DNA of 64,000 bases, taken from contig CAJBEZ010000105.1 in NCBI GenBank assembly GCA_903952205.1, positions 62,001 to 126,000 of the forward strand, given 5' to 3'. A program made the position numbers and the translations under genes. The notes beneath the pieces are model-generated. The model saw only the letters and a list, made by a program, of their open reading frames with translations. It ran no database searches and was not told where the DNA came from. This document shows, one piece after another, positions 1 to 64,000 of the stretch. Source of the stretch: an uncultured Desulfomonile sp. (GTDB lineage Bacteria; Desulfobacterota; Desulfomonilia; Desulfomonilales; Desulfomonilaceae). Position 1 is the first letter of the stretch. Each line of letters starts with the position of its first letter.

Positions 1-36
1 CCTGATCAGTTTTATCAGGGGGCAGGAGTAGTGGTT

Positions 37-858
37 ATGGTTTCGAAAATTACTTCAGGTTTTGAAAAGGCTTCGAAAGCAAACAGGGCGGCCTACATTC
101 CTTTCATAATGGGGGGATTCCCGAACAAGGGAACATTTGTGAGTTTGCTTAAAACCCTGGATGATGGTGGAGCGGATATCATAGAGGTAGGCATCCCGTT
201 TTCCGACCCACTTGCTGATGGACCAACGATACAGAAGGCTGGACAGATAGCGCTAGAACAAGGCGCTAATCTTGTGAATATAATTCAAACGCTTCGCGAG
301 GAGGATTTGCCTCTACGTGCGCCTTTGGTTCTAATGAGCTACTGGAACCCGATACTCAGGATGGGAATAGAGAAGTTTGGCAGTGAAACAAAGGCTTCGA
401 ATGTCTCGGGGGTCATCATTCCTGACTTGCCTCCGGAAGAGGCCGGACAGTGGATTGAGATTGCGGAGACCTATGGAATTGACACCATCTTCATGGTGGC
501 CCCGACGACCACAGCGACGAGACTGGAGAGCATCGTCAACTTATCTAAGGGTTTTGTCTATGTGGTTTCCATGACGGGCGTCACGGGAAGCTCATTAGTG
601 GTCGGGCAGGAGTTACTCGACACCATTGCCAATGTCAAAAGAATTTCATCGCTGCCTGTAGCGGTAGGTTTTGGCGTGTCAAACCCGGATCAGGCCGCCT
701 CTCTTTCCAAAGTCGCTGATGGAGTCATAGTCGGAAGCGCTTTGATAAAGAAGTGTCTTGAATCTCCTGATGGGATGGCTGCTATAAAGGCGGTTTCAGA
801 TCTATCCCTGGGGATTGTTGAACGGCTGGGCAAGTCGCAGGCAGCAGGGCACGCATAA
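37..858 (+). CDS. trpA: Tryptophan synthase alpha subunit
   Basis: TrpA is a cytoplasmic TIM-barrel lyase that splits indole-3-glycerol phosphate into indole and glyceraldehyde-3-phosphate and channels indole to TrpB. The protein has the family signature around IIEVGIPFSDPLADGP, carrying the catalytic Glu (about residue 50) and Asp (about residue 61), and the phosphate-binding GFGVS and GVIVGSAL segments near the C-terminus. Its length of 273 residues is normal. The frame is open from GTG at 31, but AGGAG at 24-28 sits 8 nt before ATG 37, so ATG 37 is preferred. The other trp genes are presumably upstream, outside the window. A short inverted repeat (CCTGAT/ATCAGG, 1-19) precedes the ribosome site. 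Confidence 0.96.
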   Translation: MVSKITSGFEKASKANRAAYIPFIMGGFPNKGTFVSLLKTLDDGGADIIEVGIPFSDPLADGPTIQKAGQIALEQGANLVNIIQTLREEDLPLRAPLVLMSYWNPILRMGIEKFGSETKASNVSGVIIPDLPPEEAGQWIEIAETYGIDTIFMVAPTTTATRLESIVNLSKGFVYVVSMTGVTGSSLVVGQELLDTIANVKRISSLPVAVGFGVSNPDQAASLSKVADGVIVGSALIKKCLESPDGMAAIKAVSDLSLGIVERLGKSQAAGHA

Positions 859-971
859 AATTTTCATTGTTCCTTGAGGGTAAGTGTATAATTGCAGAGG
901 GTAGGTGGTCTTGAATAGTTCAGTTCCTGAAAGTTACCACGGACGGACTGTTCTCTTTCATGGAGGATGCG

Positions 972-1793
972 ATGTTTGACACTTCTGAACTCAAAGGATT
1001 TTTGTCGGCTTTAGGCGCGACCGAAGAACCATTCGGAATGATGTACTCCGACGTAGAGCCGGACGACGGGATACACCCCAAGTCGGCGGCGTTACCCACT
1101 CGTGAAGATGAAAAGAGCGGCAAAGTCGACTGGCCTGCTCTTAACAGCGCGCGGTCCTGCGTGATCGGATTAATCTGGCGCGCCCGTAAGAAAAGAGGTG
1201 TCGCATATTTTGACAGGGAGCATTTTGGCTGCCTGGGTGGGGCCTTTTACCTTGGATACATGGAATCCCAGTTAGATTCCATTGCCCATTATGTTTCCTC
1301 GGGTGTCCCCGGACAGATGGAAGGGGAGAAATATCTGGCATCTCCCCAAGTCACAAGGCAATTTTTTGATACTTTGAACCCGAGACCCGCTCCGGCCAAA
1401 TATTGTGTGTTCAAACCGATTTCTTTATTTCAGGAAAATGAAGATCCTGAGTTGGTCATATTTTTTGTTCGGCCCGAGGTTATGTCAGGCTTATTCACGA
1501 TCGCCACTTTTGTCACAGACGACTTTGAGGCTGTTAAGACTCCCTTTGGCGCGGGGTGTACCGCAATAGTAACCTGGCCGATCAAATATGCGGCTGAAGG
1601 AAAACTCAAGGCGGTACTCGGCGGATGGGACCCATCTGAAAGAAAATACCTTGGCCACGATGAACTTTCCTTAAGTCTTCCCTATGAAATGTTCAAGAAT
1701 ATGGTCGAAAAGTGGAGGGACAGCTTTTTGACTACCCATACGTGGGTAAGTCTGAAAAGCCGACGAGAAAAAAATGAGGAGTTTGGGAGATAG
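972..1793 (+). CDS. DUF169 family protein
   Basis: Recognised as a member of the DUF169 family (COG2043), common in anaerobes and archaea but without an established function. Visible features are the N-terminal EPFGMMYSD segment, the central Cys/Gly stretch FGCLGGAFYLGY and the downstream PFGAGCTAIVTWP motif; the two conserved cysteines could bind a cofactor, but this is not shown. No signal peptide or membrane segment is evident, so it is probably cytoplasmic. ATG codons in frame occur at 960 and 972. GGAGG at 962-966 lies 5 nt before ATG 972, which makes 972 the better start. It stands alone between trpA and a tRNA gene. Confidence 0.8.
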   Translation: MFDTSELKGFLSALGATEEPFGMMYSDVEPDDGIHPKSAALPTREDEKSGKVDWPALNSARSCVIGLIWRARKKRGVAYFDREHFGCLGGAFYLGYMESQLDSIAHYVSSGVPGQMEGEKYLASPQVTRQFFDTLNPRPAPAKYCVFKPISLFQENEDPELVIFFVRPEVMSGLFTIATFVTDDFEAVKTPFGAGCTAIVTWPIKYAAEGKLKAVLGGWDPSERKYLGHDELSLSLPYEMFKNMVEKWRDSFLTTHTWVSLKSRREKNEEFGR

Positions 1794-1866
1794 CACAGGT
1801 GTGGGCGACAGGCTGCAGATTAAGTGATCCCGTCCAAGCGCAAACATACCAAGAGTTCCGGAAAGG

Positions 1867-1896
1867 TTGACAGGATACATCTCTTTGTTCTATTTT
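1867..1896 (+). promoter_or_regulatory. Probable sigma70 promoter of tRNA-Thr
   Basis: TTGACA at 1867-1872 and TATTTT at 1891-1896 are separated by 18 nt and lie about 40 nt before the tRNA. A 7-bp inverted repeat (GGAGAGT 1909-1915, ACTCTCC 1925-1931) lies in the predicted 5' leader. Confidence 0.55.
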
Positions 1897-1937
1897 TTCT
1901 GACGCTGCGGAGAGTAGTGTCCTAACTCTCCATCGGT

Positions 1938-2012
1938 GCCGGGGTAGCTCAGTGGTAGAGCAGATGATTCGTAATCATCAGGCCGTGGGTTCAACTCCCA
2001 TCCTCGGCTCCA
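1938..2012 (+). tRNA. tRNA-Thr (anticodon CGT)
   Basis: The cloverleaf can be drawn by eye. The 7-bp acceptor stem pairs GCCGGGG (1938-1944) with CCTCGGC (2002-2008), including one G-U pair. The anticodon stem GATGA/TCATC (1963-1967/1975-1979) encloses the loop TTCGTAA with anticodon CGT at 1970-1972. A T arm with GGTTCAACTCC follows, and CCA is encoded at 2010-2012. CGT reads the Thr codon ACG, and the loop and stems resemble the E. coli tRNA-Thr(CGT). The 3' end overlaps a minus-strand micro-ORF, and accessory genes follow. Confidence 0.95.
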
Positions 2013-2107
2013 AAGCACTTCTTGAATTTCTTTCCGCTATCACACGGGCAAAGATCGGAATGAACCCTAACAATTATCGGTTTCTTCTCGGATCCTAATT
2101 TTGCCAT
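1991..2107 (-). CDS. SEC-C motif micro-ORF, possibly a deletion remnant
   Basis: A 38-residue frame begins MAKLGSEKKPIIVRV and ends with CPCDSGKKFKKC, close to the zinc-binding SEC-C motif (usually CPCGSGKKYKKCC). Here a Gly is Asp and the last Cys is Phe. The KLGSEKKP..VRV start resembles the N-terminus of larger SEC-C proteins of about 100 residues, so the middle may have been deleted. Its 3' end is antisense to the last 22 nt of tRNA-Thr, which is unusual for an intact gene. The frame stays open upstream to 2269 with no clear ribosome site. It is either a real micro-protein or debris; I lean to a degenerate remnant. Confidence 0.3.
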   Translation of the reverse strand: MAKLGSEKKPIIVRVHSDLCPCDSGKKFKKCFGAEDGS

Positions 2108-2498
2108 TTGTTGCCCAGTTTTTCCTGCCTTCATGTAAGTATGAGATACGTTGAAACAGAGCCTTTTATCATACTGCAACCGACCAACTACGATCCCGGC
2201 CGCAAGGCTTATTGATTCAGCAAAAGATAATATTGAACTCCAGGTCAATATCGCTATCAAGTTACGCAAACAGCCGAGAGAAGAAGTGGAATTTTACGGT
2301 CAGGCCACGCTCATTCGCTCTGGAATACAAGCTGTACATAAACCGGACAGTTTATGAGTTGGATTCGGTCAATTAAAACATCGTAGACAAGTTTGGGTTC
2401 ATAAGCTAGCATCTGAGTTTAACAGATCTGGTAAAGTTCGAAATTATGACACTTTCATTCTGACTCAGAGCAAATTTAACTGGTGAAGGAATTTGCTA
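2108..2498. other. Intergenic region without a convincing gene
   Basis: About 390 nt between the SEC-C remnant and the next gene. Frames present on either strand show no family features. A small inverted repeat (ATCTG 2411-2415, CAGAT 2423-2427) lies about 75 nt before the following gene and could be regulatory. No convincing -35/-10 pair was found. Confidence 0.5.
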
Positions 2499-3725
2499 TT
2501 GCCTGACTATTTTGAGATCACACGCTGTCTCGCTGATCCTGTCACTATTTCACCATGGGTCAGTTCACACATCTTTGAAGACCAATTGCTCGTATTTTCC
2601 GAACGGAGCCAGACCATTTTTGAACTTAATCCTTCGGCAGCGTTCATTTGGCTTTGTTGTGAAAAAGGAATGGCCCTAACTGACATAACGAGAGAAATGT
2701 GTGAAACGTTTAGCGTCAGCGCCATGACGGCTGAATCCGACTTGAATGCAGTTGTCAGTCGGTGGATGTCGATGGAACTTCTTGAAAAAGGACTGGGCGA
2801 GGAAATTGTCCCTCTGGTTATACAGGAAACAGAGGCATCAGAAAATAACCCACTGGTGGGCCAGTGCTATGACCTAAAGATGGCCCCTTACAAAAGTTTT
2901 TGCCTGCGTCTTGCCGGCTTCGATTTTCTTATGCGTTTTTCTCATCAAGAGATTGAGCAATTAGTAACGCCAGTTTTTGCCCATCTGGAATGTTCCTTGA
3001 CTAACCAGCCAGTAATCTTCGATGTAGTCAAGATAGACAATCAGTTCTTGATAGTTAATGACGGCTTAATTATTGATGTATTCTCAAACCCAGCGGAAAT
3101 TACGCCAAGGTTGAGTTATCATGTGGTTGATTCAGCTTACCGGAAGATCGATTTCCTTATAGCTATCCACGCTGCCGCTTTGAGTCTTGGGAATGGTTGC
3201 GTGGTGTTCCCTGGTAATTGCGGAGTTGGCAAGACAACTCTTTCGGCTGCCTTGATCAAGGCAGGATTCAAATATTTCACTGACGACACGGCTATTCTTG
3301 ATCGTAAAACACGTAGTATCGTAGCGGTTCCGGTATGCTTGAGAATTAAAGAGGGCTCGTGGGAAACAGTTGAAGAAATGTTCCAGCAATCTCTATCTGT
3401 CACTGTTCATGGTTCCAGTGATGGTCGTAAAATTAGATACCTTGCGCCACCTGAAGGTAGTTTTGCCCAAGGTATGGTAGTAGGCAACTTTGTCAAGGCT
3501 CTGGTATTTCCAGAATATTCTCCCGAATCAAGAACCTCCATTCAGCCCATTTCCAGGTTAGATGCAGTCCATCGTCTTCAGGAATGTGGTTATGATGTCG
3601 GCGCATGCCTGAACAGAGCAAAGGTTGTTGAACTGTTGGACTGGATCAAGGATGTTGATTGTTATGAAATGAGTATCTGTTCTTTGTCTGAGGCTACATC
3701 CATCGTTAGGAGGCTTCTGGATTGA
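2499..3725 (+). CDS. PqqD-like domain fused to HPr-kinase-like P-loop domain
   Basis: This 408-residue protein has two parts. The N-terminal ~100 residues resemble PqqD, a small winged-helix peptide chaperone that in RiPP pathways binds leader peptides (FELNPSAAFIWLCC followed by an amphipathic helical region). The C-terminal half resembles HPr kinase/phosphorylase-like proteins, with a Walker A loop GNCGVGKTT near residue 240 and YFTDDTAIL after it. TTG codons occur at 2493 and 2499; GAAGGA at 2485-2490 lies 8 nt before TTG 2499, which is chosen. It overlaps the next gene by 4 nt. The substrate is unknown. Family knowledge places such fusions beside small leader-like peptides and nucleotidyltransferases, as here. 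Confidence 0.75.
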   Translation: MPDYFEITRCLADPVTISPWVSSHIFEDQLLVFSERSQTIFELNPSAAFIWLCCEKGMALTDITREMCETFSVSAMTAESDLNAVVSRWMSMELLEKGLGEEIVPLVIQETEASENNPLVGQCYDLKMAPYKSFCLRLAGFDFLMRFSHQEIEQLVTPVFAHLECSLTNQPVIFDVVKIDNQFLIVNDGLIIDVFSNPAEITPRLSYHVVDSAYRKIDFLIAIHAAALSLGNGCVVFPGNCGVGKTTLSAALIKAGFKYFTDDTAILDRKTRSIVAVPVCLRIKEGSWETVEEMFQQSLSVTVHGSSDGRKIRYLAPPEGSFAQGMVVGNFVKALVFPEYSPESRTSIQPISRLDAVHRLQECGYDVGACLNRAKVVELLDWIKDVDCYEMSICSLSEATSIVRRLLD

Positions 3726-4867
3726 ATGCAAGTCTCCAGAGTTTTTTAGTTCTGTGTCAATTCCTTGCTGTGAACCAAGGCACGGAAACTATTGAAAGAA
3801 TACGTCATGAGATCAAGATTGACGCTGTCGATTGGGAATCTATAGTTAAAATCGCCAACCAACAGCTTGTGAGCCCGGCTCTCTGGGTCTCACTTATGAA
3901 TAAAGGCCTTGATGAGGATTTACCTGATGAGCTTAAGTGTTATTTGTCAGGGTTACACAACCTGAACCTTCAGAGAAACATCCTGATCAAACAACAAGCG
4001 GAAGAGATTATAAGAAGCCTTAACGAGATTGGAATTGAGCCGATATTGCTCAAAGGGGCAGCCCTCCTGTTTACAAATGCTTTCACTGATTCTGGAACCC
4101 GCATTATGGAAGATCTCGACATCATGGTATTGGGGAAAGATGTTAAGCAGTCATGGAAAACACTTTCGACCCTTGGATATAGAGCCTGTGATCCTAATGA
4201 GCGGGTTGACGAGCGGAGCCATCATTTGCCCGCAATGATACGTGACAGTGACCCCGCGGCCATAGAACTGCACACGCAACTCTTCGACTGGCATGATCGC
4301 ATAGTGGTCCTGACAGCGGCAGATTGCTTCAAAGAGGCTGCGACAATCAAGACAAAATGTTTGTCTTATAAGGTTTTATCTCTTCCCCATTTCATTATTC
4401 ACAACATACTCCACATTGAAGTGCATCACCTGCATTTTTATTCCGGAAAGCTGTCACTCAGACAGTTGCTGGATTTTGCTGTCATATCCAATCGTCAGTC
4501 ACATGCTATCGATTGGAAATCAATAGAAGATAGAATGGAAGAACACGGTATCAGGCGCATTTATAGGTCTTATCTTTACATGGCTGTTTCTTTGCTCAAT
4601 GCCAGGGTTCCTTGCGCCTTCGGCTTTACAATTGGCAGTAAAATTCACCTTAAGAGGCGTTTCCTGGTTTATGGATCAAATCGTTTACAGGGCCTGTCCT
4701 GGGTGTGCACAGATCCTGTAAGATTATGTCAAATAGTGAAACGAAATCTGACTATCGAGAGGCTGAAAATACTGTCCGGTTATTCGGGTGGGGTAGAGGA
4801 TTTGAACAAAGATCGGCTGAAATATTTGCTTTACCTAGTTAGGAAATATGTGTTAAACAAAAAATAA
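3722..4867 (+). CDS. NTP_transf_5-type nucleotidyltransferase-like protein
   Basis: A 381-residue protein of the uncharacterised nucleotidyltransferase family NTP_transf_5 (PF14907). The diagnostic block lies at about residues 107-140: PILLKGAALL followed by R-x-MEDLDIMV, where the paired acidic residues correspond to the metal-binding site of the polymerase-beta-type fold. The C-terminal half is mostly helical with several His residues (HHLHFY near residue 240). The start is TTG 3722 inside the stop of the previous gene; AGGAGG at 3708-3713 lies 8 nt upstream, giving strong support for translational coupling. Family members often occur with PqqD/HprK-like genes. Neither substrate nor target is known. 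Confidence 0.75.
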   Translation: MNASLQSFLVLCQFLAVNQGTETIERIRHEIKIDAVDWESIVKIANQQLVSPALWVSLMNKGLDEDLPDELKCYLSGLHNLNLQRNILIKQQAEEIIRSLNEIGIEPILLKGAALLFTNAFTDSGTRIMEDLDIMVLGKDVKQSWKTLSTLGYRACDPNERVDERSHHLPAMIRDSDPAAIELHTQLFDWHDRIVVLTAADCFKEAATIKTKCLSYKVLSLPHFIIHNILHIEVHHLHFYSGKLSLRQLLDFAVISNRQSHAIDWKSIEDRMEEHGIRRIYRSYLYMAVSLLNARVPCAFGFTIGSKIHLKRRFLVYGSNRLQGLSWVCTDPVRLCQIVKRNLTIERLKILSGYSGGVEDLNKDRLKYLLYLVRKYVLNKK

Positions 4868-4940
4868 TATTCTTGGCGCAATTGCAGAATTACCATGATG
4901 ATCATGCTTACCGCTAATTAACAGATGGGAGACAAATGCG

Positions 4941-5123
4941 ATGATAGATGAAAAAAAGACACCAGGAAGTGAAGTGGAAATTAATCCGTCAGAAGTGTCA
5001 GATGAGCGGAGGGAGTTTCTCAAAAAATGCGGGAAGTTTGCTGCATATACGGCCCCTGCGATAGCCACTTTACTGTTATTTGACAAAAAGGCGCACGCCA
5101 AAACAAGCTCTCAGGATTACTGA
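4941..5123 (+). CDS. Tat-leader-like small peptide of the PqqD/HprK cassette
   Basis: A 60-residue peptide with an acidic N-terminal half (about residues 1-22), a twin-arginine motif ERREFLKK at 22-29, a short hydrophobic stretch to residue 47, and AHA followed by a seven-residue tail KTSSQDY. Read as a Tat signal peptide, cleavage after AHA would leave almost no mature protein. Similar short peptides with a GKxAxxTxPAxxxLLL core are found near PqqD/HprK-like genes, so it may be the peptide this cassette acts on (inference). ATG 4941 is preceded by GGGAG at 4927-4931. A 13-nt palindrome (CATGATGATCATG, 4894-4906) lies in the 73-nt gap after the nucleotidyltransferase gene. Confidence 0.65.
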   Translation: MIDEKKTPGSEVEINPSEVSDERREFLKKCGKFAAYTAPAIATLLLFDKKAHAKTSSQDY

Positions 5124-5290
5124 TAATTAACGCAAGAAGTCGTTCGAAAAATTGTTCCGAAAAGAGAGGGGAGCGGGCTCCGTCAATAAGTTGTTAGCGT
5201 TCGGCCAACAGTCCCCAATGTTCTCCGTCCCCCTGGATATCAATCATCGAGTCATGGAGCTAACCAGCCTAGTATCTTAAAATCATCTGA

Positions 5291-5695
5291 CGTTTCATTA
5301 CTTTATTTGATAAAATACGCAACCTTCGCAAGGAGGTTACCAAAACCTCCCGCTATTACTTTGTAGATGTTGGCGTTCGTAATGCGCTCATTCGTTCCTT
5401 TGTCCCGCTCTTGGTACGTAACGACGTGGGAGAGCTTTTCGAAAACTGGTTCGTGATGGAGCGAATCAAGCTGGCCAATAACCACCGCCGCTTTACCGGA
5501 TTCTACTTCTGGCGGACGTATGATCAACACGAGATTGATCTTGTGGAGGATCTGGATGGGCGGCTCATCGGATTTGAGTGCAAGTGGTCGCCCAAATCAG
5601 GGGTAAAGGTTCCCAAAGATTGGCTGCGATACTACCCCGAAGCCGGTTTCGAGGTAGTGTCGCGGGTTAATTGGACGGGGTTCCTGGAAGATTAA
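5291..5695 (+). pseudogene. 3' remnant of a DUF4143-type AAA ATPase
   Basis: The open frame from 5291 has no start codon near its beginning, follows a TGA at 5288-5290, and reads directly into the C-terminal domain of DUF4143-containing AAA ATPases: NLRKEVTKTSRYYFVDVGVR, then VRNDVGELFENWFVMER, FYFWRTYDQHEIDLVE and ECKWSP, ending at the family's normal C-terminus. The whole N-terminal AAA module with its Walker motifs (about 250-300 residues) is missing. An internal ATG at 5411 gives a 94-residue frame, but homology extends upstream of it, so this is a truncated gene. No ATPase fragment was seen in the 170 nt upstream. Confidence 0.75.
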
Positions 5696-5738
5696 ATTTA
5701 TACTTTCAAATTGTTCATATTTTACTCTTTTGAATTTA

Positions 5739-5779
5739 CATAGCGCCGCCTTCGGCCCCCAAACAAAGGCGGCGCTGTG
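5739..5779. repeat. GC-rich perfect hairpin downstream of the ATPase remnant
   Basis: AGCGCCGCCTT (5742-5752) pairs perfectly with AAGGCGGCGCT (5766-5776). Three more pairs, including one G-U, extend the stem to 14 bp with a 13-nt loop. No T-run follows directly, though GATTTTTAAAG comes about 8 nt later. It may be the old terminator of the ATPase gene or a REP-like palindrome. Confidence 0.55.
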
Positions 5780-5973
5780 AGCCCCAGATTTTTAAAGTCA
5801 GAACATCGGGCTGATGTATCAATAGGTTTGAAACTTGACGAGCCATTTCATTCATCGTATTTTCTCAAGGGAGAGGCTGTAAGAGATTGATCATTCTATC
5901 CATGAAATGGTCGGGTCGGATGTTTTGCAATCTTATATTGGACGTCTGAAGGGTAAATAATGGACCCCTCAGC

Positions 5974-6008
5974 TTGACAAGTATCGGAATCAGATTACGA
6001 TACCGATA
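5974..6008 (+). promoter_or_regulatory. Promoter with palindromic operator before the MNT-HEPN pair
   Basis: TTGACA at 5974-5979 and TACGAT at 5996-6001 are 16 nt apart, about 50 nt before the mntA-like start. The inverted repeat TATCGG (5982-5987) / CCGATA (6003-6008) covers the spacer and the -10 box, a typical position for a repressing operator, so autoregulation by the encoded pair is likely. Confidence 0.5.
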
Positions 6009-6056
6009 ATCAAGAAGACCGTGGCGGCCAATGCAATAAGGCAAGGACATCTTGTC

Positions 6057-6347
6057 ATGCTAATAAATGAACAAATCAACGAAAAGCGAGAAGAAATTCT
6101 AAGGATTGCAGCGAGCCACGGGGCAAGGAATGTACGAATTTTCGGGTCTGTCGCACGTGGCGACGCTGATGAGTCAAGTGATATTGACTTTCTGGTTGAG
6201 ATGGAACCTAACCGTAGTCTCCTTGACCTGGGGGCTCTACTTACCGACTTGCGGGAGCTTATGGGTCGAAGAGTGGACGTAGTCAGTGAAAAGGGACTCT
6301 ACTGGCTGTTACGCAGACGAATCTTGAAGGAGGCTAAACCTCTATGA
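6057..6347 (+). CDS. mntA: MNT-type nucleotidyltransferase antitoxin
   Basis: A 96-residue minimal nucleotidyltransferase. The motif [19 protein letters not shown] contains the GS-x10-DxD signature of active MNT enzymes, and a third acidic position (RVDVVSE) follows. In characterised pairs MntA neutralises its HEPN toxin by adenylylating a tyrosine next to the HEPN active site. The frame extends up to GTG 6021, but AAGGA at about 6043-6047 lies 9 nt before ATG 6057, matching the usual MNT start. Its end overlaps the HEPN gene by 4 nt (ATGA), the standard antitoxin-first or coupled arrangement of this module. Confidence 0.85.
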
Positions 6348-6706
6348 AAAAGGATCCTCGCGTTTACTTGGCGCAGATTCTTGAGAGGATCGATCGTATT
6401 GTAATGTTTACCGATAAGGGTAAAGATGCCTTTTTTCATGATCTCGTTGTCCAGGACGCTGTAATTCGGAATTTTGAAGTGATTGGTGAAGCGGCGAAAC
6501 GAATCCCTGTTGAATACCGTGAAGCAACTCCGATGATTCCCTGGAAGGGACTGACAAGTTTAAGAGATGTGCTCATTCATCAGTACGAGGGCGTAAGCGT
6601 GGATGAAGTATGGGGAATAGTGGAAAATGAACTTCCAGATATAAGAAAGAGCATAGCATCTATCCTACCTTCTCTTGACCAGTTGGAGCATGAACTTTCT
6701 GAATAA
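6344..6706 (+). CDS. hepT: HEPN (DUF86) toxin of the MNT-HEPN module
   Basis: A 120-residue DUF86/HepT protein. It carries the HEPN RNase motif R-x4-H-x-Y in [13 protein letters not shown] (about residues 87-99), where Arg and His form the catalytic pair and Tyr is the modification site known from characterised HepT proteins. A Shine-Dalgarno sequence AAGGAGG lies about 10 nt before ATG 6344, inside mntA, so the two are translationally coupled. The module sits in the accessory stretch after tRNA-Thr, next to the truncated DUF4143 ATPase. Confidence 0.85.
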
Positions 6707-7018
6707 GACAAGTCTTCATGGAGTCAAGAAGATATTTATAGCGACTTCCTCCGGCAATGATTGAGAACGTAATGATAAATCTTTAGCCGTCGGGACATAT
6801 TAGGGGGATCGTGATTTCAGGACCTAAAAAAAGATTCAGTATCGCATGAAAATGAGCGGTTTCGCATTCGAGTAGAAACAACTCTCCATATAACCCATAG
6901 TTCGCTGAGCTCTTGAGGCAGAGCAATAACTCCTTTCTAAGATCAGGGGTCGAACAGCCGAGATGAAGGGCTGCGAAATTTGGCCCAACACTACCTACGC
7001 AGACGAAGAGAATCAAAC
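6707..7018. other. Intergenic region with nothing recognisable
   Basis: About 310 nt between hepT and the DUF4239 gene. A minus-strand frame of 82 codons exists, but its translation shows no family features and no ribosome site. No tRNA, terminator or repeat was recognised. It may mark the right edge of the accessory stretch. Confidence 0.4.
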
Positions 7019-7795
7019 ATGAGTTACACAATCAAAGTTTTTTTGTTTGCTTTATGCTTGTTTTTGGGGATGTTGCTTTTAATGGAGGTCGGCCGGTGGA
7101 TAGGAATCCGGCGCAATGCTGTTGACCCTGAAGGCGCTTGTGCGGGAGTGGGGGCCATAGAAGGGGCGGTTTTTGCTCTCCTGGGTCTACTTATAGCGTT
7201 CACATTTTCAGGGGCCGCGTCCAGATTGGAAACTCGCCGGCAATTGATTGTCGACGACGCCAACGCCATAGGGACGGCCTATCTCCGAATCGACCTGCTG
7301 GATGGACAGGCTGCTGATCAGCTTCGTAAAGATTTTAGGCGTTATGTGGAGACTAGTCTGGAAGCGATTCGAAAGTTTCCAGATGTCGAGGCGTTTAAAC
7401 ACAAACTGGAAGAGGCCACTGCAATCCAGGGGAAAATCTGGAATCGGGCTGTCACCGCCTGTCGAGAGCAAAACTCTCAACCAGCGACCATGCTTCTCTT
7501 GCCTGCCTTGAACCAGATGATAGACATCCGAGCCACTCGAAATATGGCAAGACAATGGCACCCTCCTTCAATCATCTTCGCCATGCTCACCATACTGGCA
7601 CTGACAAGCGCTTTGGTTGCCGGTTACGGCATGACAGGAGGGAAGTCGCATAGTTGGATACACATAATCGGTTTCTCAGCCATCACCGCGGCCACGATTT
7701 ATGTTATTTTGGATCTCGAATACCCTCGCCTGGGGTTAATTCAGATCGAACACACCGACAGCGCTCTAATTGATTTGCTGAAAAGCATGAAATGA
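7019..7795 (+). CDS. DUF4239 (bestrophin-like) membrane protein
   Basis: A 258-residue integral membrane protein. Two N-terminal membrane segments (about 5-25 and 45-65, the second reading GAVFALLGLLIAFTFSGAAS) are followed by a cytoplasmic or periplasmic helical region beginning RLETRRQLIVDDANAIGTAY, then two more membrane segments near the C-terminus. The R..L(I/V)..EANAIGTAY pattern is typical of the DUF4239 family, which is distantly related to bestrophin channels; its function is not established. A GTG or ATG further upstream would be possible, but ATG 7019 begins the natural membrane topology (MSYTIKVFLFALCLFLG). It lies 9 nt before the multiheme cytochrome and is probably co-transcribed with it. 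Confidence 0.75.
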   Translation: MSYTIKVFLFALCLFLGMLLLMEVGRWIGIRRNAVDPEGACAGVGAIEGAVFALLGLLIAFTFSGAASRLETRRQLIVDDANAIGTAYLRIDLLDGQAADQLRKDFRRYVETSLEAIRKFPDVEAFKHKLEEATAIQGKIWNRAVTACREQNSQPATMLLLPALNQMIDIRATRNMARQWHPPSIIFAMLTILALTSALVAGYGMTGGKSHSWIHIIGFSAITAATIYVILDLEYPRLGLIQIEHTDSALIDLLKSMK

Positions 7796-7804
7796 GAGGG
7801 ATCT

Positions 7805-10213
7805 ATGATCTCAGTTCGATTGCCATTAGTTTTCTTTGCGCTATTGGCGGGGATTACTTTAGTTATTCTAAATTGGGGCGTATGCTTGAGCTTGGATCCT
7901 CCTACCGATCCCGGTAAGATTTCTCCGACCGGCTCTTATACCGGCTCGGTTAGTTGCCGCAAGTGCCATGAAAAATTTTATCAGCTATGGGCGCCTTCGC
8001 ATCACGGATTGGCAATGCAGCCGTATACCTCTGAATTGGCCGGCGCCAAGCTGTCTCCCCAAACCGAGGAAATCGTTATTGGGGACACCCTCTATCGCTC
8101 TGAAATCGGAGGAGAGACGGGGTGGGTTGTTGAACGAGGTCCTGAAGGTGAGAAGAAGTACCGTATAGACCACGTGATGGGCGGTAAGAACGTATATTAC
8201 TTTCTCACCTCTATGGATCGTGGTCGTCTCCAGACTCTGCCGGTTGCATTCGACGTGAACACGAAGGAATGGTTCGACATGGCGGCGAGCGGTGTGCGGC
8301 ACTTTCCGGGTCATACGGACGAACCGATAAACTGGAAGGACTGGCAGTACACGTTCAACACAGCGTGTTATGGATGCCATGTGAGTCAGGTCTCCACGAA
8401 CTATGACCTGAAGACGGACACATACCGCACGGTCTGGAAAGAGCCTGGCATAAACTGCGAAGCGTGCCACGGCCCCGCTGATGAGCATATTCGCGTCTGT
8501 GAGGCGGCCCCGAAGGGAACCATCCCCAAGGACCTGAAACTAACACGCGGTGGGCGTGACTTTTCCAAGGAGCAGAACAACGCGATGTGCTCCAGTTGTC
8601 ATGCCAAGGCCGTTGCGCTCACTGATACCTTCCAGCCTGGGGACAGATTCTTCGATCATTTTGGTCTGGTCACTCTTGAAAATCCCGACTACTACCCGGA
8701 TGGACGTGATCTGGGAGAGAATTACACATACACATCCTGGCTAATGAGCCCCTGCGTAAAGTCGGGAAAACTCGATTGTCTCCATTGCCACACTTCCAGT
8801 GGTCGGTACAAGTTCAAGGCTGAGGACAAGGCCAACCATGCTTGTATGCCCTGTCATAAAGACAAGGTCGACAATTCTACGGAGCACACGCGCCACAAGA
8901 CCAACAGCTTGGGAAACAAGTGCATCGCTTGTCACATGCCCACAACCGAATTCGCGCGCATGCGTAGAACCGATCACTCAACGCTGCCTCCCACTCCAGC
9001 GGCTACCATAGCCTTCAACTCGCCAAACGCTTGTAATCTCTGCCACAAGGAACAAACACCTCAGTGGGCTGACGAATGGGTCCGCAAATGGCGAGTCCGG
9101 GATTACCAGGCGCCTTTGATCAGGAGAGCGTCTCTTGTCGAAGCCGCGTGTAAGCGTGACTGGAGCAAGATACAGGAGACGCTGGACTACATTACTAGCA
9201 AAGATCGGGATGAAATCTTTGCAGCGTCACTCATACGATTAGTTCAGACTTCCGGGGATCCACGAGTGGCGCCGGCGTTGCTCAAGGCGATCAAGGACCC
9301 GTCGCCGCTAATACGTTCTGCGGCTGCCACAGCCCTGCAAAACGCCTTGACTGAAGAATCCCTTTTAGCGCTAGTGGAGGCTGTCGGAGATGACTACCGC
9401 CTTGTGCGAGTTCGAGCGGCCGCGTCGCTAGCTGGTCACAACAATCTCCCTCTGACGGATACGGATAACAAAAAAATCGAGGCTGCAAACAAGGAATATC
9501 TGAATTCAATCCTGTCGAGGCCGGACCAATGGGATTCCCATTACAATCTGGGCAACTACCATCTCGATCGCCGTGATTTCAAGCAGGCGGTTGATTCGTA
9601 TGAGCAGGCGCTCAAGATTGAGCCAGGCGGGGTGCTGGCCATGGTCAACGAAGCGATGGCTTATGCCCGCATGGGAGAAAACCAAAAGGCCAATGACGCC
9701 TTGCAAAAGGCATTGAAAGTAGCCCCCGATAACGCTGCCGCAAACTTTAACATGGGCCTCCTCAAGGCCGAAGAGAATGATCTCGTCACAGCGGAGAAGC
9801 ACCTTAGAGCAGTCCTCAAAGCCGATCCTCAGATGGCTCAAGCGGCGTATAACCTGTGCGTAATTCTCTCGAAGGACCGTCTCGACGAGGCTGTGGACTT
9901 CTGCAGGAAGGCAGTGGAAGCGCGATCCGACGCTCCAAGGTATGCTTTTACTCTGGCCTTTTACCAGCAACAACAGGGTGACCTCGTCGGCGCTGCAAGT
10001 GTACTGGACGGCCTCATTAACGAGTATCCGGCTTATGCCGACGCTTACGTTCTTCTTGGCGCCATCTATGAAAAACAGGAAAAGAAAGCGCAAGCCGAAG
10101 GCGTGTACAGTAAAGGATTGGCCGTCGCGAGTATTCCTGACCATTACAAGGTTCGAATGAAGTCTCGCCTTGACGCCCTGAAAGCTGTTCATCCAGATTT
10201 GGAAAAGAAGTGA
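7805..10213 (+). CDS. Octaheme cytochrome c with HEAT and TPR repeats
   Basis: An 802-residue exported cytochrome. An N-terminal hydrophobic signal or anchor spans about residues 5-28. Eight CxxCH heme-binding motifs follow (CRKCH about 51, CYGCH, CEACH, CSSCH, CLHCH, CMPCH, CIACH, CNLCH about 410), with the first part resembling cytochrome c554-type proteins. Residues about 440-570 form HEAT-like helical pairs (DPRVAPALLKAI, SPLIRSAAATAL), and residues about 580-790 are tetratricopeptide repeats (YNLGNYHLDRRDFKQAV and repeats). The hemes suggest periplasmic electron transfer or small-molecule reduction; the repeats suggest docking to a partner. GAGAGGG precedes ATG 7805. The specific substrate cannot be told from sequence. 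Confidence 0.88.
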   Translation: MISVRLPLVFFALLAGITLVILNWGVCLSLDPPTDPGKISPTGSYTGSVSCRKCHEKFYQLWAPSHHGLAMQPYTSELAGAKLSPQTEEIVIGDTLYRSEIGGETGWVVERGPEGEKKYRIDHVMGGKNVYYFLTSMDRGRLQTLPVAFDVNTKEWFDMAASGVRHFPGHTDEPINWKDWQYTFNTACYGCHVSQVSTNYDLKTDTYRTVWKEPGINCEACHGPADEHIRVCEAAPKGTIPKDLKLTRGGRDFSKEQNNAMCSSCHAKAVALTDTFQPGDRFFDHFGLVTLENPDYYPDGRDLGENYTYTSWLMSPCVKSGKLDCLHCHTSSGRYKFKAEDKANHACMPCHKDKVDNSTEHTRHKTNSLGNKCIACHMPTTEFARMRRTDHSTLPPTPAATIAFNSPNACNLCHKEQTPQWADEWVRKWRVRDYQAPLIRRASLVEAACKRDWSKIQETLDYITSKDRDEIFAASLIRLVQTSGDPRVAPALLKAIKDPSPLIRSAAATALQNALTEESLLALVEAVGDDYRLVRVRAAASLAGHNNLPLTDTDNKKIEAANKEYLNSILSRPDQWDSHYNLGNYHLDRRDFKQAVDSYEQALKIEPGGVLAMVNEAMAYARMGENQKANDALQKALKVAPDNAAANFNMGLLKAEENDLVTAEKHLRAVLKADPQMAQAAYNLCVILSKDRLDEAVDFCRKAVEARSDAPRYAFTLAFYQQQQGDLVGAASVLDGLINEYPAYADAYVLLGAIYEKQEKKAQAEGVYSKGLAVASIPDHYKVRMKSRLDALKAVHPDLEKK

Positions 10214-10225
10214 AATGAGGACACT

Positions 10226-11260
10226 ATGAAATCTTTTGTCATTTCTCGTCGAGTGAATTGCTATATTGTATTGGCTCTGGTCGTGCTGTTCGCCTTGGCC
10301 GCTCCGGCGCATGCAGGAATTGATCCTCTCCCTTCCTGGAACGATGGACCAGCCAAGCAGGCGATCATCCAGTTCGTGAAGGAAACCACCGACCAGGCCA
10401 GCCCGAAGTTCGTGCCGCCCGAAGAACGAATTGCCACATTCGACCAGGATGGCACGTTATGGGTTGAGCATCCTATGTACACGCAGGTAATGTACTGCCT
10501 GGAGCGGGTCCCGGCGGTCGTGAAAGCGAAGCCGGAACTGAAGAATGTCGAGCCTTTCAAAACCGTGTTATCTGGCAATCATGGGGCGATAGCGAAGCTT
10601 TCGATGGAGGACATCGAGAAGATCCTCGCTGCCACGCTCACCGGGATGACGGTGGACGAGTTCAACGGTGAAGTGAAGAAGTGGATCGAAAACGCCAAGG
10701 ATTCGCGATGGAAAAGACCCTATACCGAGCTTGTTTACCAGCCGATGCTGGAGGTTCTAGGTTACCTGCGCTCCAACGACTACAAGACCTACATAGTGAC
10801 AGGCGGCTGCCAGGATTTTGTGCGCGTTTACGCTGAGCGGGTTTATGGCATTCCGCCCGAGCAGGTTGTCGGCACCGCTGGTGTTACGAAGTTCGGCTAC
10901 GACAAAACCGGCAAGCCGTTCCTGACCAAGGAGCCCAAGCTTCTGCTCAACGACAACAACGCCGGAAAGCCCGAGGGGATTCACCTGATGATCGGGCGCA
11001 GGCCCTACGCTGCGTTTGGCAACTCGACCGGCGACAGACAAATGCTGGAGTACACGAAGACCGGCGAGGGGGCGCGGCTGTCAATGATTGTGCTTCACGA
11101 CGACGCCAGGCGGGAGTATGCTTATGGCCCAGCCCAAGGGTTCCCCGATACCAAGGTCGGCGCCTTTACCCAGGCGCTATACGATGAGGCGAAAAAGCAA
11201 GGCTGGATAATCATCAGTATGAAGGACGACTGGAAACGTATCTTCTCTTTCGAGCAATAG
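10226..11260 (+). CDS. Exported HAD-superfamily phosphatase
   Basis: A 344-residue protein with a clear Sec signal peptide (basic start, hydrophobic VLALVVLFALAAP, cleavage after AHA near residue 30). HAD motif I is FDQDGTLW (about residue 64), motif II is in TYIVTGGCQDF, and motif IV lies in AFGNSTGDRQML. The layout is that of periplasmic phosphoserine-phosphatase-like HAD proteins; the substrate is unknown. It starts 12 nt after the cytochrome gene with GAGGACACT upstream, so it is likely in the same operon. Its codons look more GC-rich than those of its neighbours, which could mean a different origin. Confidence 0.85.
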   Translation: MKSFVISRRVNCYIVLALVVLFALAAPAHAGIDPLPSWNDGPAKQAIIQFVKETTDQASPKFVPPEERIATFDQDGTLWVEHPMYTQVMYCLERVPAVVKAKPELKNVEPFKTVLSGNHGAIAKLSMEDIEKILAATLTGMTVDEFNGEVKKWIENAKDSRWKRPYTELVYQPMLEVLGYLRSNDYKTYIVTGGCQDFVRVYAERVYGIPPEQVVGTAGVTKFGYDKTGKPFLTKEPKLLLNDNNAGKPEGIHLMIGRRPYAAFGNSTGDRQMLEYTKTGEGARLSMIVLHDDARREYAYGPAQGFPDTKVGAFTQALYDEAKKQGWIIISMKDDWKRIFSFEQ

Positions 11261-11360
11261 AGGCATAGAGGCAGAATCAGCTATCCCCATTTGCCAGCGG
11301 AAGTAACATTACTCTAGAACAGTTGGCCTTAACGAAGATTTGACGGCTCGGGTTTGTGTC

Positions 11361-11389
11361 TTGCGTTTTGAACCGGCTCATTCTAATAT
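11361..11389 (+). promoter_or_regulatory. Probable promoter of tatC
   Basis: TTGCGT at 11361-11366 and TAATAT at 11384-11389 are separated by 17 nt and lie about 75 nt before the preferred tatC start. The match is moderate. Confidence 0.4.
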
Positions 11390-11464
11390 ACGTCGGATTT
11401 GACCAGCTTTAATACGCAAACCTATCCTTGGTTTTCGTATGTAGTGCAGCAGGAGAGAAGGAAG

Positions 11465-12241
11465 TTGACCGAAGACGAAGGAAAGATGTCTTTTCTCGAT
11501 CATCTCGAAGAACTCAGGAAGAGACTGATCCGAGGAGTTATTGCGATTGCTATCGCTTTTGTAATTTGCCTGGCTTTCTCTGAATATTTGTTCAGTTTCT
11601 GGGCTGCCCCGGTAATCAGACTTCTTCCCAAGGATTCATCTCTGGTCTTTACTGGTCTGCCTGATCCATTCTTTGTATATCTCAAGGTTGATTTTATCAC
11701 GGCCCTTTTTATTGCGCTGCCATTTGTTTTGTATCAGGTCTGGCTATTTATTTCCCCCGGCCTGTTGGAGAAAGAGCGCAAATTGGCCGTGCCTTTTGTC
11801 TTCACAGCTACTTTCCTGTTTTATCTAGGCGCTGCCTTTGCTTATTTCATTGTTTTTCCTGCGGCTTTTAATTTCTTTTTGGGGTATTCAACGCCGGAAC
11901 TCAAACCAATGATTGCGATCAGGGAATACATATCACTGGTAATGCTGTTGATGCTGTCGTTTGGTTTGGTTTTTGAAACACCTATTATTATTGTATTTTT
12001 GGGCTTGCTTGGGGTAGTTGATAGCGCATACCTGAAGAAAGGACGGCGTTACTTTGTTGTGCTTGCCTTTATAATAGGCGCGATTTTGACTCCTACTCCA
12101 GACGTGATTAATCAGTCTCTAATGGCAATTCCCCTTTTGCTGTTCTATGAGACAGGGATAATTGCCCTGCGTTTCATGGAGAAAAAACGGGAACGTGAAG
12201 CTCAATTAGAAGAGACGGAAACAGATACGACCGAAGACTGA
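11465..12241 (+). CDS. tatC: Sec-independent protein translocase TatC
   Basis: TatC is the membrane receptor that binds twin-arginine signal peptides. The diagnostic N-terminus MSFLDHLEELRKRL is followed by six membrane segments; other family blocks are PFVLYQVWLFISPGLLEKER and GLVFETPIIIV. The C-terminus is a charged tail. The frame is open from TTG 11399, but AGGAG at 11451-11455 lies 9 nt before TTG 11465, giving a start of the usual type (a few charged residues before MSFLDHL). No tatA or tatB is adjacent. The ABC transporter permease follows 24 nt later. The Tat-leader-like peptide at 4941 is an attractive but unproven client. Confidence 0.92.
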   Translation: MTEDEGKMSFLDHLEELRKRLIRGVIAIAIAFVICLAFSEYLFSFWAAPVIRLLPKDSSLVFTGLPDPFFVYLKVDFITALFIALPFVLYQVWLFISPGLLEKERKLAVPFVFTATFLFYLGAAFAYFIVFPAAFNFFLGYSTPELKPMIAIREYISLVMLLMLSFGLVFETPIIIVFLGLLGVVDSAYLKKGRRYFVVLAFIIGAILTPTPDVINQSLMAIPLLLFYETGIIALRFMEKKREREAQLEETETDTTED

Positions 12242-12265
12242 TCAACATTTCAGAAGGATTGTTTC

Positions 12266-13087
12266 TTGGCGTCCACTATTTCTAGAAGCGGTGGCCTTTA
12301 TATAAACGCCTCATCGTCAGGCAGCAGGTTCAAAAGGTTTTCCAGCCTTTTGAGGGCCCTTGTCGTGCGTGACGTGACGAGCCGGTACAGGCGCTCGTCT
12401 CTGGGAATGTGGTGGGCATTCATTCAGCCATTGGTGCTTATGTTGCTTTTCACTATGCTGAGAGGCTTCGTTGATATTCCTAGCGATGGTGTGCCTTACC
12501 TTCTTTTCAGTTATGTTGGCCTTGTTCCCTGGACATTTTTTACCAATGCTGTTTCCGCATGTGGCCCAAGCATCATACAGAACGCTGAAATAATAAAGAA
12601 GATATCGATGCCCAAGGAAGTTTTCCCGCTCGCCGCCGTTGTTGCGACTCTTTTCGATCTCGCAATGTCCGCGATCGTATTGGCTATTCTCATGATTTAT
12701 TACAAGGTTTCGATAGGAGTATCCATTTTATGGATTCCCTTCCTTGCCCTTCTGATGGTTGGGACAGCGTTTGCCATCGGAATCCTGCTTGCCGGACTTG
12801 GAACATTTAGGAAGGATTTCATCTTCGCAACTCCTTTTCTGACACAGGCGTGGCTGTTTATAACCCCTGTAATCTATCCATTAAGCAGTGTACCCGAAGA
12901 GTGGAGATCAATATACATGTTGAACCCTATGGTCGGGGTGATCGAAGGCTTTCGGGCAGTCCTTATCAAAGGTCAGTCTCCTGAACTGCAACCCTTAATA
13001 TTTTCGGCTCTAATGATGATTGTCATCTTGAGCATTTCCTGGCCCCTTTTCCGAAAGCTTTCGGATTACTTCGCAGATGTGTTGTGA
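12266..13087 (+). CDS. wzm: Polysaccharide ABC exporter, permease
   Basis: A 273-residue ABC-2-type permease of the Wzm/TagG class. After a hydrophilic N-terminus with LVVRDVTSRYRRSSLGMWW, the family motif before the first membrane segment, six membrane segments follow, and PxFR near the C-terminus is also typical. With the adjacent Wzt-like ATPase it should export an undecaprenyl-linked O-antigen or similar glycan. It starts at TTG 12266 with AGAAGGA at 12252-12258, 7 nt upstream. It heads a cluster of glycan-assembly genes that runs to 21.9 kb. Confidence 0.88.
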   Translation: MASTISRSGGLYINASSSGSRFKRFSSLLRALVVRDVTSRYRRSSLGMWWAFIQPLVLMLLFTMLRGFVDIPSDGVPYLLFSYVGLVPWTFFTNAVSACGPSIIQNAEIIKKISMPKEVFPLAAVVATLFDLAMSAIVLAILMIYYKVSIGVSILWIPFLALLMVGTAFAIGILLAGLGTFRKDFIFATPFLTQAWLFITPVIYPLSSVPEEWRSIYMLNPMVGVIEGFRAVLIKGQSPELQPLIFSALMMIVILSISWPLFRKLSDYFADVL

Positions 13088-13094
13088 CCTCTAA

Positions 13095-14372
13095 ATGTCA
13101 AATGATGTGACGATCAGAATAGATGGTTTATGGAAGAGATACGGATTACCCTTCCCGCGTTTTCTGCGTAAGGGCCTGAACCTGATCAAGGGTCGTGGAT
13201 TTGCTTGTGAAGATGATGACCGGTGGGCCCTCAAGGATATTAATCTAGAAGTGAGAAGAGGAGAGACCCTGGGTATAGTGGGCCGCAACGGGGCAGGCAA
13301 GAGCACACTGCTTAAAGTCCTGGCAGGTGTGACCGCTCCAACCAAGGGTAGGGTGGAAATTATCGGCCGCATTTTCCCTATGATAGAATTGAACGCTGGT
13401 CTGAACACGGAATTGACCGGGCGGGAAAATGTTAGACTACTAGGAGCTATTATGGGCCTTTCGAGTTCAGAGGTAGAGCGAATATTGCCGGATGTCGAAG
13501 ACTTCACTGAACTTGGCGACTGGTTTGATCAGCCAGTGCGAATGTATTCTAGCGGAATGTTGAGTCGCCTGGGTTTTGGTGTCGCTGTGAACATCAAGAG
13601 CGACGTGGTGCTCATTGATGAGACTTTCGCTGTAGGGGACCTGAAGTTTCAGAACAAGAGTTTCGCCAAGGTAAAAGAAATGCGGGAAAGTGGAGCTACG
13701 ATTTTACTCGTAAGTCATAGCCTTGAAACACTCCAGTTCGTTGCAAAAAGCGGAATATTACTCGAAAACGGCTCTCTTCTTTTCAACGGATCAGCCTTAA
13801 AGGCCATCAATGCGTATGAAACGCTGGTGTTTCATTCGGAACAGAAGAGATTGGAGCATAGGGTCAGGAGCCGTATAACCAGTGAAGACGTAAATATTTT
13901 TGGAGCAAGGCTGTTTGATGAGAAAGGGGATACCATTACTGAGGTCTCGGCCGGTAGGCCTTTCGGCATAGAAGTCGACCTTCAGATAAACAGAGATCTG
14001 GATCACCCCATGTTTTCATTGGGCATCCTCAACGCTGCAGGGATTCTTTGCAAGTGGAACGTATCTAAAGAGGATGGTCTTGTCGGCCCCGGTCCCCAAA
14101 ATCATTACATACTGCGTGCGTGGTATCCAGAAAACAGGTTGTCCACAGGGGCTTACGAGGCCCACTTTGCAGCCAGGGACGCAGCCTCCTTTGAAACCCT
14201 CGAAAGAATAGCCGGTATAGTAAGTTTTTCCGTGACTGGACCAGAGAGGTCCAGAGGAATAGTCAGAGGGAAAGTCGATTGGCGTTTGATTCCTTTTGAT
14301 GAAGTGAAAGTAAATTCTACTGGCCTGGATTTATGTCCTGAGTCCCGTGTGGAGGAATCGACCACTGGCTGA
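13095..14372 (+). CDS. wzt: Polysaccharide ABC exporter, ATPase with Wzt C-terminal domain
   Basis: A 425-residue ATPase. The nucleotide-binding domain (about residues 5-245) has Walker A GRNGAGKST, signature region MYSSGMLSRLGF and Walker B DVVLIDETFAVGD. The C-terminal ~170 residues form an immunoglobulin-like Wzt_C domain (TEVSAGRPFGIEVDLQI and following), which in known Wzt proteins recognises the modified non-reducing end of the glycan. This matches the methyltransferases nearby, since terminal methylation is a common export signal (inference). It starts 7 nt after wzm, and its 3' end overlaps the next open frame. Confidence 0.9.
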   Translation: MSNDVTIRIDGLWKRYGLPFPRFLRKGLNLIKGRGFACEDDDRWALKDINLEVRRGETLGIVGRNGAGKSTLLKVLAGVTAPTKGRVEIIGRIFPMIELNAGLNTELTGRENVRLLGAIMGLSSSEVERILPDVEDFTELGDWFDQPVRMYSSGMLSRLGFGVAVNIKSDVVLIDETFAVGDLKFQNKSFAKVKEMRESGATILLVSHSLETLQFVAKSGILLENGSLLFNGSALKAINAYETLVFHSEQKRLEHRVRSRITSEDVNIFGARLFDEKGDTITEVSAGRPFGIEVDLQINRDLDHPMFSLGILNAAGILCKWNVSKEDGLVGPGPQNHYILRAWYPENRLSTGAYEAHFAARDAASFETLERIAGIVSFSVTGPERSRGIVRGKVDWRLIPFDEVKVNSTGLDLCPESRVEESTTG

Positions 14373-15027
14373 ATCGCTTGTACAATCATGGAGCCGTTTA
14401 ATGAAATGGAGAGGAGAATGCTTCTCACGATTTGGCGCAGTGCAGAATCTTCCACTCAAGAACCCTCAAGAGGAGATACTGTCGTTACTTCGCCCTGGAA
14501 GCAGGGTCCTTGATATAGGAGCAGGGGCTCACAAACCGTTTCAAAAGGCAGTAATGTCTGTTACATCATTTTATTATTGTCTGGACACAGACCCGGATGG
14601 GACATTTGATTTTCGATCTTTTTCGGAAATTCCGGTAGGAATGAGTTTTGATTTGGCGATTGCCAATCAGGTTTTGGAACATGTGGCTGTTCCAGACGCT
14701 CTCGATCTTGTCGAACAAACCTTCTTGAAGCTATCAAACGGTGGAAAACTACTTGTCACGGTTCCCAACGCCGCACACCCAGTGAGGCAAAGGGACATTT
14801 CCCACGTAACTCCCTGGGCCACCAATGATCTTTACAGTCTCCTCAAGTGCGTCGGTTTCGAAATTGAAGATATGGGCCGTTACAACAAGCATCCCCTCAC
14901 AACTGATCCATTGAAACGCTGGATTGTGGAAACAGTTTGCCAGGAATTTAGAATAGACTGGTGCGATAGCATAATTATTGTGGGCGCCAAGCGGCCCGGA
15001 GAAGAGATTTCCGCGGAGAAAAACTGA
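14347..15027 (+). CDS. Class I SAM-dependent methyltransferase
   Basis: A Rossmann-fold methyltransferase of up to 226 residues. Motif I is RVLDIGAGAHKPF, the acidic end of strand 2 is CLDTDPDGTFDF, and the post-motif region is FDLAIANQVLEHVAVPDAL, typical of the Methyltransf_11/23 group. The start is uncertain: GTG 14347 overlaps wzt by 26 nt, CTG 14365 is 9 nt after GGAGG, and ATG 14401 gives a shorter protein that still keeps the fold. In this cluster it probably methylates a sugar or the glycan terminus. The next gene begins directly at the following base. Confidence 0.78.
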   Translation: MWRNRPLAESLVQSWSRLMKWRGECFSRFGAVQNLPLKNPQEEILSLLRPGSRVLDIGAGAHKPFQKAVMSVTSFYYCLDTDPDGTFDFRSFSEIPVGMSFDLAIANQVLEHVAVPDALDLVEQTFLKLSNGGKLLVTVPNAAHPVRQRDISHVTPWATNDLYSLLKCVGFEIEDMGRYNKHPLTTDPLKRWIVETVCQEFRIDWCDSIIIVGAKRPGEEISAEKN

Positions 15028-15960
15028 ATGCCCCTGTCCACCGAACTGGTAGAACTGATAATTGACGGGAGGGGTTATGCGGTTGAGGTAATACGAAGAA
15101 AGAATGAGCGTCCGGATGCTCCGCGTCTCATCATAATTTCTCACATGATCAACGATGCAGGGAGGGACATTCTTCGGGCCTGCCTGGATGGGGTGCGGCA
15201 TTTCACCAAAGACCCCCACGAAGTCTGGGTGGTGGATAACAATTCCCCAAGGGAGAATCTCAATTGGTTGTTTGAGAGAGATGATATCAACCTCGCTCTG
15301 AATCGGGTGGAACCCTTTCCTCCGGATGTCCTCGAATCAGGATTTCCGAATACGGATGACCAGAAACAATGGGGCAGTTACGCCAACGCTATTGGACTGG
15401 AAATTGGGATCAGGCTTATTGACCAGCACTGCCGATATGTCATGACAATGCACATGGACACCTTTCCCTGCAATAGTAACTGGCTGTCTTTCCTGAGTTC
15501 AAAGATCGATGGTCGGGTTAAAGCTGCCGGAGTTCGCCTGGATAGGGCAAGGGACACTGAAGGCGTGCTTCATGTTCTGGGGTACATGGTAGATTTCCAG
15601 ATGTTCAGGAAAATGAAGCTGGATTTTTTTCCAGAGCTTCCCAGAATGGACGTTGGGGACAAGGTTACAATCCTGCTCAGGGAAGCGGGATATGAAGTGT
15701 TTTCATGCCGGAACACATTATGGAAGCCAGAACTCGACAATCAAATACCGAATACTTCGCCGCTAAAAGGGTTTAAAGTGGACCGGGCGTTTGATGAAGA
15801 AGGGAATATAATCTTCCTGCATTTAGGCCGAGGTGTACGAAAATCAACAGGAGATCATACCTCTGGGGTTTCACTCAGCGCTTGGCTGGATCTCATCTAC
15901 AATTCCTTGATTGGGCCAGCGTCTAACCCAGCGGCTGTTTCAGGAATCTCAGGAAACTAA
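15028..15960 (+). CDS. GT2-like glycosyltransferase
   Basis: A 310-residue protein resembling family 2 (GT-A fold) glycosyltransferases. The N-terminal part reads LIIISHMINDAGRDILRACLDG and EVWVVDNNSPRENL, the usual nucleotide-sugar-binding start. A metal-binding acidic motif is present in MTMHMDTFPCNSNW. The C-terminal half is less typical. No membrane segments are visible. ATG 15028 abuts the stop codon of the methyltransferase, so the two are coupled. The transferred sugar cannot be predicted. Confidence 0.65.
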   Translation: MPLSTELVELIIDGRGYAVEVIRRKNERPDAPRLIIISHMINDAGRDILRACLDGVRHFTKDPHEVWVVDNNSPRENLNWLFERDDINLALNRVEPFPPDVLESGFPNTDDQKQWGSYANAIGLEIGIRLIDQHCRYVMTMHMDTFPCNSNWLSFLSSKIDGRVKAAGVRLDRARDTEGVLHVLGYMVDFQMFRKMKLDFFPELPRMDVGDKVTILLREAGYEVFSCRNTLWKPELDNQIPNTSPLKGFKVDRAFDEEGNIIFLHLGRGVRKSTGDHTSGVSLSAWLDLIYNSLIGPASNPAAVSGISGN

Positions 15961-15989
15961 TTGCTTTCGTCAGGGTCTATCATACGGTA

Positions 15990-16700
15990 ATGAATAGTCT
16001 GATAGGTAAATATCAAGCTAGAGACATCTCGTATTCCTTGAGACGTTATTACGTTGACGAGTTTTATCGAAGGCAGGTTGCTATGCTTGAACCAGGTTCC
16101 GTGGTTCTAGACCTGGGGGGCAATCGACTGGGAAAAAGAGGAACATTTGACCTGGACAGATTTGGACTCGTGATAACTTACGCCAACCTGTCACTCACGA
16201 AAAAGCCTGATGTGCAGTCTGACGCTACGGCGCTTCCTTTTCAAGAAAGCATTTTTGATTGTGTAATTTGTTCGGAGCTTCTGGAGCATGTTCCAGACCC
16301 CGTAAGAGTGATCTGCGAAATCCGCCGTGTGCTCAAGAAGTCTGGAGAGGCCCTGATATGCGTTCCATTCAGTTTTCCGATACATGCGGATCCCAGCGAC
16401 TATGGCCGTTACACCGGTTTCTACTGGAACGAGGTAATGGGTTCGCAGGGTTTTGGACAAATTCTGATCGAGAATCAGGGCGGGTTCTGGAGTGTTTTAG
16501 TTGATATGATTCGTTACTATACTTATTCACGAACTAAAATGTGGGGAGAGGAAAGGGCCAGGACACTCGAGGCTATAGGTAGGCTTCTCGGCATGCTGAA
16601 GCAAGGAGCTATAAATAGTGACGGGCGAAACAAAAAAACCAGTCAAGAGAACTTGATTGGATACACTACAGGATTTGGAGTCAGAGCTTGCAAGCTGTGA
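15990..16700 (+). CDS. Class I SAM-dependent methyltransferase
   Basis: A 236-residue methyltransferase. Motif I is VVLDLGGNRLGKRG, and the post-motif block is FDCVICSELLEHVPDPVRVICEIRRVLKKSG, a strong match for the Methyltransf_11 group. The HADPSDYGRYTGFYW segment is common in surface-glycan methyltransferases. The start has no strong ribosome site. Its end overlaps the next gene by 13 nt, so the cluster is probably one transcript. A target on the exported glycan is inferred from context only. Confidence 0.8.
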   Translation: MNSLIGKYQARDISYSLRRYYVDEFYRRQVAMLEPGSVVLDLGGNRLGKRGTFDLDRFGLVITYANLSLTKKPDVQSDATALPFQESIFDCVICSELLEHVPDPVRVICEIRRVLKKSGEALICVPFSFPIHADPSDYGRYTGFYWNEVMGSQGFGQILIENQGGFWSVLVDMIRYYTYSRTKMWGEERARTLEAIGRLLGMLKQGAINSDGRNKKTSQENLIGYTTGFGVRACKL

Positions 16701-18712
16701 ACAAGGTAAAAGTTTTTTTGACAGGAGGCGACGACATCGGCTGGGCGCTGGACGAAGACCTCAGACTTGTCTCTAATGCGATTAAAGGAGTCGTTGATCT
16801 CGTCGGTCTGGAAGACTGTCAAATAATTCATACAGTTTGGTGGGAAGGGTTGAATCTAATCCCTCGGGAAAAAGTGGCTGGAAAATGGATCGTCTGTCAC
16901 GTTCCTGGGGAACCTTTCCGATATTTGTCTGTTCCAGCTCATCGCCATATTGTTCCTCTAGTGTCCACATGGATCTCCCGCAGTTCTCAGGCCAGGAACC
17001 AGCTTGCCTCGGTTGGAATCAAAAGCGAGACGGTCCCATACGTTATAGATACGAATTTATTTCGACCCATATCGCCAAGTGATCCCGCATTGGCACAACT
17101 AAGAAATGACTACGCTATACCCACAGATTCCTATCTTATAGGATCTTTTCAAAGAGACACGGAGGGCAGCGATCTAAAGTCACCTAAAATAGTCAAGGGA
17201 CCTGATATCTTACTGGAAATTCTTACAATCCTCAAGAGAAGAGGACTGAACTTTCACGTCTTGCTGGCAGGGCCAAGGCGTCAATGGTTGATCGGGCAGC
17301 TTCGGTCACGTCAGATCCCCTTTACTTACGTGGGACAAGAGACGCAAGCCGATGACATGAATCTGAACTCACTTTCACGGGAAACCCTCAATATTTTATA
17401 CAACCTTCTAGACCTGTATGTGGTAAGCAGCAGGTCCGAAGGAGGACCGCATTCAATTCTTGAGGCAGGCGCCTCAAAGTGTAAAGTCATAAGTTCAAAA
17501 GTGGGACTTGCGCCGGATGCTCTGGAACCGGCATGTATCTACAAAGACCCGATTGAGGCGGCCAACATCATTGATGATGACATTAGAGAGAGTTCTCTCT
17601 CTGAAATGGTGAGTGGCCTTTACGAAAGGATTCTGGACAGGCATTCTCCGGATTCAGTCGTTAATGACTTTACCGGGATATACGCACGAATAAACAAAGC
17701 ATTGGTTGGCTCTAAAAATACAGCGAATCAATCTGTGTCAAAAGGTGTCGGGGATGTCTTCCCGAAAACGGAAGCAGGTAAATTGAAACCTAATTCAGAT
17801 TTTACAGTGTGTCTCTGGCACAGCTTTTTTAAGCCCCCTTATGGAGGCGGCAATCAGTTCATGCTGGCCCTTAAAAAGGCCTTTTTGAAACTTGGCGTCA
17901 ATGTGCGAGAAAATGAGCTTGACGAAAGAATAGACGCATACATCCTCAACTCCATCCATTTTGATGTCGACAGGTTTCTCGAATTTAGCAAGAAAAACAG
18001 GTTGAACGTAGTTCACAGAATCGACGGACCGATTCATCTGATCCGGGGATATGACCGGGAAAAGGATGAACTTTGCTTTGAACTGAATCAGAAATTCGCT
18101 TCATCTACTGTGTTGCAGTCAACTTGGACTTATCAGCGAATCGTAGACATGGGATACAAACCGATCCAGCCGGTGATAATTAACAATGCGGTTGACGGTG
18201 ACATTTTCCATCCAAATGGCCGAATAGACTTTAGCCGAAACCGTAAAATCAAACTCATCTCGACAAGTTGGTCGAATAACCCGAGAAAAGGCGGGCCGCT
18301 TTATAAATGGATCGAAAATAATCTGGACTGGAGCCGGTTCGAATATACTTTTGTTGGAAATGTTTCCGAGAAGTTCGAACAAATAAAACATGTCCCGCCG
18401 GTCCCTTCAGAGCAATTAGCGGGTTTGCTGCGCAACCACGACATTTATATTACAGCCAGCAAAAATGATCCTTGTTCCAATGCGCTCATCGAAGCTCTTT
18501 CTTGCGGACTTCCTGCCATATATTACGAAGACGGAGGACATCCTGAACTTGTTAAGGCCGGCGGACTTGCGTTCCGCACGGGAGAAGAAATTCTGCCCCG
18601 ACTTGACGACATGGTTGAAAACTACGAAACCTTCCAAAATCTGATATCAGTTTCAAAGCTGGAGGATGTAGCCGCAAAGTACATTCAAATAGCTAGAGAA
18701 ATAGCGTCATGA
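16688..18712 (+). CDS. Two-domain GT4 glycosyltransferase
   Basis: A 674-residue protein made of two tandem GT-B (GT4-like) modules. In the first (about residues 1-330) the C-terminal Rossmann half has DLYVVSSRSEGGPHSILEAG, an E-x7-E-type motif. The second (about 375-670) starts PPYGGGNQFMLALKKAF and has DIYITASKNDPCSNALIEAL. Two sugars could be added in sequence, or one module may be inactive. GGAG at 16677-16680 is 7 nt before TTG 16688, which is preferred over GTG 16697. The gene overlaps its neighbours by 13 and 4 nt. Confidence 0.8.
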   Translation: MQAVNKVKVFLTGGDDIGWALDEDLRLVSNAIKGVVDLVGLEDCQIIHTVWWEGLNLIPREKVAGKWIVCHVPGEPFRYLSVPAHRHIVPLVSTWISRSSQARNQLASVGIKSETVPYVIDTNLFRPISPSDPALAQLRNDYAIPTDSYLIGSFQRDTEGSDLKSPKIVKGPDILLEILTILKRRGLNFHVLLAGPRRQWLIGQLRSRQIPFTYVGQETQADDMNLNSLSRETLNILYNLLDLYVVSSRSEGGPHSILEAGASKCKVISSKVGLAPDALEPACIYKDPIEAANIIDDDIRESSLSEMVSGLYERILDRHSPDSVVNDFTGIYARINKALVGSKNTANQSVSKGVGDVFPKTEAGKLKPNSDFTVCLWHSFFKPPYGGGNQFMLALKKAFLKLGVNVRENELDERIDAYILNSIHFDVDRFLEFSKKNRLNVVHRIDGPIHLIRGYDREKDELCFELNQKFASSTVLQSTWTYQRIVDMGYKPIQPVIINNAVDGDIFHPNGRIDFSRNRKIKLISTSWSNNPRKGGPLYKWIENNLDWSRFEYTFVGNVSEKFEQIKHVPPVPSEQLAGLLRNHDIYITASKNDPCSNALIEALSCGLPAIYYEDGGHPELVKAGGLAFRTGEEILPRLDDMVENYETFQNLISVSKLEDVAAKYIQIAREIAS

Positions 18713-19839
18713 ATTTTCACTTGGGACTCTTTTTCACAAGAGGGGTTTCACTGAAGACCTGGGACATGGTCGGAAATCTTGACCGGGAAATTGCGATCTA
18801 CAGAAGAATGGTCGATGGAGGGAATAAGGTCACTTTTTTCACTTATGGAGACGATGGAGATCCGAAATATCTCGAACAGTTGAAGGATATTGGAATTTGC
18901 CCCAACAAAGATGATCTTAGCCTTGAAGATTATGAGTCCGTTTTGCCAATAATTCATGAAAAAACTCTTGAGCGCTTGGATGTTATTAAGACGAACCAGA
19001 GTTATGGAGCTGAATTGGCTTTAGACGTCGCGAATAGATTTGGGAAACCTCTGGTTGTTCGTTGCGGATACATGTGGTCTCAAAATGCTGTTCGTGAGCA
19101 TGGAGCCGACTCAGCAATTGCAAGAGAAGCCTTCCGAGTTGAAGAAAAGGTTTTCTCTGGAGCAGATAGGATAATAGTCACCACGGCTGCTATGAGATAT
19201 GACGTTGTTTCAAGGATTCCAGAGGCTAAAGAGAAATTGGTCGTAATCCCCAATTATGTAGACATAAGCCTTTTTCGTCCTATGGATGTTCCCAAGAAGC
19301 GCACCTCAATTGTTTTTGTCGGCAGAATAGCTCCGGAGAAAAACCTCGTTTCTCTGATTGAAGCGATACGCGATCTGGACGTGACCTTGACAATCGTAGG
19401 GGAAGGAAAGTTGAGACCTGCACTTCAGGATAAGTTCACGGATCTCGCGTCGAAACTTACATGGGAAGGTGGAGTTCCAAACTCTGAGCTTCCAGAACTT
19501 ATGAATCGCTCCGGTATATTTGTACTGCCCTCACTCTATGAAGGTCATCCCAAATCCCTGATAGAGGCAATGGCCTGCGGTATTCCTGTAATAGGATGTG
19601 ATTCTCCGGGCATTCGAGAAATTATAAGTCATGGAAACAATGGACTGTTGTGTTCTACTGATGCCAAGAGTTTAAAAACGACCATAACGATGGTGATTAG
19701 TGATAGCGTACTGGCTGAACACATCGCCTCGAATGCAAGGAAGTTCGTGGAGCGGAATTTCTCCCTTGATGTCATCGCAGATCTTGAGATACCATCAATT
19801 TCTGAGATCTCTGAACGGGGGCGGGCTCTGCATGCTTAA
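18709..19839 (+). CDS. GT4 glycosyltransferase
   Basis: A 376-residue GT-B fold enzyme. The acceptor-side N-terminal domain ends near residue 185, and the donor side starts SIVFVGRIAPEKNLVSLIEAI, the typical GT4 beginning of the second Rossmann domain. The catalytic E-x7-E-like motif is in FVLPSLYEGHPKSLIEAMACG. It starts with ATG overlapping the previous stop by 4 nt. It probably adds one sugar to the same glycan. A second open frame downstream of the stop is not supported. Confidence 0.88.
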   Translation: MNFHLGLFFTRGVSLKTWDMVGNLDREIAIYRRMVDGGNKVTFFTYGDDGDPKYLEQLKDIGICPNKDDLSLEDYESVLPIIHEKTLERLDVIKTNQSYGAELALDVANRFGKPLVVRCGYMWSQNAVREHGADSAIAREAFRVEEKVFSGADRIIVTTAAMRYDVVSRIPEAKEKLVVIPNYVDISLFRPMDVPKKRTSIVFVGRIAPEKNLVSLIEAIRDLDVTLTIVGEGKLRPALQDKFTDLASKLTWEGGVPNSELPELMNRSGIFVLPSLYEGHPKSLIEAMACGIPVIGCDSPGIREIISHGNNGLLCSTDAKSLKTTITMVISDSVLAEHIASNARKFVERNFSLDVIADLEIPSISEISERGRALHA

Positions 19840-19906
19840 ACCGCTCGACAGTAGACTTGAACCTGTTTCTAACAAAATTGTCTTCTCGTGATCTTACGTT
19901 AAACCA

Positions 19907-20806
19907 ATGCCAAGTCCCAAAGTCACCGTACTGATGTCGGTTTTCAACGGTTCAGACCATCTCCGACCTTCTGTTGAAAGCATACTAAATCAGACTCTTT
20001 CAGATTTTGAATTCCTGATCATTGACGATGGTTCGTCGGAACCTGTTAGTGAGATCATCCTCGATTACCAAGATGATAGAATTAGACTCGTGAGACAAGA
20101 GAACTGCGGCCTCACAAAGTCGCTCAACAAAGGACTCAACCTGGCTAGATCTCCGTTTATAGCCAGGATGGACGCAGATGATATAAGCCTTCCCGAAAGG
20201 CTGGAATTACAATTCGAAGTGTTTTCCAAAAACCAGGAACTGGATTTTGTAGGAACTTTCTTCGATGTTATTGACGAATGCGAAAATTTGGTCCAGAAAA
20301 AGGAATTAATTAGAGACCCTGTCTATAGGTTGTGGAGGTTAATGTTCCATAACAACTATGGTCACGGAACTATGCTGTTCAGAAAATTAGCGGTTATAAA
20401 TGCCGGCATGTACGACGTTTTTCTTAGGTTCGCACAGGATTATGATTTGTGGTCAAGGATCTCAAAAAAGAATAACAGCACAATTATTCCAGACTATCTG
20501 TACCGCTACAGGATGAATGCAAATGGAAGTCAATCGTCGATAAAAAATTATGAGGACCAGCTAAACGCGGCCATATGGATCAGCGACAGAAACCTAAAAC
20601 ACTGCAATCCCGACCTTGATGAGCGCGACTTAATCGACATTCGTTCTCTTTATTGGGAGTTTCAATTGCCCAAAGTTTCGCATCGAGCGCCGGAACTAGC
20701 GTTGCAGACCGTAGAAAAGTTTTTCGACAAATATGACGTGGATCTTTATGATAGACCATTTTTGAGAAACAGGGTCCTTGAAGACATTTCACAAGCTTTC
20801 AAATGA
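19907..20806 (+). CDS. GT2 family glycosyltransferase
   Basis: A 299-residue GT-A enzyme of family 2. The start KVTVLMSVFNGSDHLRPSVE and FEFLIIDDGSSE are the standard nucleotide-binding segments. The metal-binding motif is ARMDADDISLPERL (about residues 86-99), and DYDLWSRIS contains the probable catalytic base. No membrane helices are seen. It lies 67 nt after the GT4 gene, in the same cluster and orientation. Confidence 0.88.
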   Translation: MPSPKVTVLMSVFNGSDHLRPSVESILNQTLSDFEFLIIDDGSSEPVSEIILDYQDDRIRLVRQENCGLTKSLNKGLNLARSPFIARMDADDISLPERLELQFEVFSKNQELDFVGTFFDVIDECENLVQKKELIRDPVYRLWRLMFHNNYGHGTMLFRKLAVINAGMYDVFLRFAQDYDLWSRISKKNNSTIIPDYLYRYRMNANGSQSSIKNYEDQLNAAIWISDRNLKHCNPDLDERDLIDIRSLYWEFQLPKVSHRAPELALQTVEKFFDKYDVDLYDRPFLRNRVLEDISQAFK

Positions 20807-20901
20807 TTGTTTTTTGGAACATACTTTTATTGCACTGGTCAATAGAGTAGTTTAGGAAATATGTTTAAATTCCTTGTTTGAATGACTTTGGAGCGAACAG
20901 A

Positions 20902-21873
20902 ATGTTGTTAAAAAATGGATTCGGAAAAGTTCAGTCCTTTTTTCACAAGATCATGAGTGGCAACGGCAACGGCAATGGCGACATGGAATTGCTGAAGCAG
21001 GAAATAGAGATCCTCAGGAATGAAATGCAAGACAACATCGCAGCGATACACAGGCTTGAAATCCTGACGCTCTCTTCGAGAATGGATCTCCTCGGCGCAT
21101 TCGGGAAAGCCCTGCCGCCTACGGTTCCCGGTAGAACCAGAAGATCGCACAAACCCCAGGGTTTTAGTTTCGGGATAATTACTAACGGCATGCGACCTGA
21201 AAAGTTGGCCAAGTTAATTGATTCGATAAAATTCCAGAAATTGTATCCGGACTATTATGAGATCATGGTGGCTGGATGCACATCTGATCTGAATGGTTCA
21301 GATGGGATCAGGGCGTTTCCCATGGAGGACGCCGCCCATCAAGGGAGACTAGGCGCAATGAGAAACGTGTTGGCCGAGTCGGCCAGATTTAACAAGTTTG
21401 TCTGTTTGGACGACGACTTTCTCCTGCATCCGAATTGGGCTGAATCCGTCAACGACGTGAAGGGAAATTTTGATGTAGCCACAGGGATTATCTTGAACCC
21501 TGATATCTCCAGGTATTGCGATTGGGTGAACATAATTGAAAATTATACTTTTCTGAGGACCTATGACCAGACTTTTGACAAGTGTCAATATGTTACCGGC
21601 GGGTACGGAATTTATAAGGACTACATTTTTGATGAACATTCCTGGAATGATGACCTTGGTTTCTATCAGGGAGAGGATGTATCTTTTTCTCGAAGACTCT
21701 TTGACGCAGGTTACCAGTTAAAGTTTATCCCTAAGGCCATAGTAATGCATGACGACGAGCGTTATCGGCAGAAAGGATATGGTGTTGTACGGCTGAAACC
21801 CGCCGACAGGCGTGTTGTCGATCCCAATCTCAGCATGAAGATGGAAAAGCTTTGCCCACGCACACTAACATGA
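20902..21873 (+). CDS. GT2-like glycosyltransferase with coiled N-terminus
   Basis: A 323-residue protein. The N-terminal ~90 residues have a Gly/Asn-rich linker (GNGNGNG) and a charged helix rich in Glu and Leu, likely a coiled coil. The rest resembles GT-A transferases: FSFGIITNGMRPEKLAKLID, the metal site KFVCLDDDFLLHPNW, and FYQGEDVSFSRRL with the probable base. The frame is open from TTG 20878, but GGAG at 20890-20893 lies 8 nt before ATG 20902, so 20902 is chosen. It is the last gene of the glycan cluster. Confidence 0.72.
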   Translation: MLLKNGFGKVQSFFHKIMSGNGNGNGDMELLKQEIEILRNEMQDNIAAIHRLEILTLSSRMDLLGAFGKALPPTVPGRTRRSHKPQGFSFGIITNGMRPEKLAKLIDSIKFQKLYPDYYEIMVAGCTSDLNGSDGIRAFPMEDAAHQGRLGAMRNVLAESARFNKFVCLDDDFLLHPNWAESVNDVKGNFDVATGIILNPDISRYCDWVNIIENYTFLRTYDQTFDKCQYVTGGYGIYKDYIFDEHSWNDDLGFYQGEDVSFSRRLFDAGYQLKFIPKAIVMHDDERYRQKGYGVVRLKPADRRVVDPNLSMKMEKLCPRTLT

Positions 21874-22088
21874 TCCTTTCTATTGGCGAGGTCAAAACAA
21901 GACGGAATTTCTCTACTTGCAAAGTGTGAGGCGCTTTCTACGGAAATTTCTTTGACGCGACGGAAAACCGGATTCCGCCGCGTTTCGTTTTTGGATGTGA
22001 GGCTGAAGCAATTGCCAATCAGAAGCCCGCATCGATCGAGTTATTTCACTTGCCGGTTCTTGATGAATTGTCTTCCAGGGGGCTTTGA

Positions 22089-23123
22089 ATGACTATCCTA
22101 ATCACAGTAGTTTTTCTTACCATTTTCATTATAGCTTTTGCTTCTCTGCTTGAGGCGGTGCTTTACTCGACCAGGCTTGGGACGCTTGAGGTTGCCTCAA
22201 CCACGGCCAGTGGTTCCAATTCGGCCCAGAAGTTCATCGCGATGAAGAAATCAATAGCGGAACCCCTTTCTTCAATATTAATTCTTGGCTCGGGAGTTAA
22301 TACTGCGGGAGCTGTTCTGTCCGGGTATTACGCGAATGAGGTGTTGGGCCCGGCCGCAATGCCGTTATTCTCAGGCCTTATGATGATTGCCATATTGTTC
22401 ATTGGGGAGATTGGGCCAAAGACTTTGGGAGCTCTTTACTGGAGAAATTTGTGGCAGTTCGTCGTGTGGCCTGTAAGCTGGCTTACATTTATAATGTATC
22501 CGATGGTAAGAGCTATTAAGTTTTTTACAAATATTCTGACCCGAGGTCACATATCTCCCACAGTTACAGAAGACGAGATACTTGCAGTGGTTCGTAGAGG
22601 AGTTCATGAGGGTGAAATCACCGCCGGTGAAAGCGCTCTTGTCCACAATATAATCAACCTTGAAAATAAAGCCATTCGCGAGATTATGACCCCGCGAACG
22701 GTCATGTTTTCTCTGGACGGTGGAATGACCATAGAGCAGGCGACAAGAGCCATGGATCAGAAAGGGTTTACCAGGATCCCGGTCTACGAAACCGACAGGG
22801 AGAACATTATAGGTTACATCATGATTCATGATCTCGTATCGGTAAAAAGCCATTCCAACCCGACTGCTCCCATAAAGACATTGGCTAAACCAATTTCATT
22901 TGTACCGGAAACGACGAATTCTCTGGCCCTGCTTACAAGATTTCTAAAAAATAGAAGACACATAGCGATTGTGGTGGATGAGTATGGGGGCGTTGCTGGT
23001 TTGGTCACCCTGGAGGATCTCATAGAGACCCTCCTTGGTGATGAGATAGTTGATGAGACGGATAAGGTTGTGGATTTACAGGAACGCGCAAGGCAAATTA
23101 AGCGCCAGCTTCCCAGCGAATAG
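22089..23123 (+). CDS. CNNM/CorB-type transporter with CBS pair
   Basis: A 344-residue membrane protein with a DUF21 (CNNM) domain: membrane segments at about 1-25, 60-80, 90-110 and 120-140, with the family motif FIGEIGPKTLGALY. A CBS-domain pair (about residues 195-320) follows, containing IMTPRTVMFSL and the second-CBS ending IVVDEYGGVAGLVTLEDLIE. The C-terminal CorC_HlyC domain found in many relatives is missing, because the protein ends about 25 residues after CBS2. The family handles Mg2+ or Na+-coupled Mg2+ export. A GGGGG site precedes ATG 22089. It converges on the decarboxylase genes with only 17 nt between. Confidence 0.85.
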   Translation: MTILITVVFLTIFIIAFASLLEAVLYSTRLGTLEVASTTASGSNSAQKFIAMKKSIAEPLSSILILGSGVNTAGAVLSGYYANEVLGPAAMPLFSGLMMIAILFIGEIGPKTLGALYWRNLWQFVVWPVSWLTFIMYPMVRAIKFFTNILTRGHISPTVTEDEILAVVRRGVHEGEITAGESALVHNIINLENKAIREIMTPRTVMFSLDGGMTIEQATRAMDQKGFTRIPVYETDRENIIGYIMIHDLVSVKSHSNPTAPIKTLAKPISFVPETTNSLALLTRFLKNRRHIAIVVDEYGGVAGLVTLEDLIETLLGDEIVDETDKVVDLQERARQIKRQLPSE

Positions 23124-23140
23124 ACGTAAGTTCCATTTGA

Positions 23141-24289
23141 TCAGATCAGCCCCATACCCTTCAGGACAGACAGCATTACCGACGCAGCCATTACGGACCC
23201 TATTTGGCCGCCGGTGTTAGCGCCCATGGCATGCATGAGGAGGTAATTTCTCTTGTCGTATTCACGGCCAACTGTCTGAACCACTCTAGCAGCCATTGGA
23301 TAAGCCGAGATTCCCGCCGCTCCAAGCAACGGATTTATTTTCTTGCCTGACATAACATACATGAGCTTCCCAAAGAGCACGCCCGCTACTGTATCCAGGC
23401 ATATTGCAAGGAATCCCAGTCCGAAGATGGCAATGGTTTGCGGTTTCAGAAAAGCGTGCCCCTCCATCGTCCCGCCAATTGCCAGGCCAAGAAAAAGGGT
23501 CACAATGTTCGCGAGTTCATTCTCTGACGCGCCGGTGAGTCTCTGAACAACTCCGCTTTCTTTCATGAAATTGCCAAACATGATCATTCCCATTAGCGGA
23601 AGACCTTTCGGCGCAATCAAACCGGTGATCACCGTCACTATTATAGGGAAGAGCAGTTTGGTTTGTGACGAAACATTAGATTTAGCGACGTCCATTTTAA
23701 CCGACGCTTCTTTCTTTGTTACCAGAAGTCTCATCAGTGGTGGCTGAATTATTGGGACGAGGGCCATATAGGAATATGCGGCTACCGAAACCGCTCCGAG
23801 CAGGTGAGGCGCATACTGGGATGTGACGTAAATTGCCGTTGGACCGTCGCAAGCCCCGATGACACCTATGCAGACGGATTCAAGTTGTGTGAAACCCAAC
23901 GCCAGGGCCAAGAGTAGAGTAAGGAATATGCCCAATTGGCCTGCGGCCCCAAAGAGGAGAATCTTTGGATTTTCAAGAAGTGGGCTAAAATCGGTCATTG
24001 CTCCAATACCGATGAATATGATGAGTGGAAATACTTCCGTTATTATTCCAATATCATAGAAGAACTTTATTATGCCCCCCTCGTGCATCAGCTCACTGAG
24101 AGGCATATTCACGAGTATGCAACCGAATGCGATGGGAACCAAAAGCAGAGGCTCAACGCCCTTTTTTATGGCCAGATACAGCAATATTGCCGCAATGATG
24201 AGCATTATGATGTTGGGGCCACCAGATGTGACGATATACCGTGCCCCAAGTGTCAATCCTGACAGACCGCTTACGAGGCTTTCCAACAT
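23141..24289 (-). CDS. Sodium-ion-translocating decarboxylase beta subunit
   Basis: A 382-residue, roughly ten-segment membrane protein of the OadB/GcdB/MmdB family, which couples decarboxylation of carboxybiotin to Na+ export. Family blocks are GIGAMTDFSPLLENPK, GACDGPTAIYVTSQYAP (functional Asp in the membrane core), KGLPLMGMIMFGNFMKESG and AAGISAYPMAARV. An excellent ribosome site GGAGG lies 8 nt before ATG, overlapping the stop of the small gamma-type gene. The carboxyltransferase (alpha) subunit and biotin carrier are not in the window, so the substrate (oxaloacetate, methylmalonyl-CoA or glutaconyl-CoA) is open. Confidence 0.92.
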   Translation of the reverse strand: MLESLVSGLSGLTLGARYIVTSGGPNIIMLIIAAILLYLAIKKGVEPLLLVPIAFGCILVNMPLSELMHEGGIIKFFYDIGIITEVFPLIIFIGIGAMTDFSPLLENPKILLFGAAGQLGIFLTLLLALALGFTQLESVCIGVIGACDGPTAIYVTSQYAPHLLGAVSVAAYSYMALVPIIQPPLMRLLVTKKEASVKMDVAKSNVSSQTKLLFPIIVTVITGLIAPKGLPLMGMIMFGNFMKESGVVQRLTGASENELANIVTLFLGLAIGGTMEGHAFLKPQTIAIFGLGFLAICLDTVAGVLFGKLMYVMSGKKINPLLGAAGISAYPMAARVVQTVGREYDKRNYLLMHAMGANTGGQIGSVMAASVMLSVLKGMGLI

Positions 24290-24300
24290 TTTATCACCTC

Positions 24301-24456
24301 CTATGCTTTCTTGACTGGGATGTTGGATTGCTCAACGTGTTTTAGGGGAAAAACCCGCTTGAGTACATTCATTGAAAGAATTAGACTCGCCATCGTTATA
24401 AATGTACCTGTAACCCCGACCAAAGTCATGGTCATACCGAACGTCCATTGATCCAT
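24301..24456 (-). CDS. OadG-type small gamma subunit of the sodium pump
   Basis: A 51-residue gene too short for usual ORF thresholds. One membrane helix (about residues 9-30, rich in Thr, Val and Met) is followed by a basic and then hydrophilic tail (LKRVFPLKH), the architecture of OadG-family subunits that stabilise the alpha-beta complex. GGAG lies 8 nt before its ATG. Its stop TAG forms part of the GGAGG site of the beta subunit gene, so the two are tightly coupled. Identity rests on architecture and context rather than on long sequence identity. Confidence 0.8.
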   Translation of the reverse strand: MDQWTFGMTMTLVGVTGTFITMASLILSMNVLKRVFPLKHVEQSNIPVKKA

Positions 24457-24682
24457 AATTAGAACTCCGTACAATTAGATACTGCTTTAGTCTTGATAGA
24501 AACCCAAAATTCTTTCCAGCTTGTTAACTTTTCATGGCATTGTAATAGCATTCTATTTTTTTTGGAACACACAAACCGAACTCTTTTAAGGAAAAAAGAA
24601 CATTTTGATCTTGCGTTTGATCTGTGAGATGCTCAGAATCTGAGTGGATCATGAAAAACCGGTGATTCAAGGAGAAACCCCA

Positions 24683-25150
24683 ATGGTACCTAAAAAAATT
24701 CTTTTCTGTACGGATTTTTCGGGTAACTCGCTTCTTGCGAGAAATTACGCTGTTGATTTTGCAAAGGCGTTCGATGCGAGCCTGCACATCCTCCATGTTG
24801 TGAATTCGTCGCGTCTTGGTTATCCTGCGTTTGAGGCAGGGGTTCCTTTTGACCTTCAGTCCGTTTTACTGAATATAGAGGAATCAGTTCAGGCAGCTTT
24901 TGAGGAAATCAAGTCGGAGTACAAAGACCAACTTAAGGAGATCACCACTACCTCCAGAGTTGGTGTCCCCGCTGCTGAGATTACGCGATTCGCTGAAGAA
25001 AACGCAATTGATCTTATAGTTATGGGAACCCACGGTTGGACAGGTTTCAGGCTTCTGATACTGGGAAGCACGGCGGAGAATGTGGTGAGGACAGCCAAGT
25101 GCCCTGTTCTGACGGTCAAGTCATCTCAGCCGGATGATAAAGAATCATGA
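24683..25150 (+). CDS. Universal stress protein UspA family
   Basis: A 155-residue single Usp domain. The start is KKILFCTDFSGNS, and the ATP-binding signature G-x2-G-x9-G-S/T is intact in GTHGWTGFRLLILGSTAEN, with PVLTV as the last strand. Such proteins are soluble, bind ATP and respond to stress or energy state. A GTG at 24644 extends the frame, but AGGAG about 8 nt before ATG 24683 fits the family start. It is divergent from the decarboxylase genes across a 226-nt region that contains a CTCAG/CTGAG repeat at 24632-24644. Confidence 0.9.
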   Translation: MVPKKILFCTDFSGNSLLARNYAVDFAKAFDASLHILHVVNSSRLGYPAFEAGVPFDLQSVLLNIEESVQAAFEEIKSEYKDQLKEITTTSRVGVPAAEITRFAEENAIDLIVMGTHGWTGFRLLILGSTAENVVRTAKCPVLTVKSSQPDDKES

Positions 25151-25170
25151 TTCCTTCGAAGGCGCTTAAG

Positions 25171-25198
25171 TTGACTCTTGACGAAAAAAAATTATAAT
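25171..25198 (+). promoter_or_regulatory. Strong sigma70 promoter before the kor genes
   Basis: TTGACT at 25171-25176 and a perfect TATAAT at 25193-25198 are separated by 16 nt, with an A-rich spacer. The predicted start of transcription is about 30 nt before the ferredoxin-like gene. It is the best promoter match in the window. Confidence 0.7.
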
Positions 25199-25233
25199 AA
25201 GCAGGTTATACTGTTTACTGGAGCCAACCCCTT

Positions 25234-25572
25234 ATGAAATTCTGGCGGCTACCACTCGACTCGGAGGCTCATTCAATCCCGCACGGCACAGTGCGCATTA
25301 TCGAAAACCGTTGCAAGGGATGCGGCTTTTGCATTGAGTTCTGTCCTAACGGTTGTCTTAAGCAGAGCAAACGTTTTAACCCAAAGGGATACCATCCCCC
25401 GGAAGTTGTTTCTCATGCTGAAGATTGCGCCGATTGCGGACTTTGCAGCTTGATTTGTCCTGAGTTCGCTATTTTTACAGAACTCGACGAGGCTAAGAAA
25501 ATAACAGAAAACGACATTCTCAAAGTATCCACGAGATATTCCCGTAAAGATAAAAGGTATGTGAAAAGTTAA
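25234..25572 (+). CDS. korD: 2-oxoacid:ferredoxin oxidoreductase delta subunit (2[4Fe-4S])
   Basis: A 112-residue ferredoxin-type protein with two [4Fe-4S] motifs, CKGCGFCIEFCP (about residue 27) and CADCGLCSLICP (about residue 69), in the order and spacing of KorD/VorD subunits. It should pass electrons from the thiamine-containing core to ferredoxin. It is followed by the alpha, beta and gamma subunit genes, the usual D-A-B-C order. A strong promoter lies just upstream. A hairpin in the 139-nt gap after it may tune expression of the rest. Confidence 0.88.
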   Translation: MKFWRLPLDSEAHSIPHGTVRIIENRCKGCGFCIEFCPNGCLKQSKRFNPKGYHPPEVVSHAEDCADCGLCSLICPEFAIFTELDEAKKITENDILKVSTRYSRKDKRYVKS

Positions 25573-25662
25573 CTAACGGATTCGTTTTCGGATCGTCTGA
25601 ACATTCTTGTTTTGAACCATTCGAAGAATTTGGCTTTTCCCCACTTGCACAGCTTTTATGGG

Positions 25663-25688
25663 ACCCTTCTCAAGTTTCTGAGAAGGGT
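25663..25688 (+). terminator. Hairpin between korD and korA, weak terminator or processing site
   Basis: ACCCTTCTCA (25663-25672) pairs perfectly with TGAGAAGGGT (25679-25688) around a 6-nt loop. Only TATTAGTATAAGG follows, so the T-tract is poor. It lies about 25 nt before korA and could act as a partial terminator or mRNA stabiliser within the operon. Confidence 0.45.
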
Positions 25689-25711
25689 TATTAGTATAAG
25701 GACACGTATAA

Positions 25712-26857
25712 ATGGGCAAAGAGGTCTTGACCGGAGAACACTTCATTCATGGTGACGCCGCTTGCGCGGAGGGCGGAATTGCGGCTGGATGTCGATTTTT
25801 TGCGGGATATCCGATAACACCGGCTACCGAAGTGGCTGAGCGCATGGCCCGAAGGCTACCTGAAGTGGGCGGAATTTACATCCAGATGGAAGATGAAATT
25901 GCGTCGATGGCAGCCATCCTTGGGGCATCCTGGGGTGGTGTGAAATCGATGACCGCCACTTCAGGACCTGGATTCTCGTTGATGATGGAAAATATAGGCC
26001 TTGGCATGATGACGGAAACGCCATGTGTGGTCATAAACGTTCAGAGAGGTGGACCATCCACGGGTCTCCCAACACTTGTCGGCCAGGCGGACGTTATGCA
26101 GGCGAGATGGGGATCTCATGGCGACTATGGCTGCATTGCGCTTGCTCCGTCATCGCCTCAAGAATGTTTTGATCTGACCGTGGCGGCCTTCAATTTCTCC
26201 GAGATATACCGTCTTCCAGTGTTTGTCCTCGCCGATGAGATGATTGGGCACATGAGTGAAAGGGTGGTTATCCCAAAGAAAGCGGATATTGTAATAGTAG
26301 ATCGCCCACAGCCCAAGGTAGGAAAGGATCAATATCTCCCTTTCGAAAGTTCATCCGACATGCCTGCGCCTATGGCGATAACAGGCCAGGGTTATCACGT
26401 CCATGTCACAGGCCTGACCCACGACGAGCGGGGCTACCCTGTCATAACAGATACCGTTCAGGAGAGAAATGTTCGCCACCTTGTCGACAAGATCAGGAAA
26501 AACGCCCAGAAAATCATACGTGTAGAAACGGTTGGGATAGAGGACGCAACGGTTGTAGTGGTTGCTTATGGCTGTACTGCGCGTGTGGCCAGGCAAGCCG
26601 TGGAGAACTTGAGGGAAAGAGGCCACAAAGTTGGACTTTTGAGATTGATCACCATTTGGCCGTTCCCCTCATCGCTGATTCGATCAATAGCCGGTAGAGT
26701 AAAGGCGTTTGTCGTACCGGAAATCAATTATGGACAGATCGCTTACGAGGTGGAGAGAACTGCAGGTGGAGCAGCGGAGGTTCTGTTGCTGGCTCTCATG
26801 GGAGGTTCAATTCATTCACCCGAAGAGATCGAAGAAGGGGTAGCGGAGTTTTTGTAA
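25712..26857 (+). CDS. korA: 2-oxoacid:ferredoxin oxidoreductase alpha subunit
   Basis: A 381-residue protein with the pyrimidine-binding-type N-terminal domain (GDAACAEGGIAAGCRFFAGY, then TSGPGFSLMMENIGL) and the transketolase C-terminal-like domain II (AYGCTARVARQAVENLRERG). GLPTLVGQADVMQARWGSHG is typical of KorA, the 2-oxoglutarate type, though relatives act on branched-chain oxoacids. It forms the thiamine-diphosphate enzyme with KorB and oxidatively decarboxylates a 2-oxoacid to the acyl-CoA, reducing ferredoxin; the reverse direction is possible in autotrophs. AAGGA precedes ATG 25712. Confidence 0.92.
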   Translation: MGKEVLTGEHFIHGDAACAEGGIAAGCRFFAGYPITPATEVAERMARRLPEVGGIYIQMEDEIASMAAILGASWGGVKSMTATSGPGFSLMMENIGLGMMTETPCVVINVQRGGPSTGLPTLVGQADVMQARWGSHGDYGCIALAPSSPQECFDLTVAAFNFSEIYRLPVFVLADEMIGHMSERVVIPKKADIVIVDRPQPKVGKDQYLPFESSSDMPAPMAITGQGYHVHVTGLTHDERGYPVITDTVQERNVRHLVDKIRKNAQKIIRVETVGIEDATVVVVAYGCTARVARQAVENLRERGHKVGLLRLITIWPFPSSLIRSIAGRVKAFVVPEINYGQIAYEVERTAGGAAEVLLLALMGGSIHSPEEIEEGVAEFL

Positions 26858-26918
26858 GCGCTAAGTCACGTCAAGTTTAACATCTAAAGACAGGATATTC
26901 TAAAAATCACTAGGAACA

Positions 26919-27845
26919 ATGATGAGAGTACGTTGCAGGAAACTTCAGCCATTCAATAAGGAAGCCGCGGATGACGTGATTCAGAAAGATCATGGTCTTC
27001 ATCCGGATGACAAGTATCTTAAACCGGGGAGAATTCCTCACATTTGGTGTCCTGGATGTGGGCTGGGGGTTGTGCTGACCACATTCATTGAAGCAATACG
27101 CAGGAAAGGTTTGCCGATCGACAAATGCGCTGTTGTCTCCGGAATTGGCTGTACGGGAAGGGTTGCGGGCTATCTTGACATGGACACCTATCATACAACC
27201 CATGGAAGGGCTATTCCATTTGCCACCGGCCTGGCTCTTGCAAAACCCGACACATGTGTGACTGTTTTCTCAGGTGATGGTGACCTGTTTGCGATAGGCG
27301 GCAACCATTTGATCCATGCAGCGCGTAGAAATGTCAATATCAAGGTGATTTGCGTAAACAATTTCAATTTTGGCATGACCGGAGGGCAGGTAGCGCCAAC
27401 AACACCATTAGAAGCGAAAACATCCACAACCCCAACGGGTAATGCGGAAGCGCCGTTCAACCTTCCCGCCGTAGCCCACGCCGCTGGAGCCGTATATGTT
27501 GCGAGATGGACCACCTTTCATCCTCGACAGCTCGTTCACTCAATTTCACAAAGCCTGGACAAAAAAGGCTTCACGTTTATCGAGGCTATCGCCCCTTGTC
27601 CAACAGGCTATGGGAGGCCAAACAAACTAGGTAGCGGCCTTGAAGAAATGATATTTTACAGGGAAAACTCTGAAATCAGGAACGGAATTGATCCGGGCCT
27701 CGCTGAGATAAAACTCAGAGGTAAAATTGTAGTTGGGACTTTTTCGGATGTGGAACGCCCTGATTTTCTTCAAAACTACCAGACTAATGTTGTTTCCAAG
27801 GTTTTAGCAAAAGGCGACAAACCAGGTAAGGGGAGAGCCGCCTGA
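26919..27845 (+). CDS. korB: 2-oxoacid:ferredoxin oxidoreductase beta subunit
   Basis: A 308-residue thiamine-diphosphate-binding subunit. HIWCPGCGLGVV holds Cys ligands of the proximal cluster. The TPP motif is FSGDGDLFAIGG followed by NNFNFGMTGGQ. The N-terminal 30 residues are a small extension compared with many KorB proteins. ATG 26919 and ATG 26922 are both possible after AGGA at 26912-26915. Its stop overlaps the start of korC by 1 nt. Confidence 0.92.
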   Translation: MMRVRCRKLQPFNKEAADDVIQKDHGLHPDDKYLKPGRIPHIWCPGCGLGVVLTTFIEAIRRKGLPIDKCAVVSGIGCTGRVAGYLDMDTYHTTHGRAIPFATGLALAKPDTCVTVFSGDGDLFAIGGNHLIHAARRNVNIKVICVNNFNFGMTGGQVAPTTPLEAKTSTTPTGNAEAPFNLPAVAHAAGAVYVARWTTFHPRQLVHSISQSLDKKGFTFIEAIAPCPTGYGRPNKLGSGLEEMIFYRENSEIRNGIDPGLAEIKLRGKIVVGTFSDVERPDFLQNYQTNVVSKVLAKGDKPGKGRAA

Positions 27846-28396
27846 TGGCAAAGAAAGAAATAAGGCTGGCGGGATTTGGAGGACAGGGCATCATTTTGTC
27901 CGGCCAAATATTGGGCAAGGCGGCGGCTATTCATGAAGGCAAGAATGCAGTATTCACTCAGAGTTACGGTCCTGAGGCCAGAGGAGGGTCCTGCAGCGCA
28001 GACGTTGTAATATCAGAATGCGCAATTCATTATCCTAAGGTTGTGGAACCGGATGTCCTGGTTCTTATGAGTCAGGGCGCATGGGGCTCCTACGGGGGTG
28101 TGGTTAAGAGTGGAGGAGTACTGATTCTCGACGAGGACCTTGTCAAGATTGAAGAAGATCCTAAAGGATTGAAGGTTTACAGAGTGCCGGCAACAAGAAT
28201 CGCTGAAGGGCTCGGTCGCCGCATCGTGGCTAACATAGTGATTCTTGGATCATTGGCGGCCCTAGGTGAGGTTGTGGAATACGAATCCCTGAAGCAGGCC
28301 GTTTTGGCTTCAATTCCGAAAGGCACGGAAGATTTTAACCTTACAGCGTTTGACAAAGGCTTTGAATACGGACAGTCATTACTGGGCAAAAATTGA
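27845..28396 (+). CDS. korC: 2-oxoacid:ferredoxin oxidoreductase gamma subunit
   Basis: A 183-residue gamma-domain protein. The start IRLAGFGGQGIILSGQILG and SYGPEARGGSCSADVVIS are the family's signature blocks. It completes the four-subunit Kor enzyme. Its ATG overlaps the korB stop (TGATG), showing coupling. The hdrA-like gene begins 45 nt downstream in the same direction, so the enzyme is likely co-expressed with an Hdr complex. Confidence 0.92.
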   Translation: MAKKEIRLAGFGGQGIILSGQILGKAAAIHEGKNAVFTQSYGPEARGGSCSADVVISECAIHYPKVVEPDVLVLMSQGAWGSYGGVVKSGGVLILDEDLVKIEEDPKGLKVYRVPATRIAEGLGRRIVANIVILGSLAALGEVVEYESLKQAVLASIPKGTEDFNLTAFDKGFEYGQSLLGKN

Positions 28397-28441
28397 TATC
28401 TGAAACATTAAGTCTGAAATCGCCGCGAGGAGACATCTGAA

Positions 28442-30895
28442 TTGAAACAGGCGCTGGACGATATGGATAAAAAGGCAAATTCCCCGGCGGATCTGCGTGT
28501 AGGGGTTTATGTTTGCCACTGCGGGAAGAACATCGGCAGTACGGTTGATTGTGAAGCCGTGGCCCAATTCGCAAGCACACTTCCACATGTCACCCTGGCG
28601 AAGGATTCCCTATATACCTGTTCCGAACCAGGTCAAGAGCAGATTAAGACTGATATCCGCGAACAGAAACTTAACCGAGTAGTGGTGGCTTCCTGCACTC
28701 CAAGGCTTCATGAACCTACGTTCAGGGCCGCCTGTGAGAGCGCAGGCTTGAACCCGTACCTGCTTGAAATGGCAAATATCCGGGAGCACTGCTCCTGGGT
28801 TCACCTCCATGAAAGAGAAGCGGCTACATCCAAAGCCAAAGATTTGGTAGCCATGGCTGTCGCCAGAGCGGTGAGGCTTGAGCCGCAGTTTGAACTTTCA
28901 GTGCCTGTAAAACGTTCGTCACTGGTAATTGGAGGCGGAGTCGCCGGCATCCAGGCTGCGCTGGACATGGCTGACGCCGGCTACCAGGTTTACCTGGTGG
29001 AAAAAAGCGGCAGCATTGGCGGTAGGATGGCGCAGATAGACAAAACATTCCCTACAATGGATTGCTCTATTTGTATCCTTGCTCCTAAAATGAGCGAGGT
29101 GGGTCGCCATCCCAATATTCAAATGCTCACTCTTTCAGAAATCAAAGAGGTAACAGGCCATATCGGAAATTTCAAGGTGAAGATTCTCAAAAAGGCCCGT
29201 TATGTGACAGATGGGTGCACGGCATGTGGCGATTGTATTCAGGCCTGCCCCCAACTGGCGCCAGACGAATTCAACGCAGGCCTGTCCATAAGGAGGGCTA
29301 TATATATACCATTCGCTCAGGCTGTTCCTTCAAGGTACCTCGTTGACATGGGCCTTTGCCTCAATAATCAGGGAATTGTGGCTTGTGATAGATGCTTTCA
29401 GGCATGCACGAGGAAATGTATTGATTTCGCCGATCAGGACAAGATTGTAGAAATCGAGGTTGGCACTATAGTGGTTGCAACCGGTGTCGATGTCTATGAT
29501 CCGACAGCCCTCACCGAACTTGGATATGGACGTTTCCCAAATGTCATCACCACATTGGAATTTGAGAGACTGATCAACGCAGGCGGACCTTCCTCCGGTG
29601 AACTTATACGGCCCTCTGATAGAAAAAGGCCTAAGAACATAGCTTTTCTGCAGTGTATAGGCTCCAGGAGCAAACGCAGCAATCCCTATTGCAGTAACGT
29701 ATGCTGTATGAATACTATCAAGGACGCTCTGCTCATAAAGGAACACTGGCCTGAAACAGAAGTATTTGTTTTTTATATAGATATCAGGGCATTCGGAAAA
29801 GGATTCGAAGACCTTTTTCAACGAGCGAGAAGGGAAGGGGTAACATTTATCCGGGGAATACCGGGCGAGATCATTGAAGACATAAGCAATGGAAATCTCA
29901 CCCTTTTGGGCGAGAATACTCTCCTCGGGACTCAATATCGGTACACCATGGAGATGGTGATTCTATCTGTGGGGATAAAACCCAGAAGTGACGCGCCAAT
30001 AGTTCAAAGGCTTCTCAATCTGTCTACGGACACAGACGGTTTTTATATGGAAGCTCACCCCAAACTAAGACCGGTAGACACCACTACTGGTGGAGTCTTT
30101 CTGGCGGGCGCGGCGGAAGGTCCGAAAGATATCAAGGATTCTGTGACTCAAGCCTCCGCAGCGGCATCAAGAGCCAACATCCTCATGAGCAAGGGTGAAG
30201 TCAAGATTCCCGCTGTAACGGCCAGGATCAATACTGACAAGTGCGTGGCCTGTGGTTTGTGCGCGAAAGTTTGTCCTTACCATGCGATCGAAGGGAGCAA
30301 AGAACTCGGATATTACAGGGTCGTTGAGGCAATGTGCCAGGGATGCGGCGCGTGTGTTCCGGAATGCAAGTTTGGCGCTCTTGATCAGGCTCACTTTTCT
30401 GACGCACAGATAGTGAGCCAGATACATGAAGCGCTGGCCAATGAGCCGGAGCGCAAGATCATTGCGTTTGCTTGTAACTGGTGTTCTTACGCCGGAGCTG
30501 ACTTCGCAGGAGTTTCCAGGATTCAGTATCCAGATAACGTTAGAATTATCAGGACCATGTGTTCTGCAAGGGTGGCTCCTGAATGGATAGAACTGGCTTT
30601 TTCCATGGGGGCGGGAGCTGTGTTGGTTTCCGGATGTCATCCATCGGACTGCCATTATAATAATGCTAATCAGAACACAGCTCGACGTGTTGAAAAGTTC
30701 TGGAAACGACTGGATAAACTGGGTCTGAATAAGGATAGGCTCCGACTGGCATGGGTTTCCGCTGCTGAAGGCGCGCAGTTCGCCAAAGTGATTAAGGAAA
30801 TGGAACAGGGACTGAGAGAACTTACCCCTGATCAAGTCCTTGAAACCAAACAGAAACTGGCCAAACGCGTGCCCAGAAAGGGAGAGCCGGTATGA
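28442..30895 (+). CDS. hdrA: HdrA-like flavoprotein fused to MvhD
   Basis: An 817-residue soluble flavin/Fe-S protein. Domains in order are an N-terminal HdrA region with GVYVCHCGKNIGSTVDCEAV and VVASCTPRLHEPTFR; the FAD-binding Rossmann fold (VIGGGVAGIQAALDMADAG, about residue 160); Cys clusters CTACGDCIQACP and CDRCFQACTRKC; two ferredoxin motifs CVACGLCAKVCP and CQGCGACVPECK (about 600-645); and a C-terminal MvhD/FlpD [2Fe-2S] domain (about 675-790, with FACNWCSYAGAD and GCHPSDCHY). HdrA carries out flavin-based electron bifurcation in methanogens. The MvhD fusion delivers electrons from an outside donor. TTG 28442 follows GAGGAGA (28427-28433) by 8 nt. Confidence 0.92.
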   Translation: MKQALDDMDKKANSPADLRVGVYVCHCGKNIGSTVDCEAVAQFASTLPHVTLAKDSLYTCSEPGQEQIKTDIREQKLNRVVVASCTPRLHEPTFRAACESAGLNPYLLEMANIREHCSWVHLHEREAATSKAKDLVAMAVARAVRLEPQFELSVPVKRSSLVIGGGVAGIQAALDMADAGYQVYLVEKSGSIGGRMAQIDKTFPTMDCSICILAPKMSEVGRHPNIQMLTLSEIKEVTGHIGNFKVKILKKARYVTDGCTACGDCIQACPQLAPDEFNAGLSIRRAIYIPFAQAVPSRYLVDMGLCLNNQGIVACDRCFQACTRKCIDFADQDKIVEIEVGTIVVATGVDVYDPTALTELGYGRFPNVITTLEFERLINAGGPSSGELIRPSDRKRPKNIAFLQCIGSRSKRSNPYCSNVCCMNTIKDALLIKEHWPETEVFVFYIDIRAFGKGFEDLFQRARREGVTFIRGIPGEIIEDISNGNLTLLGENTLLGTQYRYTMEMVILSVGIKPRSDAPIVQRLLNLSTDTDGFYMEAHPKLRPVDTTTGGVFLAGAAEGPKDIKDSVTQASAAASRANILMSKGEVKIPAVTARINTDKCVACGLCAKVCPYHAIEGSKELGYYRVVEAMCQGCGACVPECKFGALDQAHFSDAQIVSQIHEALANEPERKIIAFACNWCSYAGADFAGVSRIQYPDNVRIIRTMCSARVAPEWIELAFSMGAGAVLVSGCHPSDCHYNNANQNTARRVEKFWKRLDKLGLNKDRLRLAWVSAAEGAQFAKVIKEMEQGLRELTPDQVLETKQKLAKRVPRKGEPV

Positions 30896-31353
30896 CGGTA
30901 AAATTATGGAATTTCTTCCCAAGGGAAGCACTGTATGAATGTTACCAATGCGCTCGATGCACCGGTTCATGTCCGGCTCTTGAGGTAGCGGAGGCGCTAG
31001 GGCCTCGGGAAACTATTCTCAAGTGCCTTAACCTTGGACACGACGAAGTTGTGGAAGATGAGAGACTTTGGGTTTGTTGCACGTGCAATGTTTGTGAAGA
31101 TCGATGTCCGCAGAAAATACCCATCTCGGATTTGCTGGTCGCTTTGAGAAACTCAGCCGCAAGACGCGGCAATATCCCGGACAAACTCCAAATAGCTATC
31201 GAACTGCTGGCAAAAACGGGCAGGTCGATGATAGTTCATCAGCTTGATGAAATGAGAGCCCATCACGGTCTGGCCCCCTTAATGCCTGTTCCAATTGACG
31301 AGGTACGTGAAGTTTTGAAAAAGACTAAACTTGATGATGTCATAGAATTTTAA
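30892..31353 (+). CDS. hdrC: HdrC-like [4Fe-4S] subunit
   Basis: A 153-residue protein with two [4Fe-4S] motifs, CYQCARCTGSCP (about residue 17) and CCTCNVCEDRCPQKIP (about residue 63), as in HdrC, which wires HdrA to the HdrB active site. Its ATG overlaps the hdrA stop by 4 nt. The chromosomal order A-C-B followed by mrp is common for bacterial Hdr operons. Confidence 0.92.
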   Translation: MTVKLWNFFPREALYECYQCARCTGSCPALEVAEALGPRETILKCLNLGHDEVVEDERLWVCCTCNVCEDRCPQKIPISDLLVALRNSAARRGNIPDKLQIAIELLAKTGRSMIVHQLDEMRAHHGLAPLMPVPIDEVREVLKKTKLDDVIEF

Positions 31354-31395
31354 TATCCGTGTGGATAATATAACCCTTTGTATTGCAAGGATACC

Positions 31396-32289
31396 ATGAA
31401 ATACGCTCTGTTTTTGGGATGCGCCATCCCAATCAAATATCCTGGGTTCGAGGCTGCAACCCGTAGGGTTTGCGAACGGCTGGGAATAGAACTTGTCGAC
31501 ATGCCTTTTGCGTGCTGTCCGCCCCCTACGAGTCTCAAAATGGTGCATCATGATTCCTGGCTAGCGCTGGCGGCCCTGAATCTATGTCGCGCCGAAGAAG
31601 CCGGACTTGATCTTTTAACTCTGTGTTCCGGGTGCGTCAACACGCTTAAAGAAGCCAATCATACCCTCAAAAAGAGTGATTCAAAGAGGCGCAAAATAAA
31701 CCGGATACTTGAAGACCAGAACCATCATTATAAAGGGACGATTGAAGTCACACACATCCTGGATGTCCTTTACCAGGACAGTGTTGTTGAGAAGCTTATA
31801 AAGGAAATGTCTCTGGAATTACCGATGAAGATTGGATGCCACTATGGATGCCATTATTTTAGGCCTCCCAAAATCATGTATCCGGATGAATTGTCTGATT
31901 CCGAGTCATACGTTCCGGTCAAAATGGATCATCTACTATCAATCATAGGTATGGAACCTACAGAGTATTCAAGAAAATTTCTTTGTTGTGGTTCCCCGCT
32001 TGGAGCGAACGCCGACCAGGACGCCGGTTACGCCATAGTCAAAGAAAAACTGGGGCACATTCGGGAAAGACATATAGATGCGCTCTCCGTAATTTGCCCA
32101 TCGTGTTTTGAGCAGTTTGATATGGGGCAGATAGCGCTATCCAGAAAATTCAAGGATCAATCAAAGATTCCCATATTCTACCTTACACAGCTTGTGGGGT
32201 TGTCTATGGGAATGACTCCAAAAGAAGTGGGTCTTGATGTTCACAGGGTAAAATCGAAGAAATTGCTCGAGAGCATTGGGATCTCCTGA
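31396..32289 (+). CDS. hdrB: HdrB-like catalytic subunit with two CCG domains
   Basis: A 297-residue protein beginning MKYALFLGCAIP, the HdrB start. The first cysteine-rich (CCG) set is Cys9, the FACCPPP pair and LCSGC; the second is IGCHYGCH, FLCCGSPLG and ICPSCFEQFD. These motifs hold the two noncubane [4Fe-4S] clusters that reduce a disulfide in methanogens. In bacteria the acceptor is unknown. The pair here reads CCPPP rather than CCGxP, a small change next to the cluster. AAGGA precedes ATG 31396, which is preferred over TTG 31378. Confidence 0.9.
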   Translation: MKYALFLGCAIPIKYPGFEAATRRVCERLGIELVDMPFACCPPPTSLKMVHHDSWLALAALNLCRAEEAGLDLLTLCSGCVNTLKEANHTLKKSDSKRRKINRILEDQNHHYKGTIEVTHILDVLYQDSVVEKLIKEMSLELPMKIGCHYGCHYFRPPKIMYPDELSDSESYVPVKMDHLLSIIGMEPTEYSRKFLCCGSPLGANADQDAGYAIVKEKLGHIRERHIDALSVICPSCFEQFDMGQIALSRKFKDQSKIPIFYLTQLVGLSMGMTPKEVGLDVHRVKSKKLLESIGIS

Positions 32290-32309
32290 TTTAGAAACGG
32301 GAAGTTGAG

Positions 32310-33176
32310 ATGACGGAAAAAAGAAAACCACCTTTAACTAAAGAACAGATCGAGGAACTTCGCGAAGACCTCAAGCTGGCTGATACTCTTGCCAGGATCG
32401 AAAACACTTTGCTGGTGCTGTCAGGGAAAGGCGGCGTCGGCAAGAGCACCGTAGCTGTAAACCTCGCTGCGGCGCTCGCCGCTTCGGACATGGAAGTTGG
32501 CCTGCTTGACATTGATATCCACGGTCCCAGCGTGCCAACGCTATTAAAACTTGAAGGGGCGGAAGTCAAGCACGGACTTGGAGGAGGCCTGGAACCAATT
32601 AAGGTCTCCAAGAATCTTAAGGTGATGTCAATGGAATTCGTTATGAGGGAAAACAAAGACCAGGCAGTCATCTGGCGTGGTCCCATGAAACATCGGATGA
32701 TTCATGAATTCCTCTCAGAAGTTGACTGGGGAAACCTCGATTTCCTCATTGTAGACGCCCCTCCCGGAACGGGTGATGAACCTCTCTCGATTTGTCAGAT
32801 GGCCCCGCCGAGATCGCAGGCCCTTATTGTAACCACCCCACAGAAAGTTGCTATTAGGGACGTAAGAAAATCGATAAATTTCTGCAAGAGTCTTGAAATG
32901 CCGATATTTGGAATAATTGAGAATATGAGCGGTTTTGTCTGTCCATCCTGTGGCGTGACCCATCAACTTTTCAAGACGGGAGGCGGAGAAAACCTGGCGA
33001 GGGAAACAGGTTACCGATTTCTCGGAAGTATTCCTATCGACCCACAAATCGTTTCATCGTCTGATGACGGAAAACCTTTCGTAACAGAGTTTCCTAACTC
33101 TCCAAGTTCAAGAGCCTTTGAACAAATCATAGGTCCAATTTTGGCGTTGTCGACTCCTCGTCTCAAGAAAAATTAG
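32310..33176 (+). CDS. mrp: Mrp/ApbC-type Fe-S cluster carrier ATPase
   Basis: A 288-residue P-loop ATPase of the Mrp/NBP35 family. The deviant Walker A is VLSGKGGVGKST, and DIDIHGPSVPTLL and FLIVDAPPGTGDEP follow. The cluster-binding CPSC motif is present (about residue 212). It likely loads Fe-S clusters into the Kor and Hdr subunits encoded upstream, and it starts 20 nt after hdrB. It is probably the last gene of this operon, because a promoter-like sequence and a 228-nt gap follow. Confidence 0.9.
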   Translation: MTEKRKPPLTKEQIEELREDLKLADTLARIENTLLVLSGKGGVGKSTVAVNLAAALAASDMEVGLLDIDIHGPSVPTLLKLEGAEVKHGLGGGLEPIKVSKNLKVMSMEFVMRENKDQAVIWRGPMKHRMIHEFLSEVDWGNLDFLIVDAPPGTGDEPLSICQMAPPRSQALIVTTPQKVAIRDVRKSINFCKSLEMPIFGIIENMSGFVCPSCGVTHQLFKTGGGENLARETGYRFLGSIPIDPQIVSSSDDGKPFVTEFPNSPSSRAFEQIIGPILALSTPRLKKN

Positions 33177-33328
33177 TAATTGAAGACGGGAAATGCTATC
33201 TAGACTGTAAATGGCATGTTTTTTAACGGAAACCGCCGTCATGCGCATGCAGGGTAAACGCTTGCGCCAGGTTTGAGTGACGACAATCCCTCCACAAGTT
33301 GTTCCATGGGGACATCCTCACAGGGCCT

Positions 33329-33357
33329 TTGTTCGTGTGATCTTTTGTTGTTATACT
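33329..33357 (+). promoter_or_regulatory. Probable promoter of the HemW-like gene
   Basis: TTGTTC at 33329-33334 and TATACT at 33352-33357 are 17 nt apart, about 48 nt before the first possible start codon. Confidence 0.45.
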
Positions 33358-33404
33358 GAACATAAAGATGATCGCCTGCTGGAAACTTCTTTCTGTTTCT
33401 TCAG

Positions 33405-34682
33405 ATGGAGCTGAAAAAGGAAGATTGTAGGATGTTGCTCGAGTCGCTTCTAACCATTTATCTAAAACGTAATTTCGCAAGTAGCCTGAGCTTCAACGAA
33501 TTTGAAGACGTAGATCCTCCTGCCCCCAATAACGACACTGACTATCTTATATATGTTCATATTCCCTTCTGTGAAGAACTGTGCCCCTACTGCTCATTCA
33601 ACCGATATGTTTTTGAGGAAACTCTTGCTAAAAGATACTTCAAGGCTTTGGATGCGGAAATTGAAATGTACAGGAGATTGGGCTATGATTTTAAGTCCGT
33701 GTATGTAGGGGGAGGGACCCCGACCGTTATTCCTGGGGAAATTGCTTTATTGTTGAATAAGCTTACCAGAAATTTTGGCATAAAAGAAATTTCCCTTGAG
33801 ACCAATCCAAATCACCTGACTGACGACATAGTTCAGATTCTGGTCGACTCCGGTGTGAATCGCCTATCCGTGGGTGTTCAGAGTTTCGATGATTCAATGT
33901 TGAAGCAAATGAGTCGGTACCATAAATACGGTTCAGGCGATGAAATAAAGGAAAGACTGGCCAGGGTCCAGGGTCGGTTCGATACCCTGAATGTTGACAT
34001 GATATTCAATTTTCCAACTCAAACCATTGATATGTTGGGGAAAGATATCGCTGTAATCAAGGAGATCAGGGCTGACCAAGCGACATTCTATCCTCTCATG
34101 GTATCGGACATGACCCGAAAAGAGTTGTCAAAACGTTTTGGAAGAATAAGTTACCGGCAGGAGAAACAATTTTATCAAGAGATATATAATTTGCTTGGCG
34201 ATGATTACTCTATAGGCACGGCATGGTGTTTTTCCAAAAAGAAGTCAATGATTGACGAATATATTGTAGATTATAGTGAGTACGTGGGCGTTGGCAGCGG
34301 CTCATTCGGTTATGTCAAGGGCCAGTGCCTTGCGAACACTTTTTCTGTTACGGACTACATCGACCAGATAGGAACAGAAAAGTTTCCACTAATGGCCAAG
34401 AAAGAGTTTGATCTACTCGAGAGGGCCAGATATTATTTTATGATTGGGCTTTTCAGCTCATCGCTTGATCTTGAGATTGCTGAAAATGTTTTCAAGGGTA
34501 AATTTCAAAAAACGCTTTGGAAGGAAATATTGGGTTTTCAGACTGTTGGAGCTTTACAAAGGGATGGTAAAGTTCTTAGACTGACACCCAAAGGATTGTA
34601 CCTTTGGGTGGTTATGATGAGAGAGTTTTTCACGGGAGTTAATAACTTCAGGGAAATTTGTAGGGCCTCTGGGACTCTTTAG
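33405..34682 (+). CDS. HemW/HemN-like radical SAM protein
   Basis: A 425-residue radical SAM enzyme of the coproporphyrinogen-oxidase-like group. The cluster motif CEELCPYC (C-x3-C-x2-C, about residue 57) is followed by Phe, and GGGTPTVIPGEIALL and VNRLSVGVQSFDDSMLKQM are typical of HemN/HemW. Members may be heme chaperones (HemW), anaerobic coproporphyrinogen oxidases or unrelated methyltransferase-like enzymes, and the sequence does not decide. The family C-terminal domain is diverged. ATG 33405 is taken; ATG 33432 is a good alternative with AAGGA upstream. Confidence 0.75.
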   Translation: MELKKEDCRMLLESLLTIYLKRNFASSLSFNEFEDVDPPAPNNDTDYLIYVHIPFCEELCPYCSFNRYVFEETLAKRYFKALDAEIEMYRRLGYDFKSVYVGGGTPTVIPGEIALLLNKLTRNFGIKEISLETNPNHLTDDIVQILVDSGVNRLSVGVQSFDDSMLKQMSRYHKYGSGDEIKERLARVQGRFDTLNVDMIFNFPTQTIDMLGKDIAVIKEIRADQATFYPLMVSDMTRKELSKRFGRISYRQEKQFYQEIYNLLGDDYSIGTAWCFSKKKSMIDEYIVDYSEYVGVGSGSFGYVKGQCLANTFSVTDYIDQIGTEKFPLMAKKEFDLLERARYYFMIGLFSSSLDLEIAENVFKGKFQKTLWKEILGFQTVGALQRDGKVLRLTPKGLYLWVVMMREFFTGVNNFREICRASGTL

Positions 34683-34750
34683 GCCATGAAGGAAGGCAAT
34701 TTGTCATATTGGTATGAACATAGTCTTTTCGCGATTTGGGAGATCGAAGG

Positions 34751-36871
34751 ATGACCAAACCGACTTACGAAGAGTTGGAGGCACGAGTTAAAGAGTTGGA
34801 ACTCCTTACAGGTCAACTCATTGATAACGCAATGGATGAGGAAAACCATGAACTCTTTGATCTGGCAGTTATATGCAATATATCACAGGCCCTTGTGTCG
34901 ACAACGGACCTTGATCAACTGCTCCTGATTGTAATTGATGAAGTCAACAAGTCCTTGCTCACTGAAGGTAGTGGTGTGCTTTTATATGATGAAAACAGGG
35001 GAGACCTGTATTGGAGGCAGGTAAAAGACTCCATGAAGATCCTGGCCCCCCAGACGGAAGACCTTAGATTTCCTATGGACAGCAGTATAGCAGGCTGGGT
35101 TTATCAGAACAACAAATCGGCCATCGTGAATGACACATCAAAAGATCCCCGTTATTACCCCGGAATTTCTGCCAAGAGTGGCTTTGAGATCAGGAAAGTT
35201 CTTCAGGTCCCGCTTCGTACACCAGAAAAAACTATCGGCGTGCTGATGGCAATGAACAAGATCGGTGGTGATTTCACGGAGCAGGATGAGGCTCTGTTGA
35301 GTTCCATGGCCTCCAGCGTAGCTCTGGCGGTTGAGAACGCCACATTCTACAAGAAAATCAAACAATCCAAGGATGCTCTGGAAATGTTGTACAGATCGAG
35401 CATGGCTATTACCACAACCATGGACCTCGATCACCTTCTGGAAGTTATCATTACGGATCTAAGAAACGCGATGGAGACAGAGGCCGGGGGAGTCCTTCTT
35501 CATGATGAACGGAGAAATGATCTCTACTGGAGAGAAGTACAGGACAGCAGGGGATTGATAAATCCTTCCGGGTCCGACATGAGACTACCAATCGAAGGTA
35601 GCATCAGCGGTCAGGTATTCCAGACCGGAGAAGGCGCTCTCATAAATAATCCCAACGACAACCCTCTGTTTTTCAAGACTTTTGAGAAAATAACAGGGCT
35701 TGTCATACGAAACGAAATTATTGTTCCTCTTAACACCCGCGAGGAAACAATCGGATGCCTTGTCGTCATGAATAAGAAGGAGGGTCGCTTTACCCAGGAT
35801 GACGTTCAGTTGCTGACATCCCTTGCTGGTGTAGTGGCGCTTGCCGTAGAAAACGCAACATTTTTTCAGGAAATGATGAATTCGTATCGAGACCTGGAAA
35901 ACATGAACCGGGTCAAGTCGAAAGTCCTGAACCATCTTTCCCATGAACTGAGAACTCCTCTGGCCATAATCCGTGGTACTCTGATCAACATGGAAAAGAA
36001 ACTATTGGAGAAGGGAATTTCTGATTTTGACAACGCCATGTCGAGAATGAACCGGCATTTGCAGAGCCTGAGCCGGCTTGAAACGCAGGTTGAGAGTATA
36101 ATTATGACCGGGTACTCCTGGGAAAAGAGGTACATAACCGGTTTCCTGCAGTCAGCCCTGGATCTCATGGATGTACAGTCGGAATGGACTCCGGAAATCA
36201 AGAACGCAGCGGCGGTTATTCACAAGTGGCTTGAGAAGACTTTCCCGACAAGGCATGACCGCCTTGATCTGATTGACATGAAACAATTCGGGGTTTCCAT
36301 TGCCCAATTTGTTCGGGTAAAGGCCGATGGACAAAAGAGGGATGTGGGAATAACTTTGGACATGGAACCAGGGAATCTGCTCATACCTACACATGTCCTA
36401 CAGGCCATAATGGAGGGTTTGATCCGGAACGCGATAGAGGCGACGCCGGATGGATGTGAGGTGAGAGTTGTCGGCAAGATCAAGGGCTCCAGGTATATTC
36501 TATCAGTTAAAGACACTGGCGTAGGGATACCGGATAAGGATAAAGAATTGATATTTGAAGGTTTTTATCCTGTTCAGGATACCGAAAACTATTCCAGTCG
36601 AAGGCCTTACTCCTTCAACGCAGGAGGGAAGGGCATAGACCTTCTCCGCATAAAAATGTTCTCTGAACTTTATGGGTTTAGACTTTCATTTTCCACCAAA
36701 AGATGCCCTAACCTTACGGAGAAGGGTATTGAGACATCGGATGTTGCGGAGACGTGCTCAAATTGCAAGAATCGAGGTTCGTGTCTTGAGGGAGGATCAG
36801 AGTTCATAGTCGATTTTGCCTTGGCAAACGATGAACAAATCGAAAACAACAAATCCGGAAAAACAGATTAA
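34751..36871 (+). CDS. GAF-GAF histidine kinase with Cys cluster
   Basis: A 706-residue soluble kinase with a short coiled N-terminus, two GAF sensor domains (about residues 40-210 and 225-385) and a HisKA domain with H-box LSHELRTPLAII (about 400), then a HATPase with N-box LIRNAIEATPDG, G1 DTGVGIPD and G2 GGKGIDLL. After the G2 box comes an insert with C-x16-C-x2-C-x5-C before the last strand. No membrane segment and no receiver domain or response regulator is adjacent. GGGAG 8 nt before ATG 34751 favours this start over TTG 34736. Confidence 0.85.
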   Translation: MTKPTYEELEARVKELELLTGQLIDNAMDEENHELFDLAVICNISQALVSTTDLDQLLLIVIDEVNKSLLTEGSGVLLYDENRGDLYWRQVKDSMKILAPQTEDLRFPMDSSIAGWVYQNNKSAIVNDTSKDPRYYPGISAKSGFEIRKVLQVPLRTPEKTIGVLMAMNKIGGDFTEQDEALLSSMASSVALAVENATFYKKIKQSKDALEMLYRSSMAITTTMDLDHLLEVIITDLRNAMETEAGGVLLHDERRNDLYWREVQDSRGLINPSGSDMRLPIEGSISGQVFQTGEGALINNPNDNPLFFKTFEKITGLVIRNEIIVPLNTREETIGCLVVMNKKEGRFTQDDVQLLTSLAGVVALAVENATFFQEMMNSYRDLENMNRVKSKVLNHLSHELRTPLAIIRGTLINMEKKLLEKGISDFDNAMSRMNRHLQSLSRLETQVESIIMTGYSWEKRYITGFLQSALDLMDVQSEWTPEIKNAAAVIHKWLEKTFPTRHDRLDLIDMKQFGVSIAQFVRVKADGQKRDVGITLDMEPGNLLIPTHVLQAIMEGLIRNAIEATPDGCEVRVVGKIKGSRYILSVKDTGVGIPDKDKELIFEGFYPVQDTENYSSRRPYSFNAGGKGIDLLRIKMFSELYGFRLSFSTKRCPNLTEKGIETSDVAETCSNCKNRGSCLEGGSEFIVDFALANDEQIENNKSGKTD

Positions 36872-37817
36872 GGCTCATAGTCTGAGTGTGCCGGAAGACA
36901 CTTCCCCTGGAAGGGCCGACAGATGTCTGACTGATATCCTGTCCGGACAGATAAGTCGGTCTTCTCTGGCACGGATGATCAGGCAGGGGCAAGTTCTTGT
37001 GGACGGTCTACGGATTAGGCCGTCAACAATCATTAGGCCAGGGCAGTTGGTAATAATTGAACCCGGGGAGGAAGTCCAGGATATCGAGGCAACCTCTTTC
37101 GATGATCCTGAACCCAATGTCATTTTTGAAGACAATGACATCATAGTAATTGATAAACCGGCGGGTCTCGTCATTCATCCCGGAGCAGGAACTAGGCCCC
37201 CCACACTTGTGGATCTTCTTGTCAAATCAAGGCCGGAGATGATAGGCATAGGGGAATCTGGTCGGTGGGGGATTGTTCACCGACTTGACAAGGATACCAC
37301 AGGAGTCATGGTGGTCGCCAAAACTCCGATCGCTCATCAGGAACTCTCTGAACAGTTTCGCAAACATTCGAATGAGCGGGTATATCTGGCGCTGGTCCGA
37401 GGGAACCCCAATCTGGATTCAGGCTCGATTGAAAAAGAACTGGGCCGAAGCAGAACCGACCGGAAGAAAATCTCCACCGTTACGAGAAAAGGCAGATCAG
37501 CCGTCACTCACTGGATGGTCACATATAGATATGGATCAGTTTCGCTACTCGAGGTTCGGCCTCAGACCGGCAGGACTCACCAGATTCGGGCGCATCTGGC
37601 TTCGATCGGTTTACCGATTCTTGGTGACCGGGTTTACGGAATTAGGAGCAGGAGACAGAAATCGAGGGACCCGATTATCAACAGGGTAGGGTTAGTTCTT
37701 AAAAGACAGGCTCTGCACGCTGCTTTTCTGGCTATCATTCACCCGGTATCCAGACAGGCGCTTGAGTTTTCTTCTGATTTGCCGGCAGATATGCAGGCGG
37801 CTATAAAAGCCTTATGA
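36831..37817 (+). CDS. rluD: RluD-type pseudouridine synthase
   Basis: A 328-residue RluA-family pseudouridine synthase. An S4-like RNA-binding domain (about residues 25-80: RCLTDILSGQISRSSLARMIRQG) precedes the catalytic domain. The active-site motif is GIVHRLDKDTTGVMVVAK with the catalytic Asp, and TGRTHQIRAHLASIG follows. The family modifies 23S rRNA in the ribosome decoding-region helix. Starts at TTG 36816 or ATG 36831 overlap the kinase gene; ATG 36831 is chosen. Its stop codon is adjacent to the stop of the converging GH130 gene. Confidence 0.88.
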   Translation: MNKSKTTNPEKQIKAHSLSVPEDTSPGRADRCLTDILSGQISRSSLARMIRQGQVLVDGLRIRPSTIIRPGQLVIIEPGEEVQDIEATSFDDPEPNVIFEDNDIIVIDKPAGLVIHPGAGTRPPTLVDLLVKSRPEMIGIGESGRWGIVHRLDKDTTGVMVVAKTPIAHQELSEQFRKHSNERVYLALVRGNPNLDSGSIEKELGRSRTDRKKISTVTRKGRSAVTHWMVTYRYGSVSLLEVRPQTGRTHQIRAHLASIGLPILGDRVYGIRSRRQKSRDPIINRVGLVLKRQALHAAFLAIIHPVSRQALEFSSDLPADMQAAIKAL

Positions 37818-38765
37818 TTAAATGGGCGGACGTGGAGCGCTCAGGCATAGACCTACCAGATCATCTATAACAGCCGTTCCCATGCACATTACGGTATCAG
37901 CCCCACCCCAATAGATCTTCACCGTGCCGTCGTCCTCGGGGATTGCTCCACAAGTGAAAACAACGTTGTGTACATAACCCGTCACCTCCCATGGGTCCTC
38001 GGGTTGGAGAATCCACTCGTCAGCTACTCCAAGAATCTTTGAAGGATCTTTCAGATCGTGCAGTGCCACGCCCAGCCTATAAACAGCTCCATCCATGGTC
38101 TGGAAGACCCCATGATAGATATGAAGCCAGCCTCTGGATGTCCGAAAAGGCGTCGCTCCTGGGCCGACTTTCATCTGGTCCCAATGATAAGGGACCGGCT
38201 TCATGATCACTCTAGAATCGCCCCAGTGAACAAGGTCAGGCGAAAATGAAATCCAGACAGACCAAGGAGATATTTCGGTGTGCGGACGATCGAGACGGGC
38301 AAACCGGCCCTGAAACTTGCAGGGAAAGAACACGACATTGCGGCAATCAGGCTGAGTGATCAGTGCTACTCGTTCAACAGATTTGAAATCAGATGTTTTG
38401 GCGAGACCTATTCTTACCCCATGCCTGGAATAAGCGCTGTAAGTTATGAAAAAATCATTGTCGATTTGACATATACGAGGATCCTCAACTCCGAATTCCT
38501 CATACTCAGCGAAAACGCCTTCTCGCACAGGCGTCATAAAGGGTTCGGGGTCAACCGAGAAATTACAGCCGTCTTGGCTTCTTGCCAATCCCAGTATGGA
38601 ACGACCATTCCTGAGATGTGAACGGAAAACCAGTATATATTCGCCCCGAGTTTTGACTGCCGCCGCATTGTGGACTGTCACAACCGGGAATGGCACATTA
38701 TCCTTTGTGAGGATGGGGTTTCCTTCAAAGCGTCGTACTATGGCATCCCTGGAATAAATGGTCAT
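37818..38765 (-). CDS. GH130 family glycoside phosphorylase/hydrolase
   Basis: A 315-residue five-bladed beta-propeller enzyme of GH130, a family that phosphorolyses or hydrolyses beta-mannosides. The start RFEGNPILT and the catalytic block GVEDPRICQID are clear, and the later W.H.YHGV segment is typical. DCRNVVFFP contains an Arg-Asn pair at the place where GH130 phosphorylases bind phosphate (my alignment is by eye). AGGAG lies 8 nt before ATG. It is the second gene of a minus-strand pair with the GT4-cupin gene. Confidence 0.85.
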   Translation of the reverse strand: MTIYSRDAIVRRFEGNPILTKDNVPFPVVTVHNAAAVKTRGEYILVFRSHLRNGRSILGLARSQDGCNFSVDPEPFMTPVREGVFAEYEEFGVEDPRICQIDNDFFITYSAYSRHGVRIGLAKTSDFKSVERVALITQPDCRNVVFFPCKFQGRFARLDRPHTEISPWSVWISFSPDLVHWGDSRVIMKPVPYHWDQMKVGPGATPFRTSRGWLHIYHGVFQTMDGAVYRLGVALHDLKDPSKILGVADEWILQPEDPWEVTGYVHNVVFTCGAIPEDDGTVKIYWGGADTVMCMGTAVIDDLVGLCLSAPRPPI

Positions 38766-38776
38766 TAAATATACTC

Positions 38777-40129
38777 CTACACCCGGCCAAAATCGTCTTC
38801 AAAACGTTCTATGTCATCTTCACCAAAGTAATCGCCTGTTTGTACTTCCACGAAAACCACATCATCAGGACCAGGGTTGAAGATGCGGTGCGTCGCCAGC
38901 TTGGGAATCTGGATAGAATCCACTGGATTTAACTGGATCTGTTCAGCGTCCAGCGTAACTATAGGGTGGCCGCTTACTATGGTCCAATTCTCGCTGCGAC
39001 GCCTATGGCGTTGCAAACTCAGCCTCTTTCCCGGATAGACGACAATACGTTTAACCTTGTGATCGGGGAGGTCTGATAGGACCTCGTAATATCCCCATGG
39101 ACGGCGATCAAGTGTTTTTGTTTCTTCCACGATTCGGTCGTACACTTTAAGATAATCGTCCACCATGCGATCTCTCGAGAATCGTTTTTCAGCGACTTGC
39201 CTGCAAGCGTGACGGGATATGCTGTGGATACTTTCCACGGCATCGACCGCCTCGGACACGGTTGATACAAGGAAACCATTAACCCCCTCTGTTATGATTT
39301 CCGGCATGGAGCCCCGGGAGAAAGCTACGACCGGCGTGCCACACGCATTGGCCTCAACAATGGACAAACCAAAAGGCTCATTAAAGTTTATTGGATGTAA
39401 AAGGCACGCCGCCTCGCCAAGAATGCAGTCCCGATGGTCTGGGCCAACGCTTCCCACATACTTTATCCGGCTGCCGTTCAGGTGCGGCTTAATTTCTGTT
39501 TCGAAATATTGGTCGTCCTGAATTATTCCTGCAATCAACAAATCCCGGTCCGCCAGTTGAGCAATCTGAATCGCTTCCCTGACACCTTTGTCAGGATGAA
39601 TTCTGCCGAAGAATAGGAGGTATTGTCCACCGACCGGGTTGAAATTGAAAGCTTCCAGGTCAATCCCATGGTGAATGGTTGCTATATAGGTAAGTTCGGG
39701 GGACCGATCGGAGTCGCTAATTGACACATAATAACTTTTTTTGTCGTATTTTTTGTAAACCGGTAGGATCTTTTCAGAGGAGAAGCCGTGTATCGTTGTG
39801 AGCACCGGCCTTTTCACAAGACCGGAGTATGTGAGAGGCAGGAAATCAAAATGGTTGTGTATCAAGTCAAAATCCTGGACTCTCTCGAAAACCTCGCTAA
39901 TATGGAGAGATTCCCATACTTTTGGAACCAGATTCTTGTCTTCCTCATAAGGTCTGGGAGCAATTGCATGAATTTTCCCACTTGTTGCCGAATCCGCTGT
40001 GGCGAAAAGTGTGACGTCAACGCCTCTTGTGACAAGACCTTCAGTGAGAAGGGAAACAACCTGTTCCCATGGTCCGTAGTGTCGAGGGGGAGTTCGCCAC
40101 GCTATCGGGGCCAACATAGCTATACGCAT
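38777..40129 (-). CDS. GT4 glycosyltransferase fused to a mannose-6-P isomerase cupin
   Basis: A 450-residue bifunctional protein. The N-terminal ~335 residues are a GT4 enzyme (RIAMLAPIAWRTPPRHYGPWE at the start; LLFFGRIHPDKGVREAI; NEPFGLSIVEANACGTPVVAF with the E-x7-E-type motif). From about residue 340 a type II mannose-6-phosphate isomerase cupin follows (RPWGYYEVLSDLPDHKVKRI, LSLQRHRRRSENW, LATHRIFNPG, YFGEDDIERFEDDFGR). The Q-x-H, Glu and later His positions are kept, but two other His of the usual HHH are Arg. Fusion links mannose supply to transfer. AGGA precedes ATG. Confidence 0.85.
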   Translation of the reverse strand: MRIAMLAPIAWRTPPRHYGPWEQVVSLLTEGLVTRGVDVTLFATADSATSGKIHAIAPRPYEEDKNLVPKVWESLHISEVFERVQDFDLIHNHFDFLPLTYSGLVKRPVLTTIHGFSSEKILPVYKKYDKKSYYVSISDSDRSPELTYIATIHHGIDLEAFNFNPVGGQYLLFFGRIHPDKGVREAIQIAQLADRDLLIAGIIQDDQYFETEIKPHLNGSRIKYVGSVGPDHRDCILGEAACLLHPINFNEPFGLSIVEANACGTPVVAFSRGSMPEIITEGVNGFLVSTVSEAVDAVESIHSISRHACRQVAEKRFSRDRMVDDYLKVYDRIVEETKTLDRRPWGYYEVLSDLPDHKVKRIVVYPGKRLSLQRHRRRSENWTIVSGHPIVTLDAEQIQLNPVDSIQIPKLATHRIFNPGPDDVVFVEVQTGDYFGEDDIERFEDDFGRV

Positions 40130-40409
40130 ACTAAATCCTGTGTTCTAAGGGCTTTTTGTCATTATGTCGCTGTGTGTTTGCCTTGTCACAAGAAAACAAA
40201 CATTTCTCACAAACATTAAGGCGCTTATTCTCAAGCAATTCAGTATTTGTCCGGAAGTCGCTGAATGTCAAGCCCCTGCCACCGCCGCAATTTGGTGGTG
40301 GACTTTTTACTACTATGCTGGGCTTGACAAAAACTGTCCGATGTTCGAAGAATATTCCACCTTCAAGCCACAGGAGCTCAACAGGATTACTTAATTAATG
40401 AATTGAATC
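40130..40409. other. Divergent intergenic region of the GT/GH130 cassette
   Basis: 280 nt between the divergent cassette halves. TTGACA occurs at 40324-40329 on plus and AATATT at 40351-40356, but the 21-nt spacing is too long for a confident promoter. No clear ribosome site precedes ATG 40410. Short frames here look spurious. Control of both halves probably lies in this region. Confidence 0.4.
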
Positions 40410-42740
40410 ATGGATGAGCGAGGCATTCTAATCAAGAGATCAGAGTATGCGGGAGCAGGTGTGAGAAGAATCAAACCGGAAAAGCCTATATTGGTGTCAG
40501 ATCTCGACGTAGTTTATGTTGGGACATTTGTGCCGAAAGCTTGCGGAATTGCGACATTCGCCAACGACCTGAGTATGTCCATCGCACAGGAAATGGGAGA
40601 CAAGCCATATCGCGTCGTAGCCATTACTGATAGGGCAGGAGGATACGATTACCCGCCTGAAGTTACGTTTGAGATTCGAAAAAACGTGATTCGTGATTAT
40701 GCTCGCGCAGCCGAATATATTAACGGTTCGTCGGCACAGATAGTCAGTCTGCAGCACGAATTCGGGATCTTCGGGGGCGACGCCGGCAAGTACCTTTCAG
40801 TGCTGCTGTCTCATTTGAAAAAGCCCGTAATAACAACCTTGCATACGATCCTGGAAAATCCTCCCAGCGATTACCGGGAAGCCATGGAGGAAGTCATTAA
40901 CTGCTCTCAGCGACTCGTTACAATGAGCCAAAAGGGGGCCAGGATGCTGGAGGAGATATATGGTGTTCCCCAGGACAAGATCTCAATCATACACCATGGC
41001 GTTCCGGACGTTCCTTTTGTTGATTCCAACTTCTATAAGGAACAGTTCAATGTGGAAGGCCTAACGGTTCTCCTTACTTTTGGGCTGATCGGTCCCAACA
41101 AGGGTATTGAAACGGCGCTTGAAGCCCTGCCTTATGTTGTGGAGAAACACCCGAACACTGTCTACATTATTCTCGGCGCAACGCATCCTGAAGTTAAGAA
41201 GATATACGGCGAACAGTACCGCTTATCACTTGAACGAAAAGCCATCGATCTGAAAATAGCGGACAATGTGGTGTTCCAGAACAGATTTGTCGATCTGCAG
41301 GAACTAACTGAATATATGTCCTGTTGTGATGTTTATTTGACTCCTTATTTGGCCAAAGAACAAATAACCTCCGGCACTCTAGCCTACGCAGTGGGGATGG
41401 GAAAGGCTGTGGTGTCCACTCCCTATTGGTATGCGGAGGAATTGCTCTCGGATTCACGAGGAGTGTTGGTAGATTTCAGCGATGTGAATGGAATGGCCAA
41501 CGCCCTGAACGACCTGATCGGCGATTCGCTGCAGCGAAATAGAATTCGCAAGTCGGCTTACGAGTACGGGCGCACAATGGTTTGGAGGGAGGTAGGGCGT
41601 CAGTACGTTGAAATGTTTTTACAAATGCTCAGCGAGCGGAAAAACCTGGAGGTGCAGTCGGCCTGGAAGCAAAAGATGCTTCCCCTGATTACTCTCCCGG
41701 ATATCAATCTCGATCACTTAATGGCGCTATCAGACGATGTAGGTCTGCTGCAACACGCGAGCTTCGGTATACCGGACCGTGACCATGGTTACAGCGCCGA
41801 CGATGTCGGCCGTGGACTTGCTGCGCTAATGACCTTCTATAATCAGCAGAAAGAAGAACAGGTCCTTCCTATCATCCGAACCTACATAAGTTTCTTGAAT
41901 CACTCTCAGACTGAAACAGGCCATTTCCATAATTTCATGTCCTATGATCGAAGATTTCTGGATGAGCAAGGAAGCGATGAGACCTTGGGCAGAGTCGTTT
42001 GGGGGTTGGGAACTGTTGTGAGATGGGGCCCAAAAGAGCAAATACGGGCACTGGCCCAAAACATGATGGCAAAGGCCGCTCCGAGAATGCTAGAACTTGA
42101 TGCGCCGAGGGCCAAAGCCGATGCCATTATAGGAATGTATCATCTTCTGCAAAAATTCGTGGGAGCAAGCCAGTTCAAGCGGCTTCTGATCCAGTTGGCT
42201 GACGATCTTGTTGGCTTATACAAAGAGAACCACAGTCAGGACTGGCAGTGGTTCGAGGAAGTAATAACTTACGGAAACGCTAAAATTCCTGAGGCATTGC
42301 TGCGTGGTTACCAGGTAACCCAGAATAAAGAATACCTTGATGTTGCGCTGGAATCGCTTGATTTTCTAACCAAAGAGCAGTGGAATGGAGTTTATTTCGA
42401 GCTTGTCGGCAACGAAGGTTGGTACCCCAAAGGTGGCGAAAGAGCGCTCTTTGGACAACAACCGGTTGACGCTGCTTATTTTGTCGAAGCATACGTCGCT
42501 GCTTCAGAAGTAACGAACGTGAGCAAGTTCCTGGAACTCGCCCGGCTTGCTTTTGACTGGTTCCTGGGCAGAAACAGACTGAATACGGCGCTCTATGATT
42601 TCGCCGACGGTTCGGTGGCCGACGGGATCGACTCCAGCGGAATCAGCGCCAATCAGGGGGCGGAATCCGTTGTGTGCTATCTTCTTGCAGTTCTCGGTCT
42701 TTCTGAACTCAAGGCTCAAAGAATACTGCCTCCCAAATAG
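40410..42740 (+). CDS. GT4 glycosyltransferase with C-terminal helical barrel-like domain
   Basis: A 776-residue protein. Residues about 30-410 form a GT4 domain: GTFVPKACGIATFANDL at the acceptor side, LLTFGLIGPNKGIETALEALPYV and ITSGTLAYAVGMGKAVVST at the donor side. The C-terminal ~340 residues are helical repeats with a pattern like (alpha/alpha)-toroid glycosidases (VGRGLAALMTFYNQQK; SDETLGRVVWGLGTVVRWG; EALLRGYQVTQNKEYLDVALE). Function is unknown; such domains occur in several mannan-related enzymes, but I cannot assign one. It opens the plus-strand half of the cassette. Confidence 0.8.
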   Translation: MDERGILIKRSEYAGAGVRRIKPEKPILVSDLDVVYVGTFVPKACGIATFANDLSMSIAQEMGDKPYRVVAITDRAGGYDYPPEVTFEIRKNVIRDYARAAEYINGSSAQIVSLQHEFGIFGGDAGKYLSVLLSHLKKPVITTLHTILENPPSDYREAMEEVINCSQRLVTMSQKGARMLEEIYGVPQDKISIIHHGVPDVPFVDSNFYKEQFNVEGLTVLLTFGLIGPNKGIETALEALPYVVEKHPNTVYIILGATHPEVKKIYGEQYRLSLERKAIDLKIADNVVFQNRFVDLQELTEYMSCCDVYLTPYLAKEQITSGTLAYAVGMGKAVVSTPYWYAEELLSDSRGVLVDFSDVNGMANALNDLIGDSLQRNRIRKSAYEYGRTMVWREVGRQYVEMFLQMLSERKNLEVQSAWKQKMLPLITLPDINLDHLMALSDDVGLLQHASFGIPDRDHGYSADDVGRGLAALMTFYNQQKEEQVLPIIRTYISFLNHSQTETGHFHNFMSYDRRFLDEQGSDETLGRVVWGLGTVVRWGPKEQIRALAQNMMAKAAPRMLELDAPRAKADAIIGMYHLLQKFVGASQFKRLLIQLADDLVGLYKENHSQDWQWFEEVITYGNAKIPEALLRGYQVTQNKEYLDVALESLDFLTKEQWNGVYFELVGNEGWYPKGGERALFGQQPVDAAYFVEAYVAASEVTNVSKFLELARLAFDWFLGRNRLNTALYDFADGSVADGIDSSGISANQGAESVVCYLLAVLGLSELKAQRILPPK

Positions 42741-42889
42741 ATCGGAATCATTTCCCTCCTGTCTTGTTGATTGCTCTGACGAAGGTTCACTTTCTTTGTC
42801 GGTTGCAAAAGAGGATTCGTTAAGGTACAACGCCAGTGAGCGGACAGGATAGGCGCAACCGGCATAAGACGCCCCTGGCAGAACTAACC

Positions 42890-42901
42890 TGTATATATAC
42901 A
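42890..42901. promoter_or_regulatory. 12-nt AT-rich palindrome before the second plus-strand GT gene
   Basis: TGTATATATACA is a perfect palindrome 49 nt before ATG 42951, in a 210-nt gap after the 776-residue enzyme gene. It may serve as an operator or -10 region. Confidence 0.3.
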
Positions 42902-42950
42902 AACGTTCGGGCGAATCAACGTGTCTTGGACGTTAAGAAAAGGACTTTCG

Positions 42951-44183
42951 ATGAGTGATTCAGACCCTATAGTCATGATTTCAAGCTATCCTCCACGCCT
43001 GTGTGGAATCGCTACCTTTGCTGAGGAAGCGAGAGAATTTATCCAGAAGGCCAATCCAGACAGGGAAGTGCTGGTAATAAGCCACACAGACGGCCAGGGA
43101 GAAGGCGTGTTTCCTCTCATTGACATGTCCAAGAGGGACTGGTGGAAAACTGTCGCGATAAAAGTGCATGAATTCCATCCTTACGCAGTCCATCTGGAAC
43201 ACGAATACGGGCTGTACGAGTATTATGACTCGAGAGGCCATGGAGATGGAAACGAAGGATTCCTGGATTTGCTCGACGCAATTAATGAATTTCCCACCAT
43301 TGTCGAACCGCATACCGTCCACGGTAGGCTGACAAGTTTTGAGGCCAATTTCATTTACCAGATGTGTGAACGGGCACGGGTAGTGCTATTCAAGTGCCAT
43401 TATCAGAAATGGCGCCTGGACTGGAATTTCGTAGGACAGGGCTGGCGAACCCCCAGAAACGTCATGGTGGTGCCTCATGGGGCCAGGCCCGATCGACGTT
43501 GGGCTATTAAGGATGTTCCGGTCCTCAAGGAAGAATTGGTTTTAGACCAGATTCCATACTTGCGTAATCGTCTCGTGGGGATGGTTGGATGGATACAGTC
43601 AAATAAGCGTTGGGATATCTTGACTTCGATGTGGGAAGATATTCATGCGGAAATACTGGAACGAACGGGCCAGGAATGGGACCTGTTGGCGGCGGGATCC
43701 ATGAGAGATCCGAATCACTTGACGGATTACGAAAAATACCTGGAGCAGCTAGCGGGCCTGGAAAAAAAGGGTTTGGCTCACTACTTCGAGTTTATTCCAC
43801 GTGGAGAAATTTATTACAAAGTTATGGCGGTTTGTGACTTCATCGTTTTGCCCTCGACCGATGAAACTCAATCCGGAACCCTTGCACGAATCATTGCGCT
43901 CAATAAGCCATATATCACGACAGCCCCTATGGAAGGACTGACCGCTCAGACGCTGGAAAGTGAAGGTGGACTGCTATTTACCACTAAGAAAATGTTGAGG
44001 GACCAGGTTATCAGGATGGCCTGTGACGAAGAACTAAGGTTGAAGCTCGGAGAAAATCTAAAAAAATACCTTGACCAGGTAGTTTCCTGGGACCTGGTGG
44101 CCGAACAGTATAACGAGGCTTACGAATTGGCTCGCCAATCCATTGCGTCAGGACAGGCGGTTGTGCTCCCGCTTGAATTCTGA
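42951..44183 (+). CDS. GT4-like glycosyltransferase
   Basis: A 410-residue GT-B enzyme whose start SYPPRLCGIATFAEE shares the CGIATFA block with the 776-residue enzyme upstream. VEPHTVHGRLTSFEANFIY and VVPHGARPDRRWAI mark the N-terminal domain, and SDETQSGTLARIIALNKP is in the donor part. No membrane segment is present. A GTG at 42921 would extend the frame, but AAAAGGA 7 nt before ATG 42951 fits better. The GH130 gene follows 26 nt later. Confidence 0.82.
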   Translation: MSDSDPIVMISSYPPRLCGIATFAEEAREFIQKANPDREVLVISHTDGQGEGVFPLIDMSKRDWWKTVAIKVHEFHPYAVHLEHEYGLYEYYDSRGHGDGNEGFLDLLDAINEFPTIVEPHTVHGRLTSFEANFIYQMCERARVVLFKCHYQKWRLDWNFVGQGWRTPRNVMVVPHGARPDRRWAIKDVPVLKEELVLDQIPYLRNRLVGMVGWIQSNKRWDILTSMWEDIHAEILERTGQEWDLLAAGSMRDPNHLTDYEKYLEQLAGLEKKGLAHYFEFIPRGEIYYKVMAVCDFIVLPSTDETQSGTLARIIALNKPYITTAPMEGLTAQTLESEGGLLFTTKKMLRDQVIRMACDEELRLKLGENLKKYLDQVVSWDLVAEQYNEAYELARQSIASGQAVVLPLEF

Positions 44184-44209
44184 CGGGAAGAAATAAGGAT
44201 ACCCGACAC

Positions 44210-45154
44210 ATGAAACATGATTCTGACAACTGTTATCATACGCTGTTCAAAAGATATGAGGCGAACCCTATCCTTTCCTGTCAAGACTGGCCGTATCCTG
44301 TAAATTCGGTGTTCAATCCTGGCGCTGCAATGGTGAATGGCCGTTACCTGCTGTTGGTGAGAGTGGAAGATCGTCGGGGATTTTCACATTTATGCGCCGC
44401 ACAAAGCGCCAATGGAGTCTCCGATTGGGAAATTGATCCGCAACCCACACTTGCGTCGCTGTCTGAAAAATACCCCGAAGAGACCTGGGGTATAGAAGAT
44501 CCTCGAATAACGTGGCTAGAGGACCCTGGACTGTGGGCTATCGCCTATACTGCCTATTCAAAGGCTGGGCCTTTGGTATCCCTTGCCACAACCAGCGATT
44601 TCGTCAGCTTCGAGAGGCTTGGTCCTGTCATGCCTCCCGAGGACAAAGACGCCGCCCTTTTCCCTGTCAAGTTCAAGGGCAGATATGCAATGCTCCATAG
44701 GCCCGTGCCGGGCCCAAGCTTTGGAAGGCATATCTGGATATCTTTTTCACCTGACCTTAAGCACTGGGGAGATCATCAAGTCCTAATACCAGCGCGGAGC
44801 GGCGCCTGGTGGGACGCCAACAAAATTGGACTCTCGCCACCGCCCCTTGAGACTTCTGAAGGCTGGTTGGTCATGTACCACGGCGTGAGAGAGACTGTCG
44901 GAGGTTGCCTTTACCGACTTGGGCTTGCGCTTCTGGATAAGGAAGATCCAACCCTTGTGATAAGACGGTCCGATCAGTGGATATTTGGCCCCGAGGAAGC
45001 TTATGAAAAGAATGGTGACGTTGGCAATGTGGTCTTCCCTTGCGGCTGGATTCTCCAGGGCGATGAACTCCGAATATATTACGGAGGCGGAGACAGTTGC
45101 GTGGCGGTTGCATCCGCGAGTCTTAGAGATATATTAGCCTTTCTCAAGGACTAA
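44210..45154 (+). CDS. Second GH130 family enzyme
   Basis: A 314-residue GH130 beta-propeller protein, paralogous to the one at 37.8 kb. RYEANPILSCQDWPYPVNSV starts the fold, GIEDPRITWLE holds the catalytic Asp, and DKDAALFPVKFKGRYAMLHRP and MYHGVRETVGGCLYRLG follow. The Arg-Asn phosphate site of the paralogue is Lys-Asp here, so it may act as a hydrolase or on a different bond (inference). AAGGA precedes ATG 44210. It is the last plus-strand gene of the cassette. Confidence 0.85.
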   Translation: MKHDSDNCYHTLFKRYEANPILSCQDWPYPVNSVFNPGAAMVNGRYLLLVRVEDRRGFSHLCAAQSANGVSDWEIDPQPTLASLSEKYPEETWGIEDPRITWLEDPGLWAIAYTAYSKAGPLVSLATTSDFVSFERLGPVMPPEDKDAALFPVKFKGRYAMLHRPVPGPSFGRHIWISFSPDLKHWGDHQVLIPARSGAWWDANKIGLSPPPLETSEGWLVMYHGVRETVGGCLYRLGLALLDKEDPTLVIRRSDQWIFGPEEAYEKNGDVGNVVFPCGWILQGDELRIYYGGGDSCVAVASASLRDILAFLKD

Positions 45155-45180
45155 CGCATATCATTGTAATGGTTTATTGA

Positions 45181-46659
45181 TCATAGCGTAGAAGCAAAAT
45201 CATTGTTGTTCATCAATGCAAGGATCGTTGATACTCTCACCCGTTTATCAAACACGTGGGGCATTATTTTCATGATAAACCCTGAGCGTTCCATGTTGGA
45301 GGAAACCAGCAAAGTAGCAAGTCGAACGGCAAATAGCAGCCGATAAATGAACTTTACAGGATCGGCCTGATTCGGACGTTTCCAGAAATCGGTATCCCAG
45401 TAATAATGAAGCTTTGTCAATATCGAGTCAAAAGAATAAACTGATTTCACGACCTTCCTATAGCCCTGCAATAAATCGTCTGGAGACATCCTGGCGGGCA
45501 TAAAGACTACATGTTGAGTGTCATATTTGCTCCAGTCTCTGTTCAGTATCCTTCCCTCTTCTTCAAGACGTTTGAACAACATGGTTCCGGGCAATGGAGT
45601 GAGAATATTGATCAAAGGCATGAGAAGGTGCGATTCCTCAATGAAATTTATGAGTTCATCAAATGTAGACTTTGAATCAAAATCGTAACCCACGATGAAT
45701 GAGCTATGAACCAGCATTCCGTAGGATTGTATCTTTCTGATCGCCTCCATATATTCATAACGTTGATTAATTCCCTTATGCATCATTGAAAGGTTCTCTT
45801 CGCATATTGATTCCAGGCCCACGAAAATTGCCCCACAACCACTGTCCCTCATTAATTCGAGCAGTTCCCCTTCCCGTGAAATATTGATAGACGCCTGACA
45901 CATCCAGTTGATGTTGCACGGCTGGAGAGCTCGAAAAAGTTTCCTGGAGAATGTCCTGTTGGCTATGATGTTGTCGTCGGCAAAGAATATGGAAGTTTTC
46001 TTTTTGTATCTGGCATGAAAACTATTGATACCCTGAATCTCAGTGATGACCTGTTCGACGGTTTTGCTTCTAATCCTCTGGCCGTCAAATGCGTGTACGG
46101 AGCAAAATTCGCAGTGGAACGGGCAGCCTTTTGTGGTCTGAACAATATCCAGGAGGTATTTTTGTTTAGAAAGTGATGATCTGTCAGGCATGGGGGCCGC
46201 CTTGAGATCGGTAAACTTCTCCGCTTTGTAAAGCCGCTTGAGTTGGCCGTTTTCGGCATCCTGCAGGACTGCGTGCCATGTCTCTTCAGCTTCTCCGACG
46301 ACAACGCTGTCACAGTGTAACAGGGCGTCTTCCGGGCACATGGAAGGATGTATGCCGCCCATGACGGTTTTTATTCCTCTGGCCCTGAATTCCTCAGATA
46401 TCTCATAGGCTCTGTTAGCAAACATCGTCCTCGCTGTTATACCTACAAGGTCAGCTTCCCAAGTATAATCTATCTCTTCAATATTTTGGTCGAAAACTCT
46501 GATCTCATGTTGTGGCGGAGTAAGCGATATAAGGCTGGGGATAGCCAGAAGATAGGAAATATGCTTTCTGGAAAGGAGAAATTTGGTTCCAAACTTAAAA
46601 TCATAAAAACTTCTTTCAGATTCAGAGCTGATTCCTGGAATTACCAAGGCTATTTTCAT
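45181..46659 (-). CDS. B12-binding-type radical SAM protein (DUF4070)
   Basis: A 492-residue class B-type radical SAM enzyme. The N-terminal cobalamin-binding-like domain has DLVGITARTMFANRAYEIS and VMGGIHPSMCPEDAL, but the DxHxxG His that binds base-off B12 is not seen (DQNIEEI instead). The cluster motif is CPFHCEFC, and IFVGLESICEENLS and FIVGYDFDSKSTF follow. The C-terminal part fits DUF4070. Relatives include HpnJ/HpnP-like and BchE-like enzymes; the substrate is unknown. ATG 46659 comes 4 nt after the stop of a small ORF; ATG 46734 is a less likely start. Confidence 0.8.
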   Translation of the reverse strand: MKIALVIPGISSESERSFYDFKFGTKFLLSRKHISYLLAIPSLISLTPPQHEIRVFDQNIEEIDYTWEADLVGITARTMFANRAYEISEEFRARGIKTVMGGIHPSMCPEDALLHCDSVVVGEAEETWHAVLQDAENGQLKRLYKAEKFTDLKAAPMPDRSSLSKQKYLLDIVQTTKGCPFHCEFCSVHAFDGQRIRSKTVEQVITEIQGINSFHARYKKKTSIFFADDNIIANRTFSRKLFRALQPCNINWMCQASINISREGELLELMRDSGCGAIFVGLESICEENLSMMHKGINQRYEYMEAIRKIQSYGMLVHSSFIVGYDFDSKSTFDELINFIEESHLLMPLINILTPLPGTMLFKRLEEEGRILNRDWSKYDTQHVVFMPARMSPDDLLQGYRKVVKSVYSFDSILTKLHYYWDTDFWKRPNQADPVKFIYRLLFAVRLATLLVSSNMERSGFIMKIMPHVFDKRVRVSTILALMNNNDFASTL

Positions 46660-46663
46660 TCTT

Positions 46664-46924
46664 TTATTTGTACTGTCTCCATCGAGATTTTTCCTTCTGC
46701 TCCAATTTAGTTGGTATTGAGACTCCAAACTCATTGGCCGAGACTATCTCGAACACTGAAGGCCCTTCCGTTTTGTGATCAGGACCGCACGCCAAATAAG
46801 ACTTGCGCCGTCTGTGTATGATAAACCAATCTGACAAAGTTTCAAGGGGGCGCAGCATCGTCTGGGCTATTCGAAATCCGGACGTTACAAATCTGAATAC
46901 AAGCTCATTCTGTTGATGACGCAT
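46664..46924 (-). CDS. Small ORF coupled to the radical SAM gene
   Basis: An 86-residue frame ending 4 nt before ATG 46659 of the radical SAM gene, the spacing expected of translational coupling. Its coding runs GGAGACAG, which would also serve as a ribosome site for the next gene. The peptide is basic with a possible amphipathic helix (FRIAQTMLRPLETLSDWFIIHRRRK). I recognise no family. No ribosome site is seen for its own ATG 46924. Either a genuine leader protein or a chance frame. Confidence 0.4.
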   Translation of the reverse strand: MRHQQNELVFRFVTSGFRIAQTMLRPLETLSDWFIIHRRRKSYLACGPDHKTEGPSVFEIVSANEFGVSIPTKLEQKEKSRWRQYK

Positions 46925-47012
46925 CGGACGCAGTTGATTTTGAAGAAAATAGCAGTATTATTAATGATAAAGATTTGATGTCCAGGAGAGCTTTATGAAA
47001 ATTAAACAAATT

Positions 47013-47038
47013 GTAGGGGCCGCGTTAGCGACCCCTAC
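47013..47038 (-). terminator. Hairpin after the QmoAB-HdrD operon
   Basis: GTAGGGG (47013-47019) pairs with CCCCTAC (47032-47038), then a mismatch and CGC/GCG. On the minus strand the stem is followed by AATTTGTTTAATTTT, so it can terminate the operon that ends at 47073. GTAGGGGC...CCCTAC palindromes also occur as dispersed repeats in some genomes, which cannot be excluded. Confidence 0.55.
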
Positions 47039-47072
47039 GTTCGGTTAGCAAACTATGTTAAGAGGAAAACGT

Positions 47073-48233
47073 CTAAAGCTTTTCCACCAAAAGTTCAGAG
47101 AGATCCATAACCTTCAACTCTCCGGACTTTCCCATTACGTTGCACGAATCTTCCAGCATGGTGATACAATATGGACACGCTGTTACTAAGGTGGCCGCTC
47201 CTGCGTCCAGAGCCTCAGAAATTCTGAGTTCAGCGAAACGCTCCCCTGCCTTGGTTTCCATCCATACACGTCCGCCGCCTCCGCCGCAGCAAAGGCTGTT
47301 TTTCCTGTTACGGGAAAGCTCCTTGAGTTCAGCGCCGGGAAGTGATTCTATTATCTGGCGAGGTTGATCATAAATGTCGTTATGTCTACCCAAATAACAC
47401 GGATCATGCAAAGCAACCGGCCCCACAGAGTCTCCCACTGGTGAGATCTTGCCTGCCTTCAATGCGTCGGCTAGAATTTCAGTGTAATGGTAAACTTCCC
47501 AATTGCCGCCAAGCTCCGGATACTCGTTCTTGAATGAGTACAGGCAGTGCGGAGAAGTAACTATGATCTTTTTTACGCCTTTGCCGTTATAAAGGTTGAT
47601 GTTCGACTCGGCAAGTTTCTGGAAGAGGGCTTCATCTCCCACTTTTCTGATGGATTCCCCACAGCAGCTTTCCTCATTGCCGATTATGCCAAAACTAACA
47701 CCTGCAGATTCAAGCGCCTTTGCCACTGATTTTGCAATCTTCCGGCTACGGATGTCGTAACAGGATGTGCAACATACGAAGAGAAAATACTCCGTGTCTG
47801 GAGAAAATATCGGTATATTGAGACCTTCGGTCCATTCTGTACGTTTCTCCGGGGTGCCGGACCACGGGTTACCCTGGGAATGCAGGCTGCCTACAATGGG
47901 CTTCAGGCTTCCGGGGATCGTCCCAACCTCTGCGAGCATGCTTCGCATTCCTCTGACGTTACCTATGATGTCGACCCCACGTGGACATCTGTCGACACAG
48001 GTTCGGCAGGTTGTGCAGGCAAAAAGGCAATTCTCGGATTCAAAACCCTCAAGGCCGAGTTGTCCCATACGTTGAACCAATCTAATGTTAAACTGTTCAG
48101 AAGCTTCTCCCGGTACCAGCCTCCACGGACAGGATCCCGAGCAAAGTCCGCATTGCATGCACCAGTACAGAGTTTCAGCTCCTGACATTACTATAGCGTC
48201 ACTGACTTCAAGGAATGGTATTTTTGTTTCCAT
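47073..48233 (-). CDS. hdrD: HdrD-like (HdrC-HdrB fusion) subunit
   Basis: A 386-residue soluble Fe-S protein. The N-terminal HdrC part has CMQCGLCSGSCP (from residue 25) and CTTCRTCVDRCP (about 73). The C-terminal HdrB part has two CCG sets: VCCTSC, ESCCGES and SPHCLYSF; then HDPCYLGR, SLCCGGGGG and TACPYC. It follows qmoA and qmoB in the position where sulfate reducers carry membrane QmoC, but there is no cytochrome b membrane domain here. The acceptor is probably a soluble disulfide or thiol rather than quinone (inference). AAGGA precedes ATG. Confidence 0.88.
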   Translation of the reverse strand: METKIPFLEVSDAIVMSGAETLYWCMQCGLCSGSCPWRLVPGEASEQFNIRLVQRMGQLGLEGFESENCLFACTTCRTCVDRCPRGVDIIGNVRGMRSMLAEVGTIPGSLKPIVGSLHSQGNPWSGTPEKRTEWTEGLNIPIFSPDTEYFLFVCCTSCYDIRSRKIAKSVAKALESAGVSFGIIGNEESCCGESIRKVGDEALFQKLAESNINLYNGKGVKKIIVTSPHCLYSFKNEYPELGGNWEVYHYTEILADALKAGKISPVGDSVGPVALHDPCYLGRHNDIYDQPRQIIESLPGAELKELSRNRKNSLCCGGGGGRVWMETKAGERFAELRISEALDAGAATLVTACPYCITMLEDSCNVMGKSGELKVMDLSELLVEKL

Positions 48234-48247
48234 TGTGTATCCTTCGT

Positions 48248-50386
48248 TTAGAAGCCCTTGTATGGGTTGGGGCCGAGTTCTTCAAGTCTTGCGGTGAATT
48301 CCTCAAGGATTTGGGGAATTCTATAATAGTCGTCTATAGAGATCTGTTCCAGCCTTATTCGATCTGACTCCAAGACAAGACGATCAAGAGTCTCCTTGAT
48401 TTTGCTCATTCTTGTGTCGGCCAGTTCACTTCCCTGGATAAAGTGGCACTGATAGTCATCCCCAAACTTGCATCCAAAGAGGACTATTCCGTCAATGCCT
48501 TTTGACAGGGCGTCGGCGATCCATACCAGGTTGATTGAACCTAGACATCGCAAGGGTATGAAACGGACCCAAGGAGGATATTGCATTTTATTGAGACCGA
48601 CCATGTCCACCGCAGGAAATGCGTCATTCTCGCAGATCATCCCAATAATGCGAGGTTTTTCCTCGTATTCATCCGGAACGCTGACCGATTTTATCATTGA
48701 CCCGATCATGTCCACCGAATAATTGTTGAACGATATGATCCTTTCAGGACATGACCCCATGCAGATGGCGCAACGCCTACATCTTGTGGGATGAGGCAAC
48801 GGGGTGCCTTTGATGTCCTCGTTGTACATGCCGAATGGACATTCTTCGGTACAGCGTTTGCACTGGGTGCACCTCTGAATGAACAGCTCGGGATAGGACA
48901 TGTCACCGGCACGAGGATGTACCGCTTTCCCCTGAGAGGAAAGTTCAACGCATTGTATCGCCTTTAGCGCAGCCCCTGTTCCATCGTTTGTAGCCCTACC
49001 TGCGGTCATGGGTTGTCTGACGCATCCAGCGGTATAAATTCCTGTTCGCCTAGTTTCGTAAGGGAAACAGACAAAATGGGAGTCTGGGAAACCGTATTTG
49101 AGCTCGGGTAAAGCCGGTCCTTGCCGATATTCAAGATTCAGTATGGGATTGTCAATGACTGCAGGCTGCATACCAGTCGCTAGGACTGCCATGTCGACTT
49201 CCATCTGTATCGGTTCTCCAAGAAGCTCATCCATGGCTTCTATGGCAAGTTTATGTTCAGATCCTTCAGTTATCGAAATCTTTGATGTGTCGGTTTTTAC
49301 AAAAATTACACCGCTTTTCTGCACTTGTTTGTAAAATTCCTCAGACTGTTCCGGAGTCCTCATATCCTTGTAGAAGATGATGACTTTGGTTTCTTCGTTT
49401 TGCTCCTTGAAATACATCGCCTGTTTGAGAGACACCCGGCAGCATACTGCGCTGCAATAGGGCAGGTGGTCCTGATCTCGCGATCCGGCGCACTGGATGA
49501 ATGCGACCACGGAAGGAGCTGAACCATCGGATGGGCAGGCCAGTGACCCGGATTTAGCCATTTCTTCAATCTGAACGTTAGTGACCACGTCTGGAAATTG
49601 GCCAAATCCAAGGCTTCCGAGTTTTGTCGCGTCGTAGGGTTTCCATCCGGCGGCAAGGACTATCGAGCCGACCTTAAAGGCTCCCGCTCCATTTTGCAAA
49701 GTGACGTCAAACATGCCTGGAGCGCCTCCGATCTTCTCTATTTCGGCTCCAGTAAACAGTTCGATGTTTTGGTGGTTTTTGATTTCATCAACCGTAGAAG
49801 ACAGGTTGATGTTTTCGATGTCATGGTAAGGGGGTATAGTGGGAGTGTTCTTGAACCACTTCAGCATGTGGCCCCCGAGTTCAGTTTCCTTTTCGACCAG
49901 TTTTACGCTGTAGCCGGCTAAAGCCGCGTCCAATGCTGCTTGCATACCCGCAACGCCGCCGCCTACGACTAGAATGGTCTTGTCAAGGGCTTCCAGGTAT
50001 GGAGTGGGTAGGGTAGATTTCTGGACCCTAATGATTCCCATCCGGAGATAGTCTTCAGCCATGGCCTGAGTGTCTTCATTGCCGGCCGGCTGGCACCATA
50101 CGACATGCTCCCTGAGATTTACCCTTTCCACGATTGTATTCATGAGGTCGAAGTCAAAAACTTCGGATTTAACGCGACCCGAACAGGCGCCAAGAACGAC
50201 ACAGTTAACATCCCCACTGGCCAGATCATCCTTGATGATTTTAGCCCCCTCCGGTCCGCAAAAACAATCATGGCTGACAATTCTGGATACGCCAAGTTCC
50301 TCGCCGACAGCGGGCAGAGCTTCAATGTCGATCGCGTCTCCAATACCGCAGCCTGAACACAAATAAACACCAATATTTTGATCCAT
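48248..50386 (-). CDS. qmoB: QmoB/HdrA-like flavoprotein fused to MvhD
   Basis: A 712-residue protein with an N-terminal HdrA-type region (IGVYLCSGCGIGDAIDIEAL, VVLGACSGRVKSE), an FAD domain (ILVVGGGVAGMQAALDAALAG, about residue 134), two ferredoxin motifs (CTQCKRCTEECP and CRRCAICMGSCP, about 505-550) and a C-terminal MvhD domain (about 590-700). In the MvhD part the first Cys pair is reduced to a single Cys (ICENDAF). This fits QmoB of the quinone-interacting complex. GGAGG lies 8 nt before ATG. It is coupled closely to qmoA (5-nt gap). Confidence 0.88.
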   Translation of the reverse strand: MDQNIGVYLCSGCGIGDAIDIEALPAVGEELGVSRIVSHDCFCGPEGAKIIKDDLASGDVNCVVLGACSGRVKSEVFDFDLMNTIVERVNLREHVVWCQPAGNEDTQAMAEDYLRMGIIRVQKSTLPTPYLEALDKTILVVGGGVAGMQAALDAALAGYSVKLVEKETELGGHMLKWFKNTPTIPPYHDIENINLSSTVDEIKNHQNIELFTGAEIEKIGGAPGMFDVTLQNGAGAFKVGSIVLAAGWKPYDATKLGSLGFGQFPDVVTNVQIEEMAKSGSLACPSDGSAPSVVAFIQCAGSRDQDHLPYCSAVCCRVSLKQAMYFKEQNEETKVIIFYKDMRTPEQSEEFYKQVQKSGVIFVKTDTSKISITEGSEHKLAIEAMDELLGEPIQMEVDMAVLATGMQPAVIDNPILNLEYRQGPALPELKYGFPDSHFVCFPYETRRTGIYTAGCVRQPMTAGRATNDGTGAALKAIQCVELSSQGKAVHPRAGDMSYPELFIQRCTQCKRCTEECPFGMYNEDIKGTPLPHPTRCRRCAICMGSCPERIISFNNYSVDMIGSMIKSVSVPDEYEEKPRIIGMICENDAFPAVDMVGLNKMQYPPWVRFIPLRCLGSINLVWIADALSKGIDGIVLFGCKFGDDYQCHFIQGSELADTRMSKIKETLDRLVLESDRIRLEQISIDDYYRIPQILEEFTARLEELGPNPYKGF

Positions 50387-50391
50387 TGGGA

Positions 50392-51648
50392 TTACCTCCG
50401 CCTTGCCACTTGAATCGCCTTGAGGGCGGCGGCAGTTGAATCTTGAACAGACGCCGCAACTTCCATGGGCGCCTTAACACATCCGGCAGGAATTATTCCT
50501 GATGGCCCAGAACCAGTAACGAATCCAAAATCATCGTAAGCCATATCGAGTTCCGGTTTGATTCTGGCTGTCCCCGGAGTCATGCCAACCGCAAGGACTA
50601 CCAGATCTACGACCTGGCTAACTCTGGCGCCAGCCGTGATATCTTCACCCTCGACAAGAAGTCCACCGGAATCTGTGTCTTCGCTGACGCGAGCTATCTT
50701 GCCCTTAATTAGGGAGACGTTTTCGTCCTTTTGGACTTTGGTGTAAAAGTCCTCGTACTTGCCCATAGCCCTCACGTCAATGTAGTAAATAAACGCTTTA
50801 CTGTCCGGCACTCTTTCTCTGATGTATGTAGAATGCTTCAGGGAAGCCAGGCAGCATACTCCGGAACAGTAAGGTAGATGATTGTCATCTCTTGAACCGG
50901 CGCACTGGACAAATGCGACCGTTTTAACTTCCTTTCCGTCTGAAGGTCTCAGGAATTTGCCTCCGGTGGGGCCATTAAAAGAGGCGAGTCTCTCGAACAT
51001 AACGCTTGTCAGGACGTTTGGGAACCTGCCAAAACCCAGATAGTCCACCTTTTCCACTTCATACGGGTCCCATCCTGTTGCCCAAATAATAGCCCCGACT
51101 TGTAAAGTGACAGTCTCAGGCTTCATTTCAAGGTCTATTGCCCCGTAATGGCAAGCTTCAGCGCATTTCTTGGCTTGCTCTGTTCCTATTATTTCCTCGG
51201 CGATTACGTACTTGAAAGGATAGGCCATGCCTAGCGGAAGATAGGCGGCTTTAACAGAATCCATCCCGTAATTCAGAGTGCTGGGAATTGTTGCTTCACA
51301 GACCTCTGCGCATTTGCCGCAGCCCGTACAATTATCGTTTACATATCTAGGGTTTACCTGTATCTTGACTTGGTAATCTCCAGGCTGGCCTGTCATTGAG
51401 ATGACTTCAGATTGAGTGAAAAAGCTGATCCTGGGATTGTTCTTGATTCTGCGAAAGTTTATCTCAAGACCACATGTTGGTGGGCACAGTTTAGGGAAGT
51501 ACTGATTCAGTTGAGCCACACGGCCACCCAAATAAGGATTCTTCTCCACTATGACCACATTAGCGCCTGTTTCAGCGGCTTCGATAGCGGCTGTAATTCC
51601 GCTGATCCCGCCACCTACGACTAGAATCTTTTGATCTTCATCGCCCAT
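50392..51648 (-). CDS. qmoA: QmoA/HdrA-like flavoprotein
   Basis: A 418-residue FAD-binding protein. ILVVGGGISGITAAIEAAETG at the N-terminus and YLGGRVAQLNQYFPKLCPPTC are typical of QmoA and HdrA. CTGCGKCAEVCE binds one Fe-S cluster, and FVQCAGSRDDNHLPYCSGVCC follows. In sulfate reducers QmoABC passes electrons to APS reductase, but no aprAB is in the window. GGAGG lies 6 nt before ATG 51648, which is preferred over the TTG two codons upstream. Confidence 0.88.
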   Translation of the reverse strand: MGDEDQKILVVGGGISGITAAIEAAETGANVVIVEKNPYLGGRVAQLNQYFPKLCPPTCGLEINFRRIKNNPRISFFTQSEVISMTGQPGDYQVKIQVNPRYVNDNCTGCGKCAEVCEATIPSTLNYGMDSVKAAYLPLGMAYPFKYVIAEEIIGTEQAKKCAEACHYGAIDLEMKPETVTLQVGAIIWATGWDPYEVEKVDYLGFGRFPNVLTSVMFERLASFNGPTGGKFLRPSDGKEVKTVAFVQCAGSRDDNHLPYCSGVCCLASLKHSTYIRERVPDSKAFIYYIDVRAMGKYEDFYTKVQKDENVSLIKGKIARVSEDTDSGGLLVEGEDITAGARVSQVVDLVVLAVGMTPGTARIKPELDMAYDDFGFVTGSGPSGIIPAGCVKAPMEVAASVQDSTAAALKAIQVARRR

Positions 51649-51670
51649 AGGCAACCTCCGTGTTTACAAT

Positions 51671-51695
51671 CGAAAACGACGACCAAATATCGTCG
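51671..51695 (-). terminator. Weak hairpin between the amidotransferase gene and qmoA
   Basis: On the minus strand CGACGA (complement of 51690-51695) and TCGTCG (complement of 51677-51682) form a 6-bp stem with a 7-nt loop, followed by TTTTCG. It could end the upstream transcript. The stem is short. Confidence 0.35.
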
Positions 51696-51757
51696 GGATA
51701 AATCCTAACAAGTTCTTTGTAACTGAACTTCCTGGATGTGTTCAAACTATTTCATGA

Positions 51758-52615
51758 CTATTTCTTCAACGAGATTTGTATTCCTTCGTAATTCTTTATC
51801 GACCTGACAGCTTCATTATATGTTTTAGCAATGTGCACAAAATTTCTGATAAGCATGCCTCCGTCAGGTCTGAATCCCATGAAGCTCTCGGGATGTCCCT
51901 GGATTCCGTAGACCGGCTTAAAAGGGTGACGAATAATCTGGTTGGCGCTGATTTTTTCAGAGGCCAGTAGCAGGAATCCGGGAGGAAGCGCCTTTACTTC
52001 ATCATAATGACTCTCAATTATACTGATTTTGTCGTCCAATCCAGCAAAAATGGGATCACGGGTATGTTGGCTCAGCTGAGTGACACCCGATTGCCGATCT
52101 CTTGAATATGGCATGCAATCATCTTCTCCGGCGCGTATGGGACCCACTTTCCCTCCAAACGCCAATGCAATAGCCTGGTGGCCTCCGCAGATTCCAAGAA
52201 TTGGTATATCAAGCTGTTCTGTAATCTGTGGGATCATCCAGAAAAAATTCTGCAACGCTACTCCATTAGAACCGGTATATCGGCACCAGGGGGTGCCTTG
52301 AGGACTCAAAACGATAAACTCCGGGTTCAGGTCTGAAATAGTATCAATTGTTGCGGTTTTCAAATCCAGCGTGACTACGTTTTTATTCCCACTGATTTCG
52401 CTGATGACTGAACGAACACGTCTACAGCCACCCGAGCAACCATTGGGAGAGAGTCCAATCATTATCCATGGCCTCTGAGGAGCTTCTTTAAGAATTCCCT
52501 GCGCGCCTGAACAGTCCGAATAGATAACGCCTGTGATAACCAGAAAGAAGCAGACAACTGTGGGGTTGAAGTACCAACTCCGCAAGTGTCCTTGACATTT
52601 GCGTGAAAACAACAT
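51758..52615 (-). CDS. Exported class I glutamine amidotransferase-like protein
   Basis: A 285-residue protein. The N-terminal hydrophobic segment (about residues 18-36, VVCFFLVITGVI) followed by SDCSGAQG looks like a signal peptide or anchor. The rest is a class I GATase domain: VLSPQGTPW, the nucleophile elbow GICGGHQAIALAFGG and the His-Glu pair in GIQGHPESF. Known exported GATase-like proteins are few; the role may be hydrolysis of gamma-glutamyl compounds (inference). Cys residues in SPNGCSGGCRR are odd. GGGA 8 nt before ATG supports the start. Confidence 0.75.
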   Translation of the reverse strand: MLFSRKCQGHLRSWYFNPTVVCFFLVITGVIYSDCSGAQGILKEAPQRPWIMIGLSPNGCSGGCRRVRSVISEISGNKNVVTLDLKTATIDTISDLNPEFIVLSPQGTPWCRYTGSNGVALQNFFWMIPQITEQLDIPILGICGGHQAIALAFGGKVGPIRAGEDDCMPYSRDRQSGVTQLSQHTRDPIFAGLDDKISIIESHYDEVKALPPGFLLLASEKISANQIIRHPFKPVYGIQGHPESFMGFRPDGGMLIRNFVHIAKTYNEAVRSIKNYEGIQISLKK

Positions 52616-52727
52616 AGGCCGTTTCCCATAACCAAAATAGGTGCAGACCTACATATATATCTCACTTGGTAGCTAGTAGGCAACAGGCCAAATCTAGAAT
52701 TAAACGATTTAATAGAGCAAGATGAAT

Positions 52728-53264
52728 TCAAATGATCTTTTTCGCTCGTTCTTTTTCGCTGTAAACGCAGCCGCAGTACTTCTGACGATAAAGGCCGAGT
52801 TTTCTATATTTTTTGACCCCTTCATTCCAGCCGGTTCTCCAGTCGTGATATATAAACGGAATTCTGTGTTTCTCAGAAATAACCTCACAGGTTTCTTTCA
52901 AAAGTTCATGTTTTTGGAAACGGCTATAAAGAAGAGTGGTGGAAAACGCGTCGAAACCTTTAGCTTCAGCTAGGCGCGCAACTAAGTTTATTCTGAAGTT
53001 AAAGCAAACCTTGCACCTCTGAGTTTCCCTAAACACTATTTCTCGAAACCAATCGTCCATTTCAACACCGGATTCATCATTGATAACCCTGATATGGTTA
53101 GTTTCAGTGTAGGACAGGAATGCGTCGAGTCGCCTCAGGTTTTCGCTGTACGGATGAATGTTGGGGTTGAAGAAAAAGGCCGTGACCTCGTGACCCTGGT
53201 TCGAGAGGTCGTCATAGGGAAAAACAAGGCAGGGGGCGCAGCACGCATGCAGGAGTATCTTCAT
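52728..53264 (-). CDS. queH: Epoxyqueuosine reductase QueH
   Basis: A 178-residue QueH (formerly DUF208) protein, which performs the last step of queuosine synthesis in tRNA, replacing cobalamin-dependent QueG. The four Cys sets are present: HACCAPC near the start, RCKVCFNFR (about residue 85), and YCGCVYSE near the end. The motif LLYSRFQKHEL is also typical. AAGGAG precedes ATG. The partner enzyme Tgt is encoded 8 kb away on the same strand. Confidence 0.92.
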   Translation of the reverse strand: MKILLHACCAPCLVFPYDDLSNQGHEVTAFFFNPNIHPYSENLRRLDAFLSYTETNHIRVINDESGVEMDDWFREIVFRETQRCKVCFNFRINLVARLAEAKGFDAFSTTLLYSRFQKHELLKETCEVISEKHRIPFIYHDWRTGWNEGVKKYRKLGLYRQKYCGCVYSEKERAKKII

Positions 53265-53341
53265 TAATCGGGTTGTCTCCTTTCTAGAGTCATGATATTT
53301 TCTATAGGTGAATCTCGGAAAACATTATAGGGAACTTTGAT

Positions 53342-53848
53342 TTGACAGTAATGGTTGCATGCCGAAAGTGTATATTTGTAATAGTTGCAGTCATCGCAAT
53401 GACGGGGCTATCGCTCGGGTATGACGAGGCTGCGGTCATTGAAGCGTTCTCGCAGGCAGCTACAGCCTATGCCAATGACTCTTTTTTGTTGTTGGGCATG
53501 GTTGGAGACCAGTTTGTCTCTGGAATATTCAGCCAGGAATCTGCAATTAGCACAGTCGCAGGTGTTCAAAAGAGAATCCGTATAATCAGATCCAAGATAA
53601 ACCTGACGCGTGGTATGGCCAAAACCGAACGAGACAGGAAATGGCTCAAGATGCTTAATGGAATTTATATCTGTCTCGATCAACAGGCTTGGGCCATGAG
53701 CAAATATGTAAACGAAAAGACACCGGCAAACGCCAAGCGTTTTGACGATTTGAGAAACAATTGCCTTGAAAAACTGAATCTTCTGGAACAATATCACGCG
53801 TCTTTGGGGTTTTCTAAAGAACTGCCGGCTCCCCTCAGCACACGCTGA
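53342..53848 (+). CDS. Small exported helical protein, unknown
   Basis: A 168-residue protein with a likely signal peptide (CIFVIVAVIAMTGLSLGYDE). The mature part is mainly helical (IRIIRSKINLTRGMAKTERDRKWLKML; NCLEKLNLLEQYH). I recognise no family. AGGGA at 53329-53333 lies 8 nt before TTG 53342; ATG 53351 is the alternative. Its last 55 nt overlap the 3' end of selB on the other strand. Confidence 0.6.
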   Translation: MTVMVACRKCIFVIVAVIAMTGLSLGYDEAAVIEAFSQAATAYANDSFLLLGMVGDQFVSGIFSQESAISTVAGVQKRIRIIRSKINLTRGMAKTERDRKWLKMLNGIYICLDQQAWAMSKYVNEKTPANAKRFDDLRNNCLEKLNLLEQYHASLGFSKELPAPLSTR

Positions 53849-55719
53849 TCCCCGACTCGGAGAGTTACTTTCTCGCGGTCAAAATATTCAAGAAGAGGGA
53901 TGTTATATTTCCTCGACGATCCGGTTATCTCCTGAAAACCGGAGGGGGTTATGGAGCCTTGACTCTTCAGATGAGCGACGAGGGTTCCCTTGACATTTTT
54001 TATGAAATCAGATGAAAAATACATCTCTTCTTTAATTTTTATAATCTTGCCTTCTTTTTCAAGCACTGAAAGAAGGCTCTTGACCTGTTTGAGTTCGGCG
54101 CCAACCGAGGATATCAATTCCTTGAGGACCGGAGGTGCGTTCAAATCCTTGTTTATAGCTCCGAAAAGTTTTTCCTTGATGTCCCTCTCATCATCTTTCA
54201 ATTTTATAGAATGTTTGGCTGATCTTATCGTGTTTACCTGATCCACCAATGTTCCTGAGGAAATCAAATCGTCCAGGGCTATCTTGAAAAGGCGGTCGCT
54301 ACCGGGAGTCATCGAGCGTAACTCCTGTTTTGAAATACCTTCTTTCAGGGGATTATCATTGTGAAACCGGCCCAGTTTATCCGAGATTTTCCTTTGGACC
54401 AGATCCAGAAAATCCCTGTGAACGAGTCTACGTTCCGTTGAATCCAGTTGAATTATTGTCCTCTTGGTCCTGAGTTTGTCCAAAGTTTTGTCAAGTCGGG
54501 TTGACGAAAAAGATGACATCCCCATCAGTTCATTTCTGTTCACACCATTAACTCCAGACCCCTTGATCAATGACGAGATCAGACTGGGGTCGTCTTCCCT
54601 CTCAGTTTCCAGGAAAGTCTTCACAGACCTGGCCCTTAGTTTGGGAGCTCTCGGATTGATTATGACCCCACCGCCAAGGGTTACTGAAGGGGAAATGGCG
54701 CGCACGACAAATCGATCTCCTGTCGCTGGAACTATTGGAGAAGATGTTCGCAACTGAGCCATGACCTCATCGCCTGGTTCCAAAACGTCTCTGTCTGCAA
54801 GCGCTATGGTAGCTTCAACATCTGTTGTGTAATGATGCAGCCTCAATTTCTTGAGGTTTGTCAGTTTGATGGGACTCCTGTTGAGCGATGTGAAGTTTAC
54901 GTCGACAATATAAGAAGGACGGAATTCTCCATTGTGGGTCAGGACGTTACCCCTGTGGACATCGGCCTGCTCGATTCCCCTAAGGTTTACAGCGACTCGT
55001 TCCCCTGGAAATGATCGCTGTTCGAATCGATTATGCGACTCTATAGACCTCACAGAAGAATGGATCCCCTGTGGCAGGATTTCTACATCATCCCCGACTG
55101 AAATCGTTCCGGAAATCAGAGTCCCTGCAACCACGGTCCCGTGCCCCTTTAGCGTGAATACCCGGTCTATAGGTAGTCTCAAAAGGCCGTGCACGGATTT
55201 GTCGCCAACTTGTTCGCTGAGGCTTAAAATAACGCTCTTAATTTCTTCAATTCCCTCACCCGTTTTGGATGAAACCCTTACCATAGGAGCATCCTCAAGG
55301 AAAGTGCCACGAACAAGTTCATTAGCGTATTCTTCTGCCAAAAGCGCAAATTCATCGTCGACAAGGTCCAGTTTTGTAAGTACAACGACGCCATGCTTGA
55401 TCCCAAGCAGAGACAAAATGTCCAGATGTTCAACTGTCTGCGGCATAACGCCTTCATCTAGGGCTATAACAAGAGCGGCTATATCTATCCCCCCGGCGCC
55501 GGCCACCATCTGTCTGACAAATCTTTCGTGTCCGGGAACGTCCACTATACCGACTCGAACATCAGAGCCCAGATCAAGATAGGCAAAACCAAGTTCGATA
55601 CTTATTCCTCTCTCTTTTTCTTCCTTGAGCCTATCGGTGTCTATGCCGGTAAGGGCCTGAACAAGCTGGGTCTTGCCATGATCGATATGTCCTGCGGTCC
55701 CGAGAATTATCCGTTTCAT
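53794..55719 (-). CDS. selB: Selenocysteine-specific elongation factor SelB
   Basis: A 641-residue SelB. The GTPase domain has GTAGHIDHGKTQLVQAL (G1), DVPGHERFVRQM (G3) and TKLDLVD (G4). Domains II and III follow (RLPIDRVFTLKGHGTVVAG typical), and the C-terminal part holds winged-helix domains that bind the SECIS hairpin (about 440-630). SelB brings Sec-tRNA to UGA codons. Length is normal for bacteria. The cell therefore makes selenoproteins, though none with an in-frame TGA was found in the window. It starts 36 nt after ricT. Its 3' end overlaps the opposite small protein gene. Confidence 0.93.
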   Translation of the reverse strand: MKRIILGTAGHIDHGKTQLVQALTGIDTDRLKEEKERGISIELGFAYLDLGSDVRVGIVDVPGHERFVRQMVAGAGGIDIAALVIALDEGVMPQTVEHLDILSLLGIKHGVVVLTKLDLVDDEFALLAEEYANELVRGTFLEDAPMVRVSSKTGEGIEEIKSVILSLSEQVGDKSVHGLLRLPIDRVFTLKGHGTVVAGTLISGTISVGDDVEILPQGIHSSVRSIESHNRFEQRSFPGERVAVNLRGIEQADVHRGNVLTHNGEFRPSYIVDVNFTSLNRSPIKLTNLKKLRLHHYTTDVEATIALADRDVLEPGDEVMAQLRTSSPIVPATGDRFVVRAISPSVTLGGGVIINPRAPKLRARSVKTFLETEREDDPSLISSLIKGSGVNGVNRNELMGMSSFSSTRLDKTLDKLRTKRTIIQLDSTERRLVHRDFLDLVQRKISDKLGRFHNDNPLKEGISKQELRSMTPGSDRLFKIALDDLISSGTLVDQVNTIRSAKHSIKLKDDERDIKEKLFGAINKDLNAPPVLKELISSVGAELKQVKSLLSVLEKEGKIIKIKEEMYFSSDFIKNVKGTLVAHLKSQGSITPSGFQEITGSSRKYNIPLLEYFDREKVTLRVGDQRVLRGAGSSLENPKDA

Positions 55720-55755
55720 ACAAACTATCCTTGGATTTCAATAAACTGCGGAAAA

Positions 55756-57039
55756 CTATTTCTCTTCTATTGCCGCTGTGCTTTGTGATTTTTTGCCACT
55801 GTTCTTTTTCTGGGGTTTTGCCTGTGGTTGGTTCGAAGACGCATTCTTCCTGATATCCTCAACATCAATCTCTCCAAGTATGTCAATGCTCCTGACTTCA
55901 ATGATACTGTCGTCGGCCTGTTTGAGCAGAACGGTTTCTTCCAGCGGATTGTGTTTAACTACAAAACCATCACCTCTGGTAGTGGAAACAAGTTTTCCAA
56001 CCTTGGGCAGGCTTTTTATAAATTCCTCGTAAACGTCATGCTCATAACTTAGACAGCACATCAAACGTCCACAGACGCCTGATATCTTAGTGGGATTCAG
56101 TGAGAGATTCTGGTTTTTAGCCATCTTGACTGATACTGGTCTGAAGTCGGTAAGAAATCGTGAGCAACAAAGTTCCTGTCCACAACAAGCAATCCCTCCG
56201 GTCATTTTAGCTTCATGGCGAACACCTATCTGTCTCATCTCTATGCGAACAGGGAATCTTGCTACCAGGGATTTGACCAGTTCCCTGAAATCGACCCTTC
56301 CTTCGGAAGTAAAATAAAAGACATATTTGGAATAGTCAAAAAAACACTCCACAGAAACAAGTTTCATGGGAAGTTGGAGTTCATCAATCTTGTCAATGCA
56401 GTATGTGTACGCTTCCGATTCTCTCTGACAGCATCGTTCCCTCTGGTCAATGTCAACCTTGGTTCCTTTGCGTATGATCCTTCTAAGAGATTCAGACTGA
56501 ACCGAATCGATTTCTCTTTCAAACGGGGGAATCGCCACCTGACCCAATCCCAATCCCTTTTCCGTTTTTACCACAACCCATTCACCATAGGCGATATCCA
56601 TGTCCCCTGAGTCAAAATGATAGACTTTGCAAGCATAGCCAAACCGTATGCCCGCGATCCTGACACGAACGGCCCCTGCTGGATCGTCCGCAATCTTGGC
56701 GACACACAATCCGAGATCATTGTCGGTCCCATCTCCAATGACATGGCAATGATCGAGAGACGGTTCGAGAGATTCAAGTTCCTCCAGTGATTCCACCGCA
56801 ACCGTTTCATCAATATCAGAGGCCCCTATCTGAGCCGTGGTGTAATTTGATTCAAAAAGGTGATCATAAGGCTGACCTGTCTCAGCCGTTTCATCGGAGG
56901 GAGCCTGCTTGGTCCCGGCTAGAGGAGGACGTTTTGAATTATCCAAAGACCGATTGCGTTTTCTGGGTTTCCTTCCCGGCCCCCTGCCGTATGAACGAGG
57001 CATGTATGAAGTCTCTTGACTGTTTCTATCGTCTGCCAT
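55756..57039 (-). CDS. ricT: PSP1-domain protein, RicT/YaaT-like
   Basis: A 427-residue protein with a PSP1 domain. The core carries the cysteine set CCGQELCCSRFL and CGRLMCCLSYE, as in Bacillus YaaT/RicT, which forms Fe-S clusters in the Ric complex and affects RNA maturation. The N-terminal ~90 residues are a basic, low-complexity extension (RKPRKRNRS) and the C-terminus has KPQKKNSGKKSQ, both unusual. Downstream of holB by 34 nt, matching the holB-yaaT link seen in Firmicutes and elsewhere. Confidence 0.85.
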   Translation of the reverse strand: MADDRNSQETSYMPRSYGRGPGRKPRKRNRSLDNSKRPPLAGTKQAPSDETAETGQPYDHLFESNYTTAQIGASDIDETVAVESLEELESLEPSLDHCHVIGDGTDNDLGLCVAKIADDPAGAVRVRIAGIRFGYACKVYHFDSGDMDIAYGEWVVVKTEKGLGLGQVAIPPFEREIDSVQSESLRRIIRKGTKVDIDQRERCCQRESEAYTYCIDKIDELQLPMKLVSVECFFDYSKYVFYFTSEGRVDFRELVKSLVARFPVRIEMRQIGVRHEAKMTGGIACCGQELCCSRFLTDFRPVSVKMAKNQNLSLNPTKISGVCGRLMCCLSYEHDVYEEFIKSLPKVGKLVSTTRGDGFVVKHNPLEETVLLKQADDSIIEVRSIDILGEIDVEDIRKNASSNQPQAKPQKKNSGKKSQSTAAIEEK

Positions 57040-57073
57040 TTTTTAAGCCCTCGCTAATTGCGCCTCAGGATGA

Positions 57074-58069
57074 CTAAGCAGATTTCCCGCTCATTGTCTG
57101 ACGTATCCGAAGAAACATGACGTCAGAAACAAGATTTCTGTTGATGTTTGTCTCGGAGTCGACCAACGCCAATCCGTTGGACATCAAATCTCTGATTCTA
57201 AGCAGTTCTTCAATGGAGTAATGTTGGGCCGACGGCCTTAAAATGTCAATGAGGTCCGTGTTTATGACGCTGGAATGTGGACCGCCCAATTTAAGCGTCA
57301 TCAAGTCTCTTATCCAGGTCATACCAAATTCAATCGCATCAAACAATTTGCGCTGGTCAACACTTACCTGGGCGGATAGTTCCAGAAGGGGCGCAAGACC
57401 GAAATTGGATCCTGCATTAAAAAAATCCATTACTGATTTTCTCAGGTTAGTAGCTCCTGCCGAATGAAGTTCCAATGCACGACCCAGACTACCGGACGAA
57501 AGACCGGCAACGGTTTGGGCCTCCTCCTCACTGATGTTTTTGATTCTTACGAGCTCTTTTGTAATAACCGACCTAGTCAGGGGAGAGAACATGACCTTTC
57601 TTAACCTGGACCGGACTGTAGGGAGTAAATGGGACGACCTAGATGTTACAAGTATCATCAGGCTGTATGCGGGTGGCTCCTCAAGTGTCTTGAGCAGGGC
57701 GTTTTGGGCGGCTCGATTAATCAAGTGCGCATCGTCGATTATTATTACGCGGAAAGGCGCCTCGACAGGAGAATATTTCAAGAAGCTCTGAAGATAACGA
57801 ACTCTATCGATTTTGATAGATCCCTTTATGGGAGTTTCAATTCGAACGTCGGGATGGTTCCCTTTCCTGATTCTGTCACATATTCCGCATTCTAAATGAT
57901 CTGTTGGAGTATAGCGGGGGCAATTAAGCATGCATGCAAACTCAATTGCTACATGCAGTTTTCCTATACCTTCCTTGCCCGAAAAAAGATAAGATTGAGC
58001 GGTTTGTCTGTCAGTCGCTGACTTCTCAAGAACATCAAATACTTTTTTGTGCCCCAGAATATCAGTCAT
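57074..58069 (-). CDS. holB: DNA polymerase III delta' subunit
   Basis: A 331-residue clamp-loader subunit. The degenerate P-loop SGKEGIGKLHVA and the zinc-binding C-x8-C-x2-C region (CPRY..ECGICDR) are present, and FRVIIIDDAHLINRAAQNALLKTLEEPP is the diagnostic box VII region, followed by TVRSRLRKVMF (SRC-like sensor I). It loads the beta clamp with gamma/tau and delta. The start has only a weak ribosome site. Confidence 0.9.
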   Translation of the reverse strand: MTDILGHKKVFDVLEKSATDRQTAQSYLFSGKEGIGKLHVAIEFACMLNCPRYTPTDHLECGICDRIRKGNHPDVRIETPIKGSIKIDRVRYLQSFLKYSPVEAPFRVIIIDDAHLINRAAQNALLKTLEEPPAYSLMILVTSRSSHLLPTVRSRLRKVMFSPLTRSVITKELVRIKNISEEEAQTVAGLSSGSLGRALELHSAGATNLRKSVMDFFNAGSNFGLAPLLELSAQVSVDQRKLFDAIEFGMTWIRDLMTLKLGGPHSSVINTDLIDILRPSAQHYSIEELLRIRDLMSNGLALVDSETNINRNLVSDVMFLRIRQTMSGKSA

Positions 58070-58274
58070 TGGTGGAATTTAAACAAGCCCTTCTGACGAA
58101 AGGATTTGACGAGAACACAAATATTACAACAACATTGTGTCAGCGACTTTATGTGATGCAAAGCCCGAATGATTTGTTGCCCGGTGGAAGGCCGCTTGTC
58201 CGGAGACGATTCCGTGTCTCATTACATTCAGGACACGAAATTATGTTGCCGGTTAGCGGCCCTCCGAAATTGAA

Positions 58275-59186
58275 CTACCCTCGTTTGACGGGTATGTATT
58301 TGTCAATCGCAAGGATCAATGGCGACGCCACGAAAATCGAGGAATAGGTTCCGAAAAGGATTCCTATAAGAAGGGCCCATGCAAAGTCTTTTAACACATT
58401 AGTCCCAAAAATCAACAGCGATATAACCACGAGCAACGTGAAACCAGAGGTAAGAAGCGTCCGGGATAGGGTCTGATTTATGGACGTGTTTAGAACCTCA
58501 GCAAGAGGTTGTTTGCGCATTGTCTTGAGATTTTCCCTAACCCTGTCGCACACTACGATGGTATCATTAATATCATACCCTATGCAGGTCAGCATGGCGG
58601 CCAGGATAGTCAAGTTAAACTCTTTACCTGTCCAGACAAAGAACCCGTAAATTATTATTAAATCATGAACCAGGCAAAAAACAGCTCCAAGGCCCATACT
58701 AAGAGTGAAGCGGAAAGCCATGTAAACCAGTAACATGGATAGAGCCACAATCGTCGCCCAAATTGCGGCCTGCTGCAAATCATGGCCCACCTTGGGGCCA
58801 ACAAGTTCGAAACCCCTTATATCAGCATTACCTTTGCCAAAAGAATTATCCAAAAGACTTTGTAGCTCGTTAGAGAATTTCTCCTGGCCTTCTTCCGGAG
58901 CTTCCAGTCTTATGATGTAATCTTCCCCTTCCCCTCCCGCAGAAAAACGCTGAACTGTGGCGTTCTCGCTGATCGGTTGCAGGGCCTTTCTGATATGTTC
59001 CGTATCTACCGGTTTCTTGAATTTTACCTGGATCATTACGCCCCCGGTAAAATCAATTCCGAGGTTGATCCACCCTTTTACAGGATACGACAGAAGAGAC
59101 AGGACGATCATTACGGTCGTAAACGCGTATGCGTAAATCCTTTTACCCATGAAATCTATTTTGGTATTTGGCGGTATGAGTTCCAC
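58275..59186 (-). CDS. secF: Protein translocase subunit SecF
   Basis: A 303-residue, six-segment membrane protein. IDFTGGVMIQVKFKKPVDTEHIRKAL, VGPKVGHDL and the GYDINDTIVVCDRVRENLK motif in TM4-5 are characteristic. With SecD it uses the proton or sodium motive force to complete protein export. It follows secD by 50 nt. The 205-nt space after it, before holB, contains no supported gene. Confidence 0.94.
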   Translation of the reverse strand: MELIPPNTKIDFMGKRIYAYAFTTVMIVLSLLSYPVKGWINLGIDFTGGVMIQVKFKKPVDTEHIRKALQPISENATVQRFSAGGEGEDYIIRLEAPEEGQEKFSNELQSLLDNSFGKGNADIRGFELVGPKVGHDLQQAAIWATIVALSMLLVYMAFRFTLSMGLGAVFCLVHDLIIIYGFFVWTGKEFNLTILAAMLTCIGYDINDTIVVCDRVRENLKTMRKQPLAEVLNTSINQTLSRTLLTSGFTLLVVISLLIFGTNVLKDFAWALLIGILFGTYSSIFVASPLILAIDKYIPVKRG

Positions 59187-59236
59187 TGCTCAATCCTTAC
59201 TTCAACTAGAAGATAGCAAGTTCAATAACTTTCAGT

Positions 59237-60841
59237 TCAAACGCTAAAAGTTTTAATGCGTTTGACCAGGAAAGCATAATCAAAGATGGCCCTCGTCACA
59301 AATAACGCAGTGAACATGGAGGCTAGCAATCCAATGCAAAGTGTCACTGCAAATCCCTTGATCGGCCCTGTGCCGAACTGGATCAACGGGAGCGCCGATA
59401 GTATAGTAGTCAGGTTGGAGTCAAATATTGTCGAAAAGGCCTTGGCGTAACCATTCTCAAGTGCGCTCCGAGGGGTTCGTCCCGCACGCAATTCTTCCCT
59501 GATTCGTTCGAAAATCAGGATATTTGCGTCGATTGCCATACCAATGGTTAGAGCTACCCCAGCAAGTCCGGGTAGGGTCAGTGTGGCTCTCAGTCCAGGT
59601 GAAACCATCACAGCAAAAATCAGCAGGAGATTAAAAAGCAACGCAATATTGGCTACTAACCCGGACAGCCTGTAATATACGGCCATGCCTATTGCAATCA
59701 AGAGCATGCCTAAAATAATAGCGTTTCTACCCGACCTTATCGAATCCTCTCCCAAAGACGGGCCAACTGAACGATTTTCCAGAATCTTTACTGGAGCAGG
59801 CAGCGAGCCGGCTCTCAGAACCAAAGCCAGATCGTGGGCTTCATCGGGGGAAAACATTCCTTCTATAATCGCTGATCCGCCGGAGATTCGATCCTTTATA
59901 ACAGGCGCTGAGTAAACCCGATTATCCAGAACAATCGCCAGTCTTTCTCGAACGTGTTCGCCAGTTATCCTCTCGAACTGTTGGGCCCCAAGCCGATTAA
60001 AATCCATTCCTATTATCATGCGGCCCGTTTGGTCAGGCGTAACTCTGGCGTCTGTAAGCAAATCGCCAGTCAGGAGAACCTGCTTTTTTACGAGAAATGG
60101 CGTTCTGCCTACTGCTCCTGTTCGAGGGTTTTTGTCAAGCTGATATAGGATTTCAGAACCTTGTGGAACGTTACCTTTGAGGGCTGCGGACAAGTCTCCC
60201 TTTTCGTCGACAAGACGAAATTCCAAACGAGCTGTCCGCCTGATTATGTCAATCGCTCTGTTGACATCTTCTTTCAATCCAGGCAATTGAACCACAATCC
60301 TGTCTGTGCCCTGTATCACCACATCCGGTTCAGCCACACCAAAAGCGTCTACACGGTTTCTGATGGTGTCTACAGCTTGCCTTACCGCCTTTTGTTTTAT
60401 AGAATCCACTGTCTTGGGGTCAAGTTGAAGTTCAGTTTCAAATCCCTTTTCAGATGGGCCACCAGAAATTTTTTTGAATGTCGCTATTTTTTCGAGTATT
60501 TTTTCATCAAAAAGCGCTGCCTGATCGGCGCCCTTGAAGTCAATGACGAAGGAATCGGTATTCTTTCTAAGAATGTCGATGTACCTGATCCGTTCATCCT
60601 TCATAAGACCCGAAACTTCAAGCATGGTTTGATCAACGGCGGCTTCTACGGCTTTTTCAACTTGTACCTCAAGGACAAGGTAGAGGCCACCCTGGAGGTC
60701 GAGACCCAACCTGATAGGGCTATCCGGCAAATACTTGGACCATATCGCTGGAACAGGGCCTATCGACGGGTAGATCAGAAAAAGACTGACAGCCAGAACA
60801 GCAAAAATTATGATGAATCGCGTCTTGAGGCTTTCAATCAT
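59237..60841 (-). CDS. secD: Protein translocase subunit SecD
   Basis: A 534-residue, six-segment membrane protein with a large periplasmic domain between TM1 and TM2. PIRLGLDLQGGLYLVLEVQV and RNRVDAFGVAEPDV are in the P1 region, and AIDANILIFERIREELRAGR is the TM4-5 motif. A strong partner for SecF downstream, following yajC by 13 nt. Confidence 0.95.
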   Translation of the reverse strand: MIESLKTRFIIIFAVLAVSLFLIYPSIGPVPAIWSKYLPDSPIRLGLDLQGGLYLVLEVQVEKAVEAAVDQTMLEVSGLMKDERIRYIDILRKNTDSFVIDFKGADQAALFDEKILEKIATFKKISGGPSEKGFETELQLDPKTVDSIKQKAVRQAVDTIRNRVDAFGVAEPDVVIQGTDRIVVQLPGLKEDVNRAIDIIRRTARLEFRLVDEKGDLSAALKGNVPQGSEILYQLDKNPRTGAVGRTPFLVKKQVLLTGDLLTDARVTPDQTGRMIIGMDFNRLGAQQFERITGEHVRERLAIVLDNRVYSAPVIKDRISGGSAIIEGMFSPDEAHDLALVLRAGSLPAPVKILENRSVGPSLGEDSIRSGRNAIILGMLLIAIGMAVYYRLSGLVANIALLFNLLLIFAVMVSPGLRATLTLPGLAGVALTIGMAIDANILIFERIREELRAGRTPRSALENGYAKAFSTIFDSNLTTILSALPLIQFGTGPIKGFAVTLCIGLLASMFTALFVTRAIFDYAFLVKRIKTFSV

Positions 60842-60854
60842 CTATAATGTCTCC

Positions 60855-61199
60855 TCAGGCGTTAGGTTCAGAAGGGGGCGGAGGGGTTGAAGCGAGGCCG
60901 GCGATGTATGGCCTGGCAACACGAATTTTGACCTTATCCGCAATCTCAAGAATGACAATCTGCTCCTGAATTGCCGCGATTTTTCCGTAGACACCGCCCT
61001 GGGTAATCACATTATCGCCTTTTTTCAGGTTTTCCAGGATCGCCTTGTGTTCCTTCGCCTTTTTTTGCTGAGGTCTGATGAGCAGGAAGTAAAAAACCAC
61101 GAAGATAAGAACAATAGGCAGAAATTGAATTAAAGACTGGATCCCGTCACCGCCTGCCTGACCGGGTTGCGGCCCCATGGCGTAGGCCATATCAATCAT
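60855..61199 (-). CDS. yajC: Preprotein translocase accessory subunit YajC
   Basis: A 114-residue protein with one membrane segment (about 24-43, FLPIVLIFVVFYFLLIRPQQ), then QKKAKEHKAILENLKKGDNV, ITQGGVYGKI and a Pro-rich end. It associates with SecDF. It overlaps tgt by 8 nt, the standard tgt-yajC-secD-secF order. Confidence 0.94.
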   Translation of the reverse strand: MIDMAYAMGPQPGQAGGDGIQSLIQFLPIVLIFVVFYFLLIRPQQKKAKEHKAILENLKKGDNVITQGGVYGKIAAIQEQIVILEIADKVKIRVARPYIAGLASTPPPPSEPNA

Positions 61200-62310
61200 T
61201 GATTTCCTCCGTTTGGGATGAATATTGTTTTACCATAGAATTCAATCGGTTTTCTCTGATGGCGCATTTAATATCAGATATGAGCCGGAAATAAAAGTTC
61301 AGATTGTGTATGGTGGCGAGAGTGAACCCGAATATTTCCCGCTCCTGAAAAAGATGTCTCAAATAAGCCCTGGAATAATTGCGGCAAAGAGCGCATCCAC
61401 AATTTGAATCAACCGGGCTTTGATCCTCGCGATATCTCGCGTTACGAATATTCAGCGTGCCTGTTGATGTAAAAAGATTTGCGTTTCGAGCATTTCTCGT
61501 TGGCAGGACGCAGTCAAACAAATCTACACCCCTGATGATCGACTCCAGTATATCTTGTGGCTTGCCGACTCCCATAAGGTACCGGGGTTTGGTCGTGGGC
61601 AGATATGGGGTAGTCGCGTCAATCATTTCGACCATCAGTTCGTGTGGTTCCCCCACACTCAGACCGCCGATCGCATATCCATCAAACCCCAGAGAGTGAA
61701 GTCCTTCAGCGCTAATCCTCCTGAGGTCAGGAAACATCGAACCTTGTACTATGGCAAACAATGCAGGGTCAACTTTTTTTTTGGCCGTAATAGTTCTAGA
61801 GGCCCATTCAGTTGTTCGATTTACAGCGTCCCTTGCTTCCGACTCTGTTGCAGGATAACCTCGGACATCGTCGAGACACATGATTATGTCCGCTCCCAGC
61901 GCCTCTTGGACGGATAAGCTCAATTCCGGTGTAAACAGGCGCCTTGATCCGTCTATATGGGACTGGAAAACGACCCCTTGGTCGTCTATCTTCCTCAGCT
62001 TGGCGAGACTAAAGACCTGAAAACCACCACTGTCCGTGAGTATCCCTCCGGGCCAGTTCATGAATCCGTGCAAGCCTCCACATTTGGAGATCAATTCGTG
62101 GCCCGGTCTTAGGTAAAGATGGTAAGCGTTGGCGAGGATGAGCCTGTAGCCGATATCCCACGCTGTTTCAGGAGATATTGCCTTGATTGATCCAAGTGTT
62201 CCTACCGGCATGAAAGCGGGAGTCTCAACTTCTCCGTGGGAAAGTTTCAATACTCCGGTTCTGGCATTTGAGCCGGCGTCGCAATGGGTGATCGAAAAAC
62301 TAAAAGCCAT
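61192..62310 (-). CDS. tgt: tRNA-guanine (queuine) transglycosylase
   Basis: A 372-residue TIM-barrel enzyme that exchanges guanine 34 for preQ1 in tRNAs for Tyr, His, Asn and Asp. The catalytic Asp is in GGILTDSGGFQVFSLAK, the second Asp in FDCVLPTRNARNANLF, and zinc ligands in CGCALCRNYSRAYLRHLF. Normal length. Works with QueH, encoded 8 kb away. Stop overlaps yajC start by 8 nt. Confidence 0.95.
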   Translation of the reverse strand: MAFSFSITHCDAGSNARTGVLKLSHGEVETPAFMPVGTLGSIKAISPETAWDIGYRLILANAYHLYLRPGHELISKCGGLHGFMNWPGGILTDSGGFQVFSLAKLRKIDDQGVVFQSHIDGSRRLFTPELSLSVQEALGADIIMCLDDVRGYPATESEARDAVNRTTEWASRTITAKKKVDPALFAIVQGSMFPDLRRISAEGLHSLGFDGYAIGGLSVGEPHELMVEMIDATTPYLPTTKPRYLMGVGKPQDILESIIRGVDLFDCVLPTRNARNANLFTSTGTLNIRNARYREDQSPVDSNCGCALCRNYSRAYLRHLFQEREIFGFTLATIHNLNFYFRLISDIKCAIRENRLNSMVKQYSSQTEEIND

Positions 62311-62362
62311 GAATTATACCAACCAGCCTTCAAATACATGAGTTTCTAACGAAGTGACCCCA

Positions 62363-62572
62363 TCAATACCTGACTTCCTGTGAAACCAAGGCCTGAAATC
62401 TCTCCGTTAAGGTTCTCCATAATTCCGCGCTCATTCCGACAGCTAACTTTTTAGGTTTTTGTGCGTTCAAGAACAAAAAAGGATTGAGGAAACTGGATAT
62501 TTCATCCGACTTACCACAATCCTTGGCCAATTTTATTTGTTTAGTGATGGAAAATAGCCAATCGACGGGATC
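62363..62572 (-). CDS. Possible small protein frame between acd and tgt
   Basis: A 69-codon open frame with protein-like composition (DPVDWLFSITKQIKLAKDCG near its start; SAELWRTLTERFQALVSQEV near its end) lies 8 nt after the acyl-CoA dehydrogenase stop. It has no ATG; the first usual start is a TTG about 14 codons in, with no clear ribosome site. It could be a small gene using an unusual start, a broken gene or chance. I recognise no family. Confidence 0.25.
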   Translation of the reverse strand, partial: DPVDWLFSITKQIKLAKDCGKSDEISSFLNPFLFLNAQKPKKLAVGMSAELWRTLTERFQALVSQEVRY

Positions 62573-62579
62573 ATTCTAT

Positions 62580-63752
62580 TTATCTGTTCGCTTTCTTCAA
62601 TCCCAAAGCGTCGGTTGCAATTATCATTTTCATAATGTTGGAGGCGCCTTCTAGGATTTTGTAGACTTTTCCATCCCTCAATATACGTGCAATTGGATAC
62701 TCGTTGGAATATCCGTAGGCGCTGAGGACTTCCAGAGCAAGGTTAGGAACCTCATCCGCAGCGCGGCAAGCGTAAAATTTTGCAACCACCGTTTCTCGCA
62801 TGTTATTGACCAAGCCTTTATCTTTCTGAATTGCGCATCGCCATACCAAAGCCCTTGCCGCCTCAGTCTCTACAACCATTCTGGCGATGACTTCCTGTAC
62901 CATCTGGAATTCGCCTATGGACTTGCCAAATTGGCGCCTCTCGTTGGCGTATTTTATAGCTTCATCCAGCGCCGCCTGGCATGTCCCTACTGCTCCAGCG
63001 GCAGCGGAGAGCCTCGTGCTGATTAGTTCTTTCATAAGGTATCCAAATCCTTTGCCCTCTTCTCCAAGCAGATTCGACGAAGGAATGCGGACGTCTTCCA
63101 TGCTGATTTCACCGGTAGGGCATGCCCATATGCCCAGTTTTTCCTTGATGGCTTTCGTTGAGACACCCGGAGTGTCCATGTCCATCAAAAATACGCTCAT
63201 CCCTTTATGCTTGGCCTTCTTGTCTGTCATGGCGAAGATTATTGACATGTCTGCGACGGGGGACCATGTTATCCACATTTTCTGTCCGTTCAAGATGTAT
63301 TCATTCCCGTCACGAACCGCAGTTGTAGCCATTGAAGCAGTGTCTGAACCTGAGTCAGGTTCCGTTATACCAAAGCATCCTAGGATCTCGGCAGACATCA
63401 ATGCGGGAATATACTTTTTCTTGAGATCTTCGCTTCCCCACTTCAGGATTGACATGGCAGTGCCCATAGTCTGCATGTTGAAGGCCACCCTGAGTGACCC
63501 AGAGGCTCTGCCGATCTCTTCGGTTACTATTGCGTGAGCAAGATATCCCATTCCGTTTCCACCATATTCTTCCGGAACGGGGCAACCGAAAAGGCCAAGT
63601 TCGGCCATTTTGGACACCAGTTCCCTTTGAAACCGGTGATCATTTTCGTCATTTTCCACAACCGGAGCGATTTCATTGGCTGCAAATTTTCGCACCATGT
63701 CGCGCAGCATTATATGTTCTTCAGTTAGTTCAACATCGTATTCGTCACTCAT
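62580..63752 (-). CDS. Acyl-CoA dehydrogenase
   Basis: A 390-residue flavoenzyme with the three-domain acyl-CoA dehydrogenase fold. The FAD-binding GCFGITEPDSGSDTASMAT and KMWITWSPVADMSIIF are typical of the middle domain. RRQFGKSIGEFQMVQEVIARM and KILEGASNIMKMII mark the C-terminal domain, the latter at the place of the catalytic Glu. The exact substrate (short-chain, glutaryl-, cyclic acyl-CoA) cannot be told. AGGAG lies 8 nt before ATG 63752, preferred over TTG/ATG codons upstream. Electron-transfer flavoprotein genes are not in the window. Confidence 0.9.
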   Translation of the reverse strand: MSDEYDVELTEEHIMLRDMVRKFAANEIAPVVENDENDHRFQRELVSKMAELGLFGCPVPEEYGGNGMGYLAHAIVTEEIGRASGSLRVAFNMQTMGTAMSILKWGSEDLKKKYIPALMSAEILGCFGITEPDSGSDTASMATTAVRDGNEYILNGQKMWITWSPVADMSIIFAMTDKKAKHKGMSVFLMDMDTPGVSTKAIKEKLGIWACPTGEISMEDVRIPSSNLLGEEGKGFGYLMKELISTRLSAAAGAVGTCQAALDEAIKYANERRQFGKSIGEFQMVQEVIARMVVETEAARALVWRCAIQKDKGLVNNMRETVVAKFYACRAADEVPNLALEVLSAYGYSNEYPIARILRDGKVYKILEGASNIMKMIIATDALGLKKANR

Positions 63753-64000
63753 CTGGTCCGCTCCTACAAAAATAGAATTGCCTTCCCACAATAGGGGAAT
63801 GGTTTGGAATTAGTTCGGAATCCGGGCAATAATTACCGCCCCCGAGGTATCTCGCCCTAAAGGTTGTTCTGCATTGTAATCAGAGATAATAAGTGACCAT
63901 CATTGGAATATGAAGACAATAGCAGATATAACGGGGCTCAGTCAACACATGCAAGAGCTTAGTGCAGATTGGAATAGTTCACTATGGTGTACATCCTGAA

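Follow-up and report, generated by a model that had tools for sequence, protein, structure and literature searches.

A fused RRE-kinase, a nucleotidyltransferase and a Tat-like leader peptide form a conserved three-gene unit in Desulfomonile and Alphaproteobacteria

We identified a three-gene unit in a 64,000-nucleotide stretch of DNA from an uncultured Desulfomonile sp. (hereafter, the window), consisting of a kinase carrying a PqqD domain (K), a nucleotidyltransferase (N), and a short peptide (P). The K-N-P unit is real and widely conserved. By analogy with the tailoring enzymes of lasso peptides, it is probably a leader-guided peptide-tailoring cassette, which would phosphorylate a small exported peptide and then add a nucleotide or sugar to it. 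Leader-guided phosphorylation and nucleotidylation of a peptide is consistent with all of the evidence described below.

Results

Organization and genomic surroundings of the cassette

K, N, and P are real ORFs on the forward strand of the window (Table 1). An initial annotation, made from the letters of the window, had named these genes in this order, and both the ORF coordinates and the Pfam and NCBIfam domains agree with it. It had also claimed translational coupling of K and N, which we confirmed: N overlaps the stop codon of K by 4 nt (TTGA), and its start codon, TTG, lies 7 nt after an AGGAGG. K also starts with TTG, with GAAGGA upstream. No terminator was found between N and P when the forward strand was searched.

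Table 1. Positions of the cassette and its sequence features in the window
Feature	Position	Strand	Remarks
tRNA-Thr (CGT)	1938-2012		directly upstream of the low-G+C stretch holding the cassette
K	2499..3725	+	PqqD/RRE domain fused to HprK-like kinase; AlphaFold2 mean pLDDT 86
PqqD / RiPP recognition element (RRE) domain of K	2592..2777	+	PF05402 E=2e-11, residues 31-92
HprK/PEPCK-type kinase domain of K	3156..3716	+	TIGR04352 stretch
His223 of K	3168-3170	+	
Walker A GNCGVGKT of K	3213-3236	+	
Asp261-Asp262 of K	3282-3287	+	
Ribosome-binding site of N, AGGAGG	3709..3714	+	inside K
N	3722..4867	+	NTP_transf_5 nucleotidyltransferase; PF14907 E=7e-44; model pLDDT 82
D-L-D metal-binding motif of N (D131, D133)	4112..4120	+	invariant, 30 sequences
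P	4941..5123	+	60-residue precursor peptide, Tat-like leader; kept in G001 and throughout Alphaproteobacteria
RREFLK Tat-like motif of P	5007..5024	+	RR invariant in alignment of window, G001, and Alphaproteobacteria
Hydrophobic leader stretch of P, FAAYTAPAIATLLLF	5037..5081	+	alphaproteobacterial counterpart FAAVTPPAVTMLLST
A-H-A of P, signal-peptidase-like site	5091..5099	+	AxA kept in relatives
Tail KTSSQDY of P	5100..5120	+	Thr at AxA+2, proposed modification site

The stretch holding the cassette has a G+C content of about 0.44, compared with 0.49-0.54 on its flanks. Together with the upstream tRNA-Thr and a sporadic distribution, this suggests horizontal gain. Mobile insertion at the tRNA-Thr was considered and rejected, as the 3' end of the tRNA has no att-like repeat within the window; a defence system was likewise rejected, as none of K, N, and P had a PADLOC match. 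Beside the cassette, positions 5411-5695 hold what is likely the remnant of a DUF4143-type gene, of which only the C-terminus is left (profile positions 105-160 of 160). Positions 6021-6706 encode an MntA/HepT-type nucleotidyltransferase-HEPN pair (PF01909 and PF01934), likely a toxin-antitoxin module, the first gene of which also matches PADLOC PDC-S09. Further downstream, tatC (11399-12241) lies 6.3 kb from P; behind it come a pair of ABC-type polysaccharide exporter genes (12266-14372) and methyltransferase/glycosyltransferase-like genes.

Structural features of the kinase and the nucleotidyltransferase

We analyzed K and N using AlphaFold2 models built with sequences from the window and related loci alone. 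Residues 14-96 of K match leader-bound TbiB1 over 83 residues at 1.1 A (29% identity, Z 15.5), the best match for the N-terminal domain, and sequence profiles concur. K also matches lasso_PqqD_Strm (E=1e-5), at 25 bits against a cut-off of 70. The remainder of the model matches PEPCK and HprK folds. In the same region, residues 219-405 match HprK_rel_A (TIGR04352, E=1e-24) at 87 bits against the NCBIfam cut-off of 200. H223, K244, D261, D262, and K283 are invariant among the 31 aligned K sequences.

N matches PF14907 at 150.7 bits, above the gathering cut-off of 31.2. K111, R127, D131, and D133 are invariant across the aligned sequences, and the third carboxylate is E182, a position occupied by E or D in 30 of 30 sequences. 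Sequence search detected no solved structure related to PF14907. The model shows a pol-beta nucleotidyltransferase fold at residues 82-302, matching LnuA (Z 11.7) as well as MenT1 and ANT(2''); FKRP is also matched (Z about 8). The family also has another context: on Rhizobium plasmids (L159, 2763-7030), a PF14907-like protein is encoded between genes for a radical SAM protein, for two small proteins of unknown type, and for phosphoribosyl enzymes.

Sequence features of the peptide

P (MIDEKKTPGSEVEINPSEVSDERREFLKKCGKFAAYTAPAIATLLLFDKKAHAKTSSQDY) has no Pfam match and matches an NCBIfam Tat-target model weakly, below the cut-off. Its features are those of a Tat substrate, namely a twin-arginine motif, a hydrophobic stretch, and an AxA site, with TatC encoded in the same genome, inside the window. 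The earlier reading of P as a 60-residue peptide with a Tat-like leader thus stands, RREFLK, the hydrophobic stretch, and AHA all being present. Because only seven residues follow AHA, the peptide has hardly any "core".

The leaders of the window, of its nearest relative (G001, described below), and of Alphaproteobacteria share the RR, a Gly seven residues further, and the AxA site. The alphaproteobacterial consensus reads RRxFLKxCGRFAAVTPPAVTMLLSTSLTSxAIA, followed by x-Ser-Gly-Gly. Ser occupies AxA+2 in 82 of 84 distinct peptides, compared with a Ser share of 11% across the tails, and in the two exceptions the AxA may be misplaced. The pattern used in the peptide scan omitted this Ser, but ranking by best match to a Ser-bearing query favours it. 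At the same position, the window P has Thr; the G001 P has Gly there, its Ser being shifted by one residue towards the C-terminus. The Ser/Thr at AxA+2 might also be part of the cleavage site rather than the substrate. The tails are otherwise Gly-rich, basic, or His-rich, with neither length nor sequence conserved. The initial annotation had made peptide conservation a test of the cassette, and the outcome did not refute it: the leader is conserved from the window lineage to Alphaproteobacteria, whereas the tail is not, apart from the Ser/Thr after AxA.

Distribution and co-occurrence

Full-length fused K homologues were found on plasmids of Rhizobium, Ensifer, Methylobacterium, and Parasedimentitalea. 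Beside these K homologues lie short ORFs that share the leader of P and are annotated, if at all, as hypothetical. Scanning the contig set with K alone gave no match; scanning it with four K-adjacent peptides yielded 78 leader-selected alphaproteobacterial loci. Both K and N directly adjoin P in 38 of these, and in none does only one of them. The other 40 peptides have neither K nor N within the available flank (8 kb or less).

To these unlinked peptides correspond 18 genomes without a linked copy in the analyzed set, 16 of which carry a full-length K elsewhere (E<=4e-65); the other two have weak kinase matches. The background frequency of K was 14 of 150 genomes in a sample of one family, centred on an orphan-peptide genome. 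Within that sample, 11 genomes had peptide matches at E<=1e-6, and K was present in all 11 (Fisher exact p=2e-14, or 3e-12 without two genomes picked via peptides; as the genomes are related, these values overstate independence). P lies within 2 kb of K for 11 of the 14 K genes. The initial annotation had held that rare co-occurrence would make the cassette a coincidence; the co-occurrence of K, N, and P is very strong, and coincidence is not upheld.

Genomes combine several P paralogues with one K. Across about 21 labelled genera, the only widely recurrent neighbours besides P were K and N, which indicates that the core includes no transporter, protease, cyclase, or radical SAM enzyme. In L019, which is more distant, a radical SAM-like gene stands between the kinase and the nucleotidyltransferase. 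In Bradyrhizobium, two arrays (L063, 915-2865; L057, 5187-8495) lack K and N in their vicinity and encode multiple peptides that share the leader but have very unlike tails, among them His-rich ones and Gly/Ser-rich ones with an acidic end.

The nearest relative and the phylum of the window

In a comparison of 18 genomes of the order, K and P were found in the window genome and, apart from it, only in G001, which belongs to the same family but another genus. Its identity to the window over aligned codons is about 50% for K, 43% for N, and 59% for P, and its K and N also overlap by 4 nt. P sits at the start of one contig and K and N at the end of another; because the two contig ends overlap by about 70 bases, with few differences, the K-N-P order is very probably the same as in the window. 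TatC was not found in G001, which is a draft genome. Comparison of the two P genes gave dN 0.29 and dS 3.8, and third positions account for 34 of the 60 differences. This indicates purifying selection on P, in direction only, because dS is saturated. A peptide search of 395 genomes of the phylum gave, besides the window, only weak matches (E>=4e-5), mostly in long ORFs, and leader detection beyond close relatives is accordingly unreliable. The scarcity of matches there suggests that the window and the Alphaproteobacteria belong to different phyla.

Discussion

We propose the following mechanism. As its fold and its linkage to P suggest, the PqqD domain of K would bind the Tat-like leader of P, presenting the tail to the fused HprK-type kinase, which would use ATP to phosphorylate the Ser/Thr just past AxA. 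N may next move a nucleotide, a hexose, or a hexose-phosphate onto that phosphate, as its lasso relatives suggest, and the modified P would be exported by Tat and presumably cleaved after AxA. We propose this two-step chemistry because, according to reviews, the lasso kinases PadeK and PsmK phosphorylate a C-terminal Ser, and the lasso nucleotidyltransferase PsmN puts one or two hexoses on the phosphorylated Ser (PMC9266682, PMC8498205). Alphaproteobacteria probably use one K-N pair for multiple unlinked peptides with the same leader. Taken further, this leads to a tentative idea that we regard as somewhat doubtful: an unrecognised large class of short Tat-exported peptides in Gram-negative bacteria, several per genome and mostly unlinked, which share one leader and would be phosphorylated, then nucleotidylated or phospho-glycosylated, on the Ser by the cleavage site, through a single fused RRE-kinase and a nucleotidyltransferase.

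The enzymes might instead act on something other than the peptide. The leader may merely recruit the two enzymes to the membrane or regulate them, leaving P unmodified, with the true substrate being, for example, a polysaccharide precursor. The low-complexity, unconserved tails of P would fit such a role, and polysaccharide genes lie near several cassettes (L031, L033, L019, and G001); in the window, genes for TatC and for an ABC polysaccharide exporter follow 6-8 kb downstream. We nevertheless consider this unlikely, because no polysaccharide gene recurs across many genera, the several P paralogues per single K are what substrates would show, and the closest enzymes act on peptides. We find it quite improbable that K phosphorylates P while N acts directly on Ser, as an AMPylator/UMPylator or an FKRP-like phospho-sugar transferase, giving a nucleotidylated or sugar-phosphate product. 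The fold of N is of the antibiotic/toxin nucleotidyltransferase type and also matches FKRP, which transfers ribitol-phosphate from CDP-ribitol, but fold similarity does not decide the donor, and PsmN, the sole tested relative reported, adds hexose to phosphorylated Ser.

Two further explanations appear very improbable. In the first, the cassette would be a lasso-peptide cluster whose cyclase and protease were lost or hidden, as the closeness of the PqqD domain of K to lasso B1 proteins and the presence of K and N homologues in lasso clusters might suggest; however, the window genome has no match to the B2 protease family (PF13471), neither cyclase nor protease recurs around the cassettes, and the leader and tail of P are unlike lasso precursors. 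The idea that P is an ordinary Tat-exported small protein and a chance neighbour of two unrelated enzymes is scarcely credible: a Tat-like signal followed by a short tail would suit it, but the same three genes occur together from the window lineage to Alphaproteobacteria, with co-occurrence p values of about 1e-12 to 1e-14.

If leader-guided tailoring of P by K and N is correct, phosphate-primed peptide decoration would be a stand-alone system, more than a curiosity of lasso peptides, spanning the window lineage, rhizobia, Bradyrhizobium, and others. Many of its precursors would be encoded apart from the enzymes and therefore overlooked by genome mining keyed to clusters. The proposal also gives the uncharacterised PF14907 family a role that can be tested, and a natural fused RRE-kinase could serve engineering.

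Comparison with known systems

The initial annotation had described the suggested modification as a system without an established description. This no longer holds, given the precedents of PadeK, PsmK, and PsmN (PMC9266682, PMC8498205) and the HPr-rel-A system of NCBIfam. The tailoring of paeninodin and pseudomycoidin by PadeK, ThcoK, PsmK, and PsmN combines an RRE, an HprK-like kinase, and a nucleotidyltransferase, as in the window. The PqqD domain of K is an RRE of the lasso B1 type, as its TbiB1 match indicates, and K has the catalytic His-Lys-Asp-Asp motif common to lasso kinases (H223, K244, D261, and D262), equated through the published description of that motif (PMC9266682). For N, the likeness to lasso-cluster nucleotidyltransferases lies in Pfam family and context, PsmN being compared by description. 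Homologues of N on plasmids of Paenibacillus and Azospirillum both lie within lasso-type clusters; these nucleotidyltransferases are PF14907 members, and the K profile detects an HprK-like kinase in both clusters. The Azospirillum cluster has annotated PqqD, B2, and asparagine synthetase genes, and that of Paenibacillus cellulosilyticus (L157, 5929-10575) encodes a PF14907 protein, a cyclase/asparagine synthetase, a kinase, and a 64-residue putative precursor with a C-terminal Ser; the record of this locus lists no genes.

The differences are equally clear. Lasso clusters contain a B2 protease and a cyclase, whereas the window cassette has neither: PF13471 has no match in the window genome and one below the cut-off in G001, and no asparagine-synthetase-like cyclase was found among the recurring neighbours or recognised in the ORFs adjoining the window cassette. 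The leader of P is Tat-like, unlike lasso precursor leaders, and the conserved Ser of the P family adjoins AxA, whereas lasso kinases act on the C-terminal Ser. Unlike in lasso tailoring systems, the RRE and kinase of K form a single chain.

The HPr-rel-A system of NCBIfam includes an HprK-related kinase A (TIGR04352) and an "HPr-rel-A system PqqD family peptide chaperone" (TIGR04353). In an HPr-rel-A locus of Vibrio alfacsensis (L035, 5593-8660), the kinase (TIGR04352, 324 bits), the nucleotidyltransferase (PF14907, 143 bits), and a Tat-signal protein are adjacent, as in the window. The putative substrate there, a Tat-type protein of about 270 residues, matches no family and is annotated as hypothetical. 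In contrast, K reaches 87 of the 200 bits set for TIGR04352, its PqqD domain is fused to the kinase and scores 16.5 bits against the TIGR04353 cut-off of 35, and its presumed substrate is a short peptide whose leader family differs from that of HPr-rel-A. K therefore has no formal membership by score, and the HPr-rel-A proteins are close relatives curated by NCBIfam. HPr kinase/phosphorylase (HprK) shares with K the P-loop kinase fold related to PEPCK. It differs in that K matches PF07475 at only 17 bits (cut-off 33.3), has no HPr context, and carries an RRE in front.

Among the open papers searched, none describes the cassette, and PqqD domains are joined to HprK-like kinases or to PF14907 only in work on lasso peptides. 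Compared with these systems, what is new here is a proposed RRE-guided kinase and PF14907 tailoring that is free of a cyclase and linked to a Tat-like leader, with many precursors that are apparently served in trans.
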